Assembly: GCF_000518705.1 (NCBI RefSeq)
Contig: NZ_JAEC01000013.1
Span: 1-64,000, forward strand
Origin: Shewanella colwelliana ATCC 39565
GTDB lineage: Bacteria; Pseudomonadota; Gammaproteobacteria; Enterobacterales; Shewanellaceae
Reading direction: 5' to 3'
DNA length: 64,000 nucleotides
Shown: positions 1-64,000 of the stretch, piece after piece
How positions within the stretch are numbered: position 1 is the first letter of the stretch
Layout of the letters: every line of letters starts with the position of its first letter
Notes under the pieces: generated by a model
What the model was told of the DNA's origin: nothing
The model's database searches: none
The model's input: only the letters and a program-made list of their open reading frames with translations
Position numbers and translations under genes: made by a program

Positions 1-34
1 AGCAATTCAAAACAATGAAAGTCAACGCTACCGT
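1..34. repeat. Direct repeat copy 1
   Basis: A 34-base segment beginning agcaattcaa matches 376-409 at 29 of 34 positions, in the same orientation. Both copies lie in non-coding DNA. This looks like part of a dispersed intergenic repeat, but the family is not known to me. Confidence 0.6.
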
Positions 35-186
35 CAGCGAAATAAAAACCAATACAGCCAAATGTTACAAGCCAAAAATGCCAACACCTTCATTCGAAGG
101 CCAGCTTATTTTTGTCCAAAAACGATTTAGCTTTTAACGGTTCTGTGAATACCAATAGCGGCTAAATCGAAGAGGTAGAAAAGTCG

Positions 187-254
187 GTGTAGGTGCGGCT
201 GTGACCTTCCGCGACAGGGATTGTACCTGCACCGTGTCACAGAAGTACCTGCAC
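187..254. repeat. Imperfect inverted repeat, possible intergenic hairpin
   Basis: Arms 187-205 and 236-254 (19 bases each) are complementary at about 14 of 19 positions, with a 30-base loop. The arms are GC-richer than the surroundings. No U-tract follows, so it is not an intrinsic terminator. Confidence 0.5.
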
Positions 255-375
255 AAAAGGCCAGCTGCAAGCAATCGATAAACCATGCAGCTAGGGTTTA
301 AAACTCCCTATTTAAATACCTAAGTTGTGTAAATGTAAGGTCGCACTAACCGTGCCATACACTGCAACTGTTGCA

Positions 376-409
376 AGCAATTCAAATTAATGAAGGTTAA
401 CGCTAGCGT
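376..409. repeat. Direct repeat copy 2
   Basis: Second copy of the 34-base repeat at 1-34, with five substitutions and no gaps. The two copies flank the imperfect hairpin at 187-254, so the whole 1-409 segment could be one repeat element or two related units. Confidence 0.6.
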
Positions 410-469
410 GTGTTAGGTAAACACCTATAAGGTTGAATGCGGCATTACATCAACATTTTGTGGGCCGAC

Positions 470-502
470 AAAAAAAGCGCCGATGGATTAACATCGACGC
501 CT
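470..502 (-). terminator. Intrinsic terminator of pepD
   Basis: Read on the minus strand, a nine-base GC-rich stem (ggcgtcgatg pairing with catcggcgc, one G-U wobble) with a short loop is followed by seven U, 18 bases after the pepD stop. Confidence 0.8.
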
Positions 503-520
503 TAGATTGACTAAGTATGA

Positions 521-1981
521 TTAAGCTTTCGCTGGAATCCGCTCCAATACGGCGAGTAGTAACTTCCAGTATTGATCGACGGTCTCGATAAGCACTTTCT
601 CATCAGGGCTGTGTGGGAAGCGAATGGTGGGGCCAATCGATACCATGTCCATATCCGGATATGGCTTCTTAAACAGACCACATTCAAGCCCCGCGTGGAT
701 CACCATAATCGTTGGCTCTTTTTGATAAATCGCCTCGTAGGTATCTTTTACAATTGCCATAACAGGCGAGCTGCTGTCAGGTTTCCAACCTGGGTAGGCA
801 CCACTAAATTCAATTTCTGCGCCAGCAAGACTGCTGAGTGCAGTTAAGTTGCCTTCAACCTCTTCACGTCCAGAATCTATCAATGAACGTATTAGGCAAA
901 GAATATCAACTGATTCGGCCTCAGTGCTGATAACGCCAACGTTTAATGAGGTTTCTGTTACGCCTTCAATCTCATCGCTCATGCGGATGACACCATTAGG
1001 ACAGGCATGTAATAACTCGATTAAAGTTTGCTGTGCATCTTCACTCATTACCTGCTTAGCGGCTGGCGACTCTTGTAGCGTCAACAGCATATCTGGGTCT
1101 GCAATGGCCAACTCTTGGCGAACTAAGTGGGTATACTCAGCCATAAGCGCTTCTAGGCGTGCAACATTTTCAGCAGGTAGCATAAAGCTAACGCTGGCCT
1201 CGCGAGGAATAGCGTTACGCAATGAACCACCAGTGAAATTGGTCAATTCAAGCGCGAGTTCATCGGCGTAATTAAACAAAAAGCGGGCGAGTAGTTTGTT
1301 GGCATTACCACGGCCTAAATGGATATTTACACCCGAATGACCCCCTTTAAGGCCAGAGAGAGACAAGGTGTAAGTTGAATTGCTAGGTTCAGGCGCTTGC
1401 CATACCATAGGTACGGTGATTTGTGCATCGACACCGCCGGCACAGCCCATGTAGATCTCGCCTTCCTGCTCTGAATCGGTATTGATAAGGATCTCAGCAT
1501 CGAGATAACCCGCTTCAAGGCCAAATGCGCCTGTCATGCCTGCTTCTTCATCAATGGTCAGCAAGACTTCAAGTGGGCCATGAGGGATATTATCACTGCC
1601 CAACACAGCAAGGGCTGACGCCATACCTATACCGTTATCTGAACCTAAGGTTGTACCTTTGGCTTTGACCCAGTCGCCATCGACATAAGCTTCAATTGGG
1701 TCTTTTTCAAAATCATGTACTTTGTCTGCATTCTTCTGCGGCACCATATCGATATGGGCTTGTAGTACAACGACTTTACGGTCTTCCATACCAGGTGTGG
1801 CAGGCTTTTTGATGATCAAATTGCCCACTTTATCTTCTACGATGCTGAGCTGTTTATCTTTAGCCCAGTTTTGTATGTATTGACTGAGTGCTTGCTCATG
1901 CTTAGATGGGTGTGGGATGGCGCAGATCTGTTCGAACCATTGCCATAATGCTTGAGGTTGCAGTTGACTTAATGTGCTCAC
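521..1981 (-). CDS. pepD: Aminoacyl-histidine dipeptidase (peptidase D), M20 family
   Basis: Cytosolic zinc dipeptidase that hydrolyses Xaa-His and other dipeptides. The 486 residues match the usual family length. Metal ligands of the M20 fold are visible: H76 and D78 in AHIDMVPQ, D115 in GSDNGIG, and the catalytic E145/E146 pair in IDEEAGMTG. The start is GTG (1981-1979) with an AGGAG ribosome binding site seven bases upstream (1989-1993 on the minus strand). It is monocistronic, divergent from the M17 peptidase gene and followed by its own terminator. Nothing is odd apart from the GTG start. Confidence 0.95.
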   Translation of the reverse strand: MSTLSQLQPQALWQWFEQICAIPHPSKHEQALSQYIQNWAKDKQLSIVEDKVGNLIIKKPATPGMEDRKVVVLQAHIDMVPQKNADKVHDFEKDPIEAYVDGDWVKAKGTTLGSDNGIGMASALAVLGSDNIPHGPLEVLLTIDEEAGMTGAFGLEAGYLDAEILINTDSEQEGEIYMGCAGGVDAQITVPMVWQAPEPSNSTYTLSLSGLKGGHSGVNIHLGRGNANKLLARFLFNYADELALELTNFTGGSLRNAIPREASVSFMLPAENVARLEALMAEYTHLVRQELAIADPDMLLTLQESPAAKQVMSEDAQQTLIELLHACPNGVIRMSDEIEGVTETSLNVGVISTEAESVDILCLIRSLIDSGREEVEGNLTALSSLAGAEIEFSGAYPGWKPDSSSPVMAIVKDTYEAIYQKEPTIMVIHAGLECGLFKKPYPDMDMVSIGPTIRFPHSPDEKVLIETVDQYWKLLLAVLERIPAKA

Positions 1982-2219
1982 GGACTAACTCCTCTAGATA
2001 AAAGGTCGTTGCTGTCAAAATTGGCAATAGTCTACCACAGAGTCAAAGCTGTTGACCCGCTTAGGTCGTAATGCTGTCGACCCAGTGTCATACAAAGTTG
2101 CCAATGCTTGATCGCACTATCGTCAATTCCCTTGGCTTTGTCGGCTTAATATGGGAATAATGCCCCTTAATAATCGACATAGATCGAAATTGAATTCACA
2201 AGCATAAGGATGATGGGGC

Positions 2220-3753
2220 ATGGCTCAGGTTAATTTTATTGATGTAAAAGACAATGATGCAATATTTGAAGGCAATGGTTATGACGCTGTTGTTGTAGTG
2301 ACTTCGGACATTGATGCCCTTGGCATCGATGAGATCCGTTTACTGGCCAATCATGGCAAAAATATCGATGCGAGAATCGGGCGCTCGCCCACCTTGTTGT
2401 TTGCCCCAGGACTTGCTGGAGGTCGATTAATTGTCTCACCGGTGAATGACACTGACAACGATTGCCAAGATGTACGTTTGTATGGTGACGCTGCGAGACA
2501 GGCACTTCAGGTTGCGTTGGAAGCGGGGGCTAAACGGCCACTATTAATTGTTAATCAACATCAAAGTGACAAGTATCGTCAAGCCTTATCTGTGTCAGCG
2601 TTGGCGTGTGGTCAGCAGCTTTGGCAAGCATTAGAACGCCGCGAAGCCTTGGGTGATGAGACGGCATTTGAGGTTATTGGGCTGTTAGCGACGTCAGCCA
2701 ACGCAGCGGTGCTTAATGCCATGGAAGCGGGGCGTATTCTTGCTCGGGATCTTTGTGGTACCGAGCCTGAACGCATGTCAGCGACGGCATTTGCTCAATA
2801 TTGTGTAGAGGCTTATCAAGACTCTTGCCTCAAGGTGAGTGTGGTGGAAGACCGCGACGTACTTGAGCGTGACTATCCACTACTCAGTGCTGTGGGTCGA
2901 AGTTCATTTGGGGTACCCCGCCATCAACCTAGAGTCGTGAAAGTTGAGTATTGTGCTGAGGGCGAGATAAGTCATAGCTATTTCTTTGCAGGCAAAGGGG
3001 TTGTATATGACACGGGTGGCGCAGATATCAAGATTGCAGGCGGCATGGCGGGTATGAGCCGAGACAAAGGCGGTGCCGCGGCCGTTGCTGGGTTAATGAA
3101 AACATTATCAATGCTCAAACCTAAAGGGGTTAGGGTTGTGGCTGAGCTTGGATTAGTGCGCAACAGCATAGGTAGCGAAGCCTTTGTTACTGACGAGATC
3201 ATTACTAGCCATGCAGGGGTTAGAGTACGTATCGGTAATACTGACGCAGAGGGGCGACTCGTGCTCGCCGATCTATTATCGCACTTGCGGATAAAGGCTG
3301 AGAAGGCCGTTTCGCCGCAGCTCTTTTCGGTCGCGACCTTAACCGGCCATGTGGTTCGCTGCTATGGCAGCTATACGGCGGTTGTTGAAAATTCCGTTGC
3401 AAGAGAGAATCAGGTTGGGCTGCGATTGCAAACTATTGGTGATGAATGGGGGGGAGCCAATAGAGGTTTCACGTTTACGCCGTGATGATTACAGTAAAAT
3501 TGTTGATCCCTCTGGTGCGGCCGATATTTTGTCATCAAATAATGCGCCATCATCTGTAACCGCTCGCGGTCATCAATATCCTGCTGCTTTCTTATTGAAG
3601 GCATCGGGGTTAGAGGCGCATGGTTTAACGGCAGCAACGCCAATGGCATACACCCACGTTGATATTGCTGGCAGTGCAACAGAAGGGGACCCACTTTATG
3701 GTAAACCGACGGCAGCGCCGTTGGTGGGATTGTTCGCCCATATCACAGCTTAA
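2220..3753 (+). pseudogene. M17 leucyl-aminopeptidase-like protein, disrupted by a frameshift in a G tract
   Basis: Metalloaminopeptidase of the M17 family, split into two frames. The first frame (2220-3485, 421 residues) carries the N-terminal macro-like domain and the metal ligands: K259, D264, K271, D282, then D342 and E344 in NTDAEGRL with R346, spaced as in PepA. It leaves the family sequence after DEWG at a run of seven G (3448-3454) and stops after a few foreign residues. The expected C-terminus (EPIEVSRLRRDDY onward to GLFAHITA) lies in another frame and ends at 3753. Removing one G restores a single ORF of about 510 residues. This could be a true mutation, phase-variable slippage or a sequencing error. 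The truncated product would keep the metal ligands but lose about 100 residues. Start ATG 2220 follows an AAGGATGA site. Confidence 0.85.
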
Positions 3754-4137
3754 TAGTGAACGCGGCTTTTTATAGCGTGTGGCTGACGTTACGTGGAAGC
3801 TAAACGTCAGCATTTTCTTTGCCCTTCAACGGTAACTTACCCTACTGCGGTTTAAGTACTTGAGCGACCTATGTGGTCTTTGCACAGCTTTAGGCGTTGT
3901 GAATTCCCATAGGTTGCATTTTTACGCAATACAATATCATTTAGCCTCGCTCATTGAGCCATTTCTTAAGTAATATCCATAGATCACATTCATAGATAGA
4001 TATGCGTGGTCGATCATTTGCTGCTGGGATCCGCCGTAAAAATTTGAAGGAGACATACCTTAGTTTGCCTCTTTTTGTGGGTAGGTCACAAAACAGTGTT
4101 GATGTGTGGGGTGCAGCAAGGTTGTTAACCCTACTTT

Positions 4138-4157
4138 TTGTAGTAAAATTACATTTA
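4138..4157. promoter_or_regulatory. HexR-like operator, box 1
   Basis: The palindrome TGTAGTAAAATTACA (4139-4153) fits the Shewanella HexR consensus as I recall it (TGTAAT-www-ATTACA) with one change. The flanking 20 bases match box 2 at 18 of 20 positions. Its centre lies about 80 bases upstream of the predicted start of transcription. Confidence 0.65.
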
Positions 4158-4190
4158 AAGCCTTAAAACAAAAAAATATCAAAAAAAAGG

Positions 4191-4210
4191 TTGTAATAAA
4201 ACTACATTTA
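4191..4210. promoter_or_regulatory. HexR-like operator, box 2, overlapping the -35 element
   Basis: The palindrome TGTAATAAAACTACA (4192-4206) lies 53 bases after box 1, about five helical turns, and covers the -35 hexamer and spacer of the promoter at 4191-4218. A regulator bound here would block polymerase. HexR is a KDPG-sensing RpiR-family regulator of central carbon metabolism; the assignment rests on motif resemblance only. Confidence 0.65.
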
Positions 4211-4218
4211 TTTATAAT
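4191..4218 (+). promoter_or_regulatory. Sigma-70 promoter of the small transcript
   Basis: -35 TTGTAA (4191-4196), 16-base spacer, perfect -10 TATAAT (4213-4218). Predicted start near 4225. A transcript to the terminator at 4702 would be about 480 bases. Confidence 0.7.
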
Positions 4219-4224
4219 GGCTCT

Positions 4225-4391
4225 CGTTGGTTAGACACGGTGTCTACCACCTCTAGTCTATCCAGGATGGATAATTCTCCAAGGAATCGAGCGACAAGTT
4301 GACTCTGCGGCAGAAAGCGCTTTGGATTTAAGCCTTTCACACCAAGTTTCACTAGAGTAATTTTAATACAACTTTGTTAGGAGTTTTGACT
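4225..4391 (+). ncRNA. Foldable 5' leader of the 32-residue ORF
   Basis: An outer seven-base stem (4251-4257 with 4351-4357, perfect) encloses at least two helices: TATCC/GGATA (4259-4273) with an AGGAT loop, and CCAAGG (4279-4284) with CTTTGG (4320-4325). An AGACAC/GTGTCT palindrome (4233-4245) precedes it. The branched shape resembles a cis-regulatory RNA, but it matches no riboswitch class I know. GGA motifs in the loops could also be CsrA targets. Folding was done by eye. Confidence 0.4.
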
Positions 4392-4490
4392 ATGTCTTAC
4401 ACAGGAATTCAACACGTTTATTGGCAGAAAAGTTGGTTTTGCACGAACGCTCTGCGTGGCGGGTTATTTGCTATGACTTTTAAGGGCTAA
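4392..4490 (+). CDS. Unrecognised 32-residue peptide
   Basis: Short ORF with ATG at 4392, TAA at 4488-4490 and an excellent AGGAG site (4379-4383) eight bases upstream. The peptide begins MSYTGIQHVYW and ends LFAMTFKG. It is aromatic and basic, with two Trp, one Cys and a WQKSWF core, and has no membrane segment or signal sequence. It sits inside a transcript with its own promoter and terminator, so it may be a leader peptide, a small functional protein or part of a dual-function RNA. A separate promoter (about 4780) serves the permease downstream, so attenuation of the permease is possible but not required. I do not recognise the family. Confidence 0.6.
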   Translation: MSYTGIQHVYWQKSWFCTNALRGGLFAMTFKG

Positions 4491-4675
4491 CTACCCCTAT
4501 TATCATCTGAACCTAGTTCACTTGATAAAAGTAGTTGCATCATCCATCAACCTTACCCCTTTTGGGGATTTTAGACTCAAGTCGTATATTGCTCACGTTA
4601 AGTCGTTGAATGATATGCCAGTGTAACCCGCTAGCGCGGTAGCTCTTTCCTTTCGGAACACTTGAAACATGTCTC

Positions 4676-4702
4676 GCCTGCTCATTGAGCAGGCTTTTTT
4701 TT
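4676..4702 (+). terminator. Intrinsic terminator of the small transcript
   Basis: Perfect eight-base stem GCCTGCTC/GAGCAGGC with a three-base loop followed by eight U. It closes the transcript that starts near 4225 and lies about 165 bases before the permease start. Confidence 0.9.
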
Positions 4703-4757
4703 GCCTAAAATTCACTGTTCTCTACGATTTTGAGCCATCACTCTAGCGTGTCTCGCA

Positions 4758-4782
4758 TTCAACTCTCAGTTAAGTATATAAT
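4758..4782 (+). promoter_or_regulatory. Probable promoter of the purine permease gene
   Basis: A perfect -10 TATAAT lies at 4777-4782, about 85 bases before the gene. The -35 region is poor (TTCAAC at 4758-4763 gives a short 13-base spacer), so an activator may be needed. Confidence 0.45.
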
Positions 4783-4866
4783 CTGCGCGCGATGTGACAG
4801 GATTAACCTACTGTTTACATCTATCCCTACCTCATAACTAATAACTAATTCAAGGAACCCAGTTCC

Positions 4867-6156
4867 ATGTTAGAAAAACTATTCAAACTGACAGAACATC
4901 AAACTACGTTAAAACAAGAAGTTGTTGCGGGCCTAACCACTTTCTTAACGATGGCGTATATCATTTTTGTTAACCCTATGATGCTGGCTGATGCAGGCAT
5001 GGATCATGGCGCGGTCTTTGTCGCGACCTGTTTGGCCGCGGCCTTAGGCTGCTTAATCATGGGGTTGGTCGCCAACTATCCTATAGCCTTGGCACCAGGC
5101 ATGGGGCTTAATGCTTTTTTCACCTATACCGTGGTCGGGGAAATGGGCTATAGCTGGGAAACCGCGCTTGGTGCAGTATTCCTCTCTGGTATCTGTTTCT
5201 TGGTTTTGTCGCTGGTCAAAATTAGAGAGTGGATTGTTAACAGCATCCCTATGTCTTTGCGTCTTGGTATTGCCGCTGGTATCGGGTTGTTCTTGGCATT
5301 GATTGGCCTCAAAAGTGCCGGCATTGTGGTTGCCAGTCCGGCGACGCTTGTGACCATGGGCGATGTGACGGCGTTTCCTGCCGTGATGTCGGTACTGGGC
5401 TTTTTCATGATTATTGCTATGGTTCACCGTGGCATGAAGTCTGCGGTCATTGTTAGCATTCTGTCTATCACAGCGTTAGGGTTATTATTTGGTGATGTAC
5501 AGTATGCGGGGCTTGTTTCCGCACCGCCTTCTATTGCACCGACGTTTATGAAGATGGATCTGTCTAGTGTGTTAGAGATCAGCATGTTATCTGTGGTCTT
5601 TGCCTTTCTGTTTGTTGACCTATTTGATACCTCAGGCACATTAGTGGCCGTTGCACAGCGTGGTGGTTTTCTTGACGATAAGGGACGGCTTCCAAGGTTG
5701 GGTCGAGCCTTAACCGCTGACAGCACTGCAACAATTGCAGGGGCGATGCTAGGTACCTCTACGACGACCAGTTATATCGAAAGCACCGCGGGTGTGAGTG
5801 CGGGTGGCCGCACTGGACTTACCGCTGTCGTTGTCGGTATTTTGTTTTTACTGTCGCTGTTTATTTCCCCCTTGGCAGGTATGGTGCCAGCTTATGCAAC
5901 GGCGGGAACATTGTTTTATGTGGCAATATTGATGATGTCAGGCTTAGTACATGTTGACTGGGAGGATTTGACCGAAGCTGCACCTGTGGTGGTGGTCTGT
6001 ATTTTGATGCCGTTAACATTTTCTATTGCGACGGGAATTGCCATGGGCTTCATCGCCTATGCGGCGATTAAACTCTTAAGTGGGCGATACCGGGATTTAA
6101 GTGCTGGCGTACTGATTTTGGCAGCACTATTTTTGGCCAAGTTTATTTATGGTTAA
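4867..6156 (+). CDS. NCS2/AzgA-type purine permease (adenine/guanine/hypoxanthine)
   Basis: Inner-membrane, proton-coupled purine base transporter of the AzgA-like branch (AdeP, AdeQ, GhxP and GhxQ in E. coli). The 429 residues contain about 12-14 hydrophobic segments. The N-terminal TTFLTMAYIIFVNP and the APGMGLNAFF motif are diagnostic, as is the later LFDTSGTLVAVAQRGG stretch and the GTSTTTSYIES loop. The substrate cannot be fixed from sequence. Start ATG 4867; the ribosome binding site is weak (AAGGAA about nine bases upstream). The gene is monocistronic. Confidence 0.9.
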   Translation: MLEKLFKLTEHQTTLKQEVVAGLTTFLTMAYIIFVNPMMLADAGMDHGAVFVATCLAAALGCLIMGLVANYPIALAPGMGLNAFFTYTVVGEMGYSWETALGAVFLSGICFLVLSLVKIREWIVNSIPMSLRLGIAAGIGLFLALIGLKSAGIVVASPATLVTMGDVTAFPAVMSVLGFFMIIAMVHRGMKSAVIVSILSITALGLLFGDVQYAGLVSAPPSIAPTFMKMDLSSVLEISMLSVVFAFLFVDLFDTSGTLVAVAQRGGFLDDKGRLPRLGRALTADSTATIAGAMLGTSTTTSYIESTAGVSAGGRTGLTAVVVGILFLLSLFISPLAGMVPAYATAGTLFYVAILMMSGLVHVDWEDLTEAAPVVVVCILMPLTFSIATGIAMGFIAYAAIKLLSGRYRDLSAGVLILAALFLAKFIYG

Positions 6157-6452
6157 CTAGCTAAACAGGCTTCATTGGGTCTCACCCTTCTATGTTTGGG
6201 TGAGGCACTTGTCCCTTTTGTTAGTCTACGATGTGTTTGCATCTGTGCTGCCTAAGGCCCTATCTGGTTTTTACTTTTATTTCTCATGTTCGTTTTTAAT
6301 ACTTGATATTTACACTAGGTAAAAGGACGAAAACAGTTAAATAAATCAATGGATTTTGACAAAATCAGGTGTATTAAAAATAGGTGTATGCTATATTTTT
6401 TTACAGGTTGATAACTTAATCTCTACTTTTGTTGGACATTGGAAACCTTGCC
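6157..6452 (+). other. Intergenic region before the efflux operon
   Basis: A hairpin (CTCACCC 6181-6187 with GGGTGAG 6198-6204) without a U-tract follows the permease and may end or stabilise its mRNA. Two direct copies of AGGTGTAT (6367-6374 and 6382-6389, 15 bases apart) upstream of the efflux genes could be an operator. No clear promoter pair could be assigned. Confidence 0.4.
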
Positions 6453-7526
6453 ATGAAATCATATTTCAGCGCCTTGTCTTTACTCCTTATCAGTTCATCC
6501 TTCCTGCTTTTTAGCCCACCCGTTAAATCCGTGTCATCCGATATACCTCAGGCAGAGTTTAGACCTGTAAAGGTAACTCAGTTTGTATATGGGCAGGGTA
6601 CGCGCGAGCGGATTTTACCTGGAGAAGTGAGGGCGTCCGATCGAGCGGTTCTATCATTTCGTGTCGCGGGTGAGATTGCCAACATTTTGGTCAGCCCGGG
6701 TGACGAAGTGCGTATGGGAGATCCCTTGGCCACATTAGACCCAGCAATTTACGAGCAGCAAAGAGCCGTTGCTAAAGCTCAATTTGAGTTGGCGAAAGTT
6801 TTGTTTGAACGAGCGAGCAACTTAGTTGAACAGGGCGTGGTCTCGCGCGGAGATTTTGACCAGTCAAAAAGTGAATTCACCGTGGCACAAGCTGCGTTAG
6901 ACAAAGCAAATTCAGACCTCACTTATACGCGATTATTAGCGCCTTATGATGGTGTCATCTCTAAGCGTTATATGCGTGTGTTTCAGTATGCACAGATGCA
7001 GGAGCCAGTATTGGGCATCCAAACTGAATCTGCAGTGGATGTGAGTTTTCAACTGCCCGAGCAATTTATTGGTGCACTGCAACGGCTCAACCGATTTGAT
7101 AATGACCATGCGGCGATACAGGTAAAGTTTGACAGCCGTGATGAATGGTTTGTTGCCGGCCTGAAAGAGCTCAATACTGTCGCAGATCCTGACACTGGCA
7201 GCTATACCTTGGTGGTGACCTTACCCATCCCAGAACAACTCAATGTTTTGCCGGGCATGGCGGCGAGTGTCAAAGCTGTATTGCCTTCAGATGTTAATGA
7301 TGGCGGGTTGAAAGTCTCTGAGGGTGCCATCCTTGAGTCTGATGGGCAAAGTTATGTATTTCGATGGTTAGAAGGGCTTAATCGTGTAGAGAAAGTCCCT
7401 GTTGTTGTTGAGTCAAATAGAATTATTAAGGGCCTAAACGATGGTGATTGGCTTGTTGTCGCGGGGGCATCGGAGTTGGTCGATGGGCAAAACGCGGTGC
7501 GCTGGATAAAAGAGAGGGGGCTTTAA
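6453..7526 (+). CDS. RND efflux periplasmic adaptor (membrane fusion protein), first of two
   Basis: Periplasmic adaptor of the HlyD/AcrA type, linking an RND pump to an outer-membrane channel. From ATG 6453 it is 357 residues: a signal peptide or anchor (about 1-27), a lipoyl half motif around GEIANILVSPGDEVRMGDPL, an alpha-hairpin, and the second lipoyl half around YTRLLAPYDGVISKRYM. A longer form from TTG 6429 would put eight non-signal residues in front, so I prefer the ATG, which has GGA about nine bases upstream. It ends one base before the second adaptor and forms an operon with it and the pump. Confidence 0.85.
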   Translation: MKSYFSALSLLLISSSFLLFSPPVKSVSSDIPQAEFRPVKVTQFVYGQGTRERILPGEVRASDRAVLSFRVAGEIANILVSPGDEVRMGDPLATLDPAIYEQQRAVAKAQFELAKVLFERASNLVEQGVVSRGDFDQSKSEFTVAQAALDKANSDLTYTRLLAPYDGVISKRYMRVFQYAQMQEPVLGIQTESAVDVSFQLPEQFIGALQRLNRFDNDHAAIQVKFDSRDEWFVAGLKELNTVADPDTGSYTLVVTLPIPEQLNVLPGMAASVKAVLPSDVNDGGLKVSEGAILESDGQSYVFRWLEGLNRVEKVPVVVESNRIIKGLNDGDWLVVAGASELVDGQNAVRWIKERGL

Positions 7527-7527
7527 T

Positions 7528-8604
7528 ATGAAAACACTTATGGCCTCATGTCTCGTTGGCGGACTAGCTCTGATTGGTTGCAGTGAGCCAATGGTGATTG
7601 AATCGTCCGCGGCTCGAGTTGAAACTTTCACTCTACCACATACTAATAATCAAGTGATTCGCGAATTTAATGCGGTGGCCCGGGCGCAGGATCTCACTCC
7701 GCTCTCGTTTCGCGTAGATGGCAGAATCAGTAGCATCCCAGTCGTTAAAGGGCAGCGGGTGAAAAAAGGGACCTTGCTGGCGGCATTGGATAAGCAAGAT
7801 TATCAAATTGTGCTTAACGATCGCAGGGCGAGGATGGAGGTTGCCAGTAAGCAAGCTCAGCGGACCAAGCAGTTAGTTGATAAAGAGCTGATTGCACAAT
7901 CAGAATATGACCAGATAAATGCCCAGTACTTAGTGTCGAGTGCCGAAGCCAAACAGGCGCAATTGTATTTAGATTACACAGAACTGCGTGCGCCATTTGA
8001 CGGCGTTGTCAGCGATGTGCTTGTAGAGTCTTTCGAGAATATTCAACCTGGGTCAGAAATTGTGACCATGCACAAAATTGAGCGCATTGATGTCGAGGTG
8101 CAGATCCCAGATATTTTACTCGCAGTTTCAAGGCGTCATGACGCGAGGGCCCAGAAACAGGAGTATGACGTAACATTTGAAGCCTTTCCTGATGTGGTTT
8201 TCAAAGGCACCATCTTAGAAATGAACACGGAAAAGGATCCCTCATCCTATACGTTTATCGCGACCCTCGCGGTGCCATTAGATGAAAAATATAAAGTGCT
8301 TGAGGGCATGCCCGCCAAAGTCAAAGCTAACTTAAGTCATTTGACTTACACCTACAGTCGGCAACATTTGGTGCCAATTAACGCGGTGCTGATGCGAGAT
8401 GGCAGTGAAATCAATGCGCAACAGGGGGGCGTATGGCTTTATCAGGCAGACAGCAACAGCGTTACGTATCAGCAGGTTAAGCTTGGTGTCATTGTTGGTG
8501 ACATGATTGAGGTCGTCGAAGGATTGGCCGATGGGCAGGTCATCATTACTGGTGGCGGTAAGCGCTTAGTTGATGGACAGAAAGTTGAGCTGATTAAGGG
8601 ATAG
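7528..8604 (+). CDS. RND efflux periplasmic adaptor lipoprotein, second of two
   Basis: A 358-residue adaptor with a lipoprotein signal peptide (lipobox LIGC, Cys18), so probably anchored by lipid. The lipoyl halves are seen around GRISSIPVVKGQRVKKGTLL and YTELRAPFDGVVSDVLV, separated by a coiled alpha-hairpin (about 95-145). It starts one base after the first adaptor and ends five bases before the pump. It is divergent in sequence from the first adaptor, so this is not a recent duplication. Paired adaptors for one pump recall TriAB-TriC of Pseudomonas. Confidence 0.88.
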   Translation: MKTLMASCLVGGLALIGCSEPMVIESSAARVETFTLPHTNNQVIREFNAVARAQDLTPLSFRVDGRISSIPVVKGQRVKKGTLLAALDKQDYQIVLNDRRARMEVASKQAQRTKQLVDKELIAQSEYDQINAQYLVSSAEAKQAQLYLDYTELRAPFDGVVSDVLVESFENIQPGSEIVTMHKIERIDVEVQIPDILLAVSRRHDARAQKQEYDVTFEAFPDVVFKGTILEMNTEKDPSSYTFIATLAVPLDEKYKVLEGMPAKVKANLSHLTYTYSRQHLVPINAVLMRDGSEINAQQGGVWLYQADSNSVTYQQVKLGVIVGDMIEVVEGLADGQVIITGGGKRLVDGQKVELIKG

Positions 8605-8609
8605 TTACA

Positions 8610-11600
8610 ATGAATGTAGCAGGGTACTTTGTAAAAAATGCCGTGATCAGTTGGATGTTTTCACTGATCTTACTTATAGGTGGGCTAATGGCCTTTACCG
8701 GTCTCGGTCAGTTAGAAGATCCTCCTTTCACTATTAAAGATGCGGTGGTGGTGACGCTCTATCCCGGTGCAACGTCAACGGAGGTTGAGGAAGAGGTCAC
8801 TTATCCCATAGAAAAGGCCATTCAGGCATTACCTTATGTGGATAAGATCCGTTCCTTGAGCACGTCGGGATTATCACAAATAACCGTTACCATGAAGAAC
8901 AATTATGGCCCAGATGAATTGCCACAAATTTGGGATGAGTTGCGCCGCAAGGTCAATGATATGTCCGCTCAGTTGCCCCCGGGGATAAACCCGCCGATGG
9001 TCAATGATGATTTTGGCGATGTCTATGGCATTATGTATATGGTCAGTGGACCAGATTACAGTTATCGAGACCTGCTCGATTATGTTGATTTTGTTAAGCG
9101 CGAATTAGAATTGGTGCCTGGTGTGGGTAAGGTGTCATTGGCTGGTGCGCAGCAGGAACAGATTTTTCTAGAGATTTCGCTCAACAAGTTATCTAACTCA
9201 AATATTGACCCTGACACCATCAGTAACCTTTTAAATTCGCAGAACATGGTGTCTGATGCGGGCAATATTCGCGTCGCGGGTGATAACTTAAGGATCCGCA
9301 CCAGTGGTGGCTTCAAAACGGTCACAGAGCTCGGCGATCTGATCATTCCAGGGGCGGCGGGTTCGAAACTGATTTACCTTAGAGACGTCGCCACTATTCA
9401 ACGCGGCTTTCAAGACATCCCTAGTAATGTCCTGAGTTTTAACCAAGATAGCGCCATCAATATTGGTGTCTCATTTTCATCCGGTGTCAATGTCGTGTCA
9501 GTAGGCGGCGCAGTGGCCGAAAAGTTAGCCGAGATAGATGATGCTCGCCCTGCGGGGATGAAGATAGCAACCATGTACAATCAACCTGAAGAGGTTGATA
9601 AATCAGTCAGTAGCTTTGTATGGAACCTGATTGCAGCCGTTGTAATCGTCATTGGTGTGTTACTGGTCTTTATGGGGCTAAAGAGCGGGATATTGATTGG
9701 TTTAATCCTGTTCTTAACCTGTCTTGGCACCTTTATATTGATGTTGCAGGCTGATATTGAACTGCAAAGGATCTCCTTGGGCGCGCTGATCATTGCACTG
9801 GGGATGTTGGTCGATAATGCCATTGTGGTGGTTGAGGGGATTTTAATTGGTCGACAACGGGGCGAAACAACCTTACAAGCGGCGCAGGGCATAGTCAAAC
9901 AAACCATGTGGCCACTCTTTGGCGCCACGGTTATCGCAGTTACTGCATTTGCACCCATTGGCTTGTCGCCTGATGCTACCGGCGAGTTTGCGGGATCCCT
10001 GTTCTGGGTATTACTATTTTCTCTGCTGCTTTCTTGGATCACGGCTATTACAATCACGCCTTTCTTTGCGCAGCTGTTCTTTGGTGCTGAAGGGGAGGCC
10101 GTTGTTAAAGGCGATGAGAAAGACCCCTATGGCGGTGCATTTTTTACCGCCTATAAAGCGCTATTAGATATCTGTATGCGTTTTCGTTGGGTCAGCGTCT
10201 TGCTTGTGTGCAGCGCTTTTGTCGCGGCTTTGGCAGGGTTTGCGTATGTGAAACAGTCCTTTTTCCCGCCATCTACGACGCCCATTTTTCTGGTTGATGT
10301 TTGGTTGCCTGAAGGGACTGACATCCGTGAAACACAGCGGGTCACTCAAGAGATGGAAATAATGGCTGCACAAATTGACAACGTCGAGTTTGCGGCTTCT
10401 ACTGTGGGTAAAGGGTTCCCACGTTTTCTACTCACTTATGCACCAGAGAAGAACTATTCATCCTATTCACAACTGGCATTACGTACGACAAGCTTCGATG
10501 CCTTGTTGCCCGCGATGACCACTTATCGTGAGCAGGTTGAAGCTAAGTTTCCACAAGTACAGTTTAAGTTTAAGCGTTTGGAAATTGGTCCTTCGACCGA
10601 TGCAAAAATTGAAGCCAGAATTAGTGGTGCTGACCCCGATGTCCTGAGGGAGTTAGCATCCGAAGTCATGACGGTATTTAATAGCACACTGGGAACGGTC
10701 AACGTACGCCATGATTGGCGTGAGCGTGTTAAATTTATCTCACCACGCTTCAATGAGTCTCAAGCTCGCCGCTTAGGCATAGTGAAAAGCAACGTTGATG
10801 AAAACCTTAAGTTTGCGTTTGCCGGGGTGAATGTCGGTGTCTATAGAGAGGGGACGACATTATTGCCTATTGTGTCTCGTTTACCTGAAGAGGAGCGAGT
10901 TGATATTGGATCCTTGGAGAGTTTAAGGATTTGGAGTCCAGTGTTGGGCGTTTATGTTCCCATGCAGCAGGTTGTCGATGGCTTTGATGTAAAGTTTGAA
11001 GATCCGATTATTCAACGCAGAGACCGTAAACGTACCATCACAGTATTTGCCGATGCCGATTTTGCCTATGACATATTGCCGACGGAGCTGCTTTCTAAGA
11101 TGCAGTCGAGTGTCGAGGCGATAGAACTCCCCTCTGGTTATGAGCTTAATTGGGGCGGTGAGTATGAATCATCTAATGATGCTCAAGAATCCTTGTTTGC
11201 GACCTTGCCTATGGGCTTTCTATTTATGTTCTTGATCACCGTTTTTCTTTTCAATTCGGTACGTAAGCCGATGGTTATTTGGTGTTGTGTGCCGTTGGCC
11301 ATTATTGGTATTACCTCGGGCTTATTGGTGCTCGATAAACCCTTTAGTTTTATGGCCCTGTTAGGAATGTTAAGTCTTTCGGGAATGTTATTGAAAAATG
11401 GGATTGTGCTATTAGATCAAATTAATACCGAGATTGAGTCTGGGACCGAGGTGTTTGAGGCGGTGTTTTCATCCACAGTGAGCCGTGTAAGGCCTGTTTG
11501 TATGGCGGCCGTCACGACCATTTTAGGGGTGTTACCGCTCATTACAGATGCATTTTTCGAGTCCCTTGCGGCTGTTGTAATGTTTGGTCTTGGGGTGGCA

Positions 11601-11687
11601 ACGGTGCTGACGCTAGTGATTGTGCCCGTGTTCTATATCATTTTCTTTAAGGTGAAATATCGAAGCTATAAGACCTTTACCAAATAG
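8610..11687 (+). CDS. RND efflux pump permease subunit (AcrB/MexB superfamily)
   Basis: Inner-membrane proton-driven exporter of 1025 residues: TM1 at about 10-30, a first porter domain, TM2-6 at about 340-490, a second porter domain, TM7 at about 520-540 and the last TM block at about 870-1015. The proton-relay motif in TM4 reads GMLVDNAIVVVEG (D402 then N403), where AcrB has two Asp. No outer-membrane channel gene follows, so it probably uses a TolC-type protein encoded elsewhere. The substrate is unknown. The call is firm for the superfamily and open for the subfamily. Confidence 0.92.
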   Translation: MNVAGYFVKNAVISWMFSLILLIGGLMAFTGLGQLEDPPFTIKDAVVVTLYPGATSTEVEEEVTYPIEKAIQALPYVDKIRSLSTSGLSQITVTMKNNYGPDELPQIWDELRRKVNDMSAQLPPGINPPMVNDDFGDVYGIMYMVSGPDYSYRDLLDYVDFVKRELELVPGVGKVSLAGAQQEQIFLEISLNKLSNSNIDPDTISNLLNSQNMVSDAGNIRVAGDNLRIRTSGGFKTVTELGDLIIPGAAGSKLIYLRDVATIQRGFQDIPSNVLSFNQDSAINIGVSFSSGVNVVSVGGAVAEKLAEIDDARPAGMKIATMYNQPEEVDKSVSSFVWNLIAAVVIVIGVLLVFMGLKSGILIGLILFLTCLGTFILMLQADIELQRISLGALIIALGMLVDNAIVVVEGILIGRQRGETTLQAAQGIVKQTMWPLFGATVIAVTAFAPIGLSPDATGEFAGSLFWVLLFSLLLSWITAITITPFFAQLFFGAEGEAVVKGDEKDPYGGAFFTAYKALLDICMRFRWVSVLLVCSAFVAALAGFAYVKQSFFPPSTTPIFLVDVWLPEGTDIRETQRVTQEMEIMAAQIDNVEFAASTVGKGFPRFLLTYAPEKNYSSYSQLALRTTSFDALLPAMTTYREQVEAKFPQVQFKFKRLEIGPSTDAKIEARISGADPDVLRELASEVMTVFNSTLGTVNVRHDWRERVKFISPRFNESQARRLGIVKSNVDENLKFAFAGVNVGVYREGTTLLPIVSRLPEEERVDIGSLESLRIWSPVLGVYVPMQQVVDGFDVKFEDPIIQRRDRKRTITVFADADFAYDILPTELLSKMQSSVEAIELPSGYELNWGGEYESSNDAQESLFATLPMGFLFMFLITVFLFNSVRKPMVIWCCVPLAIIGITSGLLVLDKPFSFMALLGMLSLSGMLLKNGIVLLDQINTEIESGTEVFEAVFSSTVSRVRPVCMAAVTTILGVLPLITDAFFESLAAVVMFGLGVATVLTLVIVPVFYIIFFKVKYRSYKTFTK

Positions 11688-11840
11688 AGTGTGATCACGC
11701 TAAACCCATTAGACATCGGTTCGGCAGGTCGTTTAGATCTGTTCTAGCCTAGCAAGATGCTAATCTTTTAGTTCAATCGCTATCAATTTTTATGTGGATT
11801 GGGTATAACGCTAAGTTCGGCTTTATTTACTTTATTTAAA

Positions 11841-12959
11841 ATGAACTTAAGTGAGATTGGTTATCGCCGCGTGGTGGTAAAGTTGGGGACAAGCGTCTTA
11901 ACTTCTGGCTCTCGTCAGCTGGATAAGGCGCATATGGTTGAGCTTGCTCGTCAAATGGCAAGTTTAATGAAATCAGGTGTTGAAGTTGTATTGTGTACAT
12001 CAGGGGCCATTGCCGCTGGTCGCGAACATTTAGGTTACCCCAGTCTCCCCGATACCGTGGCCAACAAGCAGTTGCTTGCCGCGGTGGGGCAAAGTCAGCT
12101 TATTCTTGCTTGGTCACAGCTGTTCAGTATTTATGGACTGCATGTCGGTCAGCTATTGCTAACGCGCGCCGATCTGCATGACAGAGAGCGCTACCTCAAT
12201 GCAAGAGACTCCCTTAACGCCCTGCTCGCTAATGGCATTGTTCCCATTATCAATGAAAACGATGCCGTGGCGACCAATGAGATTAAAGTTGGCGACAATG
12301 ACAACTTATCTGCGAGAGCTGCGCTACTTTGTGATGCCGACCTATTGATTTTGCTGACGGATCAGAAAGGGCTGTTCGATGCTGATCCGCGCGCTAATCC
12401 CGATGCTAAGTTAATCAAGCAAGTGGTCAATATTGATGATAGCCTGCGCAGCCTTGCTGGTGGCGCCGTGTCAGGTCTAGGCACTGGTGGCATGGCGACA
12501 AAACTCCAAGCCGCTGATATAGCGCGCCGCGCTGGTATTGAGGTGGTTATTGCATCAGGTCATCACCCTAAAGTGATTCAAAATGCCGTGTGTAAAGAAG
12601 CTGTTGGTACTCACTTTACCGCACTGGAAAACCCGCTTGAAAGCCGTAAACAGTGGATCTTGGCGGGGCCGGCGACCAGAGGTAAATTGGTACTCGATGC
12701 CGGGGCGCTCAACGCTGTGACGCAAAAAGGGCGTAGCTTGTTGTCAAAAGGCGTTCTTGAGGTAAGTGGTCAATTTGAGCGCGGGGCCACATTGCAGTTA
12801 GTTGATGCAACGGGGCGCGAATATGCACGAGGGATGAGCCGCTATAGTGCTAAAGATTTGCTTAAAATTGCTGGCAAACACTCAGACGAAATAGAGTCCT
12901 TGCTGGGCTATGACTATGGTGATGCCATCGTTCACCGTAATGATATGGTCGTGCTATAG
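11841..12959 (+). CDS. proB: Glutamate 5-kinase
   Basis: First step of proline synthesis: ATP-dependent phosphorylation of glutamate in the cytosol. An amino-acid-kinase domain comes first ([14 protein letters not shown] near residue 10, [44 protein letters not shown]) and a PUA domain follows (about 275-365). An open TTG lies at 11799, but ATG 11841 gives 372 residues, close to the family length, and starts at the conserved core; neither has a strong ribosome binding site. proA follows after 59 bases, almost certainly as one operon. Confidence 0.95.
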
Positions 12960-13018
12960 CCAATTAGGATTAAGAGCTAGGGTTAAATGCCATAGCCAAG
13001 AGATATAGGTAACTCAAA

Positions 13019-14293
13019 GTGATAGAGAATAATCAGCAGTATTTAATCCAACTGGGACAACAAGCTAAGCAAGCAAGCTACTCCCTTGCCAGTTTAACTG
13101 GGGCTGAAAAGCAGGCGCTACTGAGTCAAATCGCCAGCAGTCTTGAGGCGAATCGCGCTACCATCATTGAAGCAAATATGCGCGATGTTGCCATGGCAAA
13201 AGATAACGGCCTTAATGAGGCGATGATCGATCGTTTGCTGCTTAACGACGAACGTTTGAGTGGCGTGATTGCAGATATTGATAATGTGATTAATCTTGCC
13301 GATCCCGTTGGAACAGAGCTTGAAAGCCAGTTGCTTGATAACGGGTTACGTCTTTCCCGTCGTCGAGTGCCACTTGGGGTGATTGGGGTGATCTATGAAG
13401 CCCGCCCGAACGTTACCGTCGATATTGCGGTATTAGCGCTCAAAACAGGTAATGCGGTCATTCTTCGTGGCGGTAAGGAAACCTTGCAATCAAACCTTGC
13501 ATTAAGTGCTGCCATTAGAGATGCGTTAACTCAGCAAGGCTTGCCGGCTGATGCGGTGCAACTGATCCAAAGCGCTGATCGTGCTCTCGTATCGGGTTTG
13601 TTAAAGCTTGATCGATATGTGGATATGATTGTCCCGCGCGGTGGTCAGCATTTACAGCGGCTCTGTGCCGAGCAGGCTACTATACCGGTGATTTTAGGCG
13701 GTATTGGAATTTGTCACCTCTATGCGGATAAGGATGCGGATATTGCTAAGTCAATTGATGTGATTGCCAATGCTAAGGTTCAGCGCCCAACAGTCTGTAA
13801 CGCACTCGATACTGTCTTAGTGCACGAGTCTATTGCTGAGGCGTTATTACCTCAGCTTTATACTCACCTCTGCGCATTAGGCGTCACTTTCTATGGTTGC
13901 CAAGGTGCACAAGTTATCGCCGATAAACTGGGCGTAGCCATCTCAAAGGCGACCGAAGAAACCTATGGCAATGAGTGGTTAGCACTCACTTTGGGTATAA
14001 AAGTGGTTAGTGATATCGATACTGCTATCGAGCATATCAGAACCTATTCGAGTGGCCACTCGGAAGGGATCTTAACTGACAATATTCACGCATCGGCTCA
14101 CTTTCTTAATCAAGTTGACGCAGCGGCCGTATACGTTAATGCCAGCACGCGTTTCACCGATGGCGGACAATTTGGCCTTGGTGCCGAAGTTGCTGTCAGT
14201 ACTCAAAAGTTGCATGCGCGTGGCCCAATGGGTCTGGAAGCATTGACCACTTATAAATGGATTGGGGTGGGTGACTACACCGCCAGAAGTTAA
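13019..14293 (+). CDS. proA: Gamma-glutamyl phosphate reductase
   Basis: Second step of proline synthesis: NADPH-dependent reduction of gamma-glutamyl phosphate to glutamate semialdehyde. The 424 residues belong to the aldehyde dehydrogenase fold. The catalytic Cys is in [14 protein letters not shown], and the family signatures [19 protein letters not shown] and [18 protein letters not shown] are present. The start is GTG 13019 with AGGT about ten bases upstream. It is followed by a terminator and pairs with proB. Confidence 0.96.
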
Positions 14294-14328
14294 CCCTACG
14301 CTAGACTATTTGCTTTTAAACAGACTAA

Positions 14329-14363
14329 CCCTCGTGGATGACAGGTTCCCCGAGGTTTTTTTT
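14329..14363 (+). terminator. Intrinsic terminator of proBA
   Basis: CCTCG pairs with CGAGG (14351-14355) across a 16-base loop that can partly pair, followed by eight U. Confidence 0.75.
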
Positions 14364-14445
14364 ATTCACTTATTTTTGCGGTGTTATTTCACAAAATTTA
14401 GTGAATATCACTAAAAGCTGGAGGTGTCAGGTTTAGCTGGCTGTA

Positions 14446-14472
14446 TTGAAAATTATCTTAATCCTTTATAAT
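14446..14472 (+). promoter_or_regulatory. Probable promoter of the secreted repeat protein gene
   Basis: -35 TTGAAA (14446-14451), 15-base spacer (short), -10 TATAAT (14467-14472), about 75 bases before the start codon. Confidence 0.45.
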
Positions 14473-14546
14473 CATTGGCTTGCAATATTGGTATGTCGTT
14501 TGCTTTGTCCTAGTTAATAAACAAGGAATCAATAAGGGCTATAACA

Positions 14547-15188
14547 ATGAGCATGACAAGACTAATGAAAACGGTTGCTGGATTAGGTTTACTTTTGAGT
14601 GCGGTTTCACTTTCAGCAGTTGCTGATAGCTCGGTGACACTCAATGATACGCTAGATTATAACGGACAAGCGATCGTGCTCGATATGGAGGTCGGTACAG
14701 CACAGCTGATTGCGACAGATGAGTCTGAAGTTCGTATTGAGGTTGTTGTTAAGCCGTCAGATTCCAATTGGTTTGGCTTTTGGAGTAACAGTGATATCTC
14801 TAGCGTGGCGCTGGCCATCAACGAAAACCAAGATAAGATAGTGATTAAGCTTAGCGAACAAGACGATCTCTCTCAGGAGTGGAGAGTATACCTACCTCGT
14901 GATGCTGCCATCGCTGTTGAAGCTGGAGTTGGTGAAGTGGTTGTTGATGGATTTGTAAATAATATCGATGTCGACCTTGGTGTTGGACGCGCTGAAGTGG
15001 CGCATCAAGGCCACTATGGTGATGTGTCATTAGAGTCTGGTGTTGGTGAAGTGTCTATTAGTAAAAATGGCCAGCATCAAGCGATTAAGCGTAGTTTAGT
15101 CAGCGCTAGCTACCATAGTAAAGATGGAGCAAGTAAGCAGCACCTATATGTTAATGTTGGTGTTGGTGAGATTGATATCAATAATTAA
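14547..15188 (+). CDS. Secreted protein with GVGEV-type repeats (DUF4097-like)
   Basis: Uncharacterised 213-residue exported protein. The signal peptide is about 1-26 (hydrophobic core LGLLLSAVSLSAV, cleavage after AVA). The mature part has a repeated strand motif: GVGEVVVDGF, GVGRAEVAHQG, GVGEVSISKNG and a terminal GVGEIDINN, as expected for a short beta-solenoid or adhesin-like fold of the DUF4097 type. Start ATG 14547 has AAGGG about eight bases upstream. It is monocistronic with its own promoter and terminator. Location is periplasm or envelope; function unknown. Confidence 0.8.
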   Translation: MSMTRLMKTVAGLGLLLSAVSLSAVADSSVTLNDTLDYNGQAIVLDMEVGTAQLIATDESEVRIEVVVKPSDSNWFGFWSNSDISSVALAINENQDKIVIKLSEQDDLSQEWRVYLPRDAAIAVEAGVGEVVVDGFVNNIDVDLGVGRAEVAHQGHYGDVSLESGVGEVSISKNGQHQAIKRSLVSASYHSKDGASKQHLYVNVGVGEIDINN

Positions 15189-15203
15189 TATCAGTAAAGA
15201 CAT

Positions 15204-15231
15204 AAAAACCGACAAATTTGTCGGTTTTTTT
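15204..15231. terminator. Bidirectional intrinsic terminator
   Basis: ACCGACAAATTTGTCGGT is a perfect palindrome with a run of A before it and T after it. It serves the repeat-protein gene on the plus strand and could also catch the EamA transporter gene converging from the minus strand, whose stop is about 85 bases away. Confidence 0.88.
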
Positions 15232-15314
15232 ATGCTGATTTTTAGCCAAAGCCTCAGTGCTTATGCGTACAAATTTATGCTCCCAAACTTAAACCCAATT
15301 GTTATGTTTTTAAC

Positions 15315-16247
15315 TTATAGTTCTGGGCTGATAGCGGGTTTAGTGCGTAAACGGTTTAGCTGCGGTAAAAGTTGTTGCAGTGCCAGTGCCGTTAAAATAA
15401 GTCCAAGTCCGATAAACGTAGAGCGGGTAATTGTCTCTTGTAGAATCCATGCAATAAAACCTATGGATAATACCGGTGTGATGAACACCAAGGTACTCAT
15501 GCTGGCGGTTCTGTCGGCTTTCTTTAATGCAATCAGCCAAAGCACAAACGTCACGCCCATCTCAAACAGGCCAACATAGACACCGGCGGCAAATGCCTTG
15601 CTATCCCATACTGGCATAGACTCGGTCAGGAGTAAGGTTACTGTGATAAAAGGCAGTCCGACGATAAAACTAAGCAGTAAGCTTACAACCGGATCGCCCT
15701 TATCTTTAGTATTGACTATCCAATAGAGTGACCAGAGTAGGGTGCTGGTTAGGGCTAAGATGACTCCAGTACGGCTATCAAATGCAACATCTGTGATGTG
15801 GCCATTCGTGGCGATAACAAAAACGCCTAAATAGGCGATGAGTGCAGCAGTAATGTCACTCTTTCTGAGCTTTTGTTTAAGTAGAGGCACAGACAGAAGT
15901 GGTAACAAAATTGCCCAAGTGTAGTTAAGCGATAAGGCTTGTTGCGCAGGCAATAAAGCGTAGGCCTTGAAAAGTACCAAGTAGTATAAGAAAGGATTAA
16001 GTAATCCTGTCTGCAGATAAAACCAAGGTCGGGCTAAAAACTGTTGCTTAATTAATGCAAGTTTTCCCATGAAGAGCAAAACCAAACCTAAGGCAACAAT
16101 AGAGGTAGATACCGCAACGAACACAAGTTGCAGTGGACTGAAGTGGCTTAAGGCAATTTTAAATGCCGTTGCAACGGTAGACCACAGTAATATGGCGACT
16201 AGCGCATAAATATAAGCTTGGTTGGATGATTTCACTGAACTTCTCAC
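15315..16247 (-). CDS. EamA/DMT-superfamily transporter
   Basis: Ten-helix inner-membrane transporter of the drug/metabolite superfamily, 310 residues with two EamA repeats (about 12-145 and 155-295). Signature regions are AILLWSTVATAFKIALSHFSP in helix 1 and LLWSLYWIVNTKDKGDP in the linker to the second repeat. The substrate is unknown; such proteins export amino acids or metabolites. It is divergent from dnaK across 279 bases. The C-terminus is hydrophilic and ends KPAISPEL. Confidence 0.87.
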   Translation of the reverse strand: MRSSVKSSNQAYIYALVAILLWSTVATAFKIALSHFSPLQLVFVAVSTSIVALGLVLLFMGKLALIKQQFLARPWFYLQTGLLNPFLYYLVLFKAYALLPAQQALSLNYTWAILLPLLSVPLLKQKLRKSDITAALIAYLGVFVIATNGHITDVAFDSRTGVILALTSTLLWSLYWIVNTKDKGDPVVSLLLSFIVGLPFITVTLLLTESMPVWDSKAFAAGVYVGLFEMGVTFVLWLIALKKADRTASMSTLVFITPVLSIGFIAWILQETITRSTFIGLGLILTALALQQLLPQLNRLRTKPAISPEL

Positions 16248-16457
16248 TAAACGAGACTACATAAATACTGGTTACTTTGTGGCAAGCGAACTCAGTTTTC
16301 TTCGATTGTATTCATTATACGCTTGTTCTGCTTTTGTCGGCAGCTTTTAAGATCAAAAAAATGCTCAATTAAGATAATTTTTATGTTTCTCCCCTTGTAA
16401 TCACTTTTGACGACCCAATATAGGGTGTTAAGGAAAGATAATGGCGCGGAAATTAGG

Positions 16458-16486
16458 CTTGAAATTTATTTAGCCTACCCCCATAT
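16458..16486 (+). promoter_or_regulatory. Sigma-32 heat-shock promoter of dnaKJ
   Basis: -35 CTTGAAA (16458-16464), 14-base spacer, -10 CCCCATAT (16479-16486). This is an essentially perfect RpoH promoter 52 bases before the dnaK start codon. Confidence 0.93.
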
Positions 16487-16538
16487 CTGAATCAGATGAC
16501 AAATTTAGCGTTAGTTAAAAGTTTTTTTGGAGGACTCC

Positions 16539-18455
16539 ATGGGTAAAATTATTGGTATCGATTTAGGTACAACCAACTCTTGTGTTGCCGTATTAGATGG
16601 CGGAAAAGCACGTGTTATTGAAAATGCAGAGGGTGATCGTACTACTCCTTCAATTGTTGCATTCACTGGCGAAGAAACTATCGTAGGTCAGTCTGCGAAG
16701 CGTCAAGCTGTAACAAACCCAGCTAACACTTTTTTCGCAATTAAGCGCCTAATTGGTCGTCGTTTTACTGATGATGAAGTTCAGCGTGATGTTGATATCA
16801 TGCCATTTAAAATTATCGGTGCAGATAACGGTGATGCATGGGTAGAGGCGCACGGTAAGAAGATGGCTCCTCCACAAGTTTCTGCTGAAATTCTTAAGAA
16901 AATGAAGAAGACGGCTGAAGACTTCCTAGGTGAGCCAGTGACAGAAGCCGTTATTACTGTTCCTGCATACTTTAACGATTCACAACGTCAAGCCACTAAA
17001 GATGCGGGTCGTATTGCGGGTCTTGAAGTTAAACGTATTATCAACGAGCCAACAGCGGCTGCGTTAGCCTACGGTATCGATAAGAAGCAAGGCGATAACA
17101 TCGTTGCGGTATACGATTTAGGTGGTGGTACATTCGATATCTCTATCATCGAAATCGATAGCGTTGAAGGCGAGCAAACGTTTGAAGTACTTGCAACTAA
17201 CGGTGATACGCACTTAGGTGGTGAAGATTTCGATAACCGTCTAATTAATTACCTAGCTGATGAATTTAAGAAAGAACAAGCAATCGATCTACGTAAAGAT
17301 CCATTAGCGATGCAGCGCCTAAAAGAAGCTGCGGAAAAAGCTAAGATTGAGCTTTCAAGCACCACTCAAACTGAAGTTAACCTGCCATACATCACAGCCG
17401 ATGCAACAGGTCCTAAGCATTTAGTGGTTAAGATCACTCGTGCCAAGCTTGAGTCTTTAGTTGAAGATTTGATCGCTCGTTCACTTGAGCCACTAAAAGT
17501 TGCACTTGCTGATGCTGACCTATCTGTATCAGAAATCAATGAAGTGATTTTGGTTGGTGGTCAAACTCGTATGCCTAAGGTTCGCGCTGAAGTCTCTGCG
17601 TTCTTCGGTAAAGAGATCCGTCAAGATGTTAACCCTGATGAAGCCGTTGCGATTGGTGCAGCAGTTCAGGCGGGTGTACTTGCTGGTGACGTAAAAGACG
17701 TACTACTACTAGACGTTACACCACTATCTCTTGGTATCGAAACCATGGGTAGCGTAATGACTAAGTTGATTGAGAAAAACACCACTATCCCAACTAAGGC
17801 TAGTCAAACTTTCTCAACAGCAGACGACAACCAAGCAGCGGTAACGATTCACGTACTGCAAGGTGAGCGTAAGCAATCAAGTGCTAACAAATCACTTGGT
17901 CAATTTAACCTTGAAGGTATCGAGCCTGCTCCTCGTGGCATGCCACAAATTGAAGTTGCGTTTGACATCGATGCTGATGGTATCTTGCATGTGTCTGCGA
18001 CCGATAAGAAAACGGGTAAAGCGCAGAACATCACTATTAAAGCCTCTTCAGGTCTAAGTGACGAAGAAGTTGATGCAATGGTTCGTGATGCAGAAGCTCA
18101 CGCTGACGAAGATGCTAAGTTTGAAGAGTTAGTGACTGCTCGTAACCAAGCTGATGGCATGGTTCACGCGACTAAGAAGCAGATCGAAGAAGCGGGTGAT
18201 GAGCTACCAAGCGAAGACAAAGAGAAGATCGAAGCTGCGATGGCTGACGTTGACACTGCCTCTAAAGGTAATGACAAAGAAGCGATTGAAAAAGCGACTC
18301 AAGCATTAATGGAAGCCTCTGCTAAATTAATGGAAATTGCTCAAGCTAAAGCACAAGCTGGCCAAGGTGAGCAAGCACAGCAGCAATCAAGTGAAGCGCC
18401 TGCTGATGATGTTGTCGATGCTGAGTTTGAAGAAGTTAAAGACGACAAAAAATAA
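16539..18455 (+). CDS. dnaK: Chaperone DnaK (Hsp70)
   Basis: ATP-dependent chaperone that binds exposed hydrophobic segments with DnaJ and GrpE. From ATG 16539 ([14 protein letters not shown]) it has 638 residues, the family norm. The nucleotide-binding domain (about 1-385) has the phosphate-1 and phosphate-2 loops ([13 protein letters not shown]); the linker [13 protein letters not shown] is intact, followed by the substrate domain and a helical lid with an acidic tail ending EEVKDDKK. An ATG 12 bases earlier is in frame but lies ahead of the conserved start; GGAGG precedes 16539 closely. Heat-shock regulation is shown by the sigma-32 promoter. Confidence 0.98.
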
Positions 18456-18482
18456 TTCGGGCCTAGCCTAAATTATTTCTAG

Positions 18483-18511
18483 CGGGCGTTACGGGGAAAC
18501 TCTAACGCCCG
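18483..18511 (+). other. Hairpin between dnaK and dnaJ
   Basis: Perfect nine-base stem CGGGCGTTA/TAACGCCCG with an 11-base loop and no U-tract. It probably stabilises the dnaK mRNA 3' end or tunes dnaJ expression rather than terminating. Confidence 0.6.
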
Positions 18512-18544
18512 TTCGTACAACTCTAGCGCAGAAAGTGTGAGATT

Positions 18545-19675
18545 ATGTCAAAGCGAGATTATTACGAAGTATTAGGCGTAGGTCGTGACGCCAGCGAACG
18601 TGAAATTAAAAAGGCTTACAAACGTTTAGCCATGAAATTTCACCCAGATCGCAATCCTGGCGACAAAGCGGCTGAAACCAGCTTTAAAGAAGTTAAAGAA
18701 GCTTACGAAATACTAACCGATAGCGATAAGAAAGCGGCCTATGATCAGTTTGGTCATGCGGGCGTTGACCCTAATCGCGGCGGTGGTGGATTCGGTGGCA
18801 ACGCTGATTTCGGTGATGTTTTCGGTGATGTTTTCGGTGATATTTTTGGCGGCGGTCGTCGTGGTGGCCAGCGTCAAGCGGCACGTGGTAGTGACCTGCG
18901 GTACAACCTAGAGTTATCGCTAGAAGAAGCCGTTAAAGGCTTAACTAAAGAGCTACGTATTCCAACACTGGCTGCGTGTGATAGCTGCGATGGAAGCGGT
19001 GCTAAGAAAGGGTCTTCTCCCACCACTTGTGGTACCTGTCATGGTCAAGGCCAAGTACAGATGCGCCAAGGTTTCTTTGCGGTACAACAAGCCTGTCCAA
19101 CCTGTCATGGTCGCGGTAAGATCATTAAAGATCCTTGCAACAAGTGTCATGGTGAAGGCCGTGTTGAGAAGAGCAAAACCCTATCGGTTAAAATTCCAGC
19201 TGGTGTAGATACTGGCGACCGTATTCGTCTTTCTGGTGAAGGTGAAGCGGGAGAATTTGGTGCACCACCTGGTGACTTATATGTGCAAGTCACCGTGCGT
19301 GAACATGCCATTTTTGTTCGTGATGGTAACAACCTCTACTGCGAAGTGCCTATCTCATTTAGCACGGCAGCCTTGGGCGGTGAGATTGAAGTGCCGACGT
19401 TAGATGGTAAGGTTAACCTTAAGATCCCATCTGAGACGCAAACCGGCCGTATGTTCCGTCTACGTGGTAAGGGTGTTAAGTCTGTTCGTAGTCATGCTGT
19501 CGGTGATCTACTTTGTAAGGTGGTGATGGAAACACCGGTTAATTTGAGCGACAAGCAAAAAGAGCTGTTGCGTGAATTTGACAATACCCTTACTGGTGCG
19601 TCAAAGAAACATAGCCCTAAGGCTGAAGGTTTCTTCGATGGCGTGAAGAAGTTTTTCCAAGACTTGAATAGTTAA
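18545..19675 (+). CDS. dnaJ: Co-chaperone DnaJ (Hsp40)
   Basis: Stimulates DnaK ATPase and delivers substrates. 376 residues with all type-I domains: J domain (about 1-70) with the HPD triad in KFHPDRNPG, a Gly/Phe region with the repeat [15 protein letters not shown], a zinc-finger domain with four CxxCxGxG motifs ([32 protein letters not shown]; about 143-205) and the C-terminal substrate domains. It lies 89 bases after dnaK in the same heat-shock operon. Confidence 0.98.
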
Positions 19676-19693
19676 GTCTATTTGTAAGAAAAT

Positions 19694-19720
19694 AAAAACC
19701 TCGCTATGCGAGGTTTTTTT
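19694..19720 (+). terminator. Intrinsic terminator of dnaKJ
   Basis: ACCTCGC/GCGAGGT stem with a short tat loop, A-run before and seven U after. Confidence 0.92.
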
Positions 19721-19766
19721 ATAGCTAGCTCAATACTACCCAACGACAATAAAGGATTATCGCCCC

Positions 19767-20555
19767 ATGAAACCGCTTATGATGCTTGTTATTTTAACGC
19801 TGCTTGCTGGTTGCGCGACACATCAGTCACCTACTGGGCGAGGGCAAACCTTGCTGTTTTCTGCTCAGGAGATGGATCAGATGGGGGCCGCTTCATTTGA
19901 AGAGATGAAAAAGCAGCAACCACTCAGTAAGAATCGTCAAGTCAATCAGTACGTGGCTTGTGTTGCTGAGCGAATCACAGCGGTACTGCCGGGCCAACAA
20001 CCTAACTGGGAAGTCGTTGTGTTTGAGTCTGAGCAGGTTAATGCTTTTGCGCTACCCGGCGGACACATTGGTGTTTATACCGGTTTACTTAAGGTCGCTA
20101 ATAATCAAGATCAACTTGCGACAGTCATTGGCCATGAGGTGGCCCACGTTTTAGCCAATCATAGTAATGAGCAGGTGTCGCGTGCACAAATGACGGGGGT
20201 CGGTATGCAGCTTGCCAACGTTGCATTGGATGCGGGTGGCGTGAGTAATAAAGATCTCTATATGTCAGCGTTAGGCTTGGGGGCTCAGGTTGGCTTTATT
20301 CTCCCTTATGGGCGTGAGCAGGAGAGCGAAGCCGATATTATGGGCGTTGAGTTGATGGCTCGAGCAGGTTTTGATCCTAGCCAAAGCATATTGTTATGGC
20401 AGAATATGGCTAAAGCGGGTGGCAGCCAGGGGCCAGAACTATTATCGACTCACCCTTCACATGATCACCGAATTGCTGATTTGCAACAGATGCAAGCTAA
20501 GGTATTGCCGTTATATCAGAACACACAATCCAGTGTAAAAAATAGCTGTGAGTAA
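19767..20555 (+). CDS. M48-family metalloprotease lipoprotein (LoiP/YcaL-like)
   Basis: Probable outer-membrane-anchored zinc endopeptidase of envelope quality control. 262 residues: a lipoprotein signal with lipobox LAGC (Cys16), then a minigluzincin domain with the HEVAH zinc site (123-127) and the third ligand in GREQESEADIMG. A late STHPSHDHRI motif is typical of M48 family proteins such as LoiP. Start ATG 19767, AAAGGA about ten bases upstream. It follows the heat-shock operon but is separated by a terminator. LoiP versus YcaL cannot be decided here. Confidence 0.88.
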   Translation: MKPLMMLVILTLLAGCATHQSPTGRGQTLLFSAQEMDQMGAASFEEMKKQQPLSKNRQVNQYVACVAERITAVLPGQQPNWEVVVFESEQVNAFALPGGHIGVYTGLLKVANNQDQLATVIGHEVAHVLANHSNEQVSRAQMTGVGMQLANVALDAGGVSNKDLYMSALGLGAQVGFILPYGREQESEADIMGVELMARAGFDPSQSILLWQNMAKAGGSQGPELLSTHPSHDHRIADLQQMQAKVLPLYQNTQSSVKNSCE

Positions 20556-20636
20556 ACTGCTATTAATGGGTTTTTTATCACATTCTATGTTAAAATTCCG
20601 CGCGAAATTAATTGAATCTATGAGAGTACAATCATT

Positions 20637-21254
20637 ATGTCTGAGAAGTTCACCACAATTGAACAGCACGCAAGCTATGGTGTCGGTCGTCAACTAGGCG
20701 AGCAATTAGCTGCAAACTCTTTTGAAGGTATTGATATTTCAGCTGTTCAAGTTGGTTTATCTGACGCATTTGACGGTAAAGAGAGCGCTGTTTCTATGCA
20801 AGATCTTCAAACTGCCTTCACTGAAATCAGTCAGCGTATTCAGAAGGTTCAAGAAGAAGCCGCAGCGGTAGCTTCTGCAGAGGGCGATACTTTCTTAGCT
20901 GAAAACCAAAAGCGTGATGGTGTTGTTACCCTTGAGTCTGGTCTACAGTACGAAATCATTAACGAAGGTAACGGTGACAAGCCTGGTTACGATTCAACTG
21001 TACGTACTCACTACCATGGTACTTTCATCTCTGGTGATGTATTCGATAGCTCTGTATTGCGTGATCAGCCAGCTGAATTCCCAGTATCAGGTGTGATTGC
21101 TGGTTGGACAGAAGCACTTCAACTTATGCCTGTGGGTGCTAAGTGGAAGCTATATGTTCCTCATCACCTAGCCTATGGCGAGCGTGGAGCGGGTGCTTCA
21201 ATTCCTCCATACTCAGCGTTAGTATTTGAAGTTGAGTTACTCGACATCATTTAA
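20637..21254 (+). CDS. fklB: FKBP-type peptidyl-prolyl cis-trans isomerase FklB
   Basis: Cytosolic proline isomerase of 205 residues, matching FklB length and layout: an N-terminal dimerisation domain (about 1-95, TIEQHASYGVGRQLGEQL) and an FKBP domain (about 110-205) with VFDSSVLRDQPAEFPV, GVIAGWTEALQLMPVG and LAYGERGAGASIPPYSALVFEVELL. No signal peptide, which argues against FkpA. Monocistronic with its own terminator. Confidence 0.95.
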   Translation: MSEKFTTIEQHASYGVGRQLGEQLAANSFEGIDISAVQVGLSDAFDGKESAVSMQDLQTAFTEISQRIQKVQEEAAAVASAEGDTFLAENQKRDGVVTLESGLQYEIINEGNGDKPGYDSTVRTHYHGTFISGDVFDSSVLRDQPAEFPVSGVIAGWTEALQLMPVGAKWKLYVPHHLAYGERGAGASIPPYSALVFEVELLDII

Positions 21255-21261
21255 TAAAAAT

Positions 21262-21289
21262 GCCTAAGCTATCGCTTAGGCTTTTTTTT
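21262..21289 (+). terminator. Intrinsic terminator of fklB
   Basis: Perfect GCCTAAGC/GCTTAGGC stem with a four-base loop and eight U, eight bases after the stop codon. Confidence 0.93.
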
Positions 21290-21374
21290 GAAATAGAAAA
21301 ACCATTATCAGTCTAGAGCTGTTGCCATAGTGCAGTGTGCGATTGGTATCAATAATTTGTGCAGGGAGAAGTAG

Positions 21375-22190
21375 ATGACAGAGCAAGTAAGAGTGGCTAT
21401 TACTGGTGGCAGCGGTCGTATGGGCCGAACTCTTATTGAATCGGCCAAGTTAAGTAGCAATATCTTTTTAGGTGCTGCGATTGAGCGTGCTGGTTCGACA
21501 TTGATTGGAGTAGATGCCGGCGAGCTCGCAGGTGTTGGTGCCATGAATGTTGCTATTACGGATTCTCTTGATCATGCCGTCGATGATTTCGACGTCCTGA
21601 TCGATTTTACTTCGCCAGAAGCTAGTGTCGTACATACCGATTGGTGTTCGCGTAATGGTAAGGCGATTGTGATTGGAACCACGGGTTTTAATCATGCACA
21701 GAAAGAGCAGATTGCTGCTTACAGTGAATCCACTCCTATCGTGATGGCACCCAATATGTCTGTTGGCGTCAACTTGATGTGGCGCCTGCTTGAGTTGGCG
21801 GCCGAAGTAATGGGTGATTACACTGATATTGAGATCATTGAAGGTCACCATCGCCATAAGAAAGATGCGCCGTCAGGTACAGCGTTGAAAATGGGAGAGG
21901 TGATTGCCGAGGTGCTGGGACGTGATCTTGAAAAGTGTGCCATTTATGGCCGCGAAGGGATCACCGAAGAGCGTAGTCGTGAGACCATAGGTTTCTCAAC
22001 CATTCGTGCCGGTGATATCGTTGGTGAGCACACTGCGATGTTTGCTGATATTGGTGAGCGTCTGGAAATCACCCATAAGGCTTCGAGTCGCATGACTTTT
22101 GCCAATGGTGCAATGCGCGCCGCGTTTTGGCTTGGTGACCAAGGTCCCGGTCTTTACGATATGCAGCAGGTCTTAGGCCTGAAAGATTGA
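21375..22190 (+). CDS. dapB: 4-hydroxy-tetrahydrodipicolinate reductase
   Basis: Lysine and diaminopimelate pathway enzyme: NAD(P)H reduction of hydroxy-tetrahydrodipicolinate. 271 residues. The N-terminal Rossmann site is [14 protein letters not shown]; the catalytic [16 protein letters not shown] segment has the active-site His and Lys. Start ATG 21375 with GGGAGAAGTAG upstream. It is followed by a strong terminator, so it is not cotranscribed with carAB although the order dapB-carA-carB is common in this group. Confidence 0.97.
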
Positions 22191-22194
22191 TTTA

Positions 22195-22222
22195 AAAAAA
22201 CGCCTATATGGCGTTTTTTTTT
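22195..22222 (+). terminator. Intrinsic terminator of dapB
   Basis: ACGCC/GGCGT stem with an A-run before and nine T after, directly following the stop codon. Confidence 0.9.
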
Positions 22223-22271
22223 GAAAAACTTACCCACTAGCTATAGACGAATTTAGGTTTGACCTATAGAA

Positions 22272-22301
22272 TTGACGGAATTTGTCAAAATTTCGTATTT
22301 T
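22272..22301 (+). promoter_or_regulatory. Probable promoter of carAB
   Basis: -35 TTGACG (22272-22277), 18-base spacer, -10 TATTTT (22296-22301), about 75 bases before carA. I found no convincing ArgR or PurR operator in the leader. Confidence 0.45.
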
Positions 22302-22374
22302 AGCGAAAGTTGGTATTTTAAATATAACATAAAACCCTATTATTCAGTGGCTTGGCTCTTTTTCGGAGGTCGCG

Positions 22375-23520
22375 TTGACAAAGTCTGCCTTACTCGTACT
22401 CGAAGATGGAACCGTATTCTCTGGCACAGCAATTGGTGCCGATGGTCTTGCAGTTGGTGAAGTTGTTTTTAACACTTCAATGACTGGTTACCAAGAGATT
22501 CTTACAGATCCTTCCTATTCTCGTCAAATCGTTACTTTGACTTACCCTCACATTGGTAACACAGGTACCAACAGTGAAGATACCGAATCTAATGCAGTTC
22601 ATGCATGTGGGTTAATTATTAGAGATCTGCCTCTAATTGCAAGTAACTTCAGAAATCAGCAATCCCTAAGTGACTACTTAAAAGCCAACAATGTTGTCGG
22701 TATTGCAGATATCGATACGCGTAAATTGACGCGTATTTTAAGGGAGAAAGGGGCTCAGGCTGGCGCAATATTAGTCGGTGATTTGGATGAAGCTAAAGCA
22801 CTTGAAGCGGCTAAGGCGTTCCCTGGATTGAAAGGCATGGATTTAGCCAAAGAAGTGACCACTGCATCTCAGTATCAATGGCGTAGTGGAAGCTGGCGTC
22901 TTGTGGGTGGTTTACCCCTTGATACCCCTGAGTCCGAGCTTAAGTTTAAAGTTGTTGCCTATGATTATGGCGTTAAACGCAACATTTTACGTATGCTGGT
23001 TGATCGCGGTTGTGATGTGACGGTTGTTCCTGCACAGACTTCTGCTGCAGACGTACTTGCAATGAATCCTGATGGTATATTTTTGTCTAACGGTCCTGGT
23101 GACCCAGAGCCATGTGATTATGCCATTAGAGCGATTCAAGATATCTTGAAGACTGACATTCCTGTTTTTGGTATCTGTTTAGGCCATCAATTATTGGCAC
23201 TGGCCTCTGGTGCAAAAACCTTGAAGATGAAGTTTGGTCATCATGGTGCTAACCACCCTGTGAGTAATATCGAACAAGGCAATGTGATGATCACCAGTCA
23301 AAACCATGGTTTTGCTGCCGATGAAACTAGCCTGCCAGCTAACATTAAGGTGACCCATAAATCGCTATTTGATGGTTCATTACAAGGTATTCATCTAACG
23401 GATAAACCTGCATTTAGCTTCCAGGGCCACCCTGAAGCGAGTCCAGGCCCTAATGATGCGGCCCCATTGTTTGATCATTTCATTGAGTTGATCGAACAGT
23501 ATCGTCACAACGCTAAGTAG
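22375..23520 (+). CDS. carA: Carbamoyl phosphate synthase small (glutaminase) subunit
   Basis: Releases ammonia from glutamine for carbamoyl phosphate synthesis, feeding arginine and pyrimidines. 381 residues: an N-terminal CarA domain (about 1-150) and a class-I glutamine amidotransferase domain with the nucleophile Cys in [11 protein letters not shown] and the His in [11 protein letters not shown]. The start is TTG 22375, set by a strong CGGAGGT site five bases upstream. carB follows after 20 bases. Confidence 0.97.
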
Positions 23521-23540
23521 TCCGGGAGAAGGTTTCAGCA

Positions 23541-26500
23541 ATGCCAAAACGTACAGATATAAAAAGTATTCTAATCCTGGGTGCAGGCCCAATTGTGATT
23601 GGTCAAGCATGTGAGTTTGACTACTCGGGTGCCCAGGCTTGTAAAGCGCTGCGTGAAGAGGGTTACCGTGTCATTTTGGTCAACTCTAACCCAGCGACCA
23701 TTATGACCGACCCTGAGATGGCCGATGCGACCTATATTGAGCCAATTCATTGGGAAGTGGTACGCAACATTATCGCCAAAGAGCGTCCTGATGCGATTCT
23801 ACCAACCATGGGTGGTCAAACTGCATTGAACTGTGCACTGCGTCTAGAAAGCGAAGGCGTGCTTGCCGAATTTAATGTCGAGATGATTGGCGCGACTGCC
23901 GATGCGATTGATAAGGCTGAAGATCGCAGCCGCTTCGATGAAGCGATGAAAGCCATTGGTCTCGAGTGTCCACGTGCAGGTATTGCTCGTAGCATGGAAG
24001 ATGCTTATGGCGTACTCGAACAAGTGGGTTTCCCTTGTATTATTCGTCCATCATTTACGATGGGCGGTAGTGGCGGTGGTATCGCCTATAACAAGGAGGA
24101 GTTTGAAGAGATCTGCTCTCAAGGCCTTGACCTGTCACCAACCAACGAACTGCTTATTGATGAGTCGTTAATTGGTTGGAAAGAGTATGAGATGGAAGTG
24201 GTTCGTGACCGCAATGATAACTGCATCATTGTCTGTTCAATTGAAAACTTCGATCCAATGGGTGTTCATACGGGTGACTCTATCACTGTGGCACCAGCGC
24301 AAACATTAACAGATAAAGAATACCAGCTGATGCGCAATGCATCACTTGCTGTGTTACGCGAGATTGGTGTTGAAACCGGCGGCTCAAACGTACAGTTTGG
24401 TATTAACCCAATTGATGGCCGTATGGTGATCATTGAGATGAACCCACGAGTTTCACGCTCTTCTGCGCTAGCATCGAAAGCGACGGGTTTCCCGATTGCT
24501 AAAATCGCGGCTAAGTTGGCGGTTGGTTTCACCCTTGATGAGCTAAGTAACGATATCACTGGTGGTGCGACACCGGCATCTTTTGAGCCAGCCATCGATT
24601 ACGTGGTGACTAAAGTGCCACGTTTTAATTTCGAAAAATTTGCTGGTGCAAATGACCGACTCACCACTCAGATGAAATCTGTGGGTGAAGTGATGGCGAT
24701 AGGTCGTACATTCCAAGAGTCATTGCAAAAAGCACTGCGCGGCCTTGAAGTTGGTGTGAATGGTTTAGATTCCATTATCGATATCCAAGAAGCCGATGCG
24801 CTAACGCGTATTCGCCATGAGCTTAAAGAGCCTGGTGCCGAACGTATTTGGTATATTGCCGATGCCTTCCGTGCGGGACTCAGTCTTGATGATGTCTTTA
24901 AGTTAACTAATATCGACCCGTGGTTCTTGGTTCAGATTGAAGAGCTACTGGCGCTTGAAGGCCAAGTAAAAGAGTCAAGTATCTCTAGTATGGACAAGGA
25001 TTTCTTGTTCAAGCTAAAGCGTAAAGGTTTTTCTGATTCTCGTCTTGCCGAACTGATGGCGGTCAGCGAATCTGAGATGCGCAAGCTGCGCTATCGCCAT
25101 GAGATCCACCCTGTTTATAAGCGTGTTGATACCTGTGCGGCTGAGTTCTCAACGGATACAGCCTATATGTACTCGACCTACGAGGAAGAGTGTGAGGCTA
25201 ATCCATCTAACCGTGACAAAATCATGGTATTGGGTGGTGGTCCAAACCGTATTGGCCAAGGTATTGAGTTCGATTACTGTTGTGTTCATGCGGCGCTTGC
25301 GCTTCGTGAAGATGGTTACGAGACCATTATGGTTAACTGTAACCCTGAAACGGTTTCAACCGACTATGATACTTCAGACAGACTCTACTTTGAGTCAGTG
25401 ACGCTTGAAGATGTTTTGGAAATTGTTCGTATCGAACAGCCTAAGGGCGTGATTGTACAATATGGCGGCCAGACACCGCTTAAATTGGCTCGCGATCTAG
25501 AGGCTGCGGGTGTACCTATCATTGGTACTAGCCCTGATGCTATCGACCGCGCTGAGGACCGTGAGCGTTTTCAGCAAGCGATTCAGCGTTTAGAGATGAA
25601 GCAACCTGAAAACGATACCGTGACAACGGTTGAAGGTGCGGTTATTTCTGCTGAGCGTATCGGTTATCCATTGGTTGTGCGCCCATCGTATGTATTAGGT
25701 GGCCGAGCGATGGAGATAGTGTATGACGAGCAAGACTTGCGTCGTTACTTCAATGAAGCTGTGAGTGTATCCAATGCATCGCCAGTATTGCTTGATCGCT
25801 TCTTAGATAATGCGACAGAAGTCGATATTGATGCAATCTGTGACGGTAAGACGGTAGTGGTTGGCGCTATCATGGAGCATATCGAACAAGCGGGTGTTCA
25901 CTCAGGTGACTCTGGTTGTTCACTGCCTCCTTACACGCTGAGTCAAGAGATCCAAGACCAGATGCGTGAACAGGTGACAAAGCTTGCAATGGAACTAGGT
26001 GTTATTGGCTTGATGAACGTGCAGTTTGCCGTACAAGAAAACAACATCTACATGATTGAGGTTAACCCTCGTGCCGCGCGCACCGTGCCATTCGTATCGA
26101 AAGCAACCGGTGTGCCATTAGCTAAAATCGCAGCACGTGTGATGGCTGGCCAATCACTTGAAGAGCAAGGCTTCACAAAAGAAGTGATCCCACCTTTCTA
26201 TTCAGTGAAAGAGGTGGTTTTACCATTCAACAAGTTCCCTGGTGTTGACCCATTGCTTGGCCCTGAAATGCGTTCAACCGGTGAAGTGATGGGTGTAGGT
26301 GATACGTTTGCCGAAGCCTACGCAAAAGCGCAGCTTGGTGCGACATCAGAAGTACCTAAGTCTGGGCGTGCATTACTGTCAGTGCGTAACAGTGACAAAA
26401 ACCGCGTTGCCGATTTAGCGGCTAAGTTGATTGAGCTTGGTTACGAAATCGATGCCACTCACGGTACCGCAGTTGTGTTAGGCGAAGCGGGTATTAATCC

Positions 26501-26762
26501 GCGTTTAGTGAACAAGGTTCATGAAGGTCGTCCTCATATTCTTGACCGTATCAAGAACGATGAATACACCTACATTGTGAACACCACTGAAGGTCGTCAA
26601 GCAATTGAAGACTCGCGTCAGTTACGCCGCGGTGCATTGCGTTATAAAGTGAACTACACCACAACATTGAATGCCGCCTTTGCAACATGCATGGCGCATG
26701 CTGCGGATGACCGCACGACAGTGACCTCGGTACAAGAGCTTCATCAGCGCATTAAAGGCTAA
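23541..26762 (+). CDS. carB: Carbamoyl phosphate synthase large subunit
   Basis: Makes carbamoyl phosphate from ammonia, bicarbonate and two ATP, partnered with CarA. 1073 residues, full length, with two homologous ATP-grasp halves (about 1-400 and 550-935), each opening with a GxGPxxIGQ-type loop ([35 protein letters not shown]), an oligomerisation domain between them and a C-terminal allosteric MGS-like domain. GGAGAAGG precedes ATG 23541. Operon with carA; a terminator follows. Confidence 0.98.
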
Positions 26763-26777
26763 TAGTCTTTGAGTTGC

Positions 26778-26804
26778 AAAAAGGCCGCTTCGCGGCCTTT
26801 TTTA
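26778..26804 (+). terminator. Intrinsic terminator of carAB
   Basis: AAAGGCCGC/GCGGCCTTT stem with a three-base loop and a T-run. Confidence 0.93.
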
Positions 26805-27001
26805 TGGCTTGATTTTGGTGTTAGTAATGGGATAGAAAACACAGTTCTATCTGCGCTATGCTTATCTGTGTGTGATTAAATAGCATCTCGCGGCATCACG
26901 ATATAGAATAGAGCTATTCCATGCATTATTTTACTTAGTCAGTGACCCGACAATGGTCAGGCTGGCTAGGATGCTTTTGTTTTAAGGAGACAATCGTTCC
27001 T

Positions 27002-27478
27002 ATGAATAAGGTTCCGATGACAGTTGTTGGCGCAGAGATGCTGCGCAAAGAGTTAGATTATTTAAAGTTCGATAAGCGTCCTAAGATTGCTGAAGCCATT
27101 GGTATTGCCAGAGAGCTGGGTGATTTGAAAGAGAATGCCGAATATCATGCAGCCCGCGAAGAGCAAGGCCTGTGCGAAGCTCGTGTACGTGACATCGAAG
27201 GTAAGCTGTCAAATGTGCAAATCATTGATGTGACCAAAATGGAAAACACTGGGCGTGTTATTTTTGGTACCACGGTGACCATTCTGAACTTAGATACCGA
27301 AGAGGAGTCAACCTACCGTATTGTGGGAGAAGATGAAGCTAACATCAAAGAGAACTTACTGTCAGTGAGCTCGCCTATTGCGCGTGGTTTAGTGGGTAAA
27401 AGCTTAGACGATGAAATCTCTATCACCACTCCTGGCGGTACCAGTGATTTTGAAATCATTAAAGTTGAGTACATCTAA
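27002..27478 (+). CDS. greA: Transcription elongation factor GreA
   Basis: Binds the RNA polymerase secondary channel and stimulates transcript cleavage in backtracked complexes. From ATG 27002 it is 158 residues, the family length; the open frame back to 26942 adds 20 residues unlike GreA and is rejected. The N-terminal coiled coil carries the catalytic tip [18 protein letters not shown] (acidic D and E); the C-terminal FKBP-like domain starts at about 80. The AAGGAG site at about 26985 is somewhat far (12 bases) from this ATG. Confidence 0.96.
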
Positions 27479-27498
27479 TTTCATCGTTTGATGTCCAT

Positions 27499-27525
27499 AA
27501 AAACCGCTTTATAGCGGTTTTTTTA
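27499..27525 (+). terminator. Intrinsic terminator of greA
   Basis: AAACCGCT/AGCGGTTT stem around a short tta loop, then a T-run. Confidence 0.92.
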
Positions 27526-27631
27526 TGTTTGTTTGATATTAAAGCTCATAACAGCGTGATTAATGGTTTTAATCCTTAGAGTGCTGTGTTTATATATCAG
27601 CGTAAAGTAATGTAGTGAGTAAGGTGGTTTA

Positions 27632-28156
27632 GTGCGATTATTGTGGTTGGTAGGATCTATTTTGTTGCTCATTGGGGGACTCTGTTTGTCACCTATGTCA
27701 GCAAGTGCGTCTGCCATAAACCAACAGCATACGCTGATCGCTGGGAACAATTTGAATGCTGAGGGTCAGCCACTATCTGTTCAAAGTGCTAAGGTCGATA
27801 CTGCCACAATGTTTAACATCATGGAGTCATCACTAAAGACGTCACTGGATACAGAAAGTGATGTTCAAGGTCGGCATCTGCAACACAAAGAGAGCAAGAG
27901 CTCAGAATATGCGCCGCTGGTGTCGCAACGATTAATCAGCTTCGCACAGTATGAACGTCTGCATAGTCGGCCTGACTACCAACTGGTATTTGAATTTATC
28001 TCCCCACCAATTCCTTCATTAACCGTGGGCTATCGTATGGATTTTAAACCTGCCGTCGATTGGCAGCTGCATATTGATGGCTCATCTTTTAGGCTTTCTG
28101 CATGGAAAGAATCTAATCTTCTTTACCGTTTATCTCATACCCGCTCCGCTAGCTAA
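27632..28156 (+). CDS. VemP-like secreted translation-arrest peptide controlling secD2-secF2
   Basis: 174 residues, GTG start (27632) with AAGGTGG (27621-27627) upstream. A clear Sec signal peptide (LLWLVGSILLLIGGLCL, cleavage near ASA, about 27) is followed by a low-complexity body. The C-terminus FRLSAWKESNLLYRLS (about 153-168, Trp158) closely matches the VemP arrest motif of Vibrio alginolyticus, which I recall as HRISGWKETNAMYVAL. In VemP the stall is about 13 residues after that Trp and three before the stop; the same offset here gives Arg171, also three before the end. Like vemP, it lies directly upstream of a second secD-secF pair. In Vibrio, active export pulls on the chain and relieves arrest; poor export prolongs it and opens secD2 translation. 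Function here is inferred from motif and position. Confidence 0.82.
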   Translation: MRLLWLVGSILLLIGGLCLSPMSASASAINQQHTLIAGNNLNAEGQPLSVQSAKVDTATMFNIMESSLKTSLDTESDVQGRHLQHKESKSSEYAPLVSQRLISFAQYERLHSRPDYQLVFEFISPPIPSLTVGYRMDFKPAVDWQLHIDGSSFRLSAWKESNLLYRLSHTRSAS

Positions 28157-28431
28157 ATACTATTAAGCCCTTTCAGGCTTATCAATCGAGAACAGTCCAT
28201 TCCCGCTTTATCTGGTGGGTCAATACAGCGTGCTTATCTTTAGCACCTGTGAGTTTGTTCTAGCGCTTATCATTTACCTATAAATCGTTACAGGTTATCC
28301 GCGCTAAGGCACTGTTCTCGACATTTTAGACGGCAACGCAGATTAGCGATTAACCCACCTTCTAGGGGCGGTTTTTCACTGTTCAGTCGTCGACATTTTG
28401 CGTATTTAGTGAAGATAAAGAGCAAAGAAGT
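28157..28431 (+). promoter_or_regulatory. Structured intergenic RNA between the arrest peptide and secD2
   Basis: 275 bases with nested complementarity. A perfect ten-base stem CGAGAACAGT/ACTGTTCTCG (28187-28196 with 28311-28320) encloses GTGCT/AGCAC (28230-28246) and TAGCGC/GCGCTA (28261-28266 with 28301-28306). A TAAGCC/GGCTTA hairpin (28164-28181) sits just past the arrest-peptide stop, within reach of a stalled ribosome. GGTGGGT (28214-28220) can also pair with ACCCACC (28353-28359). The purine-rich secD2 site AAAGAAG (28424-28430) is complementary to CTTCTTT inside the arrest-motif codons (28118-28124). This fits a switch in which a stalled ribosome changes access to secD2; the actual fold is not established. 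Confidence 0.6.
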
Positions 28432-30246
28432 ATGAGAAAACAAAATAAAGCAACCCTGTTGAACCACTACAGTGTATGGAAGTATGTGCTGTTAGTTGTC
28501 ACGATCATCATTATGTTATTGAGTGCCTTACCGACATTTTATGGTGAAGATGCAGCCATTCAAGTTAGTAAAGAGGCCGGGCTCAAGCTCGATCCTTTGA
28601 TGTTGCACCAACGGCTCATTTCCGCTGGGATTGAAGTTAAGCGTATTGATCAAACAATGGGAAAAACCTTGGTCGTGCTCACTGATAGCTCACAGCAGGC
28701 TCAACTTAAATCCCTGCTAGTTGAGCAAGTTAAAACCCCATCCGAGGTCACCCTTACACTAGCACCGTCCGCTCCTAATTGGCTGCTGTCGTTAGGTTTT
28801 TCTCCAATTAAACTAGGCTTAGATTTACGTGGTGGTGTGCAGTTTTTACTCGATGTTGAGATCGATCCTGTGTATCAATTGCACAACAATACGTTTGTCG
28901 AGGCAACTCGACAATTTGTGCGTGATGAGTCTCTCGTTGGAATAACTGTTCAACCTCAGGCTGGCGGGAGTGTACAAATCTCTGCCTCAGACTCGAGGCA
29001 ACGCCAAAAGTTGCGTCAGTTTATTGCGGCGCAATATCCACATTGGCAAGTAACCAACTCGGGGCTCAATGCACTCGGGGTTAATCTGTCTGATAGCGAA
29101 AAAGTCAATATTCGAGATCTGACGGTCAAGCAAAACCTGCAGATAATGCGCAGCCGTATAGAACAGCTAGGCATTACCGAAGCGCTCGTTCAGCGCCAAG
29201 GAGAGCAACGCATTCGTATTGAGTTGCCAGGCGTCCAAGACCCCGCTGCGGCTAAGTCAGTTATTGGGGCGACAGCAAGCTTAGCGTTTTATCAGGTGAT
29301 GCAACCGGGCGCGCTGAATTCCAAAGTATTGGACAGCGAAAAAGATGGACCAGTATCGGTCTCACGACGGGCGGTGCTAGGCGGAGAACATATTGTTGAT
29401 GCCAGAGCACAGCTTGGCGAGATGGGGTTAGCGGAGGTTGTGATTCATCTCGATAGAAAAGGTGGAAAAATCATGTCAGGTTTTTCACGTGACAATATCG
29501 GTAAACCGATGGCGACCTCTTATAGCGAATACAGTCGCGATGATAAAGGCAAAATAAGTCAATCTACCGAGGTGATCAGTGTGGCTACGATTCGTTCTCA
29601 GCTCGGTGACCGTTTCAGTATCACCGGAGTGGGGGACTATGCCAGTGCGCAACAGCTTGCGTTGCTGCTGCGGGCAGGTTCGATGACTGCACCTGTTACC
29701 ATCGCTGAAGAGAGGACTATTGGCCCCAGTTTAGGAGAGGAAAATATTGCTAATGGTTTTTCGGCGCTGGCGTTAGGAGTGGCCTTCACTTTGCTTTTTA
29801 TGGGGCTTTGGTATCGCCGCTTAGGTTGGATAGCGAATGTGGCGCTTATTTCTAACATGGTGGTGTTGTTCGGATTATTAGCCCTGATACCAGGAGCTGT
29901 ATTGACCTTACCTGGTATTGCAGGGTTGGTGTTAACTGTTGGCATGGCGGTTGATACTAATGTGCTTATCTTTGAGCGGATTAAAGACAAAATCAAGGAG
30001 GGCAGGAGCTTCGCTCACGCCATTGAACGCGGGTTCGACAGTGCTCTATCGACCATTGTCGATGCAAATTTCACCACGATGATCACCGCTATAGTGCTGT
30101 ATTCCATTGGTAATGGTCCGATACAAGGTTTCGCATTGACCTTAGGCCTTGGTTTATTAACTAGTATGTTTACGGGGATTTTTGCTTCTAGAGCTTTAGT
30201 GAATTGGGTATATGGCCGCGATTTTCGCCGCGATGTGAGGGTATAA
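28432..30246 (+). CDS. secD: Protein translocase subunit SecD, second paralogue
   Basis: Inner-membrane partner of SecYEG that uses the ion gradient to pull exported proteins out of the channel. 604 residues: TM1 (about 17-35), a large periplasmic domain beginning with LGLDLRGGVQFLLDVE, and five C-terminal helices with the ion-relay Asp508 in GMAVDTNVLIFERI. The usual yajC and tgt neighbours are absent, and an arrest-peptide gene precedes it. It is therefore probably the regulated second copy (SecD2), assuming a housekeeping copy exists elsewhere. The ribosome binding site is weak, which suits translational control. secF begins one base after its stop. Confidence 0.93.
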   Translation: MRKQNKATLLNHYSVWKYVLLVVTIIIMLLSALPTFYGEDAAIQVSKEAGLKLDPLMLHQRLISAGIEVKRIDQTMGKTLVVLTDSSQQAQLKSLLVEQVKTPSEVTLTLAPSAPNWLLSLGFSPIKLGLDLRGGVQFLLDVEIDPVYQLHNNTFVEATRQFVRDESLVGITVQPQAGGSVQISASDSRQRQKLRQFIAAQYPHWQVTNSGLNALGVNLSDSEKVNIRDLTVKQNLQIMRSRIEQLGITEALVQRQGEQRIRIELPGVQDPAAAKSVIGATASLAFYQVMQPGALNSKVLDSEKDGPVSVSRRAVLGGEHIVDARAQLGEMGLAEVVIHLDRKGGKIMSGFSRDNIGKPMATSYSEYSRDDKGKISQSTEVISVATIRSQLGDRFSITGVGDYASAQQLALLLRAGSMTAPVTIAEERTIGPSLGEENIANGFSALALGVAFTLLFMGLWYRRLGWIANVALISNMVVLFGLLALIPGAVLTLPGIAGLVLTVGMAVDTNVLIFERIKDKIKEGRSFAHAIERGFDSALSTIVDANFTTMITAIVLYSIGNGPIQGFALTLGLGLLTSMFTGIFASRALVNWVYGRDFRRDVRV

Positions 30247-30247
30247 G

Positions 30248-31147
30248 ATGAACGTAATAAAAATGAGCAAGTTAACCAAGGCCCGTTACCTGTCGAGTGT
30301 ATTATCGCTAATGATTATCATCTCATCGATAGGTATTATCTTTAGTAATGGCTTCAATTGGGGATTAGATTTCACTGGTGGTGTGGTAACAGAAGTGCGG
30401 CTGGACAGCCATATTAAAGCGACTGAATTGAGTGAACTGTTAGCACAGCACTCTGAACAGGAAGTAAGTGTCATCTCTGCCGGTGAGTCGGGTCGTTGGG
30501 TATTGAGATACAGCCAGGTTGATGCGAAGTCGAGTACGGATATTGTTAGTGTACTTGCGCCGTTAAGTGGCAATGTCGAAGTGCTTAATTCCAGTATTGT
30601 CGGACCGCAAATTGGTCAAGAGCTTGCAGAGCAAGGGGGATTAGCATTACTGGTTGCTATGCTATGTGTTCTAGGATACTTAAGTTTTCGCTTTGAATGG
30701 CGTTTAGCGAGTGGGGCATTACTTGCTTTGTTTCACGATGTGGTCTTTGTTTTGGCGTTTTTCTCTTTGATGCAAATGGAGTTTAATTTGACCATATTGG
30801 CGGCAGTGTTAGCCATATTGGGATATTCGCTGAATGACTCAATTGTGATTGCTGACAGGATCCGAGAACTATTGATAGCAAAACCGAAAATGGCTGTTGA
30901 TGAAGTATGCAGTGCGGCGGTGAAAGCAACGTTTTCACGCACTATGGTTACCAGCGGCACGACATTAATTACCGTTGCTGCGCTGTGGGGGATGGGTGGT
31001 GTTCCCTTAGAGGGTTTTTCTATCGCAATGTTCCTTGGAATAATGATTGGCACAATATCATCTATTTCGGTGGGAACGTGTTTACCGGAACTATTGAAGG
31101 TGAAAGCCGAACATTATCAATTAGCACCGATTAGCCAAACGCCATAA
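30248..31147 (+). CDS. secF: Protein translocase subunit SecF, second paralogue
   Basis: Pairs with the adjacent SecD. 299 residues with an N-terminal helix, the periplasmic P4 domain starting at NWGLDFTGGVVTEVRL, and five C-terminal helices. The conserved ion-path Asp197 is in GYSLNDSIVIADRIRE. Somewhat shorter than E. coli SecF. Whether this pair uses protons or sodium cannot be read from the sequence; in Vibrio the VemP-controlled pair is thought to be the low-sodium version. Confidence 0.93.
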   Translation: MNVIKMSKLTKARYLSSVLSLMIIISSIGIIFSNGFNWGLDFTGGVVTEVRLDSHIKATELSELLAQHSEQEVSVISAGESGRWVLRYSQVDAKSSTDIVSVLAPLSGNVEVLNSSIVGPQIGQELAEQGGLALLVAMLCVLGYLSFRFEWRLASGALLALFHDVVFVLAFFSLMQMEFNLTILAAVLAILGYSLNDSIVIADRIRELLIAKPKMAVDEVCSAAVKATFSRTMVTSGTTLITVAALWGMGGVPLEGFSIAMFLGIMIGTISSISVGTCLPELLKVKAEHYQLAPISQTP

Positions 31148-31153
31148 TAAAAA

Positions 31154-31184
31154 AGAGCCGCTGTAGATACAGCGGCTCTTTTTA
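31154..31184. terminator. Bidirectional terminator between secF2 and yhbY
   Basis: Perfect 11-base stem AGAGCCGCTGT/ACAGCGGCTCT with a four-base loop, A-run on one side and T-run on the other. It serves the convergent secF2 and yhbY. Confidence 0.94.
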
Positions 31185-31232
31185 GCTTACCTAGTAATGA
31201 GCTTTTTAATAAATTAAAAGCGCATTGCTGAA

Positions 31233-31532
31233 TTACTTTGCCTTAGGCACAGCAATCTTCATTTCTGGAGATTGACGGAAAAGGACCAATACGTGACCGA
31301 TTAGCTGCACTTTTACAGCTTGGGTTTCGCGTACGATGGCGTCAACGACTGCATTTTTTAGCTCTCTGTCGCCAGAAGCTACTTTCACTTTGATTAGTTC
31401 ATGATGAGAGAGTGCATTATCAATTTCAGCCAGTACACCTTCAGTCAGACCATTGGAACCAAGCTGTACAACAGGCTTTAAGTTATGTGCTAAGCCTTTT
31501 AAGTGCTGTTTTTGTTTGGTTGTTAAGTTCAT
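31233..31532 (-). CDS. yhbY: Ribosome-associated RNA-binding protein YhbY (CRM domain)
   Basis: Small CRM-domain protein that associates with the 50S precursor. From ATG 31532 it is 99 residues. The CRM signature VVQLGSNGLTEGVLAEID and the basic helix start LTTKQKQHLKGLAH are clear. The open frame extends three codons to a TTG (31541), but the ATG is the conserved start. It is divergent from rlmE across about 90 bases, the same arrangement as in E. coli. Confidence 0.93.
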   Translation of the reverse strand: MNLTTKQKQHLKGLAHNLKPVVQLGSNGLTEGVLAEIDNALSHHELIKVKVASGDRELKNAVVDAIVRETQAVKVQLIGHVLVLFRQSPEMKIAVPKAK

Positions 31533-31623
31533 TTCTACCAACTTTATGCTGAGTTACTGTTGAAAAACCGCTATTCTACCCTCATATAGCCTTTGTGTAA
31601 CTTTTATTTGTTGCGGATTTTAA

Positions 31624-32253
31624 ATGTCAGGTAAAAAACGAACAGCAAGTTCCTCCCGTTGGATGCAGGAACATTTCGATGATCATTATGTTAAGTTATC
31701 GCAAAAACGTGGGCTGCGTTCCCGTGCCGCGTTTAAAATCGAAGAGATACAACAGAAAGACAAACTGATCCGTCCCGGAATGACTGTGGTGGATTTAGGG
31801 GCAGCACCAGGTGGATGGTCGCAAATTGCAGTGAAGTTAGCCGGTGATAACGGCAAAGTAATTGCTTGTGATATTTTGCCTATGGACCCAATTGTTGGTG
31901 TCGATTTTCTTCAAGGAGATTTTCGTGAAGAGAAAGTTCTCGACGCCTTACTTGAGCGGGTGGGTGATGCTAAAGTCGATGTTGTGCTTTCTGATATGGC
32001 GCCTAATATGAGTGGCACGGGTGGTGTTGATCAACCCCGGGCCATGTATTTGGTGGAGTTGGCGCTTGATATGTGTCATCAAGTGTTGGCACCAAATGGA
32101 AGTTTTGCTGTCAAAGTCTTTCAGGGGGAGGGCTTTGATGAGTATATGAAGGCGGTTAAAGAAGCATTTACAACCGTTAAAACACGTAAGCCAGACTCTT
32201 CGCGACCGCGTTCGCGTGAAGTCTATCTTGTGGCGACAGGATACAAGTTGTAG
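31624..32253 (+). CDS. rlmE: 23S rRNA 2'-O-ribose methyltransferase RlmE (FtsJ/RrmJ)
   Basis: Methylates the ribose of U2552 in the 23S A-loop during late 50S assembly. 209 residues, standard length. The SAM-binding motif is [13 protein letters not shown]; the catalytic tetrad regions are seen at SRAAFK (Lys), SDMAPNMSG (Asp), AVKVFQGEG (Lys) and SREVYLVA (Glu). Upstream of ftsH, the conserved heat-shock pair in this class. Confidence 0.96.
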
Positions 32254-32298
32254 TAACCTAACGTCAGTAACCGCAAGACTTTATGAGGTCTAGTAATT

Positions 32299-34254
32299 TT
32301 GAGTGATATGGCAAAAAATTTAATTCTCTGGGTTGTCATCGCCGTAGTGTTGATGTCAGTGTTTCAGGGCTACTCCCCCTCTTCATCAACTTCGTTGAAG
32401 ATGGATTATTCAGCATTCTTAGATGACGTGCGTTCTGGACAGATAAATACTGTCGAAGTTAAGAGCGATCAACGCACTATTGAAGGCACTAAACGGACTG
32501 GTGAAAAGTTCACAACGATTATGCCAATGTATGACCAAGATCTTATCAATGATCTTGATCGTAAAGGTGTCACCATGAAAGGCCAGGAAGCCGAAGAGTC
32601 AGGTTTTTTGACCCAGATTTTTATCTCTTGGTTCCCAATGTTACTGCTTATCGGTGTATGGATATTCTTCATGCGTCAGATGCAAGGCGGTGGCGGTAAA
32701 GGCGCGATGTCGTTTGGTAAGAGCAAAGCCAAATTGATGAGTGAAGACCAGATTAAGACGACTTTTGGTGATGTTGCAGGTTGTGATGAAGCCAAAGAAG
32801 ACGTTAAAGAGTTGGTTGATTACCTTAGAGAACCCACTAAATTCCAAAAGCTTGGTGGCCGTATTCCAACGGGTGTTTTGCTTGTTGGTCCTCCAGGTAC
32901 AGGTAAAACACTACTGGCGAAGGCGATAGCTGGTGAAGCTAAAGTGCCATTCTTTACTATTTCAGGTTCTGACTTCGTCGAGATGTTTGTTGGTGTTGGT
33001 GCATCCCGTGTACGTGACATGTTCGAGCAAGCGAAAAAATCTGCACCTTGTATCATCTTTATTGATGAAATCGATGCCGTAGGTCGCCAACGTGGCGCTG
33101 GTGTTGGTGGTGGTCACGACGAGCGTGAGCAAACGTTGAACCAGATGCTAGTTGAGATGGATGGTTTCGAAGGTAACGAAGGTATTATCGTTATCGCGGC
33201 GACTAACCGTCCAGACGTACTCGATGCAGCATTGTTGCGCCCAGGTCGTTTTGACCGTCAGGTTGTTGTTGGTTTGCCTGATGTGCGTGGCCGCGAGCAA
33301 ATCCTCAAAGTCCATATGCGTAAAGTGCCGTTGGCCGATGATGTCAAAGCGAGTGTTATTGCCCGTGGTACACCAGGTTTCTCTGGTGCCGATTTGGCTA
33401 ACCTAGTTAACGAAGCGGCGCTATTTGCTGCACGTGGTAACCGCCGCGTCGTTGGCATGGAAGAATTTGAAAGCGCTAAAGATAAGATCATGATGGGTGC
33501 AGAACGTCGCACCATGGTGATGTCTGAAGATGAAAAAGAGATGACCGCGTATCACGAAGCTGGCCATGCTATTGTTGGTTGCTTAGTGCCTGAGCATGAT
33601 CCTGTGCATAAGGTGACTATTATTCCTCGTGGCCGTGCTTTAGGTGTGACCTTCTTTTTGCCAGAAGCCGACGCTATTAGTCAGAGCCGTAGAAAGCTAG
33701 AGAGTCAAATCTCTGTGGCGTACGGTGGCCGCTTAGCCGAAGAGCTTATCTACGGCAGTGAGCGCGTATCGACAGGCGCATCACAGGATATTAAGTATGC
33801 GACATCGATTGCACGTAACATGGTGACGCAATGGGGCTTCTCTGAGAAGCTTGGTCCTGTCCTCTATGCCGAAGATGAAAATGAAGTCTTTTTAGGTCGT
33901 AGTATGGGCAAGTCACAGCATATGTCTGATGAGACAGCCAAAGTCATTGATGACGAAGTGAAAATTCTTATCGATAGTAACTACGAAAGAGCCCATACTT
34001 TCCTAACTGAAAATATGGACATACTTCATGCAATGAAAGATGCATTGATGAAGTATGAAACCATTGATTCATCACAGATTGATGATCTAATGGCGCGTCG
34101 TGAAGTTCGTGCGCCAGCCGATTGGAATATGGATGAGAATGGTAGCAACGGTGATAAAGGTGGCAAAGCGCAAGAGATTGACGATGCTGCTGAGCCCGAA
34201 GAGGTTGAAACGTCTGTGGCTGACAGCACTGATGAGTCACCTGTAGCAAAATAG
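32299..34254 (+). CDS. ftsH: ATP-dependent zinc metalloprotease FtsH
   Basis: Membrane-anchored AAA+ protease that degrades misfolded membrane proteins and regulators such as LpxC and sigma-32. 651 residues: two N-terminal helices (about 7-25 and 100-120) flanking a periplasmic domain, Walker A GPPGTGKT, Walker [16 protein letters not shown], the second region of homology ending [10 protein letters not shown], and the zinc site HEAGH. The TTG start (32299) has GAGG 11 bases upstream; an ATG three codons later is the alternative. Cotranscribed with rlmE; a terminator follows. Confidence 0.97.
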
Positions 34255-34292
34255 CTGATTGACACTAGAGCGGTTGTTAGTCAGTGAGTTCA

Positions 34293-34314
34293 GAAAACCC
34301 CGAAAGGGGTTTTC
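34293..34314 (+). terminator. Intrinsic terminator of ftsH
   Basis: GAAAACCCC/GGGGTTTTC stem capped by a GAAA tetraloop. The U-tract is interrupted by C, so termination may be partial. Confidence 0.75.
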
Positions 34315-34473
34315 TTGTTATTGATTCGCATAGTGTTTCTACATCGTGGACGATACAGTGAGTGATGTTACCTTGCTCTGCGACCCTGTTTAGGTTTGTA
34401 GAGGGGTGCTGCTGCGCTGTTAAGTCGCACATCAACGTTAAAAATTTGTATAGACAATACTGAGGGTTGAGCT

Positions 34474-35310
34474 TTGCTGTTTACTTGTGCAGACAAAAGG
34501 TTAGATCTTAGCGTGCCACAGGTTATGGGGATACTCAATGTGACCCCAGATTCATTTTCAGATGGTGGGAAGTTCACCAGCATCGAGCGCGCTTGTCGAC
34601 ATGCGGATCAGATGGTCGCTGACGGTGCTGCGTTTATCGATATTGGTGGGGAGTCGACGCGACCCGGTGCCAAAGATGTTTCGCTTCAAGAAGAGTTAGA
34701 TAGGGTTATCCCACTCATCGAATATGTGGGTAATACTCACGATGTTTGCATCTCAGTGGATACAAGTAAACCTCAAGTGATGTCCGCAGCTGTCTCTGCA
34801 GGTGCACATTTAATTAATGATGTTCGTGCTTTACAGGTGCCTGGCGCGCTAGCGGCTGCCGCTAAGTTACAGGTACCAGTCTGCCTGATGCATATGCAAG
34901 GCCAGCCTCGCTCTATGCAAGCATCACCAGAATATGGCGATATTATTAAAGATATCAGCACATTTTTTCATGAACGCGTAGCAGCTTGTATGGCCGCCGG
35001 TATTGCTAAGGAGCGACTGGTGCTCGACCCCGGATTTGGTTTCGGTAAAACGCTTTCACATAATTATGAACTGCTGCATCGTTTAGCCGATTTTAGTGAG
35101 TTCCAGCTACCTTTATTGATTGGTTTGTCGCGTAAGAGCATGATTGGCAACTTGTTACAGGTAGAGGTAGAGCAACGTGTCGTTGGCAGTGTCGCAGCAG
35201 CCATGATTGCAGTGCAGCGCGGCGCTCATATATTGCGAGTCCATGATGTAAAAGAAACCATGGATATGATCAAGGTCATGCAAGCATGCAAGTATTATGA
35301 TGCATTATAA
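34474..35310 (+). CDS. folP: Dihydropteroate synthase
   Basis: Folate pathway enzyme joining p-aminobenzoate to hydroxymethyl-dihydropterin pyrophosphate; the sulfonamide target. 278 residues, TIM barrel. Motifs: MGILNVTPDSFSDGGKF near the N-terminus, GGESTRPGA, SVDTSKP, and LDPGFGFGKT. TTG start (34474) with a GAGGG site (34462-34466) seven bases upstream. glmM follows after 75 bases as in E. coli. Confidence 0.96.
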   Translation: MLFTCADKRLDLSVPQVMGILNVTPDSFSDGGKFTSIERACRHADQMVADGAAFIDIGGESTRPGAKDVSLQEELDRVIPLIEYVGNTHDVCISVDTSKPQVMSAAVSAGAHLINDVRALQVPGALAAAAKLQVPVCLMHMQGQPRSMQASPEYGDIIKDISTFFHERVAACMAAGIAKERLVLDPGFGFGKTLSHNYELLHRLADFSEFQLPLLIGLSRKSMIGNLLQVEVEQRVVGSVAAAMIAVQRGAHILRVHDVKETMDMIKVMQACKYYDAL

Positions 35311-35385
35311 CGAATAGATATTTACGGCATGGCGATATGCCGAAAATAAAAATGTATACGTTTACAAACGTTAGAGGTTAGTCAA

Positions 35386-36717
35386 TTGAGAAAATTTTTT
35401 GGAACAGATGGCATTCGTGGCAAAGTAGGGGCTGGCAAGATGACCCCTGAATTGGCTTTGAAACTGGGTTGGGCTGCTGGGCGTGTATTGTCGCGAACGG
35501 GTACCAAGAAAGTCATTATCGGTAAGGATACACGCATCTCGGGCTATCTTTTTGAATCAGCGATGGAAGCGGGCTTGTCGGCGGCCGGACTGAATGTGAT
35601 GTTAATGGGACCAATGCCTACACCTGCAGTCGCGTATCTAACGCGAACATTTCGTGCAGAAGCAGGTGTCGTGATCAGTGCCTCACATAACCCCTATTAT
35701 GACAACGGGATTAAGTTTTTCTCAACTGACGGCAGTAAGCTCGGTGATGCCATCGAGTTAGAGATAGAAGCCGAATTGGAAAAAGAGTTAACCTGCGTAG
35801 AATCTCATCTATTGGGTAAGGTATCGCGTATTGATGATGCACCTGGGCGCTACATTGAGTATTGCAAAGGTAACTTCCCTGCTGAGCATACGCTCCACGG
35901 ACTTAAAATTGTCGTCGATTGCGCTCATGGCGCAACCTATCATATTGCACCGAATGTATTTAGAGAGCTGGGTGCAGACGTCATCGCTATCGGTGATAAG
36001 CCCGATGGCATCAATATTAACCATGAGGTGGGCGCAACCTCAATGGGTAAAATCCGTGAGACAGTGATTGCAGAGCAGGCGGATTTAGGTATTGCACTGG
36101 ATGGCGATGGTGACCGTATTATGATGGTTAATCGCCATGGTAAAGTGATCGATGGTGACGAAATTCTTTATATCTTGGCGTGTGATGCCCAAGATAGAGG
36201 GGTGCTAAAAGGTGGTGTGGTTGGCACGTTAATGTCAAATCTTGGTTTGGATTTAGCATTGAAAGCCCGTGATATTCCGTTTGTGCGCTCTAAAGTGGGC
36301 GATCGCTATGTAATGGAGTTATTGAAGCAGCACGAGTGGCGTATTGGTGGTGAAAACTCAGGGCATATTCTCAATCTTGACCATGGTACGACAGGGGACG
36401 GCATTGTTGCAGGAATCCTTGTGTTGGCGGCGATGCGCCGCAAAGACGCCACATTAGAAGAACTCACCGAAGGGATTAAAATGTTACCTCAGGTGCTGGT
36501 TAATGTGCGTTTTGAAGGCAGCCATGATCCGCTCGTATCAGAGTCTGTTCTTAGTGCGCAAGCAGAGGTTGAAAAGCAACTTGGTGAACGTGGCCGAGTA
36601 TTATTGAGAAAGTCAGGCACAGAACCGCTAATCCGAGTCATGGTTGAAGGCGATGTGGCGGCAGATGTAACACGCCATGCCAATACTATTGCTGACGCTA
36701 TTCGGGCGTTAGTATAA
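35386..36717 (+). CDS. glmM: Phosphoglucosamine mutase
   Basis: Converts glucosamine-6-phosphate to glucosamine-1-phosphate for UDP-GlcNAc, feeding peptidoglycan and LPS. 443 residues. The phosphoserine loop [19 protein letters not shown] holds the catalytic Ser; the metal loop is [11 protein letters not shown], the sugar loop GGENSGHI, and the phosphate-binding loop [12 protein letters not shown]. The TTG start (35386) is followed directly by the conserved [20 protein letters not shown] lies upstream. Confidence 0.97.
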
Positions 36718-36893
36718 AGCGCGTAATCCTCGATACAGGAGTTAGTCGCGAATAGATTAATTCCTGCGCATAGCACCGACGTTAAGCATAAAAAGTAAGC
36801 GCTTCGACGGTTTATCGCAAAATTTCGAGATTTAGGTATTGTAACTTAACAAGTGGTTCGCTATTATTCACGCCGCTTTCAGAGGAGACAGTG

Positions 36894-37676
36894 ATGGCCC
36901 TTAGACGTCCAATGGTCGCTGGTAACTGGAAAATGAACGGTACTGCACAACTTGCGCAGGAACTATTCACTAAATTCGCTACCAAGCTTCAAAATGATTC
37001 AGCGGAAGTTGTCTTATGTCCGCCAAGTATATTTCTGGAAAGTGTACGTCAGCAGCTTGACGCAAATAAGGAAGCCTTGAACGGTTGCCTAGTTAGAATG
37101 GGTGCGCAAAACCTAAGTCAACATGACTTTGGTGCCTATACTGGCGAAGTGTCAGGCCAGATGTTAAAAGATTCAGGATGTCGATATGTGATTATCGGCC
37201 ACTCCGAACGTCGTCGTATGTACGGCGAAACTAGTGATATCGTAGCGGAGAAGTTCGCTGCAGCACAAAAGCACGGTTTGACCCCAATACTCTGTGTTGG
37301 TGAGTCGGGTCCAGCTCGTGAAGCAAGACGCACCTTTGAGGTGATTGCTGAAGAGTTAGACGTGGTCATTGAGAAAAATGGCACCATGGCTTTTGATAAC
37401 GCAATTATCGCTTACGAGCCTCTGTGGGCCGTAGGAACAGGTAAGAGCGCTACGCCAGAGCAGGCACAGGAAGTTCATGCGTTTATACGCAAACGTCTCT
37501 CTGAAGTATCTCCATTTATTGGAGAGAATATCAGGATTTTGTACGGTGGTAGCGTAACACCGAGTAATGCAGCAGATCTATTTGCTCAGCCTGATGTAGA
37601 TGGTGGACTGATAGGCGGTGCAAGCTTGAACTCTACCGAGTTTTTAAGTTTATGTTCGATAGCAATGAGCGCATAA
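36894..37676 (+). CDS. tpiA: Triosephosphate isomerase
   Basis: Interconverts dihydroxyacetone phosphate and glyceraldehyde-3-phosphate. 260 residues from ATG 36894; a GTG directly before it (36891) is also in frame. Active site: Lys in GNWKMNG, His in [12 protein letters not shown], Glu in [11 protein letters not shown]; the C-terminal phosphate loop is [11 protein letters not shown] and GGLIGGASL. The secG start lies one base after the stop. The tpiA-secG pairing is typical of Shewanella. Confidence 0.97.
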
Positions 37677-37677
37677 T

Positions 37678-38022
37678 ATGTACGAAGTTCTAATGGTTAT
37701 ATACTTGTTGGTTGCACTAGGTCTAGTTGGCCTAATTCTAATCCAACAAGGTAAAGGTGCTGATATGGGAGCCTCATTTGGCGCCGGTGCATCAGCAACA
37801 TTATTTGGATCGTCTGGTTCAGGTAACTTTTTAACACGCTCTACCGCGATTTTAGCTGTAGCATTTTTCGCACTAAGTCTTACCATTGGTAACTTAAGTG
37901 CAAACCATGCAAAATCTGAAGATTCGTGGAAAGAGTTAGGCGCAGATGCGGCTGCAGTAACTGAACAAGTGACTGACGCTGTAAACGAAGCCGATAAGTC
38001 AGAAGATAAGATCCCTGACTAA
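37678..38022 (+). CDS. secG: Protein translocase subunit SecG
   Basis: Small SecYEG component that aids SecA cycling. 114 residues with two helices (about 2-22 and 53-75) joined by the conserved [26 protein letters not shown] loop (positions about 21-46) and a hydrophilic acidic C-terminus. It begins one base after tpiA, so the two are cotranscribed. tRNA genes follow. Confidence 0.94.
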
Positions 38023-38143
38023 GATTTAATAATGATTAAATCTAGGTGCTATTTAACTAATAAATAGGGCCTACTGTTTACACTGAGATAGTTTCCTCAA
38101 TTTATCTCACAAAGGTGAAAACAGTAAAGCGTAACGATCACAT

Positions 38144-38229
38144 GCGGATGTGGTGGAATTGGTAGACACGCCATCTTGAGGGGGTGGTGAGCTATGCTCG
38201 TGGGGGTTCAAGTCCCCCCATCCGCACCA
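38144..38229 (+). tRNA. tRNA-Leu (anticodon GAG)
   Basis: 86 bases including encoded CCA. Acceptor stem GCGGATG/CATCCGC; anticodon stem-loop CCATC-TTGAGGG-GGTGG gives anticodon GAG; a long variable arm (class II) follows; the T loop is GTTCAAGTC. Confidence 0.96.
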
Positions 38230-38335
38230 AATTCTAAATCGCTCTTTTAGATTGATTTTGAATATAGCAAAGTGATTGGTTAGTCGCTTTGTTATTGCAA
38301 ATATTGATAACTATCAATATAATTGCAGCAGTTGA

Positions 38336-38412
<77 letters not shown>

Positions 38413-38465
38413 GCTTCTCAGAATCAGATTTACATCTGCTTCTGAAACAGGTTCTGAATGCTATG

Positions 38466-38488
38466 ACCTCGTTATTACGGGGTTTTTT
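38466..38488 (+). terminator. Intrinsic terminator after initiator tRNA
   Basis: ACCTCG pairs with CGGGGT (one G-U) around a six-base loop, followed by six U. Confidence 0.8.
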
Positions 38489-38533
38489 GTTATCTGGACT
38501 TTTGAAATATCGCTTAGAAGCGATGTCGTACTA

Positions 38534-38553
38534 GGGCTTTATGCCCTTTTTTG
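38534..38553 (+). terminator. rimP leader terminator/attenuator
   Basis: GGGC-tttat-GCCC stem followed by six U, only about 20 bases before the rimP start codon. A terminator-like hairpin at this place is a known gammaproteobacterial cis element (rimP leader). Together with the terminator at 38466-38488 it gives two tandem stops before nusA-infB. Confidence 0.75.
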
Positions 38554-38573
38554 TTTTTCGGGGGATAGCTACC

Positions 38574-39029
38574 TTGGCAACTTTAGAAAGCAAACTGGAA
38601 CAGATGTTGACTGCACCAGTTGAAGCATTAGGCCACAGTCTTTGGGGCATTGATTACGTGCAAGCAGGCAAGCACTCTATTCTGCGTGTATATATTGATA
38701 ATGAGAATGGCATTTTTATTGAAGATTGTGCTGATGTTAGCCGTCAGGTGAGCGCCGTACTTGATGTCGAAGACCCTATCTCTACCGAATATACATTAGA
38801 AGTTTCATCGCCTGGCGTCGACAGACCGCTATTTAATGCAGCGCAGTATGAACGCTACATGGGTGAAACTGTAAAGGTTCAATTGACTATGCCTGTAGCG
38901 GGTAGTCGTAATTTAAAAGGTACTGTCACCGGTATTGAGGGGCAAATGCTCACTCTAACTGTTGATGGCAACGCACTGATTATTGCCTTGGATAATATCC
39001 GTAAAGGCAATTTAATCGCTAAGTTTTGA
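38574..39029 (+). CDS. rimP: Ribosome maturation factor RimP
   Basis: Helps 30S assembly, acting with S12 binding. From TTG 38574 it is 151 residues, the family length, with a GGGGGA site eight bases upstream (38560-38565). The longer frame from 38541 runs through the terminator hairpin and is rejected. Conserved segments: [21 protein letters not shown] (about residues 44-64) and the [12 protein letters not shown] motif. First gene of the nusA-infB operon. Confidence 0.94.
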
Positions 39030-39056
39030 TGGATTCAAGGTGAACGAGGCAAGAGG

Positions 39057-40556
39057 ATGAATAAAGAGATTCTGCTAGTCGCTGAGGCGGTTTCAAATGA
39101 GAAGGCAGTTCCACGCGAAAAGATTTTCGAAGCGTTGGAAATTGCGCTAGCCACAGCAACCAAGAAAAAATATGAAGGCGATATCGAAGTTCGCGTCGCT
39201 ATCGACCGTAAGACTGGTGCTTACGAAACATTCCGTCGCTGGATGGTGGTTGACGATAATGGTGAAGCGTTAGAAAACCCATTTCGTGAGATCACTCTTG
39301 AAGCGGCAAAATATGAAGACCCAGAAGTCGAAATCGGTGGCTACATCGAAGATGAGATCGAATCTGTTGTTTTCGACCGTATTACCACGCAAACGGCTAA
39401 GCAAGTGATCGTACAAAAAGTACGTGAAGCCGAGCGCGCCCAAATCGTAGACCAGTTCCGCGAGAAAGAAGGTGAGTTGATCACCGGTGTGGTGAAGAAG
39501 AGTAATCGTGAAAGTGTAGTGGTTGATTTGGGTAATAACGCTGACGCGGTATTATTTAGAGAAGACCTCATTTCTCGTGAAAGCTTCCGTCCTGGCGACC
39601 GTGTTCGCGCACTGCTGTATGCGGTACGTCCAGAAGCACGTGGCGCGCAGCTATTTTTGACACGTACTAAGCCAGATATGCTAATCGAGCTTTTCCGCGT
39701 CGAAGTACCTGAAATTGCTGATGAGATGATTGAAATCATGGGTGCGGCTCGTGATCCGGGTTCTCGCGCTAAGATTGCAGTTAAGTCAAATGACCGTCGC
39801 ATCGATCCTATCGGTGCCTGTGTTGGTATGCGTGGTGCACGTGTTCAGGCAGTTTCAAATGAGCTTGGCGGTGAGCGTGTAGATATCGTGCTTTGGGATG
39901 ATAATCCAGCTCAGTTTGTTATCAACGCGATGGCGCCTGCTGATGTTGCATCAATCATTGTAGATGAAGACAATCACTCAATGGATATTGCTGTTGAAGC
40001 AGATTCATTAGCACAAGCTATTGGTCGTAATGGCCAAAACGTGCGTTTAGCCACCCAGTTATCGGGATGGGAGCTAAATGTAATGACAGTGGCGGATATG
40101 CAAGCTAAACACCAAGCAGAAAGTGCGAAGGTGGTTAATTTGTTTGTTGCTTCACTGGATGTCGATGAAGATTTCGCTCAGGTACTTGCTGATGAAGGTT
40201 TTACTTCATTAGAAGAGATTGCTTATGTGCCAGAAGCGGAACTATTGGACATCGAAGGTTTTGACGAAGATATCGTTGAAGCATTGAGAGAGCGTGCAAA
40301 AGCCGCTATCTCTACACGGGCTCTGGCGTCCGAAGAAGCACTTGACGGTGCTGAGCCGAGCGAAGATTTGCTTGCCCTAGAAGGTTTAGAGCGCCATTTG
40401 GCGTATGTTTTCGCAAGCAAAGGCGTTATTACGCTTGAAGATTTAGCCGAACAAGGCATTGATGATTTGATCGAGATTGAAGAATTAACAGAACAAAAGG
40501 CTGGTGAGCTCATCATGGCAGCCCGCAATATCTGTTGGTTTGGCGAAGAAGCATAA
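39057..40556 (+). CDS. nusA: Transcription termination/antitermination factor NusA
   Basis: Binds RNA polymerase and modulates pausing, termination and antitermination. 499 residues: N-terminal domain (about 1-130), S1 (about 135-200), KH1 and KH2 (about 230-345, with [10 protein letters not shown] and [11 protein letters not shown]), and two acidic repeats at the C-terminus (about 365-425 and 440-495), as in E. coli. Start ATG 39057 with AGGCAAGAGG upstream. Confidence 0.97.
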
Positions 40557-40582
40557 GTCGATCAACAGAGGGGATTTTACAG

Positions 40583-43240
40583 ATGGCAGATACTACAGTA
40601 GAAAAACTAGCCGTAGAAGTAGGGAAGAGTGCTGATCGATTAGTTGAGCAGTTTTCTGAGGCTGGTATTAAAAAGAACAAGAGTGACACGGTTTCTGAAC
40701 AAGAGAAGCAGCAGTTGCTTGAGTTTTTAAAGAAACAACATGGTGGCGATGCGGCACCAACGAAAATGACACTACAGCGTAAGTCTGTGTCAACACTCAG
40801 TGTTGCCGGCAGCGGTGGTCAGTCAAAAGATATCAAAGTAGAAGTACGTAAGAAGCGTACTTTTGTTAAGCGCGATGCGGCTGCTGAGGCAGAAGCTGCA
40901 GAGAAGGCTGAACTGGAAGCTAAAGCGGCTGCAGAAGCCGAAGCCGCTGCCAAGGCGAAAGCCGACGCAGATGCTAAAGCGAAAGCCGAAGCTGATGCCG
41001 CTGCGAAAGCCAAGGCAAAAGCTGATGCAGAAGCTAAAGCAAAGAAAGCCGCTGAAGCTAAGCCTGCAATTGCTGAAACGGCTGAAGAAAAAGCAGCCAA
41101 GCTTGAAGAAGCGCGTTTGCTAGCTGCAAAAGAAGCTGCGACTAAGCAGAAAGCTGATGAAGAAGCTAAAGCTGCCGCCGATGAGGCGCGTCGTCTAGCT
41201 GAAGAGAACGAAAAGCGTTGGGCTGAAGAAGAGCGTATTCGTAAAGAGTCTGAAAAGAGTGCCGATCACCACGTAACGACTTCAACTGAAGCGCGCGCGG
41301 CAGAAGATACTGCTGACATGAACGCAGAGAAACGCGGTCGTCGTCCTCGTAAACCTGCTGGCGGAAATAAAGCGGCAGGCAATAAGAAACGCGGTGGTAG
41401 AGATACTCGCGGTGGTCGTAATAACCGTAATCAGCGTAATGCACCTGAGTCTATGGATCATGGCTTTAATAAGCCAGCGGCAGCCGTTACTCGTGATATC
41501 AGCATTGGTGAAACAGTCACTGTAGCTGAACTTGCTCAGAAGATGGCTGTTAAAGCAACAGAAATCATTAAGCAGATGATGAAGATGGGCTCTATGGTTA
41601 CGATTAACCAAGTGCTTGATCAAGAAACTGCGCAGATGGTTGCTGAAGAGATGGGGCATAAAGTTGTCCTAACTCGCGAAAACGAGCTAGAGCATCAAGT
41701 GCTTTCCGACCGTGATGGCAACATTAAGGTTGAGCCTCGTGCGCCTGTTGTGACCATCATGGGTCACGTTGACCATGGTAAGACGTCACTACTTGATTAT
41801 ATTCGTCGTGCTAAAGTTGCATCAGGCGAAGCCGGTGGTATTACACAGCACATTGGTGCATACCACGTTGAAACTGAAAACGGCATGATCACTTTCTTAG
41901 ACACTCCTGGTCACGCCGCGTTTACCGCAATGCGTGCCCGTGGTGCTAAAGCGACTGATATCGTTATTCTAGTTGTTGCTGCCGATGATGGTGTAATGCC
42001 ACAGACGATTGAAGCGATTCAGCACGCGAAAGCGGGCGGTGTACCGCTAATCGTTGCAGTAAACAAGATGGATAAGCCAGAAGCTGATCCTGATCGTGTT
42101 AAGTCTGAACTTTCACAACATGGCGTAATGTCTGAGGATTGGGGCGGAAGTAACATGTTCTGTCACGTTTCAGCTAAGTCTGGTGAAGGTGTTGATGAGT
42201 TACTTGAAGGGATCTTGCTAGAAGCTGAAGTACTTGAGCTTTCTGCGGTTCGTGAAGGGATGGCTGCTGGTGTCGTGGTCGAGTCTAAGCTAGACAAAGG
42301 TCGCGGTCCGGTTGCAACGGTACTGGTCCAAGAAGGTACACTTAAGCAAGGTGATATCGTTCTTTGTGGTCTTGAGTACGGTAAAGTCCGTGCAATGAAA
42401 GATGAGAACGGTAAAGCGATTACTGAAGCAGGTCCATCGATTCCTGTTGAAATCTTGGGTCTTTCAGGCGTGCCATCTGCTGGTGATGAAGCAACTGTTG
42501 TACGCGATGAGCGTAAAGCACGTGAAGTTGCTCTTTACCGTCAAGGTAAGTTCCGCGACGTTAAGCTTGCTCGTCAGCAGAAGTCTAAGCTTGAGAACAT
42601 GTTCGCTAATATGACTGAAGGCGAAGTTCAAGAACTTAACATCGTGCTTAAGGCCGATGTACAGGGCTCGCTTGAAGCGATTTCTGATTCACTGAATAAG
42701 CTTTCTACCGATGAAGTTAAAGTTAACATCATCGCTAGTGGTGTAGGTGGATTAACGGAAACTGATGCGTCACTTGCAGCAGCGTCTAACGCTATTATGG
42801 TTGGTTTCAACGTTCGTGCCGATGCGCAAGCGCGTAAAACTATCGATAGCGAGAGCGTGGATCTTCGTTACTATAGCGTTATCTATCATCTTATCGATGA
42901 AGTTCGTGCCGCTATGGGGGGCATGCTTGCACCTGAATTCAAGCAGGAGATCATTGGTCTTGCTGAAGTTCGCGATGTATTCAAATCGCCTAAGATTGGT
43001 GCTATCGCAGGTTGTATGGTTACCGAAGGTACCATCAAGCGTAGCACTCCAATTCGCGTGCTTCGTGAAAACGTTGTTATCTACGAAGGTGAGCTAGAAT
43101 CACTTCGTCGCTTTAAAGATGACGTTAATGATGTACGTAATGGTATGGAGTGTGGTATCGGTGTGAAGAACTATAATGACGTCAGAGTCGGCGATCAGAT
43201 AGAGGTCTTCGAAACGGTCGAAATCGCTCGAACCTTATAA
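40583..43240 (+). CDS. infB: Translation initiation factor IF-2
   Basis: GTPase that places fMet-tRNA on the 30S subunit and promotes subunit joining. From ATG 40583 it is 885 residues, with a GAGGGG site nine bases upstream. The frame extends back to 40535 inside nusA, but those 16 residues are not IF-2. An IF2N domain, then a long Ala/Glu/Lys-rich charged helix (about 95-260) and a basic Arg/Gly-rich stretch precede the G domain ([33 protein letters not shown]). Two downstream beta domains and the C-terminal tRNA-binding domain follow. The repeat-like charged region is low-complexity at DNA level (40880-41060). Confidence 0.97.
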
Positions 43241-43243
43241 TCG

Positions 43244-43271
43244 AAAAGGGGCGGCGTAAGCCGCCTTTTTT
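43244..43271 (+). terminator. Intrinsic terminator between infB and rbfA
   Basis: GGCGGC-gtaa-GCCGCC stem with A-rich start and six U, ending about 20 bases before rbfA. It probably reduces, rather than stops, transcription into rbfA-truB. Confidence 0.88.
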
Positions 43272-43291
43272 AGTTAAGAGATGCAATAATT

Positions 43292-43714
43292 ATGGCAAAA
43301 GAATTTAGTCGTACTCGTCGTATTGCTCAGCAGCTTCAACAAGAACTTGCTCAAGTATTACAGCGCGATATTAAAGATCCTCGTATCGGCATGGTTACTG
43401 TGAACGATGTTGATGTGTCTCGAGATCTGAGTTACGCAAAGGTCTATGTGACCTTCTTTGAAGAAGATAAAGCTGTCGTTGAGGAAAAGCTGGCCGCACT
43501 CGAAACCGCTGCAGGTTATGTGCGTTCGTTAGTGGCTGGGCGCATGAAACTCCGAGTAATGCCGGAAATTCGTTTTATCTACGATGCGTCGCTGGTTGAA
43601 GGTATGCGCATGTCTAATTTGGTAAGCCAAGTGATTAGCTCAGACGAAGCGAAAGCAAAGCAGCATGGTTCTGACGTGGCTGATGGCGGTGAAACAGAGC
43701 AAGGTGATAAGTAA
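43292..43714 (+). CDS. rbfA: Ribosome-binding factor A
   Basis: Cold-shock 30S maturation factor acting near the 16S 5' end. 140 residues, single KH-like domain. Conserved: [42 protein letters not shown] (about 30-55) and [22 protein letters not shown]. Its stop overlaps the truB start by one base (taATG), so the two are translationally coupled. Confidence 0.96.
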
Positions 43715-44661
43715 TGGCTCGTAAACCTAAAGGTCGTTTTGTTGATGGCATAGTGCTACTCGATAAAGACACTGGGATGAGTTCTAACTTTGCACTGCAG
43801 CGCGTTAAGCGCATTTATAATGCTGCCAAAGCTGGCCATACAGGTGCGCTAGATCCTTTAGCGACAGGTATGTTGCCGATTTGTTTAGGGGAAGCGACTA
43901 AGTTTTCTCAGCACTTGCTTGATGCTGACAAACGCTATTTGGTGACGGCAAAGCTTGGTGTTCGTACTGATACGAGTGATTCTGATGGTGAAGTTGTGCA
44001 AACTCGCCCTGTGGATTTTACCCAAGAGCAGCTGGATGAAGCGTTAGAGCACTTTAGAGGGGATACGATGCAAGTTCCCTCTATGTACTCAGCATTAAAG
44101 CATCAGGGGCAACCGCTTTATAAGTATGCTCGTGAGGGGATTGAAGTACCTAGAGAGGCTCGCCCAATTACAGTTTTTGAGCTTAATTTTATCAAGCTTG
44201 AAGGGGATGAGCTGACACTAGAGATTCATTGCTCTAAAGGGACTTATATCCGCACTATCACTGATGATTTAGGCGAGATGTTAGGCTGTGGGGCTCACGT
44301 TGTCATGTTACGTCGTACCGGTGTTGCTGGTTACCCTTATGACAAGATGGTAACGCTGGAACAGTTAGAGGCACTTTTAGCCCAAGCCGAAGCTGAGGAA
44401 CAGCCTCCTAAAACGCGATTAGATCCACTTTTGTTACCGATGGATACAGCTGTCAGTAATTTCAAAGAGATCAATGTTACCGACGATATCGCCACGTATT
44501 TGATGCATGGTAATCCGGTTCAGGTGCCTAATCTACCTGTGGATGAGTTAGTCCGTATCACCTTAGGTGAAGAGCGCAAGTTTGTCGGCATTGGTGCGAT
44601 GAGTGACGATGGCTTGCTGGCACCGAAACGTTTGATTGTATTACGCGATCAGCAAGCATAA
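43714..44661 (+). CDS. truB: tRNA pseudouridine(55) synthase
   Basis: Makes pseudouridine 55 in the T loop of tRNAs. 315 residues. The catalytic Asp is in [23 protein letters not shown] (about residues 44-66). The [17 protein letters not shown] and [12 protein letters not shown] signatures are present, and the C-terminal PUA domain follows. Starts on the last base of the rbfA stop codon. Confidence 0.97.
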
Positions 44662-44757
44662 CGCTTGCAAGCGCAGGCTAATCTCGTTATTATACTGCGC
44701 TCTCTTCGGCTGAGTTAGTGATCGGCTGAAGCCTTTATATTATTTTTGGAGAAAAAC

Positions 44758-45027
44758 ATGTCACTAAATGCTGAACAAACTGCATCGATCCTAGCTGAAT
44801 TCGGTCGTTGTGAAAATGACACAGGTTCTACTGAAGTTCAAGTTGCGCTTTTGACTGCACAGATCAACCATCTGCAAGGTCACTTTAAAGAGCACATCCA
44901 TGATCATCACTCTCGTCGCGGTTTGCTTCGTATGGTTAGCACTCGTCGTAAGCTTCTTGCTTACCTTAAACGCACTGAGAACGTTCGTTACCAAGAGCTA
45001 ATCAAAAAGTTAGGTCTACGTCGTTAA
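44758..45027 (+). CDS. rpsO: 30S ribosomal protein S15
   Basis: Primary binder of the 16S central domain. From ATG 44758 it is 89 residues, identical in length to E. coli S15, with GGAG six bases upstream. The open frame from 44746 adds four residues and is rejected. Motifs [20 protein letters not shown] and [23 protein letters not shown] are typical. Autoregulation through a pseudoknot in the leader is known in E. coli; I could not verify it here. Confidence 0.98.
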
Positions 45028-45049
45028 TCATCCATTAACGCTGTAGTTT

Positions 45050-45075
45050 AAAAGGAGGCTTAGCCTCCTTTTTTT
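45050..45075 (+). terminator. Intrinsic terminator of rpsO
   Basis: AAAGGAGGC/GCCTCCTTT stem with a tiny tta-type loop and a run of T. Confidence 0.93.
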
Positions 45076-45224
45076 GTGCCTGTAGATCCACAAGTTAAAG
45101 CCGCTTAGGGCGTGAGAGTGTTTTAGCGATAGGCGTCAAAGGCTGTGCTGGGTTGAAATTGCATGCTGGAAATGAACAAATTTGAGAGCCGCGGTTTACC
45201 TTGGTTAGTTAAACGACGCGCATG

Positions 45225-47267
45225 TTAGATGGTGTCAATTTGACTTATAGTAGCGGTCTTTGGAGCGATATAGTTTGTTTCAAACTCATCTAACGGCAGC
45301 GGCTGGCTGAAATAGAACCCTTGCCCTATCTGGCAGTCCATCTCTTTTAACCAATCTAATTGCTGCTCATTTTCAATACCTTCCGCGACAATATGCAGAT
45401 TAAGCTGTTTTCCGAGCATCAAAATTGTTGATGCTATTGCGCTCTCCTGAGGGAGATCGGTGACAAAACAGCGATCAATTTTCATGGTCGTGATGGGTAA
45501 GTGTCTAAGGTACGAAAGTGATGAGTATCCCGTGCCAAAATCATCAACAGCGATACCAAAGCCTGATGATTTAAGTTGCTCAAGTTTAGTGATTGCCAAC
45601 TCGATATCATTCATCAATGAGGTTTCGGTTATCTCTATCTCTAATAAGCTTGGGTCGATTTGATAACGTAATGACAATTGCTTAATGTCGGGCACTAAAC
45701 TTGGATCTGCGAACTGCTGCGATGCAACATTTACGGCAATGGGGATGGCGAAGTTATAGCGCTTTTTCCAATGCTTTAATGTTTTACAAGCCTCTTCGAT
45801 CACCCAACGCCCTAAAGGAATAATAATGCCCGTTTCTTCTGCGACAGGAATAAATGACATTGGGCTGATTAAGCGGCCATCCTTTTTCCAACGAATCAGC
45901 GCTTCGCACGCTAATACTTCACCTGTCTTAATATTAAATTTCGGTTGGAAGTGCAGTAAGAATTCATTGTTTTTCAATGCGTCGTGAAGTGATGCCTCTG
46001 TTCTTAAACGCACTGCTGCCCGTTCGGTCATCTGTTGTTTGAAAAATGCCCATTGATTAGAACCTGCCGCTTTGGCGCTATACATTGCGATGTCAGCATG
46101 GCGGATGAGGTCTTCTGCACTGAGGCCATCATCAGGGTAAACCGATATCCCAATCGAAGCCGCTGGATGAATAGTATGTTCATTAAGCTGCAATGGCACA
46201 TTAAGTTGCATCAATAACTTGTCGACAAAGTCTGCTGCTTGGTCGGGTGTTCTAGCTTCATCGGCCAAAATGACAAATTCATCTCCACCTAGGCGCGCGA
46301 CAGTGCCTCTATCTCCAACTACGCGTTCAAGTACTCGAGCAATCCTTGCTAAAAATTGATCGCCTAATGCGTGGCCTAGGGAGTCGTTAACGTTTTTAAA
46401 GCGGTCGAGGTCAATGAACAGCATAGTAAATTGATGTTTATGTACCCGAGCACGTTGAATCGATACAGCAATAGTCTCAAGTAGTAGCGTTCTGTTTGGC
46501 AGACCTGTTAATGGGTCTCTGGTGGCCATTCGGCGTAATTTAGTCTGGGTTTGGCCAAACTGGATTAAGATTTGATTAAATTTTGATGTCACGAGCCCTA
46601 GTTCATCGTCTTGATGCGCCTCTGACATGGGGAGCAGGTTTTCATCGGGCAGTTCGGGATCAATCTTATCGATCGCTTCACTGATCTCAGCAATGGGTTT
46701 GGTGAGAAAGCGATGAAAAAGAACTGATAGTACTAAGGTGACTAACAGGGCACGCGCTAGTGTCGCGAAAAAACTGAATCTTAACTGAGAAAATAGTGAG
46801 TCGGTGAGCTCTTGCGTATTGTAGAACACGGTTAACGTGCCGATGACCTGCTGTTTGTCAGTGCCTTCAAAAAATGAGGGGCGATAAAGCGTGCGTGAAA
46901 TCTTTTTCAAATCGCCAAATAATTTTTGGCTCAGTTTGCGTACTAAAGCGTTATCAGTTGAAGGGTTGTTGATCGAGACGAACATACTGCCATCATCGAG
47001 CTCGATAAGGGCTTCGCCAACATGCTCAACTTTCAATACGCCCTCTAAGGTTTGGGTGGCAAGGTTGTCATCAAGCGCCCAGACAGCGTTGGCCGCTGGC
47101 TGTTCAATAGAGTCTAGCAACTCATCTTGCGCTGCAATGAGTTGTTGGCGAGCCGAAACGCCGACTAGGGCTATTTCGACGATAAAGATAGCAATTGCAA
47201 AAAAAAGCGCTGAAAACACAACTAAGCTAGTTTGTTTCCAAGTTAACGATTTAAAGCTGGCGCTCAT
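45225..47267 (-). CDS. Membrane-bound GGDEF-EAL cyclic-di-GMP enzyme
   Basis: 680 residues: TM1 (about 13-36), a periplasmic sensor region (about 37-160), TM2 (about 163-186), HAMP (about 187-240), GGDEF (about 245-405) and EAL (about 420-665). The cyclase motif is intact (LGGDEF, 326-331), but the upstream inhibitory RxxD site is not seen (RGTV instead). The EAL motif is intact (CEALIRW, E455) with DDFGTGYSS downstream, so both activities are possible. Start ATG 47267 with GAGG about eight bases upstream. It lies on the opposite strand between rpsO and pnp, which are usually adjacent. The signal sensed is unknown. Confidence 0.93.
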   Translation of the reverse strand: MSASFKSLTWKQTSLVVFSALFFAIAIFIVEIALVGVSARQQLIAAQDELLDSIEQPAANAVWALDDNLATQTLEGVLKVEHVGEALIELDDGSMFVSINNPSTDNALVRKLSQKLFGDLKKISRTLYRPSFFEGTDKQQVIGTLTVFYNTQELTDSLFSQLRFSFFATLARALLVTLVLSVLFHRFLTKPIAEISEAIDKIDPELPDENLLPMSEAHQDDELGLVTSKFNQILIQFGQTQTKLRRMATRDPLTGLPNRTLLLETIAVSIQRARVHKHQFTMLFIDLDRFKNVNDSLGHALGDQFLARIARVLERVVGDRGTVARLGGDEFVILADEARTPDQAADFVDKLLMQLNVPLQLNEHTIHPAASIGISVYPDDGLSAEDLIRHADIAMYSAKAAGSNQWAFFKQQMTERAAVRLRTEASLHDALKNNEFLLHFQPKFNIKTGEVLACEALIRWKKDGRLISPMSFIPVAEETGIIIPLGRWVIEEACKTLKHWKKRYNFAIPIAVNVASQQFADPSLVPDIKQLSLRYQIDPSLLEIEITETSLMNDIELAITKLEQLKSSGFGIAVDDFGTGYSSLSYLRHLPITTMKIDRCFVTDLPQESAIASTILMLGKQLNLHIVAEGIENEQQLDWLKEMDCQIGQGFYFSQPLPLDEFETNYIAPKTATISQIDTI

Positions 47268-47464
47268 TTGCCAATCCTCACATCAGGGACCATTCACATT
47301 CTATTTAAAGAAAAAGCAGCGATTGACGATAAAAAAATCCATTACTCTCCACTTTAGAGAAAAGATTCCGCTTTGTCATCTATATGTGCTCTTTATCTAT
47401 TGAATAGACTTGAAGTATACTTACCCGCGAAATTAAGGTAATTAAATATTAAGGAATGGTTCAC

Positions 47465-49567
47465 GTGAATCCAATCGTAAAGAGTTTTGAATATGGTCAG
47501 CACACAGTCACACTAGAGACTGGGGTTATTGCACGTCAAGCAGATGCAGCTGTTTTGGCTAGTATGGGTGATACAACAGTTTTAGTAACTGTTGTTGGCA
47601 AGAAGTTTGAAGAGCCAGGCCGTGACTTTTTCCCGCTAACCGTTAATTACCAGGAAAAAACATATGCAGCTGGTAAGATCCCTGGTGGATTTTTCAAGCG
47701 TGAAGGTCGTCCATCTGAAGGCGAGACGCTGACTGCACGTCTAATTGACCGTCCAATCCGTCCATTATTCCCTAATGGCTTCAAAAACGAAGTTCAGGTC
47801 ATCATCACAGTTGTTTCTGTTGACCCAGAAATCAGCCCAGAAGTTATCTCAATGATCGGTACTTCAGCGGCATTGTCGATCTCAGGTATTCCATTTAATG
47901 GTCCACTAGGTTCGGCACGTGTCGGCTATGTGAATGGTGAATACCTTCTAAACCCTACAGTATCTCAGTTAGTCGACAGCCAGCTTGAGCTATCTGTCGC
48001 CGGTACAGAAAGCGCTGTATTGATGGTAGAGTCTGAAGCAAACGCACTACCTGAAGAAGTTATGTTGGGTGCGGTTGTTTACGGTCATGAGCAACAACAA
48101 GTTGTAATCAAAGCAATTAAAGAGCTACAAGCGGAAGTTAACAAGCCTGTATGGGAATGGGCTGCGCCAGTTCAAGACCAAGACTTGGTAGCTAAGATCA
48201 AAGATTTGGCTGAAGCTGGTTTAACTGAAGCTTACCAAATTGAAGTTAAGCAAGACCGTTACGCTCAAGTCGGTGTTGTTAAAACTGCAGCAAAAGAAGC
48301 ACTATTGGCTGAAAACCCAGATGCTAATACTCGTGAAATCGATGGCCTTCTTGCTAGCTTAGAAAAGAAAGTGGTTCGTAGCCGTATTATTGCTGGCAAC
48401 CCACGTATCGATGGTCGTGAACCAGATATGATCCGCGCGTTAAACGTAATGGCTGGTGTACTTCCACGTACTCACGGTAGCTCACTGTTTACTCGTGGTG
48501 AAACTCAAGCGTTAGTGACATGTACCCTTGGTACTGAGCGTGACGCACAGAAAGTTGATAGCATTATGGGCGAATCAACAAATCGCTTTATGCTGCACTA
48601 TAACTTCCCTCCGTATTCTGTTGGTGAAACGGGTATGGTTGGTTCGCCAAAGCGTCGTGAAATTGGTCACGGTAAGCTAGCTTGGCGCGGTATCAACGCG
48701 GTTATGCCTTCTGCTGAGGAGTTCCCATATAGCGTTCGTATCGTATCTGAAATCACTGAGTCTAACGGTTCAAGCTCTATGGCTTCTGTGTGTGGTACGT
48801 CTCTTGCGCTTATGGATGCGGGTGTACCAATTAAGACTTCTGTTGCTGGTATTGCGATGGGTCTAGTTAAAGAAGGCGACGATTTCGTTGTACTTTCTGA
48901 CATCCTTGGTGATGAAGATCATTTAGGTGACATGGACTTTAAAGTAGCGGGTACCCGTGACGGTATCACTGCACTGCAGATGGATATCAAGATTGAAGGT
49001 ATCACACAAGAAATCATGCAGATTGCTCTTCAGCAAGCCTATGGTGCTCGTGTTCATATTCTAAACGTTATGGATCAAGCTATCTCTGGTCACCGTGAAG
49101 ATATCTCAGATCACGCACCGCGTATCACAACTATCAAGATCAATCCTGAGAAGATCCGTGATGTTATTGGTAAAGGTGGTGCGACTATTCGTGCATTGAC
49201 TGAAGAAACCGGTACGACAATTGAACTTGATGATGACGGTACTGTAAAAATTGCGTCTTCAAATGGTGAAGCAACTCAAGAAGCGATTCGTCGTATTCAA
49301 GAGATCACTGCTGAAGTTGAAGTGGGCACGGTTTACAACGGTAAAGTGGTTCGTATCGTTGACTTCGGTGCATTCGTCACAATCCTTCCAGGTAAAGATG
49401 GTCTAGTGCACATTTCTCAAATCGCTGAAGAGCGTGTAGCAAATGTGTCTGACTACCTAGAAGTGGGTCAAGAAGTTAAAGTTAAGGTGATGGAAGTTGA
49501 TCGCCAAGGTCGTGTACGTCTTTCTATGAAAGAAGCACAGCCTAAAGAAGAAGCTGCTAGCGAGTAA
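47465..49567 (+). CDS. pnp: Polyribonucleotide nucleotidyltransferase (PNPase)
   Basis: Phosphorolytic 3'-5' exoribonuclease and degradosome component. Two RNase-PH domains (about 1-240 and 310-545), a KH domain ([20 protein letters not shown]) and an S1 domain ([19 protein letters not shown]). I place the start at GTG 47465 (700 residues, [14 protein letters not shown]): AAGGAA (47450-47455) is well spaced from it, whereas it abuts the in-frame ATG 47456 and could not serve it. Cold-shock and autoregulation are known for the family. A terminator follows. Confidence 0.96.
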
Positions 49568-49586
49568 TTGCTAACTGTTTGAAGAA

Positions 49587-49611
49587 AGGAGACCACTAGG
49601 TCTCCTTTTTT
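49587..49611 (+). terminator. Intrinsic terminator of pnp
   Basis: AGGAGACC/GGTCTCCT perfect stem with a four-base loop and six U. Confidence 0.93.
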
Positions 49612-49695
49612 ATTGGTTTTTTTTAAATGCAGATAGCCGTTAGTATTTGTGATTGCTATGATTGAGGCTCATGCTGAAGTTAAAAGGTTAAATGG

Positions 49696-50586
49696 ATGAC
49701 TTATAAATTGCGCACCGCCACAGTAGCAGTTATGGCAGGTCTGAGTATGTTACTGACAGGATGTGTATCAACCCAATCCAGCGCGAGTGCAGAGCAAGGT
49801 AAACTGATGGTTGCACCGGTTATGCCGGATTATAAATTGGAAGTGACGCTTGCTAGACTGAATGACATCTTAACCTCTGCAGAGTTAACGCCAGAACAGC
49901 GCGCGCGCTTTCATTATGATAGAGGCGTGATATATGACAGTGTCGGTCTTCGCATTCTTAGCCGAATTGATTTTCATCAGGCATTAAAACTTCAACCTAA
50001 CTTAGCAGATGCTTATAACTTCATCGGTATTTACTATACGCAAGAAGGGGAGTTCGAAGCGGCCTATGAGGCATTTGATGCCGTACTTGAGCTGGCACCT
50101 GAGTATGATTATGCCTATTTAAATCGTGGAATCGCGCTCTACTATGGCGAGCGAAATGAATTAGCTGTGTCCGATATGCAATCTTTTTATGGTGCTGATG
50201 AGCAAGATGGCTATCGTGCGTTGTGGTTGTTTATCACTGAGCTTGAAATTGATGCTGAACAAGCGAAAGCACATTTAATGAGTCACCGTGAGAAGCTTAC
50301 TGATTCCGCATGGTCAACAACCTTGGTCGACTTCTATTTAGGGAAGCTTACCCGTGAACAAGTATTTAGCGCCGCAAAAGAGGGCGTTAATCATCCCAAC
50401 GAATATGCTGAACGTCTGTGCGAAGCGTATTTTTATATCGCTAAAGTAGCCCAAAAGCAGGGCCAATATAACGATGCGGCTAACTATTTCCGGTTAGCAT
50501 TGGCGACTAACATTTATGACTTTGTCGAGCATCGTTATGCCCGAGTCGAACTGGCTAAAGTCTCTCAAATGATAGCCGAACAGTAG
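49696..50586 (+). CDS. nlpI: Lipoprotein NlpI, TPR-repeat envelope adaptor
   Basis: Outer-membrane lipoprotein that in E. coli presents peptidoglycan endopeptidases to the Prc protease. 296 residues: lipobox LTGC (Cys23), then TPR helices including FHQALKLQPNLADAYNFIGIYY and AFDAVLELAPEYDYAYLNRGIALYY. Located directly after pnp, the conserved position. Start ATG 49696 with AAGG about nine bases upstream. Confidence 0.93.
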   Translation: MTYKLRTATVAVMAGLSMLLTGCVSTQSSASAEQGKLMVAPVMPDYKLEVTLARLNDILTSAELTPEQRARFHYDRGVIYDSVGLRILSRIDFHQALKLQPNLADAYNFIGIYYTQEGEFEAAYEAFDAVLELAPEYDYAYLNRGIALYYGERNELAVSDMQSFYGADEQDGYRALWLFITELEIDAEQAKAHLMSHREKLTDSAWSTTLVDFYLGKLTREQVFSAAKEGVNHPNEYAERLCEAYFYIAKVAQKQGQYNDAANYFRLALATNIYDFVEHRYARVELAKVSQMIAEQ

Positions 50587-50591
50587 AAAAA

Positions 50592-50615
50592 AGCCCTAAT
50601 AATTAGGGCTGTTTT
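50592..50615 (+). terminator. Intrinsic terminator of nlpI
   Basis: AGCCCTAA/TTAGGGCT stem, A-run before, U-tract weak (GTTTTAG). Confidence 0.82.
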
Positions 50616-50744
50616 AGTTTCAGATCACCGCGTTTTTTACTGTATTCTGCCTAGATAGGCTATTTGACCTCGCGCGCCTAGCCAACTTGAAGCCTAGGCG
50701 CTATAATTGCCGGCTTTTAGCACTCCATCAATTCGCAGGTAAAC

Positions 50745-52325
50745 ATGTCAGGCTATAAAGTTGAAGTCGACAAGCGTCGTACTTTCGCCATCATCTCTCA
50801 CCCCGATGCGGGTAAAACCACAATTACTGAAAAGGTTCTTTTGTTCGGGAACGCCCTTCAAAAAGCGGGAACAGTAAAAGGGAAGAAATCAGGCCAACAC
50901 GCTAAGTCTGACTGGATGGAGATGGAAAAAGACCGTGGTATCTCTATCACCACCTCTGTGATGCAGTTTCCTTACAACGATGCATTGGTCAACTTACTCG
51001 ATACGCCTGGTCACGAAGATTTCTCTGAAGATACCTATCGTACGCTTACGGCTGTTGACTCTTGTTTGATGGTCATCGATTCAGCAAAAGGTGTTGAGCA
51101 GCGTACCATTAAGTTAATGGAAGTGACGCGTTTGCGTGATACGCCAATCGTTACTTTCATGAACAAGTTGGATCGTGATATCCGTGATCCGATTGAGTTA
51201 ATGGATGAAGTCGAAGACGTGCTAAATATCGCCTGTGCGCCGATCACTTGGCCTATCGGGGCGGGTAAAGAGTTTAAAGGTGTTTATCATCTGCTGCGTG
51301 ATGAAGTGATCCTGTATCAAAATGGCATGGGTCATACGATTCAGGATTCTCGAGTCATTAAAGGGCTCGATAACCCAGAGTTAGATGAAGCGATTGGCAG
51401 CTATGCTGATGATATTCGTGATGAGATGGAACTTGTGCTGGGTGCCTCAAACGAATTTGATTTAGACGCATTCCTTAAAGGTGAGCTTACGCCAGTCTTT
51501 TTCGGTACCGCACTGGGTAACTTTGGTGTTGACCATATCTTAGATGGTATTGTTGAGTGGGCACCACAGCCGCAAGCTCGAGAAACTGAGCTGAGGGCCA
51601 TTGAGCCTGAAGAGGAAAAGTTCAGTGGTTTTGTGTTTAAAATTCAAGCCAACATGGATCCTAAACACCGTGACCGTGTCGCCTTTATGCGTATTTGTTC
51701 CGGTCGTTATGAGCAAGGCATGAAGATGCATCACGTGCGTTTAGGTAAAGATGTCAACGTGAGTGACGCCTTGACCTTTATGGCGGGTGACCGTAACCGA
51801 GCCGAAATGGCTTATCCGGGTGATATTATCGGTCTGCATAACCATGGAACCATGCGCATTGGTGATACCTTTACCCAAGGTGAGAAGTTCCGCTTTACTG
51901 GTATTCCAAACTTTGCGCCAGAGATGTTCCGCCGTATTCGTCTCAAAGATCCACTCAAGCAAAAGCAGTTGCTAAAAGGTTTAGTGCAGCTTTCAGAAGA
52001 GGGTGCTGTACAGGTGTTTAGACCGCTAGATACCAACGATCTTATCGTCGGTGCTGTGGGTGTGCTGCAGTTTGAAGTGGTGGTACAGCGATTAAAGAGC
52101 GAATATAAGGTCGAAGCTATCTATGAAGCGATAAGTGTGGCTACTGCGCGCTGGGTATATTGTGACGATCATAAAAAGTTAGAAGAGTTTAAGCGCAAAT
52201 GCAGTAACAATTTAGCTTTAGATGGTGGTGATAACTTAACGTACGTAGCACCGACTATGGTTAACTTGAACTTGTCGATGGAGCGTTATCCCGATATCTC
52301 GTTTGCGAAAACTCGCGAAAATTAA
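50745..52325 (+). CDS. prfC: Peptide chain release factor 3
   Basis: GTPase that recycles RF1/RF2 after peptide release. 526 residues, standard length. G1 [20 protein letters not shown]3 [14 protein letters not shown] and G4 [11 protein letters not shown] are clear, followed by the beta-barrel and C-terminal domains. Start ATG 50745. A terminator follows; monocistronic. Confidence 0.97.
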
Positions 52326-52341
52326 TCGCTCAAGCATCATT

Positions 52342-52367
52342 AAAAAGCAGATTCGTCTGCTTTTTTT
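52342..52367 (+). terminator. Intrinsic terminator of prfC
   Basis: AAAGCAGA/TCTGCTTT stem with a TTCG tetraloop and seven T. Confidence 0.94.
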
Positions 52368-52427
52368 GTGCCCAAAATTTACCCGTTTTGTTAGAGTGAC
52401 TAGAGATGTGATAACGGAGTAACTGTG

Positions 52428-52592
52428 ATGATTAGAAAATGGTGGCGCGCTTATATTGCGTGGTGCGATCGCATGGGCTTGACCGCGGATAATAAACGTT
52501 GTTGCGCCCCGAATCTCTCTGACCCACCATTAAAGCGTGAGCAGCAAGCGCCAGAAGTGATAGTCGACGAGACAAAAGACAATGCGAAGTGA
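52428..52592 (+). CDS. Small 54-residue protein upstream of the TatD-family gene (DUF5363-like)
   Basis: Short ORF with ATG 52428 and GGAG (52416-52419) eight bases upstream. It begins MIRKWWRAYIAWCDRMGLT, contains a Cys pair in DNKRCCAPN and ends in a charged tail. The stop overlaps the next start by 11 bases, so the two are probably coupled. The WWRAYIAWCDRMGLT-plus-CCAP layout resembles a short conserved family that I believe is DUF5363, found next to YjjV in this order; that name is from memory. No function is known. Confidence 0.75.
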   Translation: MIRKWWRAYIAWCDRMGLTADNKRCCAPNLSDPPLKREQQAPEVIVDETKDNAK

Positions 52593-53379
52593 TGTTATAA
52601 AGGTTATTGATAGCCATATTCATCTCGATTTTAGTGAATTTGATGCGCGGCGTGAGCAGCTTATTGCACAGATGAGAAAGTTGGGCCTCGTGAATGCGGT
52701 GATTCCTGGTGTATCGAGTGAGAGCTGGGACAGAACGACAGAGGTCGCAAAACAATATCAATGCCATTATGGGTTAGGTATCCATCCATGGTATTGCAAT
52801 CAAGATTGGCAAGTGGGGGTGGCAGCGCTGGAACGGCATATTTTGTCACGTAATAAAGAGCTGTCTTTGGTGGCCATTGGTGAATGTGGTTTAGATGGTT
52901 TTTATCGTGATAATTGGCAATGGCAGTTGCCATGTTTTGAAGCTCATTTAGTGCTGGCGCAACGTTACCAACTGCCGATCATCGTTCACAGCGTCAAGGC
53001 CCATAATGAGGTGCTTGCGTTGCTCAAACGTTACCCTTTGGATCGTGGTGGGGTAATTCATGGCTTTTATGGTGGCTCTGAGTTAGCGAAAAGATACCTC
53101 GATCTTGGTTTCAAGTTGGGTATTGGACATCTCTTGTTAGACGAAAAAGCTAAGAAACTACCAGAAGCCATTGTCAACTTACCATTGACATCTTTTGTCA
53201 TTGAGACCGATTTAGCCATGGTATCTGACCTCCAAAAATACCCATTTGCCGATAAAATCAACGGATCCAGCTTAATTTTGCATTTGCTAATTGAGAAAAT
53301 CGCAAATTTGCAAAAAAAAACTAACGTTCTGGTATCAGAACAAGTGTTTCAAAATACACTGCAACTCTTTGACCTCTAG
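52582..53379 (+). CDS. TatD-family metal-dependent hydrolase (YjjV-like)
   Basis: Probable cytosolic deoxyribonuclease or hydrolase of the TatD family, 265 residues. Metal ligands: His pair in VIDSHIHLDF, Glu in AIGECGLDGF, His in IVHSVKAHNE, His in GVIHGFYGG and Asp in FVIETDLAM. The last motif is normally ETD followed by aromatic or proline residues, and YjjV-like proteins match best. It begins inside the preceding small ORF. Substrate not proven for this branch. Confidence 0.9.
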   Translation: MRSDVIKVIDSHIHLDFSEFDARREQLIAQMRKLGLVNAVIPGVSSESWDRTTEVAKQYQCHYGLGIHPWYCNQDWQVGVAALERHILSRNKELSLVAIGECGLDGFYRDNWQWQLPCFEAHLVLAQRYQLPIIVHSVKAHNEVLALLKRYPLDRGGVIHGFYGGSELAKRYLDLGFKLGIGHLLLDEKAKKLPEAIVNLPLTSFVIETDLAMVSDLQKYPFADKINGSSLILHLLIEKIANLQKKTNVLVSEQVFQNTLQLFDL

Positions 53380-53399
53380 TTTATTTTTTGACAAACAGA

Positions 53400-53415
53400 T
53401 GTAAATCGCATCAAC
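53400..53415. promoter_or_regulatory. Possible CRP site upstream of nupC
   Basis: TGTAA-atcgca-TCAAC matches the CRP half-sites (TGTGA-N6-TCACA) at seven of ten positions. Its centre is about 91 bases before the start expected from the TATAAT at 53487-53492, a spacing compatible with class I activation. Nucleoside transport is CRP-controlled in enterics. Confidence 0.4.
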
Positions 53416-53486
53416 TTTTTTTCTAACGTCTTGAAATAAAACTTCAAAAACTTGATCAAAACGACGATTTTAACCATAGCGTCGGG

Positions 53487-53492
53487 TATAAT
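53487..53492 (+). promoter_or_regulatory. -10 element of the nupC promoter
   Basis: Perfect TATAAT about 65 bases before nupC; the -35 is not obvious, consistent with an activator-dependent promoter. Confidence 0.5.
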
Positions 53493-53555
53493 CTGACGTT
53501 GAAAAAGGTTGGTTAACAACATAATTAAAAAGTATTAACAATAGGGTGATGGTTA

Positions 53556-54815
53556 ATGGATATTTTAATGAGTTTAGTAGGGGTGGTCACCTTACTTACA
53601 ATAGGTTTCTTGTTATCAAATAACAAAAAAGCTATCAATATACGTACTGTGTTCGGTGCACTAGCGATTCAAGCGTTCTTTGCAGGTTTCGTTTTATATG
53701 TTCCAGTAGGTAAAGACATTCTAAAAGGTGTTTCTGACGGCGTATCAAGCGTGATCAGTTATGCTCAAGACGGTATCAACTTCTTATTCGGCGATTTAGC
53801 CCAGTTTAAAGTTGGTTTCATTTTCGCGATTAACGTTCTACCAGTTATCGTATTCTTCTCGTCTCTAATCGCAGTGCTTTACTACCTAGGCATCATGCAG
53901 TGGATCATCCGTATTATCGGTGGTGGTCTACAAAAAGCACTAGGTACAAGCCGCACAGAGTCAATGTCAGCTACTGCTAACATCTTCGTTGGTCAAACTG
54001 AAGCGCCATTAGTGGTTCGTCCGTTTATCGCGACTATGACTCAGTCAGAGCTATTTGCCATCATGGTTGGTGGTCTAGCGTCTATCGCTGGTTCAGTACT
54101 TGCTGGTTATGCGCAGATGGGTGTACCAATTGAGTACCTAGTAGCAGCGTCATTCATGGCGGCTCCAGGTGGTCTATTGATGGCTAAGCTTATGCATCCT
54201 GAAACAGATAAAACTGTTAATGAGATGGATGATCTTCCAGAAGATCCAGATAAGCCAGCTAACGTACTTGATGTAGCTGCAGCGGGTGCTTCATCTGGTA
54301 TGCACCTAGCACTAAACGTTGGTGCAATGTTGATCGCTTTCGTAGGCTTAATTGCTATGATCAACGGTATCATCGGTGGCGTAACAGGTATATTCGGTCT
54401 TGAAGGTATCACGCTAGAGCTAATCTTAGGTTACATCTTCATGCCTTTGGCATTCCTAATCGGTGTACCTTGGAACGAAGCACTTGTTGCGGGTTCTTTC
54501 ATCGGTCAGAAGATTGTTGTTAACGAATTCGTTGCTTACCTAAACTTTGCTCCATACCTAAAAGATGTTGCTGACGGCGGTATCTTGGTTGAAGCAACTC
54601 AAGCGGTAATGTCTGATAGAACTAAAGCTATCATCTCGTTCGCACTTTGTGGTTTTGCTAACTTATCTTCAATCGCAATTCTACTAGGTGGTCTAGGAGC
54701 TATGGCGCCATCACGTCGTCATGACCTAGCTAAGCTTGGTATCCGTGCAGTAATCGCCGGTTCACTAGCTAACTTGATGAGTGCTACGCTAGCAGGTCTA
54801 TTCCTAGCGTTGTAA
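53556..54815 (+). CDS. nupC: Concentrative nucleoside transporter (NupC, CNT family)
   Basis: Inner-membrane cation-coupled nucleoside uptake. 419 residues with multiple helices. CNT motifs: [13 protein letters not shown] in the first core helix hairpin, and [19 protein letters not shown] with [13 protein letters not shown] in the second core repeat; [15 protein letters not shown] near the end. Na+ coupling is likely in a marine organism, but NupC of E. coli uses protons. It opens the nucleoside cluster nupC-tsx-deoCABD. Confidence 0.95.
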
Positions 54816-55155
54816 TTCTCAGGTAATTCCTTGGGGGGATGCCCCTGAACTATGACTCTGCTCAACAGAGCAGAGTCAGAGTTAACCAAACCATTTTCAA
54901 GCAGATTTGTAAAACAGAGCTATTCTTTATCACTGTTATAGGATAGCTGTGCCCAAACAAACTTTAGTCAGAAATGAGATGTAAGACTTATTTTGGCAAT
55001 AAATCAGAAGTTTGTTTTAATGTTAGAATATTGTGTTCGCATTTTTACATTAATTTTATTGTGCTTTGGTAGAATTTGAGTAAAATGCGGCGCCAACAAA
55101 GAAAGAAACGCTGACTCGATAAGAGCGGCAAAACCATAAGATAATGGGGTTGATG
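54816..55155. other. Intergenic region between nupC and the tsx-like gene
   Basis: Contains the perfect hairpin at 54854-54877 and, near the end, a plausible promoter (TTGTGC 55059-55064, 16-base spacer, TAAAAT 55081-55086). The rest is AT-rich with no further recognisable site. Confidence 0.5.
54854..54877. other. Perfect 10-bp hairpin after nupC
   Basis: GACTCTGCTC/GAGCAGAGTC with the loop AACA and no U-tract. It may protect the nupC mRNA 3' end. Confidence 0.7.
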
Positions 55156-55989
55156 ATGAAAAACGTTAAAACTTTAGCTTTAGCAGCAACAGCAGTAGCA
55201 GCAATGTCTGCACCGACTTTCGCAGCAGATCGTACAGACCTTCGCGCTGGCGACTATAGCTGGATGCAGTTCAATGCAATGTATGCTTTCGATGAGCTAC
55301 CAAGCTCAGGTGAAAGCGGACACGATTACCTAGAAATGGAATTCGGCGGCCGTGCTGGTGTTGTTGACCTATACGGTTATGTTGATGTTTTCAACTTATT
55401 CACTGGTGATTCAGGTGACAAAGCCGCTGGTTCTGGTGCTAGCAAAATGTTCATGAAGTTCGCGCCTCGTTTCTCTATTGACGCGATCACTGGTTGGGGC
55501 CTTTCAGCTGGTCCTATCCAAGAAGTTTACTTCTCAACTCTATTCAACTGGGGTGGTGGAGCAGTTGGTGAAGATGTGAACGCTTCTTTCTGGGGTGTTG
55601 GTGCTGACGTTATGGTTCCATGGTTAGGTAAAACTGGCATGAACTTGTACGCTCACTACGACATGAACCGTAAAGAGTGGAACGGTTACCAGTTCTCTGC
55701 AAACTGGTTCAAGCCATTTGCTAACTTCGACAACGGTAGCTTCGTAGCTTTCCAAGGTTATGTTGATTATCAGTTTGGTGCTGACGACGAGTACGGTAAT
55801 GAATTCGTACCTATGACTTCAAGCGGTGGTGCTGCATACTTCGGTGTGCACTGGCACTCAGACAACTACGCACTGGGTTATGGCCTAAAAGGTTATAAAG
55901 ACGTTTATCTTCTTGAAGATGGCGCTGGTATCGTAGGTTTAGAAACAACTGGTTGGGCTCACTACCTAACTGCTACTTACAAGTTCTAA
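55156..55989 (+). CDS. Outer-membrane nucleoside channel, Tsx/OmpK family
   Basis: Outer-membrane beta-barrel for nucleoside diffusion. About 277 residues from ATG 55156: a signal peptide (MKNVKTLALAATAVAAM, cleavage after FAA), then a barrel with alternating aromatic strands (AGDYSWMQFNAMYAF, WNGYQFSANWFKPF, YALGYGLKGYKD) ending in HYLTATYKF with the terminal Phe needed for barrel assembly. ATGs at 55144 and 55153 are in frame; TGGGGT favours the later starts. It pairs with nupC and deo genes, so nucleosides are the likely solute. OmpK-like versus Tsx cannot be separated by eye. Confidence 0.87.
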   Translation: MKNVKTLALAATAVAAMSAPTFAADRTDLRAGDYSWMQFNAMYAFDELPSSGESGHDYLEMEFGGRAGVVDLYGYVDVFNLFTGDSGDKAAGSGASKMFMKFAPRFSIDAITGWGLSAGPIQEVYFSTLFNWGGGAVGEDVNASFWGVGADVMVPWLGKTGMNLYAHYDMNRKEWNGYQFSANWFKPFANFDNGSFVAFQGYVDYQFGADDEYGNEFVPMTSSGGAAYFGVHWHSDNYALGYGLKGYKDVYLLEDGAGIVGLETTGWAHYLTATYKF

Positions 55990-56446
55990 GCTAGAATTTG
56001 TATGGTTGGAGCCGCAATAAATGCGGCTCCAATTCTCTATCAAACGGATGATTTTTTTCTGATTTGCTGGTTAGTCTTTATTTAAGCATGGACTATATTT
56101 GTAGAGCTTGTTTAGATAAAGGTTAGTAGTTTTACGCGCTAAAATGGATTTTTCGCGGAAAGGCAGGAACACTGCGCTGCAGTTTAATAACTTCGTTCCC
56201 CTTCCCGGTCTTCAAGGATTCAAGTCGTGACCCTTGTGTCAGGATAGCCATGGTGTAAGACCAGGCATTGAATACCTGAATATGTAAACTTGAGTCCTAC
56301 GCCAATGGCGCAGAGACACGATTTACGGCAACGCCTGAAGGCCCGGCCATAAAAATAATCAAAATAATGCCAACTCTTAGGTGCTGTCATACGTCGATTT
56401 TTTTTCTTATTTTTGAATTAATAATTTTACGTTTCGGAGAGCTATT
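55990..56446. other. Intergenic region before deoC with a GC-richer non-coding block
   Basis: 56155-56350 is richer in GC than its AT-rich flanks, has no ORF, and contains short complementary segments such as GGATTCAAGT (56216-56225) with ACTTGAGTCC (56288-56297, one wobble). It may be a degenerate repeat element or an untranslated RNA; no promoter or terminator was clear around it. GGAG for deoC lies at the right edge. Confidence 0.45.
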
Positions 56447-57220
56447 ATGAGCGATTTAAAAAAAGCAGCACAAACAGCCATTGAATTAATGGATTTAACC
56501 ACCTTAAATGATGACGATACCGATCAGAAGGTGATTGAGCTTTGCCATAAGGCTAAGACACCAGCTGGTAACACCGCTGCAATCTGTATTTACCCACGCT
56601 TTATCCCAATTGCACGTAAGACCCTTAATGAGATGGGGTGTGAAGGGATCCGTATTGCAACCGTGACCAACTTCCCACACGGGAATGATGACATCGCGAT
56701 TGCAGTGCTAGAAACTCGCGCTGCAGTAGCATATGGTGCCGATGAAGTCGATGTGGTTTTCCCATACCGCGCACTGATGGCTGGCAACGAAACCGTAGGT
56801 TTTGAACTTGTTAAAGCGTGTAAAGAAGCCTGTGGTGATGATGTGCTATTAAAAGTGATCATTGAGTCTGGTGTTTTGCAAGATCCTGCGCTTATTCGTA
56901 AAGCGTCTGAGCTTTGTATCGATGCTGGTGCAGATTTCATCAAAACCTCTACAGGTAAAGTTGAGGTCAATGCAACGCTAGAAGCTGCTGAAATTATGAT
57001 GACAGTGATCAGTGAAAAGAACCCTAAAGTTGGCTTTAAGCCGGCTGGTGGCGTGCGTGATGCCGCTGCAGCTGAAGAGTTCTTAGGTGTGGCTGCTCGT
57101 CTACTTGGTGATGATTGGGCAACACCGCGTACCTTCCGTTTTGGTGCGTCTAGTCTATTAGTTAACCTGCTTCATACCCTAGAGTTGGGTGATGCGCCAA
57201 AAGGCCCACAAGGTTACTAA
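56447..57220 (+). CDS. deoC: Deoxyribose-phosphate aldolase
   Basis: Class I aldolase splitting deoxyribose-5-phosphate into glyceraldehyde-3-phosphate and acetaldehyde. 257 residues, TIM barrel. Catalytic Lys in [22 protein letters not shown] (first Lys), second Lys in [11 protein letters not shown]; Asp in [10 protein letters not shown]. Start ATG 56447 with CGGAGAG upstream. First of deoC-deoA-deoB-deoD, separated from deoA by regulatory palindromes. Confidence 0.97.
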
Positions 57221-57263
57221 TAAACGATTAGCTTTTTAGTTAAGTGTGATCTAAATCTATTTG

Positions 57264-57319
57264 AAAACGCCAAAACTTGTTTATATTAATTGTAATTAAA
57301 TTACGATTTTTGGCGTTTT
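57264..57319. repeat. Nested palindrome between deoC and deoA
   Basis: A perfect 12-base inverted repeat AAAACGCCAAAA (57264-57275) and TTTTGGCGTTTT (57308-57319) flanks a 32-base centre that holds the HexR-like box at 57291-57305. It could act as a weak terminator of deoC or as a DNA-level operator. Confidence 0.65.
57291..57305. promoter_or_regulatory. HexR-like operator upstream of deoA
   Basis: TGTAATTAAATTACG matches the recalled Shewanella HexR consensus TGTAATwwwATTACA at 14 of 15 positions, about 70 bases before deoA. Deoxynucleoside catabolism yields glyceraldehyde-3-phosphate, so a central-carbon regulator is a sensible fit. Assignment by motif only; an AT-rich palindrome can arise by chance. 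Confidence 0.5.
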
Positions 57320-57327
57320 ATAAAAGA

Positions 57328-57360
57328 GTTTGTCACCTAAAAAGAAATTTTGTGACAAAC
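57328..57360. promoter_or_regulatory. Inverted repeat adjoining the deoA ribosome binding site
   Basis: GTTTGTCAC (57328-57336) and GTGACAAAC (57352-57360) are perfectly complementary across 15 bases, ending two bases before the GGAGG of deoA. The orientation does not fit a CRP site. It may be an operator or an mRNA hairpin that affects initiation. Confidence 0.55.
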
Positions 57361-57374
57361 TTGGAGGCAGTACT

Positions 57375-58706
57375 ATGTTTCTAGCACAAGAGATAATTCG
57401 TAAAAAGCGCAATGGCGAAGCGTTAACCACTCAAGAGATCCAGTTTTTCGTTAAAGGGATTACTGACAACAGTGTCTCTGAGGGGCAGATTGCCGCACTC
57501 GGTATGGCAGTATACTTTAACGACATGAATATGGATGAGCGTATTGCGCTGACGACATCTATGCGTGACTCTGGCACCGTGCTCAATTGGAAAAACCTCG
57601 GACTAGACGGTCCTATCATCGATAAGCACAGCACTGGTGGTGTCGGTGATGTGATTAGCCTCATGCTTGGCCCCATGGCAGCAGCATGTGGCGGTTATGT
57701 TCCAATGATTTCTGGCCGTGGTTTAGGGCATACGGGGGGGACGTTAGATAAGTTCGATGCTATCCCTGGTTATCAAACCGAGCCAGACAGTGCCCTGTTC
57801 CGTAAAGTGGTTAAAGAAGCGGGTGTCGCCATTATCGGTCAAACTGGTGATCTTGTTCCTGCCGATAAACGCTTCTATTCTATCCGTGATAATACCGCAA
57901 CCGTTGAATCCATCTCCCTTATTACCGCATCCATTCTCTCTAAAAAGCTTGCTGCAGGTCTCGATGCATTAGCGATGGACGTTAAGGTCGGCAGTGGCGC
58001 ATTTATGCCGACTTACGAAGCATCTGAAGAGCTTGCACGTAGTATTACTGCGGTAGCTAATGGCGCTGGCACGCGAACAACCGCGCTACTGACTGACATG
58101 AACCAAGTACTTGCCTCTTGTGCGGGTAATGCGGTTGAAGTGAAAGAGGCGGTTGATTTCTTAACGGGTGCGTACCGTAACCCTCGTCTTTATGAAGTGA
58201 CCATGGGTCTTTGTGCTGAAATGCTTCAACTTGGTGGCCTTGCTGCGACAGAAGTTGAGGCGCGCGCAAAGTTAAACCAAGTGCTCGACAATGGTAAGGC
58301 TGCAGATATTTTTGGCCGTATGATCTCAGGCTTAGGTGGCCCCGCTGATTTTATCGAAAACTACAGCAAGTACCTGCCACAATCACAGATCATTCGCCCT
58401 GTTTATGCTGACCGTACTGGTTTTGCGTCTGCGATGGATACTCGTGAACTTGGCTTAGCCGTTGTCACCTTAGGTGGCGGTCGTCGTAAGCCCGGTGATG
58501 CACTAGACTATAGTGTAGGGTTGACTCAAGTTTGTGCGTTGGGTGATGAAATCACAACAGATAAACCGATTGCCATGGTTCACGCTCAAACCGAAGCTGC
58601 ATTTGAAGAAGCCTCTGCAGCGGTTAGAAAAGCGATACACATTGGCGATTCAGCGCCAGAGAAAACACCTGAGATCTATAAGTACATTCGTCAAGAAGAT
58701 CTCTAG
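57375..58706 (+). CDS. deoA: Thymidine phosphorylase
   Basis: Phosphorolysis of thymidine and deoxyuridine to base and deoxyribose-1-phosphate. From ATG 57375 it has 443 residues ([17 protein letters not shown]) with GGAGG seven bases upstream; the frame from 57330 is rejected because it precedes the conserved start. Phosphate site KHSTGGVGD, glycine motif [14 protein letters not shown], and [10 protein letters not shown] are intact. deoB follows after 11 bases. Confidence 0.97.
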
Positions 58707-58717
58707 GAGAGTAAAAG

Positions 58718-59935
58718 ATGAAAAGAACAGTAATTATGATGCTGGACTCGTTCGGCGTCGGTGCAGCAAAAGATGCTGCAGCCTTCGGTGATATTGGTTC
58801 AGATACCTTTGGTCATATCGCCAAAGCATGCGCAGAAGGGCAGGCTAATGATGGCCGAGAAGGTCCACTTAAGCTACCAAATTTGGCTAAACTGGGCTTA
58901 GCTCTTGCCGCACAAGAAAGCACTGGTGCGTTTGCCGCTGGCTTTGCTGATGATGTTGAAGTGATTGGCGCTTATGGTTATGCCGATGAGCTAAGCTCTG
59001 GTAAAGACACGCCAAGCGGCCACTGGGAAATGGCGGGTGTACCTGTGTTGTATGAATGGGGTTACTTTAGTGATTTGACTAACTCATTCCCCAAAGAGCT
59101 GACCGATAAGATCCTAGCTCGCGCAGGTTTAAGCGACTACCTTGGTAATTGCCATGCATCGGGCACGGCTATTTTAGAAGAACTTGGCGAAGAGCATATG
59201 CGCTCTGGTATGCCTATCTTCTACACCTCTGCCGATTCAGTGTTTCAGATTGCTTGCCATGAAGAATCGTTCGGTCTAGAGAAGCTTTACGAGCTTTGTA
59301 TTATTGCCCGTGAAGAGCTTGAGCCTTATAACATCGGCCGTGTTATTGCGCGTCCATTTATTGGTACGGGTCCAAGTGATTTTGCGCGTACGGGTAATCG
59401 TCGTGACTATGCGGTTGAGCCACCAGCACCAACAGTATTGGATAAGCTAAAGGCTGATGGCGGTGAAGTGGTCAGTGTCGGTAAGATTTCAGATATCTAT
59501 GCGCATTGTGGCATTACCAAAAAGGTGAAAGCGACAGGCCTTGAAGCGTTATTTGATGCAACACTTGAGCAAGTAAAACAAGCGGGCGATCGAACCATTG
59601 TTTTTACTAACTTTGTCGACTTCGATTCTCACTATGGTCATCGTCGTGACATCGCGGGTTACGCACGTGCATTAGAGTATTTTGATAGCCGTTTACCTGA
59701 AATGCTGGCACTACTTAATGACGACGATCTGTTGTTATTAACGGCCGATCATGGTTGTGACCCTTCTTGGAAAGGTACCGATCATACTCGTGAGCGTGTG
59801 CCTGTACTTGCGTACGGTGCGGGGCTGACTGCCGGTTCGTTAGGTTGTCGTGATAGCTTTGCCGATATTGGTCAAAGTATCGCAACTTACTTCGGTTTAG
59901 AACCAATGGAATATGGCAAGTCTTTCGTTTCTTAA
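58718..59935 (+). CDS. deoB: Phosphopentomutase
   Basis: Converts (deoxy)ribose-1-phosphate to the 5-phosphate, linking DeoA and DeoD to DeoC. 405 residues, alkaline-phosphatase fold with the metal sites at MMLDSFGVG near the N-terminus, [17 protein letters not shown] near the C-terminus and the core phosphothreonine region [16 protein letters not shown] precedes ATG 58718. Confidence 0.97.
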
Positions 59936-59943
59936 GACTTGCA

Positions 59944-59967
59944 GTGGGTGACTGATAAGTCGCCCAC
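59944..59967 (+). other. Hairpin between deoB and deoD
   Basis: GTGGGTGACT/AGTCGCCCAC stem (one G-U) with a GATA loop and no U-tract; a second small stem (GGCGAT/ATCGCC) follows at about 59984-60003. Probably an mRNA processing or stability element in the deo transcript. Confidence 0.6.
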
Positions 59968-60045
59968 AACGATTTATCGATTTGGCGATATAAATTGATC
60001 GCCTGTACTAGAAAGACTTAAGTCTAAAAAATAGGGGTTATATAG

Positions 60046-60756
60046 ATGGCTACACCACACATTAATGCTGTAGACGGTGCATTCGGCGATACAGTTTTAT
60101 TCCCAGGCGATCCACTTCGCGCTAAGTACATTGCTGAGACTTTCCTAGAGAACGTTGAGCAAGTGACTGACGTACGTAACATGCTTGGTTTCACTGGTAC
60201 CTACAAGGGCGTACGTATCTCTGTTATGGGTTCAGGTATGGGCATTCCTTCATGCTCTATCTACGCCACTGAGCTTATTAAAGATTACGGTGTTAAAAAC
60301 CTAATCCGTGTTGGTACTTGTGGTGCGATCAGCACTGACGTTAAAGTCCGTGACGTGATCATCGGTATGGGCGCATGTACTGATTCTCAAGTTAACCGTC
60401 TACGTTTCAAAGGCCAAGACTTCGCTGCTATCGCAGATTACAGCCTACTTAGCGCTGTGGTTAAAGCGGCTGATGCAAAAGGTACTAAGTACCGCGTTGG
60501 TAACGTATTCTCTGCAGATCTATTCTACACGCCAGACCCAGAAATGTTTGACGTAATGGAAAAGATGAACGTACTAGGCGTCGAGATGGAAGCTGCTGGT
60601 CTTTATGGCGTTGCTGCTGAGTTTGGTGCAAAAGCACTTTGTGTTGTTACCGTTTCTGACCATATTCGTACTGGTGAAAAGACCTCTTCTGATGAGCGTC
60701 AAACCACCTTTAACGACATGATCGAAATGACACTAGACGCGGCAATTACTCTGTAA
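60046..60756 (+). CDS. deoD: Purine nucleoside phosphorylase, DeoD type
   Basis: Hexameric phosphorylase acting on purine (deoxy)nucleosides. 236 residues. Phosphate site [11 protein letters not shown] and RVGTCGAIS, substrate loop [15 protein letters not shown], catalytic Asp in [11 protein letters not shown]. Start ATG 60046 with AGGGGTTATATAG upstream. Last of the deo genes; a strong terminator follows. Confidence 0.97.
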
Positions 60757-60770
60757 TCGTAGCTTTTAGT

Positions 60771-60800
60771 AAAAAAACGGACCAATAGGTCCGTTTTTTG
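60771..60800. terminator. Bidirectional terminator between deoD and smp
   Basis: ACGGACC/GGTCCGT stem with the loop AATA, flanked by seven A and six T, so it can work for both convergent genes. Confidence 0.93.
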
Positions 60801-60808
60801 TTTTAACG

Positions 60809-61504
60809 TTACTCTTTCTTAGCACTATGGACTGGCTCAACGTCTGCTTCATCTTCGCCTGTTGACTTGTCATTAGTCAGCGCCGCTGCAAGTTTTTTTC
60901 CTAATTTGCTCTTCGTCATTCGCCGATCAAAGTCAGCGCGTTTGAATGAGAGTGCCCGTGACAGTAGTAATCCTATCAGACCTGCAATGATCAACATCAT
61001 CTGCTGTTGTTCCATATTGATCTGATGTGCTTCTTTGATCTCATTAAAAAATAGCTCTGGCACCAAGCGTACCTCGATATAGCCGAGGTTTTTATTGTCT
61101 TGTATTACCGACTCAACATAAGGTGGAAAAGGCGCTAATAAGCGCTCTAGCTCGTCAGATTCAGGTTCTAAATCATCCTGGCTTACGCTTTGAGCGAAAG
61201 CGAGTCGTTGACCTTGCTCGCTAAAGATGGTTGCTGACATCACTTTGGGGTCGAGTACTAATGCTGTCGTTAGCCACTGCAGTTGCTCATCATTTTGTAA
61301 TTGTAGGGCCGGTGCTGCCCCATAGGCCGTTTGCTGAACTAGTAATCGAGCCATCTTTTGCGTTTGGGACTTTAGAAGCTGTTGACCTTGTAGTAGGCTT
61401 GTTTCCCATAATTGAAATAGACCCGCCATTAACGCGAGTGCAATGCCTATCTGTATCAGTCGGCTGAGCCTATGGGTTTTTTTGAGTCCTTTAAGAAAAA
61501 ACAC
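60809..61504 (-). CDS. smp: Membrane protein Smp/YtjB (SerB-linked membrane protein)
   Basis: Bitopic inner-membrane protein of unknown function, divergent from serB as in E. coli. Two hydrophobic segments (about 15-35 and 165-185) flank a periplasmic domain, with a charged C-terminal tail rich in Glu and Lys. I favour GTG 61504 (231 residues, CAGG six bases upstream); an ATG at 61540 would add 12 residues but has no visible ribosome binding site. Function not established in any organism that I know of. Confidence 0.8.
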   Translation of the reverse strand: MFFLKGLKKTHRLSRLIQIGIALALMAGLFQLWETSLLQGQQLLKSQTQKMARLLVQQTAYGAAPALQLQNDEQLQWLTTALVLDPKVMSATIFSEQGQRLAFAQSVSQDDLEPESDELERLLAPFPPYVESVIQDNKNLGYIEVRLVPELFFNEIKEAHQINMEQQQMMLIIAGLIGLLLSRALSFKRADFDRRMTKSKLGKKLAAALTNDKSTGEDEADVEPVHSAKKE

Positions 61505-61582
61505 TTTGTACCTGAAGATGATAAGGGTTTTATTAATCATAATTGATTATCAGCGAACTCGATAGCCGGAGATGCAATACAA

Positions 61583-62563
61583 ATGGAAAGTCAGCGCCAA
61601 AACAACCTGTTTTCATGGATTCATGAGCAAACGGCCAGCAGCATGGAGTACCAGGGAAAGCGATTTCAGCGACACTCTGAAGCTAACGCAACAACGGCTT
61701 CTCGCTTGCGTATTGTCTATCAAACTCATGCAACTGAGGTGGAACTTGCAGAGGTTTTATTGGGCGTTAATGCTATTGAGAGTATAGCGTCGATAACTCG
61801 TGATAGTGGTTTGCATTGCATCGAGTTGTGTTTAAGCGAGGTAACGCTTAGTGAGGCTAAAACACGTTTTAACGCACTTGATGGTGTTGAAGTGTTTACG
61901 ATTGCTAACGCTCATCCTCGACTTGATATTCCTGGTCTGTTAGTGATGGATATGGACTCCACCGCCATAGAGATTGAGTGTATCGATGAGCTAGCCATTA
62001 TGGCTGGGGTTGGTGCAGAGGTTGCTGAGGTGACAGAACGTGCAATGCAGGGAGAACTCGACTTTGAGCAGAGTTTACGTGCGCGGGTAGCCAAGCTTGC
62101 TGGCGCAGAGGCGAGTATCATCGACAATCTGTGTCAACGTTTGCCCCTAATGCCAGGGTTGACCGAGATGGTTAGTGAGTTACAAGCGAATCAATGGCGT
62201 CTAGTATTGGCATCGGGCGGCTTTACTCCTTTTGTTGGTCATTTAAAGCAGTTACTTAATTTGGATGCTGCATTTGCTAATGAACTCGTCATCGAAGACG
62301 GAAAGCTTATAGGTGAAGTGCGCGGGCAAGTCGTTGATGCGCAGTTTAAGGCTGATACTGTCTTGGGAGCAGCCGCCAAGTGGCAGATTAGTAATGGTCA
62401 GCGTTTGGCTATTGGCGATGGTGCGAATGATATTCCTATGGTTGAAGCCGCAGATTTCGGTATTGCATTCCATGCTAAACCTAAACTGGCGGCTGCGGCT
62501 AACGGCGTGATTAGGCAGTTAGATTTAAGGGTATTACCCTATATGTTGTTGGACTTACGCTAA
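61583..62563 (+). CDS. serB: Phosphoserine phosphatase
   Basis: Last step of serine synthesis. 326 residues: an N-terminal ACT-like regulatory region (about 1-110), then the HAD domain with the nucleophile Asp in LLVMDMDSTAIEIECIDELA (about 117-136), motif II LASGGFTPF and motif IV AIGDGANDIPM. GGAG lies about 11 bases before ATG 61583. Divergent from smp with a shared promoter region. Confidence 0.96.
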   Translation: MESQRQNNLFSWIHEQTASSMEYQGKRFQRHSEANATTASRLRIVYQTHATEVELAEVLLGVNAIESIASITRDSGLHCIELCLSEVTLSEAKTRFNALDGVEVFTIANAHPRLDIPGLLVMDMDSTAIEIECIDELAIMAGVGAEVAEVTERAMQGELDFEQSLRARVAKLAGAEASIIDNLCQRLPLMPGLTEMVSELQANQWRLVLASGGFTPFVGHLKQLLNLDAAFANELVIEDGKLIGEVRGQVVDAQFKADTVLGAAAKWQISNGQRLAIGDGANDIPMVEAADFGIAFHAKPKLAAAANGVIRQLDLRVLPYMLLDLR

Positions 62564-62590
62564 GACATAACCGCTTTGCCATGTTCAATT

Positions 62591-62625
62591 GCTTTATCGC
62601 AACACAGGCATTGTTGCGATAAAGC
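62591..62625. other. Perfect 14-bp hairpin after serB
   Basis: GCTTTATCGCAACA/TGTTGCGATAAAGC with a seven-base loop, 28 bases after the serB stop. No U-tract follows. Either a Rho-independent-like element without tail, an mRNA stabiliser or a protein-binding palindrome. Confidence 0.75.
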
Positions 62626-62779
62626 TAAGTCATCACTGTTTTAATTTGCAAATTATTGATTGATCTTAAAGCTAATAATTTCAAACGACTGTTTATTTGC
62701 CTTGGCGCGTCATTAGTTACTTGTTTTATCTTTTAAATGTCAGTAGTTTAGTTGTAAATTACTTGGCAGTTATCTTATT

Positions 62780-63697
62780 TTGACACTCTCTCAGCAATCA
62801 CTTTTTATTCCTTATCGTCAGGGGCAGTTGCATCTTCGCCAAATTAAAACGGCCGATGCAGATATGAGCCGTCCACCCATTTTGATGCTCCATGGCGCCA
62901 TGTCAAATGGCCGTGTCTTCTACAGTGATAGTGGTCGGGGACTCGGCTGTTATTTGGCCAAAGCGGGTTTTGTAGTCTACGTATTAGATACATTGGGGCG
63001 AGGACTCAGCACGCCAAAACTGTGCGCAGGGGCTAATCATGGCCAAGGCGAAGTGATTAGAGAGCAGCTCCCGTTAGTTCAACACTATATTTTGTCGCTG
63101 CACCAACAAGTTAATCAGGTTCACTGGTGTGCACACTCATGGGGAGGGGTATTAATGGCAAGCGCTATTGCAAGGTTTGATTTTTTTCAAACCAGCGTAG
63201 CATCGCTGTTAACGTTTGGCAGTAAGCGTGCTATCAAAGTTCGCTCATTTAAGAAATGGTTGATGGTTGATGTAGCTTGGAATAAATTGGCGCCAGCCAT
63301 CGCCATGGGTCATGGTTATTTAGCCGCAGATCGATGGCGTATGGGCATGGACAACGAAACCAAGGCTTCTTTGAGTCAGAGTATCGACTGGGTACGTGGT
63401 GATTGGGTCGATCATGATGATGGCTTCGATTACGCACAAGCGGCATCACAAGCTGCGGTGAAACATCGATGGCCACAAGCGTGGTTTATTGCCGGGATTG
63501 GTGACAAGGTGTTGGGCAATCCAGAAGATGTTCGGCGCATGATCGATGAATGCCATTTTGAGCAGGTTAACTACACTTTACTGTCTAAAGCCAATGGTCA
63601 TCTACATGATTATGGTCATGCAGATATGTTGACCCATAAAGACGCTGAGAAAGATCATTTCCCAGCAGTAAAGCATTGGTATTTAGTTCAAAACTAG
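62780..63697 (+). CDS. Alpha/beta-hydrolase fold protein
   Basis: 305 residues. The nucleophile elbow reads CAHSWGG (GxSxG type with Ala in place of the first Gly); the oxyanion-hole motif is MLHGAMSNGRVF; acid and His candidates are AGIGDKVLG and NGHLHDYGHAD. No signal peptide. The TTG start (62780) has only a weak ribosome binding site, so the true start may lie downstream, for example near MSRPPILML. The substrate is unknown; it resembles lysophospholipase or esterase-like Shewanella proteins. Confidence 0.78.
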   Translation: MTLSQQSLFIPYRQGQLHLRQIKTADADMSRPPILMLHGAMSNGRVFYSDSGRGLGCYLAKAGFVVYVLDTLGRGLSTPKLCAGANHGQGEVIREQLPLVQHYILSLHQQVNQVHWCAHSWGGVLMASAIARFDFFQTSVASLLTFGSKRAIKVRSFKKWLMVDVAWNKLAPAIAMGHGYLAADRWRMGMDNETKASLSQSIDWVRGDWVDHDDGFDYAQAASQAAVKHRWPQAWFIAGIGDKVLGNPEDVRRMIDECHFEQVNYTLLSKANGHLHDYGHADMLTHKDAEKDHFPAVKHWYLVQN

Positions 63698-63712
63698 TAT
63701 TTGGCTAGATCT

Positions 63713-64000
63713 CTAATTTGTGTCAATGACGTTATAGAGGCTTGGAAAGCGGAGCATGACCTCTGGGGTTATTTCAAGTAGCTCACCGACGCCGATGATG
63801 TGCCACATTAACTGCTCGAGTTTCTTTGCCTTGTGCGGGGCGTGTACATTGATGTATTCAAGTTCGCGTTTTATATAACTTAAATCCGGCTTACCAGTGG
63901 CGCCACGATAGATACGTAGTGCCATAAATTTACCTAGATTTTGACTTTGACGGATAAAGTGTACTTGCGCTTGCTGATCGCCGAGCTCTGCTGGCGGCAG
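63713..64000 (-). CDS. C-terminal part of an unrecognised protein (runs off the window)
   Basis: The minus-strand frame is open from the right edge to the TAG at 63713-63715, at least 95 residues. An internal ATG at 63925 gives a 70-residue ORF, but the 25 codons before it read as ordinary protein (for example DQQAQVHFIRQSQNLGKF), so the gene very probably starts outside. The segment has RIYRGATGKPDLSYIKRELE and a helical HKAKKLEQLMWHIIGVGELLE stretch and ends YNVIDTN. I do not recognise the family. Confidence 0.6.
   Translation of the reverse strand: MPPAELGDQQAQVHFIRQSQNLGKFMALRIYRGATGKPDLSYIKRELEYINVHAPHKAKKLEQLMWHIIGVGELLEITPEVMLRFPSLYNVIDTN

What the first reader, a model, noticed from the sequence alone, without database searches (positions are those of the whole stretch)
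27632..28156. A VemP-like translation-arrest peptide in front of secD2-secF2
The 174-residue product has a Sec signal peptide and ends with FRLSAWKESNLLYRLS, close to the Vibrio VemP arrest motif (recalled HRISGWKETNAMYVAL), and lies immediately upstream of a stand-alone SecD-SecF pair, exactly as vemP does. The distance from the conserved Trp (158) to the C-terminus matches VemP. This predicts that export force relieves a stall and that poor export induces the second SecDF. The known examples I recall are Vibrio and relatives; whether the Shewanella form has been studied I cannot say.
Basis: partly seen in the sequence, partly recalled or inferred. Interest (0 to 1): 0.93.

Follow-up and report, generated by a model that had tools for sequence, protein, structure and literature searches.

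The report
VemP-type export-stress arrest sensor in Shewanella
A short gene in this Shewanella genome carries the same C-terminal signature as VemP, the Vibrio protein that stalls its own ribosome, and lies in front of a second SecD-SecF pair; it likely stalls when protein export is weak and would thereby switch that spare export motor on.

Summary
The ORF at 27632-28156 has a signal-peptide-like N-terminus and ends RLSAWKESNLLY plus 9 residues; secD2-secF2 follow 275 nt downstream. It is a VemP homologue: profile comparison with Vibrio VemP gives 97.8%, Trp-to-C-terminus is 16 residues in both, and a conserved Arg lies 58 residues before that Trp in both. With the motif cut off, the profiles still align that Arg. 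In Shewanella, 89 of 92 secD2-bearing genomes have the motif ORF upstream of secD2 (two of the other three are contig ends); none of 36 secD1-only genomes has a hit. The arrest core is the best conserved part. Stalling is untested.

VemP-type ORFs also precede DedA and S41-peptidase genes, including in Serratia relatives; four such genomes have one secD only. VemP is a known kind; Shewanella may already be in an unread supplement.

The parts
27620..27624 (+). Shine-Dalgarno TAAGG of the vemP-like ORF
   Evidence: read from sequence; scored
27632..28156 (+). vemP-like ORF, 174 aa, GTG start, TAA stop
27632..27712 (+). signal-peptide-like N-terminus, residues 1-27 (hydrophobic core, SASA before the likely cleavage site; by eye, no SignalP run)
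27911..27931 (+). APLVSQR, residues 94-100: counterpart of VemP short hydrophobic segment + Arg85 (R100 = W158-58)
   Evidence: VemP elements from passages of PMC11470409 and PMC7793623
28091..28126 (+). arrest motif R154-L-S-A-W158-K-E-S-N162-L-L-Y165
28142..28144 (+). predicted P-site codon of the stalled ribosome (R171 = W+13, by analogy with VemP Q156); inferred
28128..28146 (+). vemP side of the predicted long-range helix that covers the secD2 start region; lies inside the predicted stalled-ribosome footprint (28127-28157)
28420..28441 (+). secD2 side of that helix: Shine-Dalgarno-like GAGC and AUG
28432..30246 (+). secD2 (SecD, 604 aa)
30248..31147 (+). secF2 (SecF, 299 aa)
27499..27522 (+). 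terminator-like hairpin after greA, before vemP (operon border)
31160..31176 (+). terminator-like hairpin after secF2 (operon border)

Best explanation
The 174-codon gene at 27632-28156 is a homologue of the Vibrio secretion monitor VemP, and it is predicted to stall its own ribosome near codon 171 when export is weak, which would uncover the secD2 start site and raise SecD2-SecF2. Shown here by computation: homology, gene order, co-occurrence with secD2, conservation of the arrest core and of an Arg element, and, as a trend across the family, codon choice that favours pairing between the stall-site codons and the secD2 start. Inferred: with active export (through SecD1-SecF1) the Sec pull releases the stall, the ribosome finishes, and vemP codons 166-172 pair again with the secD2 Shine-Dalgarno and AUG, keeping secD2 off. 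Inferred: when export slows, the parked ribosome occupies those codons and secD2 can be read. That the trigger is low Na+, as in Vibrio, is only an analogy.
For: Fits the published VemP-class consensus RxxxWKxxNxxY (passage of PMC10987492). Profile comparison of 25 Shewanella ORFs with 7 Vibrio ORFs: probability 97.8, E 1.1e-12; with the motif removed still 66%, aligning R100 with R85, against 0.4% for the reversed profile (a shorter cut without the N-terminus aligns the same Arg at only 6%). Canonical VemP of 159, 159 and 160 aa found in L319, L315 and L316; in all three Arg at W-58 and 16 residues from W to the end, as in the window. 89 of 92 Shewanella genomes with secD2 have the motif ORF upstream of secD2; 0 of 36 secD1-only genomes have a hit. 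Seven VemP-linked SecD2 proteins form one clade, support 1.000, apart from eleven SecD1. Stall-site/secD2-start pairing: Shewanella 7.4 expected pairs against 3.7 in synonymous controls, 20 per locus (35 of 48 loci above, p=1.3e-6); other genera 6.1 against 3.8 (40 of 59, p=1.6e-4).
Against: No stall has been shown. Of the VemP tunnel contacts named in the passages of PMC5449182, R139, W143, K144 and Y150 have counterparts, but N154 is Gln or His in 89 of 89 Shewanella ORFs, no Trp stands at the W124 position (a Trp is at W-14 instead), and the H133 position is His in 7 of 89. 17 of 89 ORFs end at W+13, where the A-site codon would be the stop. VemP's (hydrophilic)xP element has no counterpart at the same distance. 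For the window alone the pairing is only suggestive: 23 of 400 synonymous controls do as well, and with one stalled ribosome the model re-pairs the secD2 start with 28081-28097 (mean unpaired fraction 0.44 free, 0.36 stalled, 0.41 with one and 0.48 with two trailing ribosomes). One secD2 genome (G124, L083) has no motif ORF upstream. Related loci are not independent, so the p-values are too small.
Confidence: 0.86

Rival explanations
1. It is an arrest peptide, but the stall happens elsewhere or otherwise than in VemP: at W+12 or at the stop codon (termination stall), with a different silencing of the peptidyl-transferase centre.
For: PTC-proximal residues differ from VemP and vary between Shewanella clades (RFSQ, VHAHTC, SHHHIR); 17 of 89 ORFs end at W+13; N154, W124 and H133 of VemP are not kept in place.
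Against: R139, W143, K144, N147 and Y150 of VemP have counterparts in at least 84 of 89 ORFs (Tyr or Phe counted for Y150), and the W-to-end distance is 13-16 in 85 of 89.
Confidence: 0.2
2. The arrest peptide acts, but secD2 is controlled mainly at the level of transcription or by plain translational coupling rather than by unmasking of a paired start.
For: The window model does not open the secD2 start when one ribosome is parked.
Against: No + strand terminator-like site between vemP and secD2; family-wide excess of pairing with the secD2 start over synonymous controls; in the DedA- and S41-linked loci the same measure is not above the control mean in 9 of 11, so it is not high for every such ORF. 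For another arrest peptide, of Alteromonas, unmasking was shown in print (PMC10987492, passages).
Confidence: 0.13
3. It is an ordinary exported protein of unknown function that only happens to carry the motif.
For: Named hypothetical, uncharacterized or orphan protein where a source names it; no Pfam or NCBIfam family.
Against: The best conserved part is the C-terminal arrest core; close linkage to secD2; Vibrio VemP has no family either (L176: Pfam and NCBIfam; L319: NCBIfam).
Confidence: 0.04

Closest known systems
VemP of Vibrio alginolyticus (secretion monitor upstream of secD2-secF2)
   Same: Gene order, export-signal-like N-terminus, RxSxWKxxNxxY near the end, 16 residues from Trp to C-terminus, Arg 58 residues before the Trp after a short hydrophobic stretch, SecD2 of the same clade (compared with unnamed Vibrio genomes whose VemP fits the printed residue numbers).
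   Different: PTC-proximal segment RLSHTR instead of VALNSQ (N154 position is His); a Trp at W-14, where L315 and L316 have one at W-19; no (hydrophilic)xP element at the same place; 275-nt gap instead of 164-168 in L315, L316 and L319; GTG start. The neighbouring genes of the Vibrio operon were not compared.
VemP class of Fujiwara et al. 2024 (PMC10987492; 339 genomes, consensus RxxxWKxxNxxY)
   Same: The window fits the stated consensus and, as far as tested, the search criteria of that paper.
   Different: Which taxa the 339 genomes are is in supplements that could not be read here; the passages on VemP name Vibrio only, and the word Shewanella does not occur in the main text.
uDF_RQH_Enterobacterales and the RAPP-type arrest peptides upstream of secDF (ApdA, ApdP)
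   Same: Small exported uORF upstream of secDF; for one of them arrest opens the secDF start (passages).
   Different: No RAPP, RGPP or RAGP sequence in the window protein.
SecM (upstream of secA)
   Same: Export-released arrest peptide controlling a Sec motor.
   Different: Different motif and different target gene.

Membership tests
VemP | small uORF directly upstream of a second secD-secF pair | tested here: met
VemP | N-terminal Sec signal | tested here: inconclusive
   hydrophobic N-terminus with SASA, by eye and by a hydropathy script; no signal-peptide predictor was available
VemP | C-terminal RxxxWKxxNxxY motif | tested here: met
   exact match; conserved in 89 Shewanella ORFs
VemP | motif at VemP distance from the C-terminus | tested here: met
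   16 residues in window and in L315, L316, L319
VemP | Arg85 with short hydrophobic segment in the Sec-contacting region | tested here: met
   R100 at W-58, aligned by profile without the motif; Arg at exactly W-58 in 36 of 48 non-redundant Shewanella ORFs; hydrophobic stretch APLV is weaker than LALF
VemP | (hydrophilic)xP element before the hydrophobic segment | tested here: not met
   no such element at the VemP position; an accessory element, not used by PMC10987492 to define the class
VemP | PTC-proximal V-A-L-N-x-Q with Q156 in the P site | tested here: not met
   RLSHTR here; varies inside the wider family too, and is not part of the class consensus RxxxWKxxNxxY
VemP | sequence homology beyond the motif | tested here: met
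   hhalign 66% without motif, reversed control 0.4%; only 6% when the N-terminal part is cut off as well
VemP | elongation arrest released by export; induction of secD2 | not testable with these tools
   needs translation assays
RAPP/RQH arrest peptides | RAPP-like sequence near the C-terminus | tested here: not met
   absent from the sequence

The most novel reading that the evidence does not exclude
The VemP arrest module is an old, portable envelope sensor, not a SecDF accessory of Vibrio. In secD2 operons across many marine genera its stall-site codons double as an antisense lock on the secD2 start. In other lineages the same arrest module has been rewired to different genes: to a DedA protein in Serratia relatives, and to S41 peptidases in others, in genomes that have no second secD. 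It would then report export or insertion force to several envelope functions.
Probability: 0.45. Interest if true: 0.82.

Novelty: new member of a known kind. Interest (0 to 1): 0.56.

Why it matters
It extends the VemP system, described in a 2024 paper as specifically conserved among Vibrio species (PMC11470409, passage), to Shewanella and other marine genera. That gives a natural series of PTC-proximal variants (VALN, RFSQ, VHAHTC, SHHHIR) around one fixed tunnel motif, so that the question which residues silence the peptidyl-transferase centre becomes testable by comparison. The DedA- and S41-linked copies would be export sensors that regulate non-Sec genes; the searches listed no paper on the DedA case, and the S41 case was not searched for.

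Tried and rejected
Sequence search of the PDB with the single protein found nothing useful. Rfam on 27450-28500 gave two matches, both below the families' gathering scores. No + strand promoter-like site was found before vemP. A repeat-element origin of the vemP-secD2 gap: a 23-base piece of it occurs once in the genome. The whole-genome motif pattern is no better than its reversed control, so I did not use motif hits alone. The DedA- and S41-linked loci were tested for the same stall-site/start pairing: native not above the control mean in 9 of 11. The stalled-ribosome model opens the secD2 start on average over the family (0.39 to 0.47 in Shewanella, 27 of 48 loci by more than 0.05; 0.37 to 0.47 elsewhere, 36 of 59) but not in the window. 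Foreign-partner and slid-window controls point the same way but weakly: own duplex -10.3 against -8.1 kcal/mol in Shewanella and -9.35 against -7.64 elsewhere, window in the best 13%; stall footprint the best window in 15 of 48 and 9 of 59. No structure was predicted: a nascent chain in the tunnel is not what the predictor models.

Full report
What is there. The window holds carB, greA, then three genes, vemP-like (27632-28156), secD2 (28432-30246) and secF2 (30248-31147), then yhbY on the other strand, rlmE and ftsH (carB, greA, yhbY, rlmE and ftsH recognised from the translations by recall, secD2 and secF2 by Pfam and NCBIfam). The three lie between terminator-like hairpins at 27499-27522 and 31160-31176, with no + strand terminator-like site between vemP and secD2. 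The first gene starts with GTG behind TAAGG, has a hydrophobic N-terminus and ends R154-LSAW158-KESN162-LLY165-RLSHTRSAS.

Is it more than chance? secD2-type matches are in 92 genomes by my count; 36 have one match of the strength of the window genome's own secD1 (most of their places were not listed); G054, whose two matches were not listed, is left out. Of the 92, 89 have a frame with the arrest motif upstream of secD2; eight of these were not found, seven divergent ones and one in a broken frame (L090), and two more frames are short (L040, L047). Of the three others, G097 and G111 end at a contig border and G124 (L083) is an exception: about 890 nt upstream of secD2 are held there and no motif ORF was seen. 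None of the 36 has a hit; 15 of them were also searched with the profile, without a hit. In the 89 frames W and N are invariant, K is 88, R(-4) 84, Y or F(+7) 89; a second Trp at W-14 is 84; the position of VemP N154 is Gln in 60 and His in 29; 85 of 89 end 13 to 16 residues after the Trp. In 48 non-redundant ORFs mean pairwise column identity is 0.64 for residues 154-169, 0.25 for the signal, 0.09 for 28-90, 0.40 for 91-118, 0.37 for 119-153 and 0.17 for the last five; the best other 16-residue stretch has 0.53.

Is it VemP? PMC10987492 (abstract, passages, and the introduction, search, discussion and search-method sections seen) classes as VemP 339 sequences with RxxxWKxxNxxY; the window fits exactly. 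Their VemP proteins have 159, 160 and 159 residues, and L319 bears the residues described in print at the printed numbers (Pro67, Arg85, Arg139, Trp143, Lys144, Asn147, Tyr150, Asn154; contacts from passages of PMC5449182). In them and in the window the Trp is 16 residues from the end and an Arg lies 58 residues before it. Profile comparison gives 97.8%. With the motif cut off the profiles still align SQR of the window with TQR85 of VemP at 66%, against 0.4% for a reversed profile; cutting the N-terminus too leaves the same alignment at 6%. Arg85 is the element that tunes release by the translocon (passages of PMC7793623, and of PMC11470409). Arg at exactly W-58 is found in 36 of 48 Shewanella and 29 of 59 other non-redundant ORFs. 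Differences: PTC-proximal RLSHTR for VALNSQ, no Trp at W-19 and rarely His at W-10 (7 of 89), no (hydrophilic)xP element at the VemP place.

How wide is the family? A profile of 25 Shewanella ORFs hits 90 of 394 genomes and 22 of 114 genera of the GTDB order; a mixed profile gives 90 of 394 and 21 of 114. Of 80 non-Shewanella places I fetched 75: 59 have the motif ORF with secD downstream, 12 have the motif ORF without secD in the stretch, 4 have no motif ORF, three of them with a secD match near (one search counts 76 and 60 because it includes one Shewanella locus, L109). The motif ORF is thus seen in 18 of the 22 genera. Of 78 named loci 75 have secD; the named genera among these 75 are Shewanella, Photobacterium, Aliivibrio, Vibrio, Enterovibrio, Grimontia, Motilimonas, Ferrimonas, Moritella and Psychromonas. 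VemP-linked SecD2 from seven genomes forms one clade (support 1.000) apart from eleven SecD1. PMC11470409 calls the operon specifically conserved among Vibrio species (passage); that is too narrow.

How it most likely works. Known for VemP: the stall keeps secD2 readable, export pull ends the stall. In the window the free-RNA model pairs the secD2 Shine-Dalgarno-like GAGC and the AUG (probability 0.98 or more) with vemP nucleotides in 28136-28146, inside a helix that reaches 28128; with the P site at R171 the stalled ribosome would cover them. To ask whether this is selected, I resampled synonymous codons of the ORF ends, keeping protein, gap and secD2 start (20 controls per locus). In 107 non-redundant loci (of 223) the expected pairs between start region and predicted footprint are 7.4 against 3.7 (Shewanella, 35 of 48 above control mean, Wilcoxon p=1.3e-6) and 6.1 against 3.8 (others, 40 of 59, p=1.6e-4). 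In the window it is 13.3 against 4.8, but 23 of 400 controls reach it. Blocking the footprint raises the unpaired fraction of the start from 0.39 to 0.47 and from 0.37 to 0.47 on average, but not in the window (0.44 to 0.36; 0.48 with two trailing ribosomes), where the start finds partners at 28081-28097. So the antisense lock is supported as a family trend and only suggestive for this locus.

Partner-swapped copies. Six of the twelve ORFs without secD stand before DedA-family genes and four before S41-peptidase genes, by translation; Pfam confirms two of each (L322 and L323 VTT/DedA, L320 and L321 S41). The remaining two are a contig end (L138) and a gene for an unidentified membrane protein (L147). 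Four such genomes searched (G474, G478, G404, G272) have one secD match only. Homologues of the DedA-linked ORF L163 are 39 proteins; those with an organism name are from Serratia species and one Chania. These loci do not show the start/stall-site pairing in 9 of 11 cases, so how they would act on the next gene is open. On paper searches: searches found none; two searches listed 8 of 185 and 15 of 666 papers, none of the listed ones with DedA or yqjA.

Literature limits. One search lists nine papers with both words VemP and Shewanella, none on this by title; the one that also has SecDF2 (10 of 58 listed) cites VemP in passing (passage of PMC7232310). Supplements could not be read, so Shewanella may be in the published list of 339 genomes; hence 'new member of a known kind'.

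Noticed in passing
L163, L174, L175, L155 (Serratia relatives); L171, L172 (second copies in Vibrio genomes G479, G223); L249 (Photobacterium lutimaris, DedA-like gene 451 nt on, another ORF between): VemP-type ORFs (export or membrane signal, RxxGW[KQ]xxNxx[YF] at the end) upstream of DedA-family genes; in G478 the DedA gene is followed by an mzrA-like ORF (recognised by recall).
   Followed up: partly
L165, L182 (genus g2 of the Shewanella family), L173, L177, L253 (Shewanella sp. MAG DT_112): VemP-type ORFs with R or K at W+1 upstream of S41-peptidase-like genes; G474 and G272 have a single secD match.
   Followed up: partly
L147, L240 (Vibrio sp. D404a): VemP-type ORF upstream of a gene for an unidentified membrane protein.
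   Followed up: no
L318 (G262), L314 (G178), L317 (G373): ORFs with a degenerate arrest motif (GYYESNLIYRFIHSR, LWRDANLCC, HNKQANLLY) next to DedA-like or other genes: possibly decaying or altered modules.
   Followed up: no
L077-L081, L033-L043 (Shewanella): Clade-specific ends of the arrest peptide (FVHAHTC-stop; RFLQSRDLS...); in 17 of 89 ORFs the stop codon would be in the A site of a VemP-like stall.
   Followed up: partly
window 28157-28431: The vemP-secD2 gap folds strongly (fold of 28100-28480: z -3.94) around a GAGAACAGT/ACTGTTCTC inverted repeat; gap length varies from 62 to 632 nt in 89 Shewanella loci.
   Followed up: partly
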